DNA of 43,669 nucleotides from an uncultured Alphaproteobacteria bacterium (lineage in GTDB: Bacteria > Pseudomonadota > Alphaproteobacteria > HIMB59): the NCBI GenBank assembly GCA_902522585.1, contig CABYWI010000005.1, positions 1 to 43,669 of the forward strand, given 5' to 3'. Positions within the stretch are counted from its first letter, which is position 1. Every line of letters starts with the position of its first letter. Shown one piece after another: positions 1 through 43,669 of the stretch. The notes under the pieces were generated by a model. The model worked only from the letters and a program-made list of their open reading frames with translations, made no database searches and was not told the DNA's origin. Position numbers and translations under genes: made by a program.

Positions 1-68
1 AGCAATTAAAGGTGCCCTTACAATTAAATAATTATACTAATTTTTTTCTATTTTGATATTAATGTTAA

Positions 69-959
69 ATGCGCATTAATATTGAAATTGGTGATATTGA
101 AGCATTTATAGAGTTAACAGAAACAAACTCCTTTGCCAAAGCTGCAATAAATCTAAATCTATCTCAACCAGCCCTATCTAGAAGAATACAAAAGCTAGAA
201 AATGAACTAGGAACTACACTTTTTGATCGAACCACTAGAAAAGTACAGTTATCTTATTCTGGACGAAATTTTTATGATAGAGCAAGAGGAATTATTGAAG
301 CCATTAAAACTGCAACTAAAACTTTAAATGAAAAATATAGTTTTCCCTCAATAATTAAAATTGGTGTAGTTCACTCAGCACTAAGAAATATTTTATTTTC
401 TGCTTTAAAAGATTTAAAAGAGATCGAGCCTAGATGTAAAGTTCAGATTATTGAAAGGTCATCAAATAATGTTGTAGATAGTGTTTTAGGTGGAGAATGT
501 GATTTTGGTATTAATTTTACAGGAATACAAGAACCAGGAATAAATTTTGAAAAATTATTTGTTGAAGATTATGTGGTAGTTTTTCCTAAAGGAGATAATC
601 TCGAAAAAAAAAGAAAAGTTAAGTTATCTGAAATTAAAGACAGAAGCTTTATATCCATTTGGAAAGGTTCAGGCAGCAGAATATATATAGAAAATGCTTT
701 GGCCATGCAAAAAGAAGATATGGAATGGGCTTATGAAGTTAGACATATACCCACCGCTCTTAATATGGTTGAACAAGGACTTGGTATCACATTAGCTCCA
801 AAATTAGCAATATCTAAAGATTATTCATCTCTATCTTATAGGCCTTTGATAGATCCTGCAGTTACACGAACAATTGGATTGATTAAAAGATCTGGTAGAG
901 AATTAAGCTATGATGCACAGAAATTATACGAACTATTAATAGAAAAATTTAAGCTTTAA
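69..959 (+). CDS. LysR family transcriptional regulator
   Basis: N-terminal HTH 'IEAFIELTETNSFAKAAINLNLSQPALSRRIQKLENELGTTLFDR' typical of LysR, followed by a substrate-binding domain. Confidence 0.95.
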   Translation: MRINIEIGDIEAFIELTETNSFAKAAINLNLSQPALSRRIQKLENELGTTLFDRTTRKVQLSYSGRNFYDRARGIIEAIKTATKTLNEKYSFPSIIKIGVVHSALRNILFSALKDLKEIEPRCKVQIIERSSNNVVDSVLGGECDFGINFTGIQEPGINFEKLFVEDYVVVFPKGDNLEKKRKVKLSEIKDRSFISIWKGSGSRIYIENALAMQKEDMEWAYEVRHIPTALNMVEQGLGITLAPKLAISKDYSSLSYRPLIDPAVTRTIGLIKRSGRELSYDAQKLYELLIEKFKL

Positions 960-1013
960 TTTATTAATATTATGCATATAAAAAACCATTTATAAGATGG
1001 TAGAAACTTGTTT

Positions 1014-3647
1014 ATGAATTCACTCGATAGTTTTCAAACTTTAGACTCATTAAAGATAGGTAGCAAAAATTTTGCTTTTTATAATATCTCTAAACTCAAT
1101 GATCAATATCCTAATATCCAAAGATTACCAAAATCTAAAAAAATTCTTATAGAAAATTTATTACGTCTTGAAGATGGTAAAGATGTTAATAAAGATTTGA
1201 TTGAAAAAGTTTTACAAAAACCTCAAGAAAAACATGAAATATTTTTTCTTCCAGCTCGTGTTCTGATGCAAGACTTTACCGGTGTGCCTGCACTTGCTGA
1301 TCTTGCTGCGATGAGAAATGCAGTAGCTCTTAAGGGAAAGGATCCTGCAAAAGTTAATCCCCTATCTCAAGTGGACCTTGTAATTGATCATTCTGTAATG
1401 GTTGATTATTTTGCAACTCCTCAAGCTTTTCAAAAAAATGTTGATATGGAATTTGGAAGAAATAAAGAGAGGTATGAATTTTTAAAGTGGGGACAACAAG
1501 CATTTGAAAATTTTAGAGTAATACCTCCTGGAACAGGTATTTGTCATCAAGTAAACTTAGAATATCTAGCTAAAGTTGTTTGGAATAGATCAATTAATGG
1601 ACAAGATTATTTATATCCTGACACTCTTGTTGGAACAGACAGTCATACAACAATGGTTAATGCATTAGGAGTTTTAGGCTGGGGCGTTGGAGGAATAGAG
1701 GCAGAAGCGGCGATGCTTGGTCAATCAGTTTCAATGTTATTACCAGAGGTCGTTGGTTTTAAAATTGAAGGCGATCTCCAAGAAGGAGTTACCGCTACTG
1801 ACTTAGTTTTAACAGTAGTTGAGATGCTAAGAGCAAAAGGAGTTGTAGGTAAGTTTGTAGAGTTTTATGGTGAAGGTGTAAAAAATCTATCCTTAGCAGA
1901 CCGAGCTACGATTGCCAACATGGCGCCTGAATATGGAGCAACTTGTGGATTTTTCTCCACTGACGAAGAAACAATTAAATATCTCAACCTAACAGCTAGA
2001 GATAAAGACTTAGTAGAAATAGTTGAAAAATATAATAAATCTCAAGGTCTTTGGATGGATAATCAAGGTGAGTACAATGATAATCTTGAATTAGATCTGA
2101 AAACAGTTCAGGCATCTTTGGCGGGACCCAAAAGGCCTCAGGATAGAATTAATTTAAATGGAGTATCTGATAATTTTCAAAAAATATTAGAAGACAATCC
2201 AAAAAAATCTGATGTAAAAAATCATAACTACCAGTTATCTGATGGTGATGTGGTTATTGCCGCTATTACATCCTGTACGAATACATCTAATCCCAATGTT
2301 CTTGTGGCGGCAGGATTAGTTGCAAAAAAGGCAAGTGAACTTGGGATGCAAGTAAAACCATGGGTAAAAACATCTCTTGCTCCAGGTTCTAAGGTTGTTA
2401 CTGACTATCTTGATAAATCAGACTTAACCAAGCATTTAGATGCGATGGGATTTCATTTGGTCGGTTATGGCTGTACAACCTGTATTGGAAATTCAGGACC
2501 TCTACATCCGGATATTGCTAATACTATTAGTGAAAAAAACTTAACAGTCGCGTCTGTTCTTTCTGGTAATAGAAACTTTGAAGGTCGAGTTAACCCTCAT
2601 GTGAAAGCAAATTACCTTGCATCTCCGCCGCTGGTAGTAGCCTATGCTTTAGCAGGAACAGTCAAAATTGATTTATCAAAAGATGCTTTAGGCATCAATG
2701 GAGAGGGAAAAGAAATTTTCTTAAAAGATATTTGGCCATCCAATGAAGAAATTAATTCTATTGTTAGCCAGCATGTGTCAGCAGAAATGTTTTCTCAACA
2801 ATACGGTAATGCTCTTCAAGGCCCAAAAGAATGGCAAGATATCCAAACCTCAGAAGGTAATTTGTACCAATGGAAAGAGGAGTCTACCTATGTCCAACAA
2901 CCACCTTTTTTTAATTCCATCTCAGAAGAAGAAAAAGAAATTAAAAATATTGATAATGCCCGACCTCTTCTTTTACTAGGGCATAGTGTAACTACAGATC
3001 ATATTTCTCCTGCAGGGGCCATCAAACAAGACAGTCCAGCGGGTAACTATTTTATGGAAAGACAGATTTTACAAAAAGACTTTAACTCTTACGGCGCGAG
3101 AAGAGGGAACCATGAAGTAATGGTTCGAGGTACTTTTGCCAATATCAGAATTAAGAATGAACTTCTTTCTAACGTAGAAGGCGGATATTCCATTTTAGAG
3201 CCTGAAAAGAAGCAAATGAGTGTCTACGAGGTGGCCATGGAGTATCAAAAAAGAGCTGAAAACATTGTTGTTTTTGCTGGTCAGGAATATGGAACTGGTT
3301 CATCAAGAGACTGGGCCGCCAAAGGAACAAAATTATTAGGAATAAAAGCCGTGATCGCAGAGAGCTTCGAGAGAATACATCGATCAAACTTAGTTGGGAT
3401 GGGTGTTCTTCCAATTCAACTTGATAACACCAATATTCAAGATCTAGGAATTAAATCTTCTGACCTGGTTGATATCAAATTACACTCTGAAATTAAACCG
3501 CTCGAGAAAATATCAGTAATCTTGAAACAGGGTGGTGATACTAGAGAGTTACAGTGTACGTTGAGAATAGATACCATTAATGAACTTCAGTATTACAAAT
3601 CAGATGGTATTTTAAATTTTGTGCTTAAAAATATTTTAAAAAATTAA
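1014..3647 (+). CDS. acnA: Aconitate hydratase A
   Basis: AcnA signatures '[26 protein letters not shown]', '[10 protein letters not shown]', '[14 protein letters not shown]', '[17 protein letters not shown]'. The ORF track starts at 1008 (TTG); ATG at 1014 is the more likely start. Confidence 0.97.
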
Positions 3648-4723
3648 TCGACCTTAGGGTCTTCTAAAATTTCTTTTAGTCTCACTAAGAAAGTGACAGC
3701 TTGTTTACCATCGATTAATCGATGATCGTAGCTAAGCGCTGTATACATCATGGGTCGTATCACAACTTTATTTTTGACGGCAATAGGTCGCTCGATAATA
3801 GAATGTATTCCAAGGATTGCGCTTTGAGGCGGATTAATTATTGGAGTGCTCATCATTGATCCATAGACACCACCATTAGTGATGGAAAAAGTACCACCCG
3901 ATAAATCTTTCATTGCCAATTTATTAGTGTTTGCTTTTGTTGCTAAATCAATGATATTTTTTTCAATTTCTGCATTTGTTAAATTTTCAGCATTACGAAT
4001 AATAGGCACTACCAAACCTTTTTCTGAACCGATTGCAACACCGATATCAAAATAGTTTTTATAAATTATTTTATCTTCAAAAATCTCTGAGTTAATTTCA
4101 GGTAATTCTTTTAAAACCTGGACACAAGCTTTCACAAAGAAAGACATAATACCTAGTTTGACTCCATGTTTTTTTTGAAAGGATGCTTGTTGTTTTTTTC
4201 GAAGAGCCATAATAGCGGTCATATCTACTTCGTTGAATGTCGTTAAGATAGCCGCTGTATTTTGTGCATCTTTTAATCTTCGAGCAATTGTTTGGCGCAA
4301 CTTTGACATTGGAACTGATCTTTCACCCTCTTTGTCAGTTGGCTCATCAAAATTAGAAAGAGTTTGTTCTGAATTTTTTTGTTGATTATCAGCTCTTTTT
4401 TCAAGCTTTGGTTCTTCGACAGCTTTTGACGATGGTGCAGAGGTCTCTTCTTTTTTTTCTTTTGATGGTTGTGATGTGGTAGCTTCTCCACCTTGAGAAA
4501 ATTGTGCAATAACCTCACCTACTTTTACTGTGCTGCCCTCTGTAACTAAAATTTTTGAAATAGTACCGGCTGACTGAGCTGGAATTTCTATAGTTATTTT
4601 TTCTGTCTCAATTTCAGCTAAATTGTCTCCAGCTTGAAATGAAGAGCCTTCTTTAACTAACCACGAGGTCAAAGTCCCCTCAATAATAGACTCTCCTAAT
4701 TCTGGAACATTAATATCTGTCAT
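3644..4723 (-). CDS. sucB: 2-oxoglutarate dehydrogenase E2 (dihydrolipoyllysine succinyltransferase)
   Basis: N-terminal lipoyl domain ([11 protein letters not shown]), E/K/A-rich linker, C-terminal catalytic '[28 protein letters not shown]'. Confidence 0.97.
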
Positions 4724-7575
4724 TATTCGTTTGATGGTAAGTTCTTAAATTTCATAAAACTTACTCCTGTCTTTTCTTTTATCACACTTTTGATAGAAGA
4801 CTGAAGAGCTAATTTCTTGATGAGGCTTTGATTTGCAATATGTCTTTTAGCAATACCTGTCGCAGGAGCTGCAGCACGCCTTCTTCCAACATAATACAAA
4901 TTTTGGTTTAGTTTGTATTTTGAGAAAATATGTCTAATTCGACTTTTTACAAATCCCCAAGCACCCATATTTTTTGGTTCTTCTTGTACCCACAACATTT
5001 CAGCATCTTTATTTTTGATAATAACCTGACCTATTGTATCAAAAGGGAATGGATATATTTGTTCCAATCGAACAATCTTTACATTTTTAATTTTATTTTC
5101 TTTTCTATAATCATCTAATTCATAGAAGATCTTTCCCGAACAGAACACAATTCTTTTAGGGTTCTTAATATCTTCATCGATTATTCTATGAAAAGCAGTT
5201 CGACCTGAAAAGTCTTCAATATTTGATACATTGTTAGGATGTCGAAGGGTGGACTTAGGTGTAAATATTATTAGAGGTTTTCTAAAATTTCGATGAATTT
5301 GTCTTCGAAGAGCATGAAAGTAACTTGCGGGCGTTGTACAATTTAATAATTGAATATTGTCTTCAGCTGCCATCTGAAGAAATCTCTCAATTCGGGCACT
5401 AGAATGCTCTGGTCCCATTCCTTCATGGCCGTGGGGCAAAAGCATCACTAATCCGCTCATTTGCATCCATTTTCTCTCACTGGCTGCTATAAATTGATCG
5501 ATAATAATTTGAGCACCATTTGCAAAATCTCCAAATTGAGCTTCCCAAATAACTAGCGCATTAGGATCTGCTAACGAATAACCATACTCAAATCCGAGAA
5601 CCCCCATTTCAGATAAAAAACTATCGATGACTTCAAACTGCTTTTGTTTTTTTGCTACATAATTTAAAGGGATATATCGATCTTCTGTTTTTTGGTCATA
5701 AAAAACAGAATGTCTCTGACTAAATGTGCCACGCCCTGAGTCTTGTCCAGCTAATCTTACTATAAAACCTTCTTTTAAAAGTGACCCAAATGCTAAAGCC
5801 TCAGCAAATGCCCAGTCAATCCCTTTGCCTGACTGAATTGCCTTCAGTCTTGAAGAATTAAACTTTTGTAATTTTGGATGTAAATTGAAGTCTTTAGGTA
5901 CTTGAGTAATTTTTCTTCCAATATCTTGCAGGGATTTTGTAGGTTCTGAAGTTTTGCCTCGTCGAAGGGTATCTTTAGGGGCTTTACTTAAACCGCTCCA
6001 TTGTCCACCCATCCAAGATTTTGTTTTAAGTTTATAGTTTTTAGCTTTTTCAAATTTCTTTTCTAAATCTGACCAAACTGAATCTTTGATAAAATCAATC
6101 TGTTGATTGTTGAGAATTTCATCTTCAATGAGTTTATTTGCGTAGATTTCAGCCACTGATTTTTTCTTTTTAATAGTTTGATACATTAAAGGTTGAGTGA
6201 ATGAAGGTTCATCGCCCTCATTATGTCCATGCTTTCGATAACAAAACATGTCTACCAAAGTATCTTTTTTAAATGTGTTTCTAAATTCTGTTGCTGCTCT
6301 TGAAGCAAGAACCACGGCTTCTGGATCATCACCATTAACATGGAAAATTGGGGCCTGAACTATTTTTCCAATCTCAGAAGAATATGGGGCTGATCTACTA
6401 TATTGAGGAGCAGTGGTAAAACCAATTTGATTATTAATAATAAAATGTATAAGCCCACCAATACGATAACCATTAAGCTGAGACATTGTAAAAGTTTCAG
6501 CTACTACGCCTTGTCCTGCAATAGCAGCGTCTCCATGTATTAATAATCCAGAAACTTTGGAATTATCTTTATCACCAACTCTGGCTTGTTTTGCCCGAAT
6601 TTTGCCAGCAACAACAGGATTTACAGCCTCTAAATGTGAGGGATTTGCGGCCATACTGACATGAATAAGTTTTCCACTAAAACTTCTATCTGAACTTGCA
6701 CCTAAGTGATATTTAACATCACCAGAGCCTTCGTTACTTAAAGCATTTTCTCCGCCATGGATAAACTCACTAAAGATTTGTATATGAGGTTTTTTTACAA
6801 TATTCGCTAAAATATTTAAACGTCCTCTATGAGCACAAGCAAATGAAAAGTCTTCGATACCATACTCTGATGATCTTTTTAAAATTTGTTCAAGAGCTGG
6901 AATAGTTGACTCTGCACCATCAAGACCAAATCTTTTTGTTCCACGATACTTTGTATCTAAAAATTTTTCAAAATATTCAGCCGAAATTAGTCTCTCTAAA
7001 ATAGTTCTTTTTCCTCTAGGAGTAAGTTGCATATCTTTACGGTCTTCTATTCTGTCTTTGAGCCATCGATATTCTTCCGCACTTTGAATGTGCTTATATT
7101 CAATCGATAAGGTGCCAGAATAGATTTTTTGTAATTTCTCAAATACTTGGCGAACAGATGCACTTTCAAATCCCAAATATCCTGAAAGATAAATTTTTCG
7201 ATCTAAATCTTTTTCTTGAAAGCCATAATATTCTGGGTCTAATCCTTGAGGCTTAGATTTAGCTGTTAGGCCTAAAGGATCAAGATCAGCAATTAAGTGA
7301 CCAATTTCTCTATAAGCTCTAATCATCATCACCAATCTAAAGGAGTCAGAGATGGCTTGATTTAAGGAAGTTTGTGAAAAATCTGAACTTCGAGTTTTTT
7401 TGGACCAATCTAATTTTTCATAATCGTCGAGAATTGCTAACTCCTCAGGAGCCAATTCTTTGAAGAAATTGTGCCAACTGGCATCAACAGACGATGGATT
7501 TTTGATAAAATCTTTATAAATGGAAATAATTTGAGAGGCGTTATTTGCATTCAGAAAGGAATTATAAGATCTCAT
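4723..7575 (-). CDS. sucA: 2-oxoglutarate dehydrogenase E1 component
   Basis: 950 aa; '[19 protein letters not shown]', 'NNQIGFTT', '[18 protein letters not shown]', '[22 protein letters not shown]'. Confidence 0.98.
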
Positions 7576-7628
7576 TAATCTTATTAATTTATACTCCTAT
7601 CACCGAATGATGTCATTGTCTTTTGAAG

Positions 7629-8576
7629 TTATTTAAGTATTTTCTCAACTGCATTTACCAATCCCTGAACTGATTTTACAGATTTCTTTAACATAGATTT
7701 TTCATTAGCAGAAAGTTTAACCTCAATAATTTTTTCAATTCCTTTGCTTCCAATTATTGTAGGAACGCCCATATACATATTTTTTAAACTATATTGGCCA
7801 TTAAGAAATGCAGCGCAAGGTAATAATTTTTTTTGATCAAGTAAGTAAGCTTCAGCCATTTGAATAGCTGAGCTAGCAGGAGCATAAAATGCAGAACCTC
7901 TTTTTAAAAGTTTTACTATTTCACCTCCACCCATTCGAGTTCGATCAACAATTTTTTTAATTTTAGAGTTTGGTACTTTTTTAATTTTAATGTAGTCCAT
8001 CAGAGGAATGCCGCCAATGGTTGTATAGTTAACTAAAGGAACCATGTCGTCTCCATGGCCTCCCAAAACAAAAGTCTCAACATCATTAATGGAGACATCT
8101 AGGGCTTCAGATAAAAAGAATTTCATACGTGAAGAGTCAAGAACTCCTGCCATGCCAACACACATATTTTTTGGAAGTTTTGAATACTTTTGTAAAACAT
8201 AGACCATTGCATCAAGAGGATTGGTAATACAAATAACGAATGCTTTAGGTGAATGCTTTTTGATATCAAGACCTATCTTTTTGATAATCTTTCCATTAGT
8301 CTCCAAAAGATCATCTCTGCTCATCCCAGGTTGTCTAGGCAAACCAGCAGTAATAATAATAACATCGGAGTTTCTCATTTGAGAAAAATCATTAGTTCCT
8401 CTGATCTTTCCTGTAAAACCCTCAACGGCAGATGATTGACTAAGATCAAGTGCTTTACCTTGAGGCATGCCCTCCACTACGTCTATTAAAGTAATGTCTC
8501 CTAATTTTTTGAGAGCTGCGAGGTGTGCTAGTGTTCCACCGATATTCCCCGCACCAATTAATGATATTTTATTCAT
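7629..8576 (-). CDS. mdh: Malate dehydrogenase
   Basis: '[18 protein letters not shown]' Rossmann motif, '[20 protein letters not shown]', '[12 protein letters not shown]'. Confidence 0.97.
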
Positions 8577-9376
8577 TAACTATCAATATTTGATATTTCA
8601 TTTTTAATTTCAGCTATAGCTTTAGCTGGGTTTAGTCCTTTTGGACATGAATTTGTGCAATTCATGATCGAATGACATCTATACAGTTTAAAACTATCGT
8701 CCAATTCATTCAATCTTTCTTTTTTTTCTTCATCACGACTATCTTGTATCCATCTATTTGCTTGTAAAAGAACAGCTGGACCAAGGTATTTATCTTCATT
8801 CCACCAATAGCTTGGACAAGAGGTGCTGCAAGAAAAACACATCACACATTCCCACATTCCATCTAATTTATCTCTATCCTCAATAGATTGATAATTTTCT
8901 TTTTTATTGTTTGGAGTTTTTTTACTTAACCAAGGTTTAATTGATTTAAATTGTTCAAAAGCTTTTTTTAAATCTACTACTAAATCTTTTAAAACTTTCA
9001 TATGAGGAAGTGGATAAATATTTATAACATCTGAACATTCTTCTATGTTTTTTTGGCATGCTAATGTATTAACACCATCAATATTCATTGCACAGGATCC
9101 ACAAACCCCTTCTCTACAAGATTTTCTAAAGGTTAAGCTAGGATCTAATTCAGCTTTTATTTGATTTAAAATATCTAAAACCATTGTACCGGCTTTTTTT
9201 ACATCAATTTCAAATTGATCAATTTGAGGGGGTGTATTTTCATCTCCAGACCAACGATATACATTTATTACTCGGATATCGTGATTTTGTTGAGATTGTT
9301 CATCCAATAAATCTACATTGGAATATGAATTTCCTTTTATGGGTACTGAATTCTTAGGAAGCGAAAGTTGAACCAC
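8576..9376 (-). CDS. sdhB: Succinate dehydrogenase iron-sulfur subunit
   Basis: 2Fe-2S motif '[21 protein letters not shown]', '[17 protein letters not shown]', '[17 protein letters not shown]'. Confidence 0.98.
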
Positions 9377-11154
9377 TAATAAACCCTTACTTGCGGTTGG
9401 ATAACTGAAATTTGATTACTTAAAGTTGTCATTCTGACTGGGCGATGTGATATTCTATGATCCTCACTATTTCCCCAAAAAAGCGTATGTTTAAGCCAAT
9501 TTTCATCATCCCTCTCTGGAAAATCTTCTCTGGCATGAGCTCCTCTGCTTTCAGTTCTCTGCTCAGCAGAAATTCCTACACTTCCAGCAACTTGCATTAA
9601 ATTATGTAGTTCTAATGCTTCAACCAAATCAGTATTAAAGACATCGGATTTATCATTCACATTTATATGTTTAAGATCTTTCGACATTGATAAAAGCTCA
9701 TCATTTCCTAATTTTAAAGTCTCGCTCTCTCTATAAACACCAAATCTTTTTTGAACAGTTTTCTGCATTTTATACCTTAATTCACCGACAGAGATGTCTC
9801 CAGAATTATTTTTGATGGAGTGAAGTCGATCAATGGTTTCTTGAGTGGATGCATCGGATGGCATTTTATTAGATTCCGTTGGATCAATTACTTGACCAGC
9901 TTGAATAGCTGCACCTCTTCCAAAGACAACAAGCTCTGCAAGGGCATTGGTGCCTAATCTATTTGCACCATGAACAGAAGCACAAGCTGCTTCACCTATC
10001 GCCATTAAACCCTCACATACCTCCTCGCTATCTGAGTTAGTTGGCTTCAAGACTTCTGCTTTGAAGTTTGTTGGAATGCCTCCCATACAATAATGAACTG
10101 TTGGGACAACTGGAATTGGTTCTTTCGATACATCTCTTCCACAAAAAGCTTTTACTGACTCAGAAATACCCGGTAATCTCTTTGATAACATATCAGCATC
10201 AAGATGTTCTAGATGTAAATTTATATAATCTTTATTAGGGCCACATCCTCTACCGGCACTTATTTCTTTACTTATAAATCTTGAAATAACGTCTCTTGCC
10301 GCAAGATCTTTTGCATTTGGTGCATACTTTAGCATGAACCTTGTTCCTTCATTATTTTTCAAAACTCCACCTTCTCCTCTAGCTGCTTCGGAGATAAGTA
10401 CACCAACTCCATAAATACCAGTTGGGTGAAATTGTATAAACTCCATATCAGATAAAGGCAATCCAGCTCTTAAAGCTATTCCAGCCCCATCACCTGTGCA
10501 GATGTGAGCGCTTGTAGATGATTGAAATATTCTTCCATACCCCCCAGTTGCCAATATTGTCATCTTGGCAATAAATCGATGAATAGATCCATCTTCAATA
10601 TTTATAGCTAACAGTCCACAAATTGTATTTGAGGCATCTTTTAATAGATCAACAGCAAAGTATTCATTAAAAAAATCAACATTATTTTTGAGACTCTGCT
10701 GATATAAGGTATGAAGCAGAGCGTGTCCTGTTCTGTCTGCTGCAGCGCAAGCTCTTTTAGCTGGATCTCCTTTCCCATTATTAGTCATATGGCCACCAAA
10801 GGGTCTTTGATAAATTTTTCCATCTTCTGTTCTAGAAAAAGGCATTCCGTAATGTTCGAGTTCAACAATTGAGTCAACTGCATTAGAGCATAGATATTCA
10901 ATACTATCTTGGTCGCCAAGCCAGTCTGATCCTTTTACAGTATCATACATGTGCCACTGCCAACTATCTTCTCCCATATTGGCGAGCGCAGCACCTATTC
11001 CCCCTTGTGCAGCAACTGTGTGACTTCTTGTAGGATAAACTTTTGATACACATGCTGTTTTTAAGCCTTGCTCAGAGCAACCAAGTGCAGCTCTTAGTCC
11101 TGCTCCACCTGCTCCTAAAACAACAACATCTAATATATGGTCTGTATAGTTCAT
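9376..11154 (-). CDS. sdhA: Succinate dehydrogenase flavoprotein subunit
   Basis: '[15 protein letters not shown]', '[16 protein letters not shown]', '[23 protein letters not shown]', '[21 protein letters not shown]'. Confidence 0.98.
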
Positions 11155-11155
11155 A

Positions 11156-11470
11156 TTAATTTAAAAGCAAAACGGGTAAAAATGATAAAAGGCAAAAGCA
11201 AATGCCAATATCTGTTAATATGGAGAAAAATTTAACTTTTTTAAAATTGAAGTAGTCCTCGTACACTTTAATTAATTGTATTCTTAAATGAATGAAAGAA
11301 ATTATAAAAAAAAATGAGATTAAAAGTTTATTAAAATCATTTGAAAAAGCTAATGTTAAAGAATTAGTATCTGAAAAATTTTGTAAAAAAATAAAAATAA
11401 ACCAATAACTTATTGGAATTAAAGCAATATAAGCCAATCTCTCAATTTTCCACTTACTAGATGCTCTCAT
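11156..11470 (-). CDS. sdhD: Succinate dehydrogenase membrane anchor subunit
   Basis: Short three-TM protein between sdhA and sdhC. The track ORF begins at 11518, but an ATG at 11470 overlaps the sdhC stop as ATGA, which I take as the true start ([24 protein letters not shown]). Confidence 0.85.
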
Positions 11471-11835
11471 GATAAAATTATCCATGAAAAGCAAAGAGTC
11501 ATAATTATATTTATACATAATATTGAATATGTAATTAAATAAACTCTATTTAATTCTAAACCTAATGCATAAGACCACACAAAATACTTAAAGCCGTTTA
11601 ACAGGTGGTGGTTAAAGATAAAAAACCAAAAAATTAATAAAAGCTTAATTGGAAAAAAGTTTATTAAAGAATTTAGAATTAAATGAAAACCTGGTAATAA
11701 ATTTATACTACCAACAAACAAAGCAAAAAAAGGAAGAGAGAAAGCAAAAGCAATCATGCCAATTCTACTAGATATAGAAAATATCATTGTCAAAAAAGGC
11801 TTATAAATTTGCAAATGGGGCGATAATGGTGCCAT
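11467..11835 (-). CDS. sdhC: Succinate dehydrogenase cytochrome b556 subunit
   Basis: 'MAPLSPHLQIYKPFLTMIFSISSRIGMIAF' matches the SdhC N-terminal pattern (RPLSPHLQIY...SI.HRITG); 'HHLLNGFKYFVWS'. The track ORF starts at 11904; ATG at 11835 is preferred. Confidence 0.9.
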   Translation of the reverse strand: MAPLSPHLQIYKPFLTMIFSISSRIGMIAFAFSLPFFALFVGSINLLPGFHLILNSLINFFPIKLLLIFWFFIFNHHLLNGFKYFVWSYALGLELNRVYLITYSILCINIIMTLCFSWIILS

Positions 11836-11936
11836 TTGCGAAATATATATAAATATAATTTTATAGTAAAAAACTATTATTTTATTAATTGATGCAAAAT
11901 ACAAATAATTAAGATTGTGGAAAAATTGTTAGTTAA

Positions 11937-11965
11937 TTTATAAGGATATTTAACTTTTGATTCAA
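11937..11965 (-). promoter_or_regulatory. Predicted sigma70-type promoter for sdhCDAB-mdh-sucAB
   Basis: Minus strand TTGAAT (11965-11960), 17-nt spacer, TATAAA (11942-11937), about 100 nt upstream of the sdhC ATG. Confidence 0.55.
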
Positions 11966-11997
11966 AATTCTTCTCTAAATTCATTAAGATGAGCACT

Positions 11998-12086
11998 GGT
12001 CGTGAACCGAAACATTTGTTTCAAGGGTGCCGAATCTCACCCCGCATGAGAAAGCCTCATATTTATATGAAGTTGGCGCCCCGACC
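11998..12086 (+). ncRNA. Candidate structured RNA element of unknown class
   Basis: GGTCG(11998-12002)/CGACC(12082-12086) stacks on GGGTGCC(12025-12031)/GGCGCCC(12075-12081). A GAAAC-ATTT-GTTTC hairpin (12009-12022) and an ATGAG-AAAGC-CTCAT hairpin (12046-12060) lie inside. Locally GC-rich against an AT-rich background and no ORF. Confidence 0.45.
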
Positions 12087-12136
12087 TACTTTTTACTTAT
12101 TTTATCTCATAAACTACCGTATATAATCCTCGCTTA

Positions 12137-12649
12137 ATGACCACATTGGCTCAAATCTCAAAATTTCTTGACCGAATTAACACCTATATTGGTTATCTAT
12201 GTGGAATTTTTGCTTTCTCGATGGTGATTGTAGTTTTCAGTGTAGTTGTGCTTAGATACGGTTTTAGTATTGGCTTCATTTGGATGCAAGAAATTTATGT
12301 TTGGCTTCATAGCTTTATTTTTATGTTGGGAAGTGGTTTTACTTATTTGGCGAATGAGCATGTTCGAATTGATGTCTTTTATCGTGATGCTTCTGCAAAG
12401 TATAAGGCAACGGTTGATATCTTGGGTAATATTTTCTTATTAATTCCATTTTTGTACATCATATGGAAATTTAGCTTTCCATTTGTCTACCGTTCTTTTT
12501 TAATGAACGAGGTTTCAAGAGAGGCTGGAGGAATGCCAGCCCTTTACATTTTAAAAAGTGCTATTCTTTGGTTTTGTATAGTTTTGTTTATACAAATCAT
12601 CTCTAATATTTGTAAATCTGTTCTCTCATTATCTGGATCTAAAACATGA
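12137..12649 (+). CDS. dctQ: TRAP transporter small permease (DctQ family)
   Basis: Four-TM protein with 'FSIGFIWMQEIYVWLHSFIFMLGSGFTYLANEHVRIDVFY'; overlaps dctM by ATGA. Confidence 0.93.
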   Translation: MTTLAQISKFLDRINTYIGYLCGIFAFSMVIVVFSVVVLRYGFSIGFIWMQEIYVWLHSFIFMLGSGFTYLANEHVRIDVFYRDASAKYKATVDILGNIFLLIPFLYIIWKFSFPFVYRSFLMNEVSREAGGMPALYILKSAILWFCIVLFIQIISNICKSVLSLSGSKT

Positions 12650-14022
12650 TCACTCCAGAAATACTTGCTATTGTAATGTTTCTGACGACTTTAGGTCTAC
12701 TACTCTTTGGTTTTCCAGTGGCGTTTACTCTCGCTGGCTCTGCCTTGTTATTTGGTTTTCTTGGTGATGCATTAGAAGTTTTTAATTTTAGAATGATGGG
12801 ATTTTTCCCTCAAAGAATTTTTGGGACAATGATAAATGAACCACTTGTTGCCGTTCCTCTTTTTATATTTATGGGAATCATGTTAGAAAAAACAAAAATT
12901 GCAGCAGGTCTTTTACAATCTATTGGAGAACTTTTTGGTTCAACTAAAGGTGGATTAGGCATAGGAGTTGTAATAGTAGGTATGCTTCTTGCGGCCTCAA
13001 CTGGAATAGTTGGAGCAACTGTAGTTACTATGGGCATGCTTTCTTTGCCCTCAATGATCAAAGCTGGATATGACCAAAAAATTGCGACTGGAACTATTTG
13101 TGCAGCTGGTACTCTTGGTCAAATAATTCCTCCTTCTATTGTGCTTGTTTTATTAGCAACAATTCTGCAAGGAGCAAATGAAGAAGCGGCGATGCTAAAA
13201 GGAGATCTTGCACCTGATCCTGTAACAGCAATTGATTTGTTTGCAGGTGCTTTATTACCTGGGCTTATGCTGGTGGTGATGTTTATTATCTTCATCTATT
13301 TTTATGCAAGAATATTTCCCAAATCTTGTCCACCAATTCAAACTGTTAAATCCAGAAGTGAAATTTACAAAGAGGCTTTCAAATCTATTTTTCCACCCTT
13401 AATACTTATTGTACTAGTCTTAGGCTCAATATTAATGGGTGTTGCAACTCCTACTGAGTCAGCATCAGTCGGAGCTGTTGGGGCTGCCATTATAGCTTTT
13501 ACAAAAGGAGAATTAACTTTTCAAAATCTAAAAGAGGTTTCTCTTAATACTGTTAAACTAAGCTCTTTTGTTTTTGTCATCTTGATTGGTGCTTCAATGT
13601 TTTCCTTAGTTTTTAGGGGATTCAATGGTGATGCTATGATTGAGCATTTTCTGGGTAGTCTTCCAGGGGGATTATTTACAGCCTTATTAATTGTTATGAT
13701 TGCTATTTTTTTCTTAGGATTTTTTCTAGACTATATAGAAATTATTTTTGTAATTGTTCCGTTAGTGGGACCAATACTAATAGCAAATGGCGCCGACCCT
13801 TTGTGGCTTGGTATTTTGATTTCACTCAATCTTCAAACCAGTTTTTTGACTCCACCATTTGGTTTTTCTTTATTCTTTTTGAGAGGTGTTGCTCCAAACG
13901 AAATACAAACAAGAAACATGTATAGAGGTGTAATGCCATTTATTGGAATTCAAGTATTGGCAATTATCATTGTTGCTCTTTTCCCAAGTATCGCTACTTG
14001 GCTTCCAAACTTAATGTTCTAG
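12646..14022 (+). CDS. dctM: TRAP transporter large permease (DctM family)
   Basis: 'FPVAFTLAGSALLFG', 'GLGIGVVIVGMLLAASTGIVGATVVTMGMLSLPSM', 'GTICAAGTLGQIIPPSIVLVL', 'ATPTESASVGAVGA'. Confidence 0.96.
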   Translation: MITPEILAIVMFLTTLGLLLFGFPVAFTLAGSALLFGFLGDALEVFNFRMMGFFPQRIFGTMINEPLVAVPLFIFMGIMLEKTKIAAGLLQSIGELFGSTKGGLGIGVVIVGMLLAASTGIVGATVVTMGMLSLPSMIKAGYDQKIATGTICAAGTLGQIIPPSIVLVLLATILQGANEEAAMLKGDLAPDPVTAIDLFAGALLPGLMLVVMFIIFIYFYARIFPKSCPPIQTVKSRSEIYKEAFKSIFPPLILIVLVLGSILMGVATPTESASVGAVGAAIIAFTKGELTFQNLKEVSLNTVKLSSFVFVILIGASMFSLVFRGFNGDAMIEHFLGSLPGGLFTALLIVMIAIFFLGFFLDYIEIIFVIVPLVGPILIANGADPLWLGILISLNLQTSFLTPPFGFSLFFLRGVAPNEIQTRNMYRGVMPFIGIQVLAIIIVALFPSIATWLPNLMF

Positions 14023-14048
14023 ATCGTCTTTTACTGATATTTGAAAAA

Positions 14049-14981
14049 TTAGAACCAGCTAATATTCTCTTTTTCGCAAAGTTTCCTCAACTTTAAAGGG
14101 TAATCAGTTATTATCCCATCTACCCCATAATCAATCATCCTTAACATTTCGTATTCTTCATTGACAGTCCACACGTTCACAAGGAGGCCTTCATCATGAG
14201 ATATTCTAACCATATCTTTGCTTAAATCTTTACAGTTGGGGTGCCATGCTTTTCCTCCTAATGTTTTGATAAGCCTAGGTAACTCTTTGCTATCACTACC
14301 GTATAAAGGCATGAAGTCTAACAAAGGTGATTTATCATACACTTTACCTTTCAGTTCAGATGTTAAGTAAGCTCTAGATAATTTGAGATCTATAGTTTTT
14401 ATTTCTGTTAAAACTCTCCAATCAAAAGATGAGTAGATGATTTTATCTTTTAATTTAGTTTTATTAACTTCATCAATAATCAATTTTGCCATTACGTTAG
14501 GGGGAGGTGCTAAATTTTCCTCAACAGGTGTTGATTTAATTTCTAAATTAATTATTGAATCATCTGAAATATATGTGGATGTCAATTCAAGAAGATCAGA
14601 TAATTTAGGTATATTTTTTTCACCTAAGCTTTTTTGATTAGCAAATCTTCTTCCATATTTAGATTTTTTATTAATCGTACCAATTTTAAAACTAGTCAGC
14701 TGCTCATAAGTTAGATCAAAAATTTTGATGTCATCATTCTTAATCCAATTACCCTCACTATTCTTCGTGAGTGAAGGATTTAATCTAAAATCATGATTAA
14801 TAACTGGAACTAAGTCTTTTGAAAATAAGATGTCAGTTTCATATGCTTTAATTTTGTTTTCAAATAAATATTTAAAACTATCTAAAGTGTTTTCTGGTAA
14901 GTATCCCCTAGCTCCTCTGTGGCCATAAATTTTTATGTGATTTGGCTTAGATAAAATCAAAATTATTTGAATATATGACAT
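14049..14981 (-). CDS. Glycerophosphodiester phosphodiesterase family protein
   Basis: 'YGHRGARGYLPENTLDSFKYLFE', 'ETDILFSKDLVPVINHD', 'NVWTVNEEYEMLRMIDYGVDGIITDYP' are GDPD signatures. Confidence 0.93.
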   Translation of the reverse strand: MSYIQIILILSKPNHIKIYGHRGARGYLPENTLDSFKYLFENKIKAYETDILFSKDLVPVINHDFRLNPSLTKNSEGNWIKNDDIKIFDLTYEQLTSFKIGTINKKSKYGRRFANQKSLGEKNIPKLSDLLELTSTYISDDSIINLEIKSTPVEENLAPPPNVMAKLIIDEVNKTKLKDKIIYSSFDWRVLTEIKTIDLKLSRAYLTSELKGKVYDKSPLLDFMPLYGSDSKELPRLIKTLGGKAWHPNCKDLSKDMVRISHDEGLLVNVWTVNEEYEMLRMIDYGVDGIITDYPLKLRKLCEKENISWF

Positions 14982-15005
14982 TTGCCCCCAAAAAAGGGGG
15001 CAAAT
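14980..15005 (-). other. Perfect intergenic stem-loop between dctP and the GDPD gene
   Basis: A-TTTGCCCCC / AAAAAA / GGGGGCAAA-T, 10-bp perfect stem. No U tract follows it on the minus strand, and its 3' arm overlaps the GDPD ATG (14981-14979). Confidence 0.8.
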
Positions 15006-15017
15006 TAAACTTAATTA

Positions 15018-16145
15018 TTATGCAGATGGATAAGTAAATGGGAGACTTCTAACTCTCATATACTCTTTCTCAGAAGTGTTTGTCCATCTTAAGATTGATG
15101 ATCTAAATTCAACAATATGAGAGAAGAGCTCTTGAGAAACTGGGTCTTCAGCTGCAATTGAACTACATACCTCTCCAGCTCTTTGACCTAAGGCGTTCAT
15201 AACATCATCTGGGAGTTGTCTCATTTGAACACCGTGCTCATTAATAAGTTTTTGGTATGAACTGTCATTTACAGCTTGAAAGAAAGATAGTACTTCCATA
15301 TTGACAGCTTTTGAAGCGACAGTAATGAGCTCTCTAGTTGCATCATCTAGCTTCTCCCACTCAAACATATCTATTGAACAGTCTAAGATTGTGGCTGGCT
15401 CGTGCCATCCTGGGTTATAATAGTATTTAGCAGCTTGGTGTAAGCCTTTGCCCAAATCAGCCGCGGGGCCAATCCATTCTGTAGCATCAATTGCGCCCGA
15501 AGCAAGCGATGGAAGAACGTCAGCGCCTGCCAAAAGAACCGTGTTAGCCCCAAATGATTTTAATACTTCTCCACCAAGACCTGGCATTCTTATTTTTAAA
15601 CCATCAAAATCTGCAAGTGAATTAATTTCTTTGTTAAACCAACCACCCATCTGGTTACCGGTGTTTCCCATTGGAAGAAATTTCACACCAATTGAGTTAT
15701 AAGCTTTATCTGCCGCTTCAATTCCTCCGCCATAGTAACACCAAGCATTTTGTTCTTGTGCTGTCAAACCAAAAGGTAAGGCTGCAGAAAATGATGGGGC
15801 CATACTTATGTTAGTCCAGTAATATCCGGCACCGTAGGCCATCTGAGCCGCACCAGATCTAACTGCATCTAGCGATTCAAGAGGCGGGACTAATTCACCC
15901 CCATGGTAAACAGTGATTTTTAACTTATCAGATGCATTATTAATATAACTAGCAAATCTATCTATTGCTTTGCCAAGACCGCCCGCCTTACCGAAAGCAG
16001 AACATGCGATCCATTCCATATGTCCACCTGAAATAGCTGGAGCTGGAAAGGAAGAAACTGTTGCAGCTCCAAGTGCTGCAGCGCCTGCACCTTTAAGGAA
16101 GCTTCTTCTTTTCATGGTCTTATTATTTTTAGCTTTTTTTGCCAT
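15018..16145 (-). CDS. dctP: TRAP transporter substrate-binding protein (DctP family) with Tat signal
   Basis: Twin-arginine leader 'MKRRSFLKGAGAAALGAATVSSFPAPAIS'; DctP features 'GGWFNKEINSLADFDGLKIRMPGLGGEVLKSFGANTVLLAGADVLPSLASGAIDATEW'. Confidence 0.95.
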   Translation of the reverse strand: MAKKAKNNKTMKRRSFLKGAGAAALGAATVSSFPAPAISGGHMEWIACSAFGKAGGLGKAIDRFASYINNASDKLKITVYHGGELVPPLESLDAVRSGAAQMAYGAGYYWTNISMAPSFSAALPFGLTAQEQNAWCYYGGGIEAADKAYNSIGVKFLPMGNTGNQMGGWFNKEINSLADFDGLKIRMPGLGGEVLKSFGANTVLLAGADVLPSLASGAIDATEWIGPAADLGKGLHQAAKYYYNPGWHEPATILDCSIDMFEWEKLDDATRELITVASKAVNMEVLSFFQAVNDSSYQKLINEHGVQMRQLPDDVMNALGQRAGEVCSSIAAEDPVSQELFSHIVEFRSSILRWTNTSEKEYMRVRSLPFTYPSA

Positions 16146-16179
16146 AAATATTTCCCTCCTAATTTTAAGAAATAATTAA

Positions 16180-17070
16180 TTATTTTTTATTAGTGATAAT
16201 TATACCAACTATTACTGATACTATTCCAGCATAATGATAGATTTGAAGAGTTTCTTGAAAAATAAAAAAGGCAAGGATTCCACCGAAAATTGGCATTAAA
16301 TGTAAATAAGGACCTGATTTATTGGCTCCAATTAGAGCGACACCTGTATTCCAACATATATAAGAAAATATACTTGGAAATATCCCAGTATAGCCAATAG
16401 CTAAAAGTGATTGTTGAGTTACTTTTAAATAGTTTCCTTGGATGAAGATGTCAAAAAGATAAACGGGGAATAATAAAATGACCGTCAGTCCAAAAGAAAT
16501 ATATAGAAAACTAAACCCTGATACTCCAGTTTCATTCTTTTTTAAAAAAATTGAATATAAAGCCCAAGAGGTTACAGCTAATAATATAAAAAGATCCCCT
16601 GAATAAAAATCAGATTTAAATATGTTTTGATAATTTCCTTTAGCAATCACAAAACTAACACCTAAAAGAGAAATAATAATACCGATCATCTGATATCGAT
16701 TAGTATCAATTCTATAAAGAATCTTATTAAAAAGAATGATTAACATAGGTGTTGTAGAAATAATTAATAATGCATTAATCACAGTAGTGGCTGTGAGCCC
16801 TAAATAAACAAGAGTATTAAATAGAGTTGGTCCGGTGAGAATAATCAAAAAAATTATTCCAGGTTGTTTTTTTAATAAAGGCAGTTCTTTGAATGATTTT
16901 GAAAAACAAAAAGGGGTTAAAATTATAAATGCAATTACCCATCGATAAAAACCAAGTGATAAAGGAGACACTAAACTTTCAACTGAAGCTAATCGTCCAA
17001 TAACAAAATTACCTGACCAAAATAAAGAAGCGAAACATAGAACTATTGTCGCTTTTAATGAATTGCTCAA
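16180..17070 (-). CDS. DMT superfamily permease, EamA family
   Basis: About 10 TM with two EamA-like repeats; 'LFWSGNFVIGRLA', 'PIFGGILAFFIFQETLQIYHYAGIVSVIVGI'. Confidence 0.92.
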   Translation of the reverse strand: MSNSLKATIVLCFASLFWSGNFVIGRLASVESLVSPLSLGFYRWVIAFIILTPFCFSKSFKELPLLKKQPGIIFLIILTGPTLFNTLVYLGLTATTVINALLIISTTPMLIILFNKILYRIDTNRYQMIGIIISLLGVSFVIAKGNYQNIFKSDFYSGDLFILLAVTSWALYSIFLKKNETGVSGFSFLYISFGLTVILLFPVYLFDIFIQGNYLKVTQQSLLAIGYTGIFPSIFSYICWNTGVALIGANKSGPYLHLMPIFGGILAFFIFQETLQIYHYAGIVSVIVGIIITNKK

Positions 17071-17081
17071 AATTAGATTTG

Positions 17082-18230
17082 CTATAATTTTTCAATTGCC
17101 ATTGCCAGTCCCTGTCCTCCACCAATGCACATGCTTGCAACGCCAAACTTATTTTTAGTGCGTTTTAACTGATGTGCTAGCGTTGTAACAATTCTTGTTC
17201 CAGAACAGCCGATTGGATGACCAAGAGCAATTGCGCCGCCTGCAATATTTAATTTATTTGGATCAATTTTTAAGGATCGTTGAACAGCAACAGAGGTGGC
17301 TGCAAAAGCCTCATTAATTTCAATAAGATCAAAATAATTTATATTTACAGACATTTTTTTCATTAACTTCTGAATAGCGGTAATCGGTGTAATTCCCATG
17401 TAGTCGGGATTACCTGCTGAAGAAGACCAAGATAAAATTTTAGCTAAAGGCTTAATTTTATTTGCGCTTATGTAATCTTTAGATGCTAGAGCAAAAAATG
17501 CAGCACCATCGTTTAGAGAGGATGCATTACCAGGTGTTACAGTACCCTTCTTTTTAAAAACAGGTTTAAGCTGAGTTAATTTTGAAAGAGTAGTGTCTAA
17601 TCTTACTTCATCTTTTAGAGATGATTTGCATAATTCATTTTTAAAATATTTATTTTTTATTGCTTTATATGTTTTCAGATAAGATCCATATGCATATTGA
17701 TCTTGTTCTTGTCGAGTAACATTATATTTTCTGGAAACATTTTCAGCAGTAATTCCCATGTGCTCTTGAGAAAAAGCATCAGTCAATCCATCATTTACAA
17801 GAGTATCAATAAAAATATTATTACCTAATTTTTTTTCACCTGTTCTACTTAAATAAGCATGTCTTGCACGTGACATGCTCTCTTGACCTCCAGCAATAAC
17901 TAAATCAGACTCTTGTGTGAAAATTTTCAAAGAGGCTTCAATTGCTGCACGCATTCCGCTTCCACAGACTTGGTTAACCACATAAGCAAAAGAGGATTGA
18001 GACATGCCAGAATTTAAAGCAACTTGACGAGCTGTATTCATCCCAAGTCCACTAGTTAGTACTTGACCCAAAACCAAGCCTTCAACATCCTTTGTGGCTA
18101 TTTTGCTATTACGTTGGAATAAGTCTTGAAGACATTGCGTGCCTAATTCTACAGACTCAGTTTTTTTGTATTGTCCGAGATATGTGCCAATAGGAGTACG
18201 GACACCATCTATTATATAAATATCACTCAT
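17082..18230 (-). CDS. Acetyl-CoA acetyltransferase (thiolase)
   Basis: 'VVNQVCGSGMRAA', 'GGQESMSRARH', 'NIAGGAIALGHPIGCSGTRIVTTL', 'GVASMCIGGGQGLAMAIE'. Confidence 0.96.
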   Translation of the reverse strand: MSDIYIIDGVRTPIGTYLGQYKKTESVELGTQCLQDLFQRNSKIATKDVEGLVLGQVLTSGLGMNTARQVALNSGMSQSSFAYVVNQVCGSGMRAAIEASLKIFTQESDLVIAGGQESMSRARHAYLSRTGEKKLGNNIFIDTLVNDGLTDAFSQEHMGITAENVSRKYNVTRQEQDQYAYGSYLKTYKAIKNKYFKNELCKSSLKDEVRLDTTLSKLTQLKPVFKKKGTVTPGNASSLNDGAAFFALASKDYISANKIKPLAKILSWSSSAGNPDYMGITPITAIQKLMKKMSVNINYFDLIEINEAFAATSVAVQRSLKIDPNKLNIAGGAIALGHPIGCSGTRIVTTLAHQLKRTKNKFGVASMCIGGGQGLAMAIEKL

Positions 18231-20142
18231 TAATTATTATTTCTTTATACTCTTGAATAGACTCTGGATTAGCCAAAGCTCCAAGATTTTGGACTTTATC
18301 ATTATTAATTATATTTTTGACAAGAATTTCAGAATTTTTTCCACTCTTAGTTCTTGGAATATCTTTAACAATGAAAGTTTTCCAAGGCACATGACGCGGA
18401 CTAAGAGTTGATTTTAAATGCTTTTTAATTAAATCAGTAAAGTTCAAGGGTATTTTATTCTTTGTGGACTTAATGAATAAGATAACTCTCTCATCATTTC
18501 CAGTTAAATAGCCGGTTGCCAAACTATCATCAATCCATGAAAAATTTTGTAAAGCACTATAAATTTCACCCGTTCCAATTCTCACCCCACCGGGATTTAA
18601 AGTGGCATCTGATCTTCCATAAATTATATAACCGCCATTATTAGTTTTTTTTACATAATCTCCATGAGACCAAATATTGGAGAATTTTTCGAAATAGGCT
18701 GATTTATATTTTGAAAAGTTTTTATCATTCCAGAAATAGATAGGTTTAGAGGGAAAGGGTGTTTTGCAAACCAACTCTCCAGTCTGTTTTATAGATTTTC
18801 CTTTTTCATCAAAAACATCTATATCCATTCCTAAACCTGGGCCTTGAATCTCACCTGCATAAACAGGTCTTGTTGGGACACCCAACATAAAACAAGAAAC
18901 AATATCTGTTCCTCCGCTAATTGAGTGGATAAAAGATTTTTGGTTAAAAGTTTTGTTAATAAATTGAAAAGTGGACTTGCTCAAAGGAGAGCCGGTGGAA
19001 ATAAAACATTTTATATTTGGCAAAATATTTTTTTTATTATTTTTGTGATTATTTTGAATAGCCTCATATATTTTAGCGCCTGCTCCTAACATATTTGATT
19101 TTGATTTTTTAGTTAATTGCAGTACTCGATTTTTAGAAGGATAAAAAGGTGATCCATCATATAAGACAATACTAGAGCCCAGTAACAAATTAGAAACCAT
19201 CCAGTTCCACATCATCCACCCGCATGTGGTTAAAAATAACATCTTATCTTTTGGCATCACATTAGTATGAAGAGATAATTCTTTGAGATGTTGTAGTAAT
19301 GAACCACCATGCCCGTGAGTGATACACTTAGGAAGACCAGTAGTGCCACTTGAGAAAAGAACATACAAGGGATGATTAAAATCAACTGATTCACTTTTTT
19401 CTTTTTGTTGGAAAATTTTATTTTTATATATTTTCTGAAGTTCAGATCGATTTAAACTACTAGGATAGGAAGTTTTAAGAATTTTAGGATTGCCTATTTT
19501 TCTTTGAATTTGAATAATATTTTTAGAATATAAAAACTTTTTTCCATTATAGAAATAGTAATCAGCAACGATTATGAGCTTAGGTTTTAACTGAGAAAAC
19601 CTATCAATTACTGCTTTTGATCCAAAATCAGATGAGCAAGAGGACCAAACGGCTCCAATTTTAGCAGATGCTAAGAAAGCGATAATCGTATCTGCTATGT
19701 TTGGTAAATATCCAACAATAACATCTCCTTTTTTAATTTTTAATAAACGGTAGTAAGAACTTAGTGCCTGAACTCTTAAATTAAGCTCTTTATATGTAAT
19801 TTTTTCTTCAAAATTATTTTCTCCAATAAAATGAATAGCTAAATCATTAGAATTATTTTTTTCAATTAGATAAAAATAATTGGTATCAAAATTATAAAAA
19901 AAATTAGTTTTCCAAAATTTAGGACTTTTTTGAACTAATTTTGAATTTTTTTTTAAGAGAAGAGGTACTTTATAAAACTCTGCGATCGAACTCCAAAAAA
20001 TTCTAGAGTTTTTTACAGTCCAATTCCAGAGGTGAGAATAATCTTTAAATTTTTTTTTATAGCGATGAGTCAAATAATTTTCAAAAGCATATAGGTTAGA
20101 GCTTTGAATTTGTTTTAGAGTTGGTTGAAAAAGTTTAGTCAT
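18223..20142 (-). CDS. Acetoacetate-CoA ligase (acetoacetyl-CoA synthetase)
   Basis: 639-aa AMP-forming ligase; 'YVLFSSGTTGLPKCITHGHGGSLLQHLKE', 'TTCGWMMWNWMVSNLLLGSSIVLYDGSPFYP', 'SISGGTDIVSCFM', 'GRSDATLNPGGVRIGTGEIY'. Confidence 0.95.
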   Translation of the reverse strand: MTKLFQPTLKQIQSSNLYAFENYLTHRYKKKFKDYSHLWNWTVKNSRIFWSSIAEFYKVPLLLKKNSKLVQKSPKFWKTNFFYNFDTNYFYLIEKNNSNDLAIHFIGENNFEEKITYKELNLRVQALSSYYRLLKIKKGDVIVGYLPNIADTIIAFLASAKIGAVWSSCSSDFGSKAVIDRFSQLKPKLIIVADYYFYNGKKFLYSKNIIQIQRKIGNPKILKTSYPSSLNRSELQKIYKNKIFQQKEKSESVDFNHPLYVLFSSGTTGLPKCITHGHGGSLLQHLKELSLHTNVMPKDKMLFLTTCGWMMWNWMVSNLLLGSSIVLYDGSPFYPSKNRVLQLTKKSKSNMLGAGAKIYEAIQNNHKNNKKNILPNIKCFISTGSPLSKSTFQFINKTFNQKSFIHSISGGTDIVSCFMLGVPTRPVYAGEIQGPGLGMDIDVFDEKGKSIKQTGELVCKTPFPSKPIYFWNDKNFSKYKSAYFEKFSNIWSHGDYVKKTNNGGYIIYGRSDATLNPGGVRIGTGEIYSALQNFSWIDDSLATGYLTGNDERVILFIKSTKNKIPLNFTDLIKKHLKSTLSPRHVPWKTFIVKDIPRTKSGKNSEILVKNIINNDKVQNLGALANPESIQEYKEIIINE

Positions 20143-20530
20143 TTTTCTTTACGACTGAAAGTAAAGATTGTGGTATCTTAAGTGGTTTGCCTGATGAGTT
20201 AATATTGACCATGATCACTTTTGAATTAAAAATCAGCTCATTATTCCTAAAAATATTTTGTTCCAATTCAAAAGATGCCTTTTTAATATTTAAAAATTTG
20301 GTTTGAATATTTAAATCATCTTCTAATTTGGCTGATTGTATATAATTACAATTGATATTTTTAACTACAAAATGGCAATCATATTGTTCACTTAATGATT
20401 GCAGAGAAAAACCTATTTCATGTATCATATTTGTGCGAGCTCTTTCTATATATTTTAAATAATTTGCATAATAAACAACACCACCAGCATCAGTGTCTTC
20501 ATAATATACTTTTGATTTAAATACATACAT
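20135..20530 (-). CDS. Acyl-CoA thioesterase, YbgC/4-hydroxybenzoyl-CoA thioesterase family
   Basis: Hotdog motif 'KVYYEDTDAGGVVYYANYLKYIERARTNMI'. Confidence 0.93.
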   Translation of the reverse strand: MYVFKSKVYYEDTDAGGVVYYANYLKYIERARTNMIHEIGFSLQSLSEQYDCHFVVKNINCNYIQSAKLEDDLNIQTKFLNIKKASFELEQNIFRNNELIFNSKVIMVNINSSGKPLKIPQSLLSVVKKND

Positions 20531-20610
20531 TAGGTAGCTAGGCCTAAATAAAGCAAATAACTTAATGATATTATTGCTATTCCAAAAATTAGATATCTAT
20601 ATTCACCCAT
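20530..20610 (-). CDS. Candidate 26-aa single-TM microprotein translationally coupled to the thioesterase
   Basis: Hand translation MGEYRYLIFGIAIISLSYLLYLGLAT*. Its TAA shares one base with the thioesterase ATG (TAATG). Shorter than the ORF-track cut-off. Confidence 0.5.
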   Translation of the reverse strand: MGEYRYLIFGIAIISLSYLLYLGLAT

Positions 20611-20669
20611 AATATAATTTTTATTATTTAATCTAAAATAAACATATACAAATAAATAAAGCTAGCTTC

Positions 20670-21065
20670 TTACTCTTGGTTGGGCCTTGTTGAAACGAAT
20701 AAAGAAAGTAAACTTAAAATAGGGAAAATTGCGATACCAACAATTGGGATATCAACGGAAATAAATTGATATTTAACATATAAGGTAGTTAAAAATATTA
20801 TAAAAAAACCAATACTAGAGCCCAAAAGTAACCTTTGAGCACCAGACCTTACAGAAACTCTTGATAAATATAATATAATACCAATAGTAAATATACCCGA
20901 GCCCATTATATATCTAAGTATAGTCGCAACTTCAAACGCTAGCTTATTTTCTTTTATCCCTGGGAACATTGCTATGTTTATTTGATTATTAAAATAAAAA
21001 AAGCAAAATCCAATTATCATCATAACAATACCATTAAGTGCCAATACAGTTCGAGATTTACCCAT
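20670..21065 (-). CDS. Four-TM membrane protein of unknown function (DUF4345-like topology)
   Basis: 131 aa with four hydrophobic segments; 'ATILRYIMGSGIFTIGIILYLSR'. Family assignment is tentative. Confidence 0.6.
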   Translation of the reverse strand: MGKSRTVLALNGIVMMIIGFCFFYFNNQINIAMFPGIKENKLAFEVATILRYIMGSGIFTIGIILYLSRVSVRSGAQRLLLGSSIGFFIIFLTTLYVKYQFISVDIPIVGIAIFPILSLLSLFVSTRPNQE

Positions 21066-21189
21066 AAAAAATCATACCATTAAAATATATAGAAAGACCA
21101 TCAAAATTTACAATTTTGACTTTAAAACAAAAGCTTTAACTAAATATATCCTCTATGAATTTTTATAAAGTTTAATAAAATCAAGATAA

Positions 21190-21264
21190 GGTTCCGTGGT
21201 GTAACGGATAGCACAAATGACTTCGGATCATTTAGTCAGGGTTCGAATCCTTGCGGGACCGCCA
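21190..21264 (+). tRNA. tRNA-Arg (anticodon UCG)
   Basis: Full cloverleaf: acceptor GGTTCCG/CGGGACC, D arm GTGT/GCAC with A20, anticodon stem AATGA/TCATT with loop CTTCGGA (anticodon TCG), T arm CAGGG-TTCGAAT-CCTTG, encoded G-CCA. Confidence 0.96.
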
Positions 21265-21338
21265 GAAATGTTTAAAGAAAACTCCCCAATCACTGAAGAT
21301 TATTTATTAAATATTTAATTGTTTGATAAATTTTTAAA

Positions 21339-22121
21339 TTACTTAAATAACTTATTTATTTCAAATTTTAATCTGTTAAGTGGTTGTTGGACGTAAGATC
21401 TGCCGCCTCTATCAAAAATTTTGATTTTATCAATTTGATTACTTGAATCAATGTCATTCAACATCACTCTCAATAATTCTTTATAATGCCATTTAACTTC
21501 TTCATATTCTTGAAATTTTTGATTATATATTTCAGAAATATTTAATGTTTCTATTTTTTCTAAGTCTAAATTTACTATGTGCCAATTTGTTGAATAAATG
21601 TCCTCTATGGAAGCAAATTTTTCATTATCATTTAAGAAATAAATACCATGATAGGGATCTATTACAGACCAATAATCATTGTATTTAAAGAAAGTTAATG
21701 AGTAAGAACTATCATTGTATCTCTCTCTTATAAAAAATGAGTCAATTTCCGAGTAAACTAAAAGCACAGAAAGTATGTCATTAAATTGACTGTGTACACC
21801 TAACCTTCTTTCAATTATTGTTAATGGATGATGATCAACAATTTCAACTCCCACGGGAATTTTTTGAATATTTTTATGAATCCATCTTGTTGTATTTATA
21901 ATTACATCTTCTTTGTTATTAGAATTATTAATAATTTTTTTGGCAAGATATTTGTAATTGTAATGTCTATTATAAAAATCGAAGATCTTTAAATAAATAG
22001 GTATTTCATATTCGAATAATTCATCGTTAATTCCTATTTTTCTTGTGGTTTCTTTATTTAAAAAAGCTAAAACTAAAATTATTAAGATGCTTGAAAATAA
22101 AATATATCTTATTTTTTTCAT
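21339..22121 (-). CDS. Membrane-anchored transglutaminase-like domain protein (apparently degenerate)
   Basis: N-terminal TM anchor, then 'TRWIHKNIQ...RRLGVHSQFNDILSVLLVYSEIDSFFIRERYNDSSYSLTFFKYNDYWSVIDPYHGIYF', resembling the transglutaminase core layout. Confidence 0.5.
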   Translation of the reverse strand: MKKIRYILFSSILIILVLAFLNKETTRKIGINDELFEYEIPIYLKIFDFYNRHYNYKYLAKKIINNSNNKEDVIINTTRWIHKNIQKIPVGVEIVDHHPLTIIERRLGVHSQFNDILSVLLVYSEIDSFFIRERYNDSSYSLTFFKYNDYWSVIDPYHGIYFLNDNEKFASIEDIYSTNWHIVNLDLEKIETLNISEIYNQKFQEYEEVKWHYKELLRVMLNDIDSSNQIDKIKIFDRGGRSYVQQPLNRLKFEINKLFK

Positions 22122-22146
22122 TTATATAACTATATAAAAATAGAAT

Positions 22147-23559
22147 TTATTTAAAATTTTGATTCCTCTTCAAATTTAAATCTTCAGGAAAGAGTTTAAA
22201 TAAATCATAAAGAACTCTGATAATTATAAAAGTTATTATGAAACTCATAATAGTATCGCTCAAGAAATGATCACCTTCCATTATTCTTAATAGAGAAATT
22301 AAACCTATTAAAAAATAGGCATAAATTTTCCAAGATTGCTTATTAAAAATTAATAAAATTGCTAGGGATAATGTAAAAAAAGAAACATCTCCAGAGACAA
22401 AACTGCAATTTGTTTCACAATAATCAACATTTAGCCACGGGATGGTAAAAGGCTGCTCGCCACCAAAAGTTGTGGTATCATTTGGCCTTGCTCTTCCCCA
22501 AAAACTTTTAAAAATAGAGTTAACAATTAACCCCGTACCAATAATCAAACAAGAAAATAAATAAATCCAATCTCTAAGAGGTTTATTAAGAATTCTTTCT
22601 TGATAAAAGTATTGTTTAATTGTTGCTGCAATTGGAATAAAGAACACAAGCATTACTAAAAGAGGTAAGATCATTTTACGAATAAAATAAATAAACCAAT
22701 CTTGTTCACTAGCTAAGAAGTTTCCATCTTGGCCAAAAAACAACCCACTTACAGTTATATCTATATTAGGGAATAAGAAAAAAATAATTGAGAGAATCAA
22801 CATTATCGCCAAAATTTTTAAATAAAAATTAAAATCTAAATAAATAGAAAAAAGTGAAATTAATTTTTTTTTAACGTATTTGAAAATTACATTTACATTT
22901 TCATTGGATGATAAGATACCATCTTGACTTTGAAAAAGTTTTGATCTTTGAAAAAATTTATCTCTTAAGAAAATAGTAGTAATATAAGCGACTAAAGCTC
23001 CGGCAAATATATCGCTTACATAGTGCGCACCTACGATAACACGGGTAGATGCAACAATAATGGCTATAGAAATTAAAATATTTTTAATTTTTGGGAAAAG
23101 AAATATAAGGCAAAAAATACAAGCAAAAATTGTAGCGGTATGCCCTGAAGGAAAAGAATGCCAACTTGATTTAAAATTAAAAAAGTCTAGAGCAGATAGT
23201 TCATTTGAATGAAATAAAGAAGGTCTTGGACGGCCAATTAAATGTTTAAAAATTTGAACAATAATACCGCTAAATAAAATATTAAGAAAAATAAAAATTG
23301 AGATATCACTAATTGTAATAAGAATTTTGTTTTTATTTTGAATAATTTTTATAGTAACCCAAATTATAATTGTTGTAGTGAAAAAATATAATGAGTCTCC
23401 AAAATGGGTGAGTGTTTCAAATAATGATTTTGTTTGGGAATTTATATTATAAAAAATTTTTGATATCGAATAATCAAAGAATAGAAAGACTAAAACACCC
23501 AAGAAAAGATAAATACAAATCGCTATCTCATCTTTTTGAAATTTTTTAAGAAAATTCAT
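22147..23559 (-). CDS. Tandem PAP2 phosphatase-domain membrane protein
   Basis: First domain: KHLIGRPRP, SFPSGHT, TRVIVGAHYVSD. Second domain: KSFWGRARP, CSFVSGDVS, LRIMEGDHFLSD. Confidence 0.9.
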   Translation of the reverse strand: MNFLKKFQKDEIAICIYLFLGVLVFLFFDYSISKIFYNINSQTKSLFETLTHFGDSLYFFTTTIIIWVTIKIIQNKNKILITISDISIFIFLNILFSGIIVQIFKHLIGRPRPSLFHSNELSALDFFNFKSSWHSFPSGHTATIFACIFCLIFLFPKIKNILISIAIIVASTRVIVGAHYVSDIFAGALVAYITTIFLRDKFFQRSKLFQSQDGILSSNENVNVIFKYVKKKLISLFSIYLDFNFYLKILAIMLILSIIFFLFPNIDITVSGLFFGQDGNFLASEQDWFIYFIRKMILPLLVMLVFFIPIAATIKQYFYQERILNKPLRDWIYLFSCLIIGTGLIVNSIFKSFWGRARPNDTTTFGGEQPFTIPWLNVDYCETNCSFVSGDVSFFTLSLAILLIFNKQSWKIYAYFLIGLISLLRIMEGDHFLSDTIMSFIITFIIIRVLYDLFKLFPEDLNLKRNQNFK

Positions 23560-25034
23560 CGTTTCGTAAAGTTTACATTAATAAAGGATTTTTGATTTAA
23601 ATCTAATAGAGTTTTATTGATACTGGAAGGGTTATCGATTGGCGTTTCCTCTAGATTAGTAAATAAAAGCTGAATTTCACAATCAGGAAAATATGATGGA
23701 TTTAAAGTATTTGGAAAATATAAGTTTAAAGCTGGTATTTCTCTATTTGAAGTGATTTGAGTTTTGTATAATTCACATGATAAATCCTTAGAGATAGTTT
23801 CGGCTATACCTACATGTAAAAATTTATTTTGATAATTTAGATAAATAAAACTCAAAGATATTGAAGTTATTAATAAAAAAGAAAAAATAATTGATTTATA
23901 TGACTGAATGAATGAATGTTTATTTAGGTGAAATGCGGGGTTGATCAAACTGCCAAGCAAAATAAAGGCATAGAAAAAATAATTTATTTTGGGCAATGAT
24001 TCAATATTTGGGTAAAGAGATGTATCGAAGTATATAATAAAGGCTGGCAAAAAGAAGAAGCTTAAATAAAAGAATCTTAGCCATTTTATTTCGATAAATT
24101 CTAAAGTTCGGAATATATAAATCGTCAAAATTGGGAGTATAAAAATTAACGTTGAAAACCCTAAGTCATTTAAAAATATAAAAGATAAGAATGATACAAC
24201 TATTAATAATAAATAAAGAAATAAATCTTTATTCCAATTTATTTTTTTTAGAAAATTGAAGTAAAAAGAAATAATAAAAATACCAACTATCGGTAATAAT
24301 AATACTATTGTAAGATAAACTTTATTGAGCATTGTAGATAAATCAAAATCGATATTTAAAAATAATTTATCTCCATAGATCTGATCTAAAATAATAAAAA
24401 CAACTGATGATATATAAATAAAAGAAAGATTGCTCAAAATAGCTAATCTTTTATTTTTTTCTAATTTCCAATCAAATATTTTTAAAATTGATAGGGTTGT
24501 TACGATAATTAAAAAGAAATAACTGCCTATGCATAGAGCAACGATACAAGATAAACCTAAGATAAAACTGTTATAAATATTTTCATCCATGAAAAATTTA
24601 AGTTGAAAATAAAAAATTACTAAAGATAAAAAGCCTACAAATAAAACTCCATTTAAAGAAATAAAACTTAAAAAAATTATACCTGTACATGTTAAAGCAG
24701 TTATTGTCGGTATAATTTCTAAATCATAAAATTGTAATTTTATGATTTTATATAAAGTTAAGATCAATAAAGAAAAATAAACTAAATTAAGAAATCTAAA
24801 TGCATAAATAACGTTAATTTCAAATGACTCAAAAATTAAATAAAGAAAGTTGGAAAAAAGGAGATGAACATTTATTGCTTCTCTAAATTTCCAAGAACTT
24901 TCACTTAGGAGTAAACTGAAAATTTCCAAATCGCCCTCTGTACCAAATGGGATAAGAATGGAAGTGAAACACAGTAAAATGATGCCGCAAATCAAGAGGG
25001 CCAAATAGGGAATTGTTGCAAGGATTCGGAACAT
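23556..25034 (-). CDS. Polytopic membrane protein, possible GT-C-like glycosyltransferase
   Basis: Many hydrophobic segments; early 'FGTEGDLEIFSLLLSESSWKFREAINVHLLFSNFLYLIF' and a C-terminal soluble tail. Fold assignment is inference. Confidence 0.5.
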   Translation of the reverse strand: MFRILATIPYLALLICGIILLCFTSILIPFGTEGDLEIFSLLLSESSWKFREAINVHLLFSNFLYLIFESFEINVIYAFRFLNLVYFSLLILTLYKIIKLQFYDLEIIPTITALTCTGIIFLSFISLNGVLFVGFLSLVIFYFQLKFFMDENIYNSFILGLSCIVALCIGSYFFLIIVTTLSILKIFDWKLEKNKRLAILSNLSFIYISSVVFIILDQIYGDKLFLNIDFDLSTMLNKVYLTIVLLLPIVGIFIISFYFNFLKKINWNKDLFLYLLLIVVSFLSFIFLNDLGFSTLIFILPILTIYIFRTLEFIEIKWLRFFYLSFFFLPAFIIYFDTSLYPNIESLPKINYFFYAFILLGSLINPAFHLNKHSFIQSYKSIIFSFLLITSISLSFIYLNYQNKFLHVGIAETISKDLSCELYKTQITSNREIPALNLYFPNTLNPSYFPDCEIQLLFTNLEETPIDNPSSINKTLLDLNQKSFINVNFTKR

Positions 25035-25110
25035 TTAAATTAAATTAATTACTAGGTTTAGTAGCATATGAATTCATTTAGTTCTAGATATTGTAGATAT
25101 TTCAATTTTC

Positions 25111-25139
25111 TTGATGTTGTTTTCACGTCAAATTATAAT
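25111..25139 (+). promoter_or_regulatory. Predicted sigma70-type promoter for a short terminated RNA
   Basis: TTGATG (25111-25116), 17-nt spacer, TATAAT (25134-25139). Confidence 0.7.
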
Positions 25140-25145
25140 GGGTTT

Positions 25146-25250
25146 AAGAGAGAAAATCTCTATTTTTACAGCCTTGTAGAAGCGGCTTTTTTCTTAGTGG
25201 GCCACTTCTTTCTTAAGAGGGTTAGGGCATTATTGTCCTAACCCTTTTTT
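25146..25250 (+). ncRNA. Candidate ~105-nt sRNA or attenuator leader, unknown class
   Basis: Strong promoter upstream, intrinsic terminator at the 3' end, and pairable internal segments: TTTAAGAGAG (25143-25152)/CTTTCTTAAG (25208-25217) and AGAAGcGGC/GCCaCTTCT. Confidence 0.6.
25218..25250 (+). terminator. Rho-independent terminator
   Basis: AGGGTTAGG-gcattattgt-CCTAACCCT followed by a T6 run. Confidence 0.88.
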
Positions 25251-25263
25251 CATTTTTATAATA

Positions 25264-25401
25264 ATGTCTTCACAAATGCTAAAATTAATTTTTTTGATTA
25301 TATTCTTTTTTATCGGATATTTTTTAGCTGACACAAAGATTATTGAAATACCATTTAGAGAAATGCCTTACTTAGAAAATTTCTATAGATTTGTGGAGTA
25401 A
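25264..25401 (+). CDS. Candidate 45-aa small membrane protein
   Basis: Hand translation MSSQMLKLIFLIIFFFIGYFLADTKIIEIPFREMPYLENFYRFVE*; one TM helix. Starts 13 nt after the terminator U tract. Below the ORF-track cut-off; no clear Shine-Dalgarno. Confidence 0.5.
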   Translation: MSSQMLKLIFLIIFFFIGYFLADTKIIEIPFREMPYLENFYRFVE

Positions 25402-25412
25402 AAAAACTTTAA

Positions 25413-25772
25413 TTAATCAAAAATTATACAGTAATACTTTTTTATCTTCTTTTTAATTGAACAAGTGCCTTTCCAATCTTTTGGAAAAATTGCAACTGTG
25501 CCTGGAATTACTTCAATTACTTGACCTTTATCTGATATATAAGTGCATTCTCCTTCTAAAAAATGACAAAATTCAGTATTTGTAACATGGCAGTTCCATG
25601 ATCCTTCAGTACATTGCCAATAACCTGACTCTTGAGTTTTATTTTTTGAAATTAAAAAACCAGAAGTTTGAGATATTTTTTCTCCAATTGGTCTTTCAAC
25701 CGCTCCCCAATCAACAAACGAGTTTTCATCTTTAAGTTTAATTGGGAGAGAATAATCTACATTACTTTCCAT
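25413..25772 (-). CDS. Cupin domain protein (DUF861-like)
   Basis: 119 aa; 'GYWQCTEGSWNCHVTNTEFCHFLEGECTYISDKGQVIEVIPGTVAIFPKDWKGTCSI'. Confidence 0.88.
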   Translation of the reverse strand: MESNVDYSLPIKLKDENSFVDWGAVERPIGEKISQTSGFLISKNKTQESGYWQCTEGSWNCHVTNTEFCHFLEGECTYISDKGQVIEVIPGTVAIFPKDWKGTCSIKKKIKKYYCIIFD

Positions 25773-25775
25773 AAA

Positions 25776-27044
25776 TTAAGCTAAATCTAAAATTAGTTTA
25801 GCTGCCTTACTAGAACCGTTATCAGACTGCATGAATTTAGAAGTGCTTAATAAGTTTTGTTGAATTTGCTCATCATTTAGTAAAAAATTTATATTATTAA
25901 TTAATAGATCGTCATCCCAATCACTACGATGCATTTTCAAACCATGTTTTGTCTCATGAACACGAGTTGCATTATCATGGCCGTCCCAAACATAAGGCAT
26001 AATAATAGCTGGTACTCCGAAATAAAGACATTCGGTAAAACTATTATTTCCTCCATGATGAATAACCAAATCACATTGAGGGATGACTGATGGTTGAGGA
26101 TACCAAGAGTCAATATGAATATTATCAGGAATATTTGTATATTCCTCTTTATAGTCACCTACATTTAATAAAATTCTATGATCTGTTTTTGCTAAAACAC
26201 TAATAAGTCTTTTGAATAAATCAGTATCACCCGCTCCAAGCGAACCAAAGCTTAAGTAAATAAGTTTTCCGTCATTATTTTTTTTAAAAGTAGGAACTAT
26301 ATATTTTTTTTCATTTCTCACGCATCCATGCAAATATTGAAACTTATTTGGATCTAAAGCATTTTGTCTTTTAAATTTAACTGGTTCTGGGTATAGCAAT
26401 AGATTTAAATGAGGAGAAGCTTCAAAAAATTCGCCCAAAGGGTATGGTTGCTCACCACATTCAGAGATAAACTTGTTAAATTTTTCATGAATAGGTTTCA
26501 CTGTCTCTAAAAATTTATCATTAAATTTTTTAAAACCTTCTAAATCACTCTCACCACATCCTGATAAATGAGGAGGGATTTTGGGATCAGGAATTTCATT
26601 TTCACTACAAGAAATGATTCGAACCCATGGTTTTCCATATTGTTTTGTTGCTGGAAATAAGATGACGTTATCTATGCAAATAACATCAGGTTTAATTTTA
26701 TTAAGTACATTAGGGAGATCTTTTTCTGCCCATACAGATGTTTCAACAATTGCATCCCAACAATCTTTTACATAATTTTCAATTTGATCAATCGGTTGTT
26801 TATTAAAATTTGGAATGTGACCATTAATAAAATCAACCCAATATTTAGCCATCTCTTCTGCAGACATAGGCTCAGACATATTCACATGATGTTCTTCAAA
26901 ACCATATTGTGAAAAAACTCCCTCAAAACCTTTATCACAAATAAATACAGGATTGTGTCCTAATTTTTTTACCTCCTGGGCAATACCTACTGAATTTAGA
27001 GCTGGACCAAAAGCGGCCTCTGGGAAAAAAGCAATAGTTTTCAA
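25776..27044 (-). CDS. UGT-like glycosyltransferase family 1 protein
   Basis: 'LIYLSFGSLGAGD', 'DNIHIDSWYPQPSVIPQCDLVIHHGGNNSFTECLYFGVPAIIMPYVWDGHDNATRVHE' matches the UGT nucleotide-sugar-binding signature. Confidence 0.88.
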   Translation of the reverse strand: MKTIAFFPEAAFGPALNSVGIAQEVKKLGHNPVFICDKGFEGVFSQYGFEEHHVNMSEPMSAEEMAKYWVDFINGHIPNFNKQPIDQIENYVKDCWDAIVETSVWAEKDLPNVLNKIKPDVICIDNVILFPATKQYGKPWVRIISCSENEIPDPKIPPHLSGCGESDLEGFKKFNDKFLETVKPIHEKFNKFISECGEQPYPLGEFFEASPHLNLLLYPEPVKFKRQNALDPNKFQYLHGCVRNEKKYIVPTFKKNNDGKLIYLSFGSLGAGDTDLFKRLISVLAKTDHRILLNVGDYKEEYTNIPDNIHIDSWYPQPSVIPQCDLVIHHGGNNSFTECLYFGVPAIIMPYVWDGHDNATRVHETKHGLKMHRSDWDDDLLINNINFLLNDEQIQQNLLSTSKFMQSDNGSSKAAKLILDLA

Positions 27045-27067
27045 ATCAATTTCCTCCTAATCTTAAA

Positions 27068-28099
27068 TCAGTATAGCCTAAAAGAACTTAAGGCACAATA
27101 TAATGAAATATTTGTGTTCAAAATTAATTCTTGGTTCTTATGACATTTTATTAAAATTGGCTCTTCAGAAATTTTTGAATTTATAATTACTTCATTTTCT
27201 TGTCCGTGATAAATAATATCAATAATTTTTCCTTCAAATTTATAGTTTGTATTACCATTAGCTTTTAAAAGTATGTCTTCTGGTCTAATCCCAACACATT
27301 GGGGATTTTCAAAGTTATTTTCAAGCAAAGTTATAAAGCTATTATCTTGAAAATAAAAATTATTTCCCTCAATTTTTAATTTTTGGAAAAAATTCATTTT
27401 GCCAATAAATTCAGCTACAAATAAATTTTTAGGTTTTGAGTAAATTTCTTTAGGAGTTCCTACTTGAACAAGCTGTCCTTCATTCATTACGGCAACTCTA
27501 TCTGCTAATGCTAATGCCTCATCTTGATCATGGGTAACTATTATAAATGTAATACCAAATTGCTTTTGTAAGTTCTTTAATTCAATTTTCATCTTTTCTT
27601 TTAAATTTTTATCTAAAGCTGTTAGTGGTTCATCAAGTAGTAATACTTTAGGTTTTTTAACTAAACATCTTGCTAGGGCTACCCGTTGTTTTTGTCCGCC
27701 TGACAACTGATCAGGATACCTTTCCTCTAGTCCAGTTAAATTTGTTTTGCAAATAATTTCATTTACTCTTATTGATATTTCTTGTTTTTCAAGCTTTTCT
27801 CTTTCCAATCCATATGCAATATTTTTAAAAACATTATAATGCGGGAACAAAGCATATGATTGGAACATCAAATTTGTTGGTCTCACAAAAGGCTTTAAGT
27901 TGGTGATATTCTCTTTATCTAAAAATATATTGCCACCATCAGCTAGCTCAAAACCTGAAATCACTCTCAATAATGTTGTCTTTCCGCAACCACTTGGCCC
28001 AAGTAATGCGAAAAATTCTCCATGATTGATACCAATAGAAAAATCTTTAACAGCAAATAAATTTCCAAACTTTTTTGTAATTGATTTAACCTCAATCAT
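27068..28099 (-). CDS. potA: Spermidine/putrescine ABC transporter ATP-binding protein
   Basis: Walker A 'LGPSGCGKTTLLR', signature 'LSGGQKQRVALARCLVKKPKVLLLDEPLTALD', TOBE-like C-terminus; in a potABCD cluster. Confidence 0.93.
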   Translation of the reverse strand: MIEVKSITKKFGNLFAVKDFSIGINHGEFFALLGPSGCGKTTLLRVISGFELADGGNIFLDKENITNLKPFVRPTNLMFQSYALFPHYNVFKNIAYGLEREKLEKQEISIRVNEIICKTNLTGLEERYPDQLSGGQKQRVALARCLVKKPKVLLLDEPLTALDKNLKEKMKIELKNLQKQFGITFIIVTHDQDEALALADRVAVMNEGQLVQVGTPKEIYSKPKNLFVAEFIGKMNFFQKLKIEGNNFYFQDNSFITLLENNFENPQCVGIRPEDILLKANGNTNYKFEGKIIDIIYHGQENEVIINSKISEEPILIKCHKNQELILNTNISLYCALSSFRLY

Positions 28100-28860
28100 T
28101 ATATTAATAACTTTCCTTTTACTGCTCTTTGAGAAATAAATACAATAGTAAAGCTAAATAGAATAATAAAAGTTGATAGCGCATTAATTTCTGGAGTAAC
28201 TCCAAATCTAATCATTGAATATATTAACATTGGTAAAGTGGTTGAAGATGACCCAGCACCAGATGTAAAAAATGCAATTATAAACTCATCAAAAGATAGC
28301 GTGAAAGACAATAAAGAACCCGCTATAACTCCTGGCAGAATAATTGGTAGAGTAATTTTGATAAATGTTATTATATGTTTTCCTCCTAAATCATAGGATG
28401 CTTCTATAACATTATGGTCAAAGTATTTAAATCTTGTTCTGACTACTGCACAAACAAATGCTGTGTTAAAAACGACATGGCTGATAATTATAGAATGAAG
28501 GCCCAACGTAAATTGTAGTAAAGTAAAAAAAGATAATAAAGAAATAGCCATTACTATATCTGGAATTATCATTGGAATAAAAGCCGTTGCCTCAATATAT
28601 TTATTTGATTTTCTTAACTCCATACCCATAGCAAGAAGAGTGCCTAATAACCCAGCTATAATTGTAGAAAAAAAAGCTACAATTATTGTATTAAATAATG
28701 CTTTAAAAATTTTTTGATTTTCAAATAACTCATAATACCAATTTATGCTAAAACCACCCCAGCTTGTTGGCAACCCGGACTTATTAAAAGATAAGGTAAT
28801 TAGTGTTAAAATTGGAATGTATAAAAAACAAAAAACTATACATAAGTAGATCTTTTTCAT
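28099..28860 (-). CDS. potC: Polyamine ABC transporter permease
   Basis: Binding-protein-dependent permease; 'EASYDLGGKHIITFIKITLPIILPGVIAGSLLSFTLSFDEFIIAFF'. Confidence 0.92.
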   Translation of the reverse strand: MKKIYLCIVFCFLYIPILTLITLSFNKSGLPTSWGGFSINWYYELFENQKIFKALFNTIIVAFFSTIIAGLLGTLLAMGMELRKSNKYIEATAFIPMIIPDIVMAISLLSFFTLLQFTLGLHSIIISHVVFNTAFVCAVVRTRFKYFDHNVIEASYDLGGKHIITFIKITLPIILPGVIAGSLLSFTLSFDEFIIAFFTSGAGSSSTTLPMLIYSMIRFGVTPEINALSTFIILFSFTIVFISQRAVKGKLLI

Positions 28861-29684
28861 AATTTTTTTCTAGCTAAGATCAAAGACTGAATAAATAATA
28901 AACTTAACATAATTGTAACTAAGATAAGGGAAAGGCTTGACCCAAATGGCCAATCTCTTGCTGATAAGAATTGATCATATATTAGATTTCCTATCATTAA
29001 AAACTTCCCTCCTCCCAAAAGGTCAGGTGTTATAAAATTGCCAACACTTAGAACAAAAACAAATATAAATCCTGCTAATATACCTGGTAAGCTCAATGGA
29101 ATAATTACTCTAATAAGAGTATCAAAAAAATTACCGCCTAAATCTTCAGAGGCTTCAATAATTTCCTTATTCATGGTTGATAAAGAAGCATAAATACTAA
29201 GCACCACAAAAGGTAAATAGTTATAAACAAGTCCGACAATAACTGAAAATTTTGTATATAGAAGTCTGATTGGCTCATCTATCAGACCAATATAAATGAG
29301 TAGATTGTTTATCAATCCTTGATTGTTCAATAGAACCATCCAGGAATAAGTTCTAATTAAATAATTACTCCAAAAGGGCAGCATCATAAAGAAAAGTAAT
29401 AATATTTGATATTTAGGATTTGCTTTTGTAATACAATAAGCTGCTGGAAAGGCAATTAGTACTGAAATAGAGGCAGCCAGAAATGCAATCTGGCCTGAAG
29501 TTAATAAAATTTTAAAATAGGTCCACTTAAATGATCTTACATAATTTTCTAAATTAAAATTATATTCAATTCCTCCATATACCCCTCTTTCAAAAAAACT
29601 ATAAGTAAAAATAATGATACATGGGATTAAGAGAAATAACGAAATCCATGTCAGACCTGGGAGAACTAATTTATTTTTGAACAT
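28857..29684 (-). CDS. potB: Polyamine ABC transporter permease
   Basis: 'EASEDLGGNFFDTLIRVIIPLSLPGILAGFIFVFVLSVGNFITPDLLGG'. Confidence 0.92.
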   Translation of the reverse strand: MFKNKLVLPGLTWISLFLLIPCIIIFTYSFFERGVYGGIEYNFNLENYVRSFKWTYFKILLTSGQIAFLAASISVLIAFPAAYCITKANPKYQILLLFFMMLPFWSNYLIRTYSWMVLLNNQGLINNLLIYIGLIDEPIRLLYTKFSVIVGLVYNYLPFVVLSIYASLSTMNKEIIEASEDLGGNFFDTLIRVIIPLSLPGILAGFIFVFVLSVGNFITPDLLGGGKFLMIGNLIYDQFLSARDWPFGSSLSLILVTIMLSLLFIQSLILARKKL

Positions 29685-29690
29685 TATTTA

Positions 29691-29718
29691 TAGTGGGGAT
29701 AGATATTTATCCCCACTA
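29691..29718 (-). other. Perfect intergenic stem-loop between potD and potB
   Basis: TAGTGGGGATA / GATATT / TATCCCCACTA, 11-bp perfect stem with no following U tract; lies 7 nt upstream of the potB ATG. Confidence 0.82.
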
Positions 29719-29731
29719 ATTTAAATTTTAA

Positions 29732-30763
29732 TTAATCTGCTAAAATATCTGCAACGGTAGTTGCATATAATTTTGTAGCATCACCCACATCTTTAAGAGT
29801 TTCCATGGAAGACAAATATTGTGCTGAGTAACCCATGTTAGGGAAAGCATCTACCAATCCAGGAATTGTTTTTTCCATTGCGGCTTTGTTTGGCGTTTTG
29901 TACAAAATATTTTCTATGGTCCAAGCACCAATATTTTCATCTAAAATATAGTTTATAAAAGCATGGGCAGCGTCCATATTTTTAGATCCTTTTAAAATAA
30001 CCATGGTATCAACCCATAGGTCTGAACCCTCGGAAGGTACAACAAATTTTACATCTGGGTTTTCCCATGTTGCATAATTACACCAACCATCCCAAGCATG
30101 GGCCATGACTGCCTCGCCTGAAACTAACTTTGAGTAAAACGTTGTATCATCATAAGATAATAAATTTTGCTTAGCTGAGATTAAAACATCTTTTACCATG
30201 TCGAGCTTTGCGGGATCTGTCTCATTAACAGAAAAACCTAATGAAAGCATTCCTGCAGATAATAGCCACCTATCAGTAGATAACATTGTTACTTTCCCAT
30301 GTAAATCTAGTGGTGGGTTTAAAAGATGATTCCAGCTAGTAGGTTCTTCTGAAACCAAATCAGATCTATAGCAAATACCTGTGGTGCCCCAAGCATAGGG
30401 TACTTGAAACTGATTTCCTAAATCAAAATCTAAATTCATAGACCACGAGTCAAGATTTTTCATGTTTGGTATTTTGCTATGATTGATAGTTGCAAGCAAT
30501 CCTAGCTCATTAAGCGCTTCAGCAAAAGGCGATGATACAAACAAGACATCATATCCAGCACCTTTGCTAGCTACTACCTTACCCATTATTTCTTCATTCG
30601 TAGCATGAAAAGACATTTCACCTTCGAAACCAGTTGAAGCAGCAAATGTGTCCATAATGTCTGGTGGTGAGTAGCCATCCCAGTTTGAAACAACTAAGTC
30701 TGATTTAGCTGTGCCCCATGCAAAAAATAAAAATGGCATAATTAAATATACTAATTTTCGCAT
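29732..30763 (-). CDS. potD: Polyamine ABC transporter substrate-binding protein
   Basis: Signal peptide; 'LVVSNWDGYSPPDIMDTFAASTGFEGEMSFHATNEEIMGKV'; 'AHAFINYILDENIGAWTIENILYKTPNKAA'. Confidence 0.92.
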   Translation of the reverse strand: MRKLVYLIMPFLFFAWGTAKSDLVVSNWDGYSPPDIMDTFAASTGFEGEMSFHATNEEIMGKVVASKGAGYDVLFVSSPFAEALNELGLLATINHSKIPNMKNLDSWSMNLDFDLGNQFQVPYAWGTTGICYRSDLVSEEPTSWNHLLNPPLDLHGKVTMLSTDRWLLSAGMLSLGFSVNETDPAKLDMVKDVLISAKQNLLSYDDTTFYSKLVSGEAVMAHAWDGWCNYATWENPDVKFVVPSEGSDLWVDTMVILKGSKNMDAAHAFINYILDENIGAWTIENILYKTPNKAAMEKTIPGLVDAFPNMGYSAQYLSSMETLKDVGDATKLYATTVADILAD

Positions 30764-30816
30764 TTATTCTTCCTCCTTACTTACTAAAATTTTGTTATAT
30801 TTATAATACATTATTT

Positions 30817-32106
30817 ATGAAATATCTTAATTATAACTTTGCAGAAAATGGAAATATATTTTGGGAAAATAAAGATAATCTATATCAAATTCCAAAAACT
30901 GAAATAGATGAATCGTATGATGTCGTAATAGTTGGAGGTGGAATTACAGGCTTATCTGCCGCTTATCATTTAAATAACGATAAAAAAATTCTCATTATTG
31001 ATAAACATAATATTGGCTATGGAGGTTCAAATAGGAATGGAGGTTTTTGTTGTTTAGGTGGCACAAAACTATCTTTTGAAGAAATCGATAGAAAATATGG
31101 ACGTTCAGACTTGGAATATTTTTTTAAAATACAAAAGTCTGCAATCGATTTAGTAGAGAACATACTTGGTAAAAACATCGAAAAGAATGAAAAAGGAGAA
31201 ATAACATATTATTACAATACGAAACAATTTAACAAAGATTTAAGAGAGCTTGATAAATATAAAAATTTATTAAATATAAATTATGAAAAATTGACTATTT
31301 CTTCTCTAAAACAAAATAGGCAGCTCATTTCTGGAGCTGTCGGAGCTATAAGATTGAATTATGGTTTTGGTGTAAATCCAAAAAATTTAGTTTGTAATTT
31401 GGTTAATAAGATAAACATAAGTGAAAATGTTAAATTTTTAGAAAATACTGAAGTAAAATATATTAAGAAAGAAAATAGCAATTTTGAAATTGAAATATCA
31501 AAAAGAAAAATTAAATCTAAAAAAATAATAATTGCAACTAATGGTTATTTAAATAATAAAAAAATATCAGGTAGAATTTATAAAAATATTATTCCAGCAC
31601 TCTCAAATATCTTGGTAACTGAGCCTATTGATAATAATTTATTTACTGATTGGAAGACAAATGTTCTGTGTACAGATAATAAAAAACTATTGCATTATTT
31701 TAGGCTTCTAGATGATAACCGTATTTTATTTGGAGGTAGAGGGGGTCATTCCTATAAAAATACAACTACATATAAAATAATTTTAGAAAATGACTTTAAA
31801 TTAATGTTTCCAGAATTTAGTGAAATTAAATTTGAGTATTTTTGGAGAGGTTTAGTAGGGGTTACTTTCGATAAAATAGCTCATATTGGAATGAATGATA
31901 ACAAGTACTATGCATATGGTTATAACGGAAATGGGGTAAGTCTTTCAACTTTCTTTGGTAAACTTATAGCAGAAATAATTGATGAAAAAATAACACTAGA
32001 TGAATTACCTAAATGTGTTACTTCATTTCCAAAATCAATGAATTTTCCGATTTTAAAAAGGTTTTATTTGTTTTTGGCCTATCAGTTTTATGGACTAAAA
32101 GGCTAG
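30817..32106 (+). CDS. FAD-dependent oxidoreductase (DAO family, gamma-glutamylputrescine oxidase-like)
   Basis: 'YDVVIVGGGITGLSAAYHL', 'GGSNRNGGFCCLGG', 'YYAYGYNGNGVSLSTFFGKLIAE'. Confidence 0.9.
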   Translation: MKYLNYNFAENGNIFWENKDNLYQIPKTEIDESYDVVIVGGGITGLSAAYHLNNDKKILIIDKHNIGYGGSNRNGGFCCLGGTKLSFEEIDRKYGRSDLEYFFKIQKSAIDLVENILGKNIEKNEKGEITYYYNTKQFNKDLRELDKYKNLLNINYEKLTISSLKQNRQLISGAVGAIRLNYGFGVNPKNLVCNLVNKINISENVKFLENTEVKYIKKENSNFEIEISKRKIKSKKIIIATNGYLNNKKISGRIYKNIIPALSNILVTEPIDNNLFTDWKTNVLCTDNKKLLHYFRLLDDNRILFGGRGGHSYKNTTTYKIILENDFKLMFPEFSEIKFEYFWRGLVGVTFDKIAHIGMNDNKYYAYGYNGNGVSLSTFFGKLIAEIIDEKITLDELPKCVTSFPKSMNFPILKRFYLFLAYQFYGLKG

Positions 32107-32157
32107 ATTTATTCAACTTGAATTTTAATATTTGGCTTGTTATCTTTTCGGGAGAAT

Positions 32158-33507
32158 ATGATGATTAATACAGAAAGTGTCTTACATGGTTTTACTGATC
32201 TAAAAAATTTAGATCATCTTGGTCCGATTGTTTTGAATCAAGCAAAAGGAATTTATGTATATGACCAAAATGGAAAAAAATACTTAGATGCTAACTCAGG
32301 GTTATGGAATTCAGTTGTAGGTTTCGACCATCCGAGGATGATAGAGGCTGCAAAAAAACAATATGAAAAATTCTCAGGCTACCACTCTTTTTTTGGAAGA
32401 ATCGCTGAGCCTGCTGTTGATCTTGCAGATAAATTAATTGAAATTTCTCCGTTTAATAAAGGTAAGGTATTTTTTACAAATTCAGGCTCTGAGGCAAACG
32501 ATACAACTGTAAAGTTACTTTGGTTTATCAACCGAAAGAAGGGCTTACCGAATAAAAGAAAAATTATTACTAGAATTAACTCTTATCATGGTGTCACTGC
32601 TGTTTCAGCTTCCATGACAGGCAAACCTTATAATAGTGAATTTGGCTTGCCTTTGGATGGTTTTATTCACGCAGCATGTCCTCATTATTGGAAAAACGGC
32701 CACGCAGGAGAGAACGAAGAATCGTTTACTAAAAGAATGGGTGAAGATTTAGAGAATATTATTCTTAGAGAAGGTGCTGATACTATAGCAGGATTTTTTG
32801 CTGAACCCGTTATGGGTGCAGGAGGAGTGATACCTCCTTCAAAAGGTTACTTTGAAGTAATTCAAAAAATTTTAAAAAAATATGATATTCCATTAATCGC
32901 AGATGAGGTTATTTGTGGATTTGGAAGAACGGGTAATCTTTGGGGTTCACAAACATATAATATCAAACCAGATATTCTGATTGCATCTAAATGTATCACA
33001 TCAGGCTTTTTTCCTTTAGGTGCTGTAATTTTGGGTGATCGTATTTCAAATGATTTAATGGAAGCATCTTACAAAGCTGAGGAATTTCCTCATGGTTTTA
33101 CAGCTGGTGGTCATCCAGTTGGTTGTGCTTTGGCCTTAGAAGCAATTGATATAATCATTAATGAAAAAATGATTGAAAACGTTCAAAGATTAGAGCCAAT
33201 ATTTATGGGTAGATTAAAGAAATTTGAAGAATTTGAGTTTATTGGTGAGGCTAGAGGTATTGGTCTTATGGGTGCTTTAGAAATGGTTCATGATAAAAAA
33301 ACCAAAACACCTTTTGATGGATCTGTTTCCATTGGAGAACGAGTGGCTAATCAATGCATTGAAAACGGATTAATTTGTAGACCTTTAGGGCCATCAATTG
33401 TTCTTTGTCCTCCTTTTATCACAACAGATGATGAAATGGGAATAATTTTTGAAACTTTAGATAAAACTCTAAAGAAAGTTTTTAGTGAAGTTAAATCTCT
33501 AGGATAA
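32158..33507 (+). CDS. Class-III aminotransferase (putrescine/omega-amino acid aminotransferase-like)
   Basis: 'VFFTNSGSEANDTTVKL', 'SYHGVTAVSASMTG', 'PLIADEVICGFGRTGNLWGSQTYNIKPDILIASKCITSGFFPLGAVI'. ATG at 32158 follows GGGAG; the track starts at 32137. Confidence 0.93.
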   Translation: MMINTESVLHGFTDLKNLDHLGPIVLNQAKGIYVYDQNGKKYLDANSGLWNSVVGFDHPRMIEAAKKQYEKFSGYHSFFGRIAEPAVDLADKLIEISPFNKGKVFFTNSGSEANDTTVKLLWFINRKKGLPNKRKIITRINSYHGVTAVSASMTGKPYNSEFGLPLDGFIHAACPHYWKNGHAGENEESFTKRMGEDLENIILREGADTIAGFFAEPVMGAGGVIPPSKGYFEVIQKILKKYDIPLIADEVICGFGRTGNLWGSQTYNIKPDILIASKCITSGFFPLGAVILGDRISNDLMEASYKAEEFPHGFTAGGHPVGCALALEAIDIIINEKMIENVQRLEPIFMGRLKKFEEFEFIGEARGIGLMGALEMVHDKKTKTPFDGSVSIGERVANQCIENGLICRPLGPSIVLCPPFITTDDEMGIIFETLDKTLKKVFSEVKSLG

Positions 33508-34462
33508 CCGAACCGGTCGTTTTTCTATTTTCAATATCTGTATGTGCTTGAGCAACATTATCAAGTGGATACTTGGTAATTTGGTCTAATTTAATTTTTT
33601 CACTGCTTATTAATTCAAATAATTCTGCACTAGCATTTTCTAACCAATTTCGATTAGCATAAAAATGGAACAGAATTGGGCGGGTCAAGTGAAAAGAACC
33701 AAAAGCTAAATCTGTCATTTGTAAATCTGTATAAGCACCGGAAGACTGGCCAAAGCTTACAATTGTTCCATGACGTTTAAGGGCTTTAAAAGAATTAAAC
33801 ATAGTATCTTTACCGACGCTATCGTAGACAACGTCAACTCCTAATTGATTTGTTAAATCTTGAATTTTTTCTAAAAAATCTTCATTCGAATAATTAATTG
33901 TCTCCTCATAGCCATGTTGCTTTGCTAAATTACATTTATCATCACTTCCTGCAGTTCCAATTGCTTTTGCACCTAAAACTCTCATCCATTGACCTGCAAT
34001 TAATCCAACACCCCCGGCAGCAGCATGAAATAAAACTGTATGATGATTCTTCACTTCAAAACTATCTTTTAATAGGTATCGAACAGTCAAGCCTTTTAAC
34101 ATAGCAGCCGCGGCTTGATCACAAGAAATAGCATCAGGTATTCTCACTACTAAATTCGCATCTAAAATACGGTGTGTGGCATATGCATTATTGGCCTGTG
34201 CATATGCTACTCGATCTCCAACACGTAAATTTACAACATCATCACCAACCGCTTCAATAATTCCTGCGCCCTCAGAACCTAAAACTAAGTTGTTTTCTTG
34301 GGGCCATGGGTATAGACCTTTTCTAAAATATATATCAATAAAATTTACCCCAATTGAATGATTTTTAATCAAAACTTGATTGGGCAAGATTTCTGAAAGT
34401 TCAAATTCTTTTTTTTGAAGGACGCTAATTCCACCAGGTTGAGTTGCTATGATTGAATACAT
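33491..34462 (-). CDS. qor: NADPH:quinone reductase / zinc-type alcohol dehydrogenase-like
   Basis: 'LGSEGAGIIEAVGDDVVNLRVGDRVAYA', 'VLFHAAAGGVGLIAGQWMRVLGAKAIGTAGSDDK'. Confidence 0.94.
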   Translation of the reverse strand: MYSIIATQPGGISVLQKKEFELSEILPNQVLIKNHSIGVNFIDIYFRKGLYPWPQENNLVLGSEGAGIIEAVGDDVVNLRVGDRVAYAQANNAYATHRILDANLVVRIPDAISCDQAAAAMLKGLTVRYLLKDSFEVKNHHTVLFHAAAGGVGLIAGQWMRVLGAKAIGTAGSDDKCNLAKQHGYEETINYSNEDFLEKIQDLTNQLGVDVVYDSVGKDTMFNSFKALKRHGTIVSFGQSSGAYTDLQMTDLAFGSFHLTRPILFHFYANRNWLENASAELFELISSEKIKLDQITKYPLDNVAQAHTDIENRKTTGSVILEI

Positions 34463-34569
34463 GTCGATAACTACGAAAGCTTATAGGAATAGATCCCCCT
34501 TGAAAAATTTTTTTTCTATACCAAATAAATTATACAGAGAGTCGCCTAATGGGACTTTCTAAAATTAAC

Positions 34570-34613
34570 GCAGGTTTATAACTGCACAAAATTAACGCTT
34601 AAGGAGGTTAATT
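34570..34613 (+). promoter_or_regulatory. Candidate structured 5' leader (RNA thermometer-like) of hsp20
   Basis: GCA-g-GTT-TAT-AAC-TGC hairpin (34570-34585), then AATTAAC-GCTTAAGGAG-GTTAATT (34590-34613) enclosing the Shine-Dalgarno AAGGAGG and abutting the ATG at 34614. Confidence 0.45.
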
Positions 34614-35063
34614 ATGACTACATTTGACTTATCTCCGTTATGGAGATCATCAGTTGGATTTGATGAGTTTGATAGACTCTTCGACTCCGTATTTTCAACT
34701 AACAACAAAGGTGCATCGTACCCACCATACAACATCGTTAAACACGATAAAAATATTTATCAAATTAAAATGGCTATTGCTGGTTTTGATCAAAATCAAA
34801 TTAACATTTCTCAGGAGGGAAACCTTCTAACCGTCAAAGGAGAAATGGGCAATGAAAAGGATGAAGATAATACAGAATATCTTTATCGAGGTATTGCTAA
34901 TCGTAACTTTGAGAGAAAATTTGAATTAGCTGATACTGTAAAAGTAATCAATGCTGATTTAAAAAATGGGCTCTTAAGTATTGATCTGGAAAGAGAAATT
35001 CCTGAGCATCAAAAGCCAAGACAAATTAAAATTAACGCAGACTCTAAATTATTGTCTGCTTAA
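34614..35063 (+). CDS. Small heat shock protein, Hsp20/alpha-crystallin family
   Basis: 'YPPYNIVKHDKNIYQIKMAIAGFDQNQINISQEGNLLTVKGE', 'YLYRGIANRNFERKFELAD', 'NGLLSIDLERE'. Confidence 0.95.
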   Translation: MTTFDLSPLWRSSVGFDEFDRLFDSVFSTNNKGASYPPYNIVKHDKNIYQIKMAIAGFDQNQINISQEGNLLTVKGEMGNEKDEDNTEYLYRGIANRNFERKFELADTVKVINADLKNGLLSIDLEREIPEHQKPRQIKINADSKLLSA

Positions 35064-35072
35064 ATAAAAGAG

Positions 35073-35096
35073 GAGGGCTGCTAGTATGCAGCCCTC
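35073..35096 (-). terminator. Intrinsic terminator-like hairpin between convergent hsp20 and sodB
   Basis: GAGGGCTGC-tagtat-GCAGCCCTC, 9-bp perfect stem; on the minus strand it is followed by CTCTTTTATTT. Confidence 0.7.
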
Positions 35097-35103
35097 ACTT
35101 CAA

Positions 35104-35697
35104 CTAATCTAATTGAGAAGCAACAAATTCCCAATTCACTAAGCTATCTAGAAAAGCTTTTAAATAATCAGGACGTTTATTTCTATAATCAATATAATAA
35201 GAGTGCTCCCAAACATCACAGCCCAAAATTGGCTTCATTCCATCAACAAGTGGATTAGATGCATTTGGAGACTTAGTAACTACTAATTTTCCATTATCAA
35301 TCGCAAGCCAAGCCCAGCCTGAACCAAATTGTGTTGTTCCAGCTTGAATGAAAGCTTCTTTAAATTGCTCTACACTTCCAAAATCACTGTTTAACCTTCC
35401 CTCTAATTCAGATGGAATGGATCCACCTCCATTGGGCTTCATGCACTGCCAAAACAAAATATGATTCCAATGTTGACCTGCATTATTGAAAATGCCTGCC
35501 ATCGAAGCATCTTTAGAGGCCTTTACTACAATATCTTCTAATGAGGAACTTTGAAGCTCGTGGTCTTTTAATAGGTTATTTAAGTTAGTTACATACGTTT
35601 GATGATGCTTGCCATGATGAAAATCAAGCGTCTCTGCCGACATATAAGGGGCCAAGGCATCATTTGCATAAGGTAAACTAGGTAATTCAAATGACAT
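35104..35697 (-). CDS. sodB: Superoxide dismutase (Fe/Mn)
   Basis: 'FELPSLPYANDALAPYMSAETLDFHHGKHHQTYVTNLN', 'GSGWAWLAID', 'DVWEHSYYIDYRNKRPDYLKAF'. Confidence 0.97.
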   Translation of the reverse strand: MSFELPSLPYANDALAPYMSAETLDFHHGKHHQTYVTNLNNLLKDHELQSSSLEDIVVKASKDASMAGIFNNAGQHWNHILFWQCMKPNGGGSIPSELEGRLNSDFGSVEQFKEAFIQAGTTQFGSGWAWLAIDNGKLVVTKSPNASNPLVDGMKPILGCDVWEHSYYIDYRNKRPDYLKAFLDSLVNWEFVASQLD

Positions 35698-35786
35698 ATT
35701 TATTTCCTTTAATTAAAATTCTTAATGCGTATTTTCTATATTATTGTGCCTATTTTGACAACTATAAGGCAAAAGAGTAAATAACA

Positions 35787-36572
35787 ATGGCTAAAATTCT
35801 GAGCATTCAATCAACAGTTTTAAACGATTTAGTTGGAAATCAAGCTGCTCGATCAATTCTAAAGCCTCTGAAACATAACCTAATTGAAGTTCCAACTATT
35901 ATTCTTACATCACATAAAGGTCAAAAATCATCCCTTCAAATTCATTCAAATGAGTTAAATATTTCGAAAATTTTTAATAACGTTCGTTTCACTTATGGTA
36001 TCAAAAAAAGTGATTTGACAATTATTGGTTATTTACCATCAAAAAACTCCACAAAACATATTTCTCACATTATGAAAACTCAAAGAAATATTTTACTTGA
36101 TCCAGTCATTGGCGATATTGGTGTTGGAATGTATGTAAATTCTGACATAGCTAAATATTTTCAAAGCATATTTACAAAAACAAAATATCTATCTGCTAAT
36201 TTTTTTGAATGGAGTTTTCTAAATAAAAAAGATATCAGTCAATATCCATTTTTAGAGGTAGTTAATGATTTAAAAAAATTCTCTTCTGAAAATAATTCTA
36301 TTGTTTTAATAAGAAGTATTCCAAAAAAAAATAAATTAATCAATTTATTAGCTAGCCCAAAGGGGGCTTGGAGTATCAAAACTCCTGAAATTAAGTTTAA
36401 GACTCGCTATCATGGAGCAGGTGATCTGAGCACAGCATTATTTGCTCATTATTTGACTCAAAAAATATCAGAGAAAAAAATATTAGAGAGTTTGACAAAC
36501 GATATTTTTCAAATCATTTCAAAAAAAAGGAAAAAAAATAAATTTAAATCTACGAGCTTAAGTAGTCTTTGA
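35787..36572 (+). CDS. Divergent pyridoxal/pyridoxamine kinase-like protein (PdxY family)
   Basis: 'ILSIQSTVLNDLVGNQAARSILKPL', 'LLDPVIGDIGVGMYVN', 'TRYHGAGDLSTALFAHYL' match the PdxY layout. Confidence 0.75.
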   Translation: MAKILSIQSTVLNDLVGNQAARSILKPLKHNLIEVPTIILTSHKGQKSSLQIHSNELNISKIFNNVRFTYGIKKSDLTIIGYLPSKNSTKHISHIMKTQRNILLDPVIGDIGVGMYVNSDIAKYFQSIFTKTKYLSANFFEWSFLNKKDISQYPFLEVVNDLKKFSSENNSIVLIRSIPKKNKLINLLASPKGAWSIKTPEIKFKTRYHGAGDLSTALFAHYLTQKISEKKILESLTNDIFQIISKKRKKNKFKSTSLSSL

Positions 36573-37581
36573 TCAAAAGTTCTGCGATTTGAACAGTATT
36601 AAGCGCAGCACCCTTGCGCAGATTGTCAGAAACACACCAGAAATTCAATCCATTAGGTATGGTAGGATCTCGGCGAATACGGCTGACATAAACTGGGTCC
36701 AGGCCTGCCGACTCCACCGGAGTTACGTATCCTTCATCGGCTCGGTAATCAATCATTTTTAGCCCAGGAGCTGATTTAAAGATTTCTCTTACTTGATCTT
36801 CTTCGTAAGTTTTTTCAAATTCAAGATTAACTGCCAAAGAGTGAGAAACAAATACTGGTACTCGAACACAAGTAGCTGTTAACTCAATGCTTTCATCAAG
36901 TATTTTTTTTGTTTCATTGTACATCTTCCACTCTTCTTTAGTTTGTCCATCTTCTAGAAAAACATCAATATGAGGAATTACATTAAAAGCAATCTGTTTG
37001 GTAAACTTTTCTTTTGTAACAGCCTCATTGGCGTAGATTGATTTAGTTTGATTAAATAATTCATCTGCAGCTTCTTTTCCAGCACCTGAAACAGACTGAT
37101 AAGTTGATACTACAATTCTTTTAACATTGAACTGTTCATGGAGTGGCTTGACAGCAACTAGCATTCCCATTGTTGAGCAATTAGGATTGGAGATAATATT
37201 TTTATTTCTAAAATTTTTAAGAGCCTCAGGATTTACCTCTGCAATAACTAAAGGTACATCTGGGTCTGTTCTAAAATGCGATGTGTTATCAATAACGATA
37301 CAACCTTTTTTTGCAGCCTTTGGAGCAAACTCACTTGAAATTTTTGCACCTGGTGAAAAGATTGCTATATCAGTATCCGAGAAATCATATTCAGCTAAAT
37401 CTCCAACAATGATGGATTTATTTTCCCCAAAATCAATTGTGCTTCCTTTTGATCGAGAGGAAGCCAATGCCACCAAATCAGAATATTGGATTTCTTTTTC
37501 ATCAATAATATCTAAAACTTCTCGTCCAACGTTTCCGGTTGCACCGACGACGGCTATTTTTGGTTTTTTTAGGGATGCCAA
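36550..37581 (-). CDS. asd: Aspartate-semialdehyde dehydrogenase
   Basis: 'IAVVGATGNVGREVLDIIDE', 'NPNCSTMGMLVAVKPLHE', 'STYQSVSGAGKEAADEL'. Confidence 0.97.
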   Translation of the reverse strand: MASLKKPKIAVVGATGNVGREVLDIIDEKEIQYSDLVALASSRSKGSTIDFGENKSIIVGDLAEYDFSDTDIAIFSPGAKISSEFAPKAAKKGCIVIDNTSHFRTDPDVPLVIAEVNPEALKNFRNKNIISNPNCSTMGMLVAVKPLHEQFNVKRIVVSTYQSVSGAGKEAADELFNQTKSIYANEAVTKEKFTKQIAFNVIPHIDVFLEDGQTKEEWKMYNETKKILDESIELTATCVRVPVFVSHSLAVNLEFEKTYEEDQVREIFKSAPGLKMIDYRADEGYVTPVESAGLDPVYVSRIRRDPTIPNGLNFWCVSDNLRKGAALNTVQIAELLIKDYLSS

Positions 37582-37582
37582 C

Positions 37583-38665
37583 TTAAATTCTTTCGATAAT
37601 TAGATCGCCCATCTTAGAGCATGAAACTAGAGTTTGATTTTCACTTGTATAAATATCTCCGGTTCTGAAACCTTCAGATAAAACTTTTTGAACAGCACTT
37701 TCAACTTTGTCAGAAAGTTCTGACTGGTTTAAGTTGTATTTTAACATCATAGATAAACTTAAAATCGTAGCAATCGGGTTAGCCTTATCTTGTCCTGCAA
37801 TATCAGGAGCACTTCCATGAACAGGTTCAAATAAACCATGTCTTTTTCCATTATTTTCTGCCCCTAAGGAGGCTGAGGGAAGCATGCCGAGAGATCCAGT
37901 AAGCATCGCAGCACAATCACTCAATAAATCTCCAAATAAATTATCTGTAACAATTACATCAAACTGTTTAGGGTTACGCACGAGTTGCATCGCACAGTTA
38001 TCAGCTAACATATTCTCAAGCTGAACATCAGAAAAATCTTGATGAGTATCTTTGACTACCTGTCTCCAGAGCACGCCTGTTTCCATCACATTTGCTTTTT
38101 CAACAGAAGTAACTTTGTTATTTCTTTTTCTCGCCAAATCAAAAGCAACGCGAGCAATACGATCAATTTCATAATCATAATAAACTTGCGTATCAACAGC
38201 TTTTTTGCCTTCAGCAGTATCTTCAATGCCACGAGGCTGTCCAAAATAAACCCCACCCGTCAGTTCACGGACAATCATAATATCAAGATTACTTACTACC
38301 TCATCTTTTAATGTAGATGCAGATGCCAACGCTTCAAAAACAAGTGCCGGTCGAAGATTAGCAAATAATTCTAATTCTTTTCTTAATCCTAACAGTCCTG
38401 CTTCAGGTCTTTTGGAACGCTCAACATCATCCCATTTGGAGCCGCCAACAGCGCCAAGTAAAATTGCATCTGATTGTTTAGCTTTTTCTAAAACTTCTGA
38501 AGTTAAAGGTTCGCCATTTGCATCATAAGATGCGCCACCCACTAACTCTTTTTCATAGGTTGCATCTAAACCTAAATCATTCAGTTTATCTATTACTCGA
38601 ATAGTTTGATCTGCTACTTCAACACCAATGCCGTCACCAGGAAGGACTAAAATTTTAGAACTCAT
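37583..38665 (-). CDS. leuB: 3-isopropylmalate dehydrogenase
   Basis: 'ILVLPGDGIGVEV', 'ELTGGVYFGQPRG', 'DNLFGDLLSDCAAMLTGSLGMLPSASLG', 'LFEPVHGSAPDIAGQDKANPIA'. Confidence 0.98.
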   Translation of the reverse strand: MSSKILVLPGDGIGVEVADQTIRVIDKLNDLGLDATYEKELVGGASYDANGEPLTSEVLEKAKQSDAILLGAVGGSKWDDVERSKRPEAGLLGLRKELELFANLRPALVFEALASASTLKDEVVSNLDIMIVRELTGGVYFGQPRGIEDTAEGKKAVDTQVYYDYEIDRIARVAFDLARKRNNKVTSVEKANVMETGVLWRQVVKDTHQDFSDVQLENMLADNCAMQLVRNPKQFDVIVTDNLFGDLLSDCAAMLTGSLGMLPSASLGAENNGKRHGLFEPVHGSAPDIAGQDKANPIATILSLSMMLKYNLNQSELSDKVESAVQKVLSEGFRTGDIYTSENQTLVSCSKMGDLIIERI

Positions 38666-39274
38666 TTATAGATCTCCAAATAGCCAGGGCTTTTGGTTTT
38701 TTTTGTCAGTCTCATAAGTAGCAATATCTTCTTTGTAGCCAAGCGTAATACCGATGTCGTCTAACCCTTGTAAAAGTCTTTCTTTACGATGATCCTCTAT
38801 CTCAAAATTAAAAGAGTGGTTTCCAACCTGAATGGATTGATTAGGCAAATCAATATTAAATTCTAATTGGCTTCCAGCTGCACTCATAAGTCGATCTAAT
38901 TCTTCGGCTTTAACGACTATGGGCAAAATTCCATTTTGAAAACAATTATTATAAAAAATATCAGCAAAACTTGTTGAAATTACGCAACGAATACCGAAGT
39001 CTTTTAAAGACCAAGGTGCATGCTCTCTACTTGATCCACAACCAAAGTTATCACCTGCTAATAAAATTTTAGATTTATCATAAGGTTTAGTATTTAGAAC
39101 AAAATCCTCAATTAATTTTCCCTCAGTGTCATATCTCATTTCATAAAAAAGACTAACACCTAGGCCTGTTCTTTTTATCGTCTTTAAAAACTGTTTTGGA
39201 ATAATCATATCAGTATCGATATTTACTATTGGAAGTGGGGCGGCGATACCTTGAAGTGTTGTAAATTTATCCAT
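38666..39274 (-). CDS. leuD: 3-isopropylmalate dehydratase small subunit
   Basis: '[22 protein letters not shown]', '[27 protein letters not shown]'. Confidence 0.98.
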
Positions 39275-40683
39275 TATGAAAAATCTCTAATATCAGCGAT
39301 ATTACCTTTGATAGCTGAGGCTGCGGCTAACTCAGGGCCCATTAAATGAGTTCGACCACCTCGACCTTGACGACCTTCAAAATTTCTATTAGAGGTCGAT
39401 GCACATCGCTCCCCTGGTTTTAGTTGATCTGGGTTCATTCCCAAACACATAGAGCAACCGGCTTCTCTCCATTCAAAACCAGCATTTTTTAATATTGTAT
39501 CAAGACCTTCTTCTTCGGCTTGTTTTTTTACCAAACCAGAACCAGGAACAATCATCGCTTGAACGTGTGAAGCAATTTTTTTATCTTTTACGATTGATGC
39601 AACCTTACGTAGATCCTCAATTCTACCATTAGTACAAGAACCGATAAATATTTTATCGAGTTTAATATCTGTCATTTTTGTACCAGGCTTTAAGCCCATA
39701 TAATCAAGAGAACGTTCGATACTTTTCTTTTTATTTTCTGACTTTGCACTATCAGGGCTTGGAACAGTTCCGTTAACAGCAATAACATCTTCAGGGCTTG
39801 TTCCCCAAGTAACCATAGGATCAATCTCTGAGCTATTAATAACAATTTCATGATCATAGTGAGCATCACTATCTGAGGGAAGTGAAGACCAATACTCAAC
39901 TGCTTGATCCCAATGAGAGTCTTTAGGAGCATAGGGTCTTCCTTTTATATAATCAAAAGTAGTTTGATCAGGAGAGATTAATCCTGCTCTAGCACCAGCT
40001 TCGATGCTCATATTACAAATAGTCATTCGAGCTTCCATGGATAAACTTTGAACAGAACTACCAGCATATTCAATAACATGGCCTGTTCCGCCTGCTGTTC
40101 CAATTTTACCTATTATATAAAGGATAAGATCTTTAGAGTGGACACCAAACGGCAAGTCTCCATTGACGGAAATTCTCATATTTTTGGCAGGATTTTGAAC
40201 AATTGTTTGAGTTGCAAGGACGTGCTCAACTTCACTTGTGCCAATACCAAAAGCCAGCGCGCCGAAAGCACCATGGGTAGAAGTGTGACTGTCTCCACAT
40301 ACGATGGTCATTCCTGGTTGGGTGATACCTTGTTCAGGACCTATAATATGAACTATTCCTTGTCTTTGATCCATTAAATCAAAATACTGGATGCTATGAT
40401 CTTTTGTATTTTGAGCTAATGTCTCAACTTGAATTTTACTTTGGGGATCTTCGATATTTTGACGATTAATTGTAGGAACATTGTGATCCGCTACCGCTAT
40501 CGTTGCATCTGGACGATGAACAGATCGATTAGAAATTTTTAACCCTTCAAACGCTTGAGGGCTAGTGACCTCATGAACAAAGTGTCTATCAATATAAAGC
40601 AAACTCGTTCCATCATCCCTTTGACGAACTAGATGATCAGACCAGATTTTATCGAATAATGTTTTTGGGCTTTGATTGCTCAA
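39274..40683 (-). CDS. leuC: 3-isopropylmalate dehydratase large subunit
   Basis: '[13 protein letters not shown]', '[31 protein letters not shown]', '[14 protein letters not shown]'. Track start 40731 would overlap rplS; a TTG at 40683 ([10 protein letters not shown]) is more plausible. Confidence 0.93.
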
Positions 40684-40690
40684 GATTAAA

Positions 40691-41281
40691 TTAGTTTTTA
40701 GCTTCAGGTTCCTCAGCAGGAGCTTCTTCACTTGCAGCTGGTGCCTCTTCTGGAGCGGCAGGAGCTTCTTCTTTTACTTCTTCTTGAGGAGCGGCTTCTA
40801 TTTTTTCTTCAACAGCTTCTGGAGCCTCTTCCACTGCTGGTGTTTCTTCAGGAGCTGCCTCAACATCTTTAATAGTAGAAATATATTGATCGTCATCATA
40901 TGAACGACCATCAGTTCTTTCAGCGATTCTTGCTTTCTTACCTGATAATTCTCTTAAGTAATAAAGCTTAGCTCTTCTAACATCGCCAACTTTAATTCTT
41001 TCGATTGACTCAATAACGTTACTATAGAGTGGGAAAACTCTTTCTACACCCTCACCGCTTGATATTTTTCTAACAGTAAAAGAGGAATTTAATCCGTTGT
41101 TTTTCTTTCCAATACATACGCCTTGGAAAGCCTGAACTCTTTCTTTATTTCCTTCTTTAATTTTAACGTTCACTTTAAGAGTATCACCAGGTGCAAAATC
41201 CGTAACCTTAGAATTTTTTAAAATTTGTTGAATTTGAGATTGTTCGTAATTTTTAATTATTTCATTCATTTTATGCTCCAT
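40691..41281 (-). CDS. rplS: 50S ribosomal protein L19 with acidic A/E/P-rich C-terminal extension
   Basis: '[59 protein letters not shown]', '[18 protein letters not shown]', then a low-complexity tail. Confidence 0.96.
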
Positions 41282-41318
41282 CCAATACTAGATGTGGGCT
41301 GTATTAGAGCTCGATATA

Positions 41319-42044
41319 TTACTCATTTTTGCTTTTTTTTAAATAGTTTTTCATTAAATCTGGTCTGTTTTTTTGTGTATTTTCCAAAGCATTCTGCATC
41401 TTCCAAGCCTCAATCTCTCCATGATGGCCATTAGTTAGAACGTTGGGGACTTCATAGGGTTGATTATTTGGTCCAATCCATGGATTAGGCCTTGTGAATT
41501 GGTCGTGTTCAAGTAAATCACCAGTAAAAGACTCCTTTAAGTGAGTTTTCTGATTTCCAAGAACTTCAGGTTGTAATCTCATATAAGACTCCATAAATAG
41601 AAGAGAAGCTACCTCTCCCCCATTAAGAATAACATTACTCACTGAAAGCTCCTCAAACCCATAATAATCAATGACACGTTGATCGATGCCTTCATAACGA
41701 CCATTGAGTAAAATAAAATTCTTTAGGTCTTTGCTTTCCTCTAAATAATTTTGTGACAAAGACTTTCCCTTGGCTGAAAAACAAATTTTTTTAAAATTTT
41801 TGATATCGGAAGCGGAAAAATTTTTCTCTATTGCATTAGAGATTATATCTGGTCGAAGAACCATACCCGCTCCTCCACTAAAAGGTTTATCATCCACTGA
41901 GTTTGCAGATAATTCGCTGTAATCTCTAATATTGATTGAATTAACTTTGAATAGATTTTTTTGAAAAGCCTTACCAATTAAACCCACATTTAAAACAGAA
42001 GGAAAGCTTTCAGGAAATAAAGTTAAAATATGAAAAGTGATCAT
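41319..42044 (-). CDS. trmD: tRNA (guanine-N1)-methyltransferase
   Basis: 'FHILTLFPESFPSVL', 'GGAGMVLRPDII', 'LLNGRYEGIDQRVIDYYGFEELSVSNVILNGGEVASL'. Confidence 0.98.
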   Translation of the reverse strand: MITFHILTLFPESFPSVLNVGLIGKAFQKNLFKVNSINIRDYSELSANSVDDKPFSGGAGMVLRPDIISNAIEKNFSASDIKNFKKICFSAKGKSLSQNYLEESKDLKNFILLNGRYEGIDQRVIDYYGFEELSVSNVILNGGEVASLLFMESYMRLQPEVLGNQKTHLKESFTGDLLEHDQFTRPNPWIGPNNQPYEVPNVLTNGHHGEIEAWKMQNALENTQKNRPDLMKNYLKKSKNE

Positions 42045-42538
42045 TAAGATTTAATGGTAATTCTTTTTTCTTTAATATCGACTTTAGGAAAATTAGTTTC
42101 CGTAAATCGAAAAAACTCTTTTTTAGAACTTTTGATAAAATAAATTTCTAAAAGGTCTCCTGCACCAAAGTTGACTACAGAGGCCACTTTACCAACAATA
42201 ACATTTTGTTGATCAACTACTTCTAAACCTTCTAAATCGTGAAAATAAAATTCATTTTCTTCTGTGGGCAAAAGTTTTTCTTTTTGAAGATATATATATT
42301 TATTAACATAACCCTCTACTTGTGATCGATCAGTAATATCATTGATTGTAACTAAAGGACTTTTCTTATCGAAAGATACTAGTTTGATATTGATTATCAT
42401 CTCTTCTTCCAAATAAAATTTTTGAAACTTATTAATGTCTCGATTGTCATTTAAAAAGCAATTAAGCCTCAGCAGACCCTTGGTTCCCTTAGGCCTGCCG
42501 ATTTTGCCAACTTGAATAAAATTATTTAATAAAGACAA
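42044..42538 (-). CDS. rimM: Ribosome maturation factor RimM
   Basis: 'VGKIGRPKGTKGLLRLNCF', 'NEFYFHDLEGLEVVDQQNVIVGKVASVVNFGAGDLLEI'; position between rpsP and trmD. Confidence 0.93.
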   Translation of the reverse strand: MSLLNNFIQVGKIGRPKGTKGLLRLNCFLNDNRDINKFQKFYLEEEMIINIKLVSFDKKSPLVTINDITDRSQVEGYVNKYIYLQKEKLLPTEENEFYFHDLEGLEVVDQQNVIVGKVASVVNFGAGDLLEIYFIKSSKKEFFRFTETNFPKVDIKEKRITIKS

Positions 42539-42548
42539 GAGAAATTAA

Positions 42549-43175
42549 TTATTCTTTCGGTTTTTCCTCTTCTGCAGCTGCTTCTGGCTCTGCTGGAGCC
42601 TCTTCACTTGCAGCGGACTCCTCTTTCGGGGCAGCGGGAGTTTCTTCAGCTACTGCTTCGGCCTCTGATGCTGCTTCTGGTTGAGGTTGTTCCTCTTCTG
42701 CAGCTGCTTCTGGCTCTGCTGGAGCCTCTGGTGCTGCTTCTGGTTGAGGTTGTTCCTCTGCTGCAGGTTCTTCAGCAGGCTTTTCTGCCTCTGCCTTTGC
42801 TGCTTCAGCTGCAGTTTTAGCGTCCTCTTCAGCTTTTAATGCAGCCTCTTCTTTTGCTTTGGTTCTTTCTTGCGCTTTTGCTTTTGGTAAATGTTTTTTT
42901 GTTTTTTCAGTAATTTTAGGAGCGTCCATCATTCCTAAATCAGCTAAAATTCTTTGAACTCTATCAGTGGGCTGTGCTCCTACCTTTAACCAATGTTCAG
43001 CACGCTCCTTACTGATAACCACTCTTTCTTTATGATCTTTTGGGACCATAGGATTAAAGTTTCCAATCTTCTCAATAAAGTTACCGTCACGTGGTGCTCT
43101 TTCGTCTGCGATTACTATTCTATAGAAAGGTCTCTTTTTGGAACCTCCCCTTGCTAGTCTAATTTTTGTTGCCAT
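42549..43175 (-). CDS. rpsP: 30S ribosomal protein S16 with long A/E/P-rich C-terminal extension
   Basis: '[43 protein letters not shown]', then a >100-aa E/A/P-rich tail. Confidence 0.96.
42564..42759. repeat. Internal direct repeats within the rpsP tail
   Basis: 40-nt identical copies TTCCTCTTCTGCAGCTGCTTCTGGCTCTGCTGGAGCCTCT at 42564-42603 and 42690-42729; 28-nt TGCTGCTTCTGGTTGAGGTTGTTCCTCT at 42669-42696 and 42732-42759. Confidence 0.9.
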
Positions 43176-43193
43176 GATTTCTCCTTTCTTATT

Positions 43194-43669
43194 TTATTCA
43201 ATCGTTGGCATTTGGTTCCCGCCTAAAAGATTTTTAATCTTGTTAGCGAAACCTGGTTTTTGAGCTTGCTTCATCATTTTTTTAGTTTGCTCAAATTGTT
43301 TAAGAAGTCTGTTGACTTCATGAACCTGTCTTCCAGAGCCCGAGGCTATTCTTTTCTTTCGGGATGCTTTTAAAATATCGGGATCAGAACGTTCTTGTTT
43401 GGTCATTGATCGTATAATTGCAATTTGATGATCAATAATTTTCTCATCGAAATCTGCATTTTCCATCATGCTTTTAATTTTCCCAACACCTGGCATGTAG
43501 GACATTAACCCAGACATTCCCCCCATTTTTTTCATTTGTAAAAATTGTTTTAACATTCCCTCCATGTTAAATTTTCCGCTCATCATTTGCGCTTGAAGAC
43601 TTTCCATTTCCTTGTTATCGAAATCTTTTTGTGCTTTTTCTACTAAGGAGACCACGTCACCCATTCCCA
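43194..43669 (-). CDS. ffh: Signal recognition particle protein Ffh, C-terminal part (truncated by the window edge)
   Basis: M-domain 'MGDVVSLVEKAQ', 'MSGKFNMEGMLKQFLQMKKMGGMSGLMSYMPGVGKIK', 'SRKKRIASGSGRQVHEVNRLLKQFEQTKKMMK'. Confidence 0.95.
   Translation of the reverse strand, partial: GMGDVVSLVEKAQKDFDNKEMESLQAQMMSGKFNMEGMLKQFLQMKKMGGMSGLMSYMPGVGKIKSMMENADFDEKIIDHQIAIIRSMTKQERSDPDILKASRKKRIASGSGRQVHEVNRLLKQFEQTKKMMKQAQKPGFANKIKNLLGGNQMPTIE

Follow-up and report, generated by a model that had tools for sequence, protein, structure and literature searches.

The DNA analysed here, a window of 43,669 nucleotides from an uncultured alphaproteobacterium of the HIMB59 lineage, carries a conserved intergenic element that very probably belongs to a small RNA family not filed before and restricted to a single genus, as judged by comparison of relatives. 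The predicted RNA has about 105 nt and occupies positions 25146-25250; this and the other sequence elements between 25084 and 25401 described below are on the + strand. A reading of the same DNA from its sequence alone had left two choices, a small RNA or an attenuator. Comparison backs the former, as a new small RNA that has a promoter and a terminator to itself, while the attenuator lacks a conserved antiterminator. We favour, with modest confidence, an independent genus-specific small RNA over an attenuator. Bacteria of the HIMB59/AEGEAN-169 clade, whose genomes are small and streamlined, occur widely in the surface ocean. The genomics of this clade has been described (PMC10308909), and structured RNA candidates of another marine alphaproteobacterium, Candidatus Pelagibacter ubique (SAR11), were obtained by comparative analysis (Meyer et al. 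2009, PMC2704228). We found no report of the HIMB59 RNA in the open papers searched, which did not include metatranscriptome studies such as Shi et al. 2009.

Predicted promoter and terminator

The predicted promoter is composed of a -35 box, TTGATG (25111-25116), and a -10 box, TATAAT (25134-25139), separated by 17 nt. It is located where the sequence-only reading had placed it and it is kept in relatives. The -35 box is near-invariant across the genus, and both hexamers, with a spacing of 16-17 nt, are retained in 21 loci, with the exceptions of one TTGATA and three TATAGT/TATGAT; the spacer in locus L040, read from the aligned sequences, is 16 nt long. By consensus, TTGATG-17-TATAAT is the joint best promoter-like match in the region, and matches of this class are not enriched there (14 observed versus 18.7 expected from shuffles). 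The segment 25084-25110, which contains CAATTTTC joined to TTGATGT, forms a conserved block upstream of the -35 box. Its mean identity over 21 loci is 86-91%, compared with 43-66% in the adjoining coding sequence, and it could be an activator site or an UP-type element. A pattern search for the upstream CAAWTTTCTTGATGT element gave matches modestly above the reversed-pattern control, in which no conserved regulon was recognised.

In the alignment of the 21 loci, identity falls to 60-67% in the spacer and discriminator. It peaks on both sides of this dip, at the upstream block with the -35 box and at the linker with hairpin H2 (described below), as expected of a real promoter with a constrained RNA after it. 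The candidate gene thus has a conserved predicted promoter of its own. The distance from the -10 box to the first hairpin, H1, is about 5-8 nt across relatives, which makes the base of H1 the probable start of the RNA. Spacing from the -10 box would put the start site at about 25146, coinciding with the start of H1, and the match to the covariance model covers 25140-25250.

The intrinsic terminator consists of a 15-bp stem followed by T6 (25215-25250). It was correctly located in the sequence-only reading and is the sole site of its kind within 3 kb. The candidate gene also has its own terminator. To count compensatory changes, the arms of the stems were extracted by script from 26 distinct sequences, because automatic alignments shifted the divergent clade by one base in H2. 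In the terminator, 98% of the cells are paired, and double changes were found at four pairs (UA to CG, GC to AU, CG to GC and AU to UA). These counts are of sequences, and since most of the double changes separate clade B (L040, L041 and L083) from clade A, they represent few independent events. The fold model gives the terminator a pairing probability of 0.9998 in the full transcript.

Fold of the predicted RNA

The list of open reading frames bears out that about 105 nt between promoter and terminator contain no ORF, and indels within the transcript among relatives are not multiples of three. Folded as a single strand, the RNA is far more stable than its dinucleotide shuffles (z = -4.59), none of 200 of which was equally stable. 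The minimum free energy (MFE) fold comprises a 5' element, H2 and the terminator. The element is therefore non-coding and has a conserved secondary structure.

The 5'-terminal hairpin H1, AGAGA-GAAAA-TCTCT, corresponds to segment 25147-25161. Its loop and stem differ among relatives, and the hairpin is still present in most of them. H1 is followed by an unpaired, near-invariant linker, ATTTTTACAGCCTTGT (25162-25177), which is a candidate contact or seed region. Segment 25164-25183 has 97% identity within clade A; in clade B, ACAGCC of the linker is changed to GCAGAC. The second hairpin, H2 (25178-25209), has the strands AGAAG-c-GGC (25178-25186) and GCC-a-CTTCT (25201-25209), as had been proposed from the sequence, and a near-invariant 14-nt loop, TTTTTTCTTAGTGG. 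Among the 26 distinct sequences, H2 has a double change at one pair (GC to AU), U-A in place of its C.A mismatch in 4, and GU in place of GC in 5. The two outermost pairs are mostly absent in clade B. Across the homologous intergenic regions, the changes in H2 and in the terminator are thus compensatory.

A longer helix, TTTAAGAGAG/CTTTCTTAAG, which the sequence-only reading had drawn to close the domain around H2, is not supported. It is absent from the MFE fold, the 5' segment of relatives makes the local hairpin H1, and the first bases of TTTAAGAGAG are upstream of the predicted start site. That many relatives allow this helix to be drawn is due to the purine/pyrimidine runs that make up its two strands; the local H1 is preferred, and the changes in locus L041 (AAAGGAU/AUCCUUU) fit H1. 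A pairing of the linker with the 3' strand of H2 (GCCU:GGGC to GACU:GGUC, by eye) was also set aside, as a 4-bp helix with a single compensatory change is too weak.

It is very improbable that the locus is a promoter and terminator relic, or an insulator, with a functionless RNA in between. Such a view would accommodate a candidate RNA that lacks expression or target support. However, the transcribed middle, with the linker and most of H2 (25164-25203), is among the most conserved stretches, at 88-96% identity versus 43-66% in flanking coding sequence, and H2 is compensated.

Distribution and relation to known RNAs

Of 52 genomes of the HIMB59/AEGEAN-169 genus, 45 gave a match to the covariance model, in single copy and always at the same locus. 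The seven other genomes are 65-79% complete or have a contig end at the locus, so the stretch may simply be missing from them. When 60 relatives were searched at the DNA level, most members of the genus matched at the locus, in full or in part. In named genomes, matches to a pattern of the RNA core were from marine alphaproteobacteria, including 'alpha proteobacterium HIMB59 isolate MED-G104' and numerous single-cell genomes, and it is these matches that place the window in the HIMB59/AEGEAN-169 clade; none was found in viral contigs. No credible copy was found with the covariance model in the sister family or in a 385-genome sample of the class, and the sister-family orthologues of the aminotransferase discussed below have no such RNA upstream. 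This distribution is very probably that of a conserved, genus-limited small RNA family.

Several outside matches were inspected and rejected. Those in genomes G273 and G318 are plain terminators, and weak sister-family matches are lysine-repeat genes or unrelated sequence devoid of the conserved linker and loop. Away from the locus, secondary DNA matches to the H2 loop fall in lysine/alanine-rich repeat genes and are chance similarities. The lone outsider among the core-pattern matches, in an Oligoflexia MAG, is inside a lysine-rich repeat gene.

As the sequence-only reading had suspected, the RNA matches no recognisable family: in a scan of Rfam no score exceeded the gathering cut-off. The best weak match, rseX (30.6 versus 50 bits), covers only the terminator and downstream sequence (25206-25296). 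The RNA is not SRP RNA, as there is no RF00169 match in the window and the SRP RNA of the genus is located elsewhere. Neither is it 6S RNA, which is defined by a long hairpin with a central bubble; this feature is absent from the fold, and RF00013 gave no match. The search for RF00013 found no 6S RNA in the window or in the 52 genus genomes, while the control was found in Caulobacter. Hfq (PF17209), which an Hfq-dependent small RNA would need, was not detected in 6 genus genomes, including the single-contig G029, with positive controls in Caulobacter and E. coli. Similarly, ProQ (PF04352) was undetected in the genus genomes searched (G029 and others), with positive controls.

These results bear on whether the RNA might bind a protein, as a sponge or a 6S-type stand-in, instead of acting by base pairing. 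We consider this improbable. The 6S RNA undetected in 52 genomes with a positive Caulobacter control, the lack of detectable Hfq or ProQ, and a linker and loop as near-invariant as a protein site would all agree with it. Against it, the architecture has no long hairpin with a central bubble, no repeated protein-binding motif was seen, and a divergent 6S RNA may be missed by the stricter filters used. The searches for base-pairing targets gave the following. Matches to the complement of the linker seed were equal in number to the control. In a duplex search over the genes of the window, the best linker match was the gene at 35787 (-15 kcal/mol), an unconvincing value that was reached by 7% of shuffles.

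The 41-aa ORF and its neighbourhood

Past the terminator there is a conserved, uncalled membrane ORF whose existence the sequence-only reading had noticed. Its start needs revision, from 25264 to 25276, and its length from 45 to 41 amino acids (25276-25401). Relatives conserve a start that lies 25 nt, not 13 nt, past the U tract. Substitutions in the ORF are third-position-biased, and it has no Pfam match. The ORF was found in 45 of the 52 genus genomes and nowhere outside the genus, at the locus that holds the RNA. In each of the 20 loci where automatic location succeeded, it starts 22-37 nt past the U tract. In locus L090 (genome G149), the 41-aa ORF is apparently frameshifted (MLKLAFMVLFFFLRILLS), while the RNA is intact and H2 is fully paired.

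The gap before the ORF has no Shine-Dalgarno motif; in the window, such motifs were seen at 9 of the 39 ORF starts examined. A -10-like TATAAT (25257-25262), which is TATATT in most relatives, is located 11-14 nt before the conserved ATG and is possibly part of a separate short-leader promoter of the ORF. TATATT/TATAAT precedes the ATG in most clade A members, the match to a -10 box is poor in clade B, and the -35 box of the proposed second promoter is weak. Several other genes of the window have a -10-like box near the start codon, for example those at 12137 and 30817, which suggests short-leader or leaderless mRNAs.

At the other loci that were examined, the 41-aa ORF is directly followed by a class III aminotransferase, which by sequence comes closest to pyruvate-dependent amine transaminases of solved structure. 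In the window, it is found at 32161-33507, separated from the ORF by a cassette of about 6.7 kb (25413-32106), which comprises genes for a cupin, a glycosyltransferase, an ABC transporter with a polyamine-type solute-binding protein and an FAD oxidoreductase. The relatives read have no such polyamine-type transport and oxidation cassette at the corresponding place. Despite the insertion, the RNA core is unchanged; control of the aminotransferase is thus not its sole current role, unless the insertion is recent. In the sister-family locus L096, a different small membrane ORF (MNFLYKNEFWMILFSFGLLYW...) is upstream of the aminotransferase.

Discussion

The neighbourhood leaves a real but lesser chance that the 41-aa ORF, together with the aminotransferase operon in most species, is controlled by the RNA as a transcription-attenuation leader of riboswitch or protein-dependent type, in which a signal would let the polymerase past the terminator. 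The constant position 22-37 nt upstream of the ORF in 20 loci is that of a leader, the RNA and the ORF co-occur, and the aminotransferase comes next in the relatives that were read far enough. This perfect linkage to the ORF, which would fit a cis leader, counts against an independent small RNA, as do the failure to detect Hfq and ProQ, the target searches that gave no convincing match, and the weak -35 box and poor clade B -10 match of the proposed second promoter. Moreover, in truncated transcripts the clade A linker AGCCUU can pair with AGGGUU of the 5' arm of the terminator. However, 5-12% of shuffled linkers reach the same pairing, it is nearly absent in clade B, and in the full transcript the terminator wins; no mutually exclusive antiterminator is conserved in clades A and B. 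With no Shine-Dalgarno motif before the ORF, translation from a long leader would be poor unless it is initiated in another way, and in the window the aminotransferase has been displaced while the RNA core is unchanged. The independent small RNA is favoured because no conserved antiterminator was found and the terminator forms with a probability of about 1, because the ORF has no Shine-Dalgarno motif and has its own -10-like box, and because the RNA stays conserved where the aminotransferase no longer adjoins.

On the independent small RNA reading, transcription would begin at a sigma-70-type promoter of the gene itself and end at its own intrinsic terminator, giving an RNA of about 105 nt. 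Three hairpins would form, one at the 5' end, H2 with its conserved 14-nt loop, and the terminator, and the conserved linker would be exposed between the first two. The RNA would most likely act in trans and without Hfq, using the linker, the H2 loop or both to contact mRNAs or a protein. The 41-aa membrane protein and the aminotransferase would probably be expressed from their own short-leader promoter just past the terminator and so independently of the RNA.

The RNA resembles intergenic trans-encoded small RNAs in its length of about 105 nt, sigma-70-like promoter, 3' terminator with U tract, conserved unpaired segments and stem-loops with compensatory changes; it differs from them in having neither Hfq nor ProQ detected in its genus and no known homologue. 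With attenuation leaders and orphan riboswitch candidates it shares a structured RNA and terminator directly upstream of a small operon in constant synteny, whereas it has no conserved antiterminator, its first ORF has no Shine-Dalgarno motif, and it was kept after separation from the aminotransferase in the window. The candidates of Cand. Pelagibacter ubique (PMC2704228) also come from small-genome, AT-rich marine alphaproteobacteria by comparative discovery, but from another clade, and the HIMB59 RNA matches no curated Rfam family. As 6S RNA (RF00013) is a regulatory class undetected in the genus, a stand-in is conceivable, although the HIMB59 RNA is shorter, has three separate hairpins and gives no 6S match.

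A more speculative proposal, which we regard as doubtful, is a new HIMB59-restricted RNA class in which the near-invariant linker and H2 loop would form a ligand- or protein-sensing core controlling termination ahead of a clade-specific membrane microprotein and a transaminase. It would operate with no classical antiterminator, ahead of a transaminase of the amine:pyruvate type, in a host with no detectable Hfq, ProQ or 6S RNA.

The alignment and covariance model of the RNA are directly usable on marine metatranscriptomes and on the two reported isolates. For the study of RNA regulation in HIMB59/AEGEAN-169, where Hfq, ProQ and 6S RNA were not detected, a conserved non-coding gene in so small a genome would offer a concrete start.
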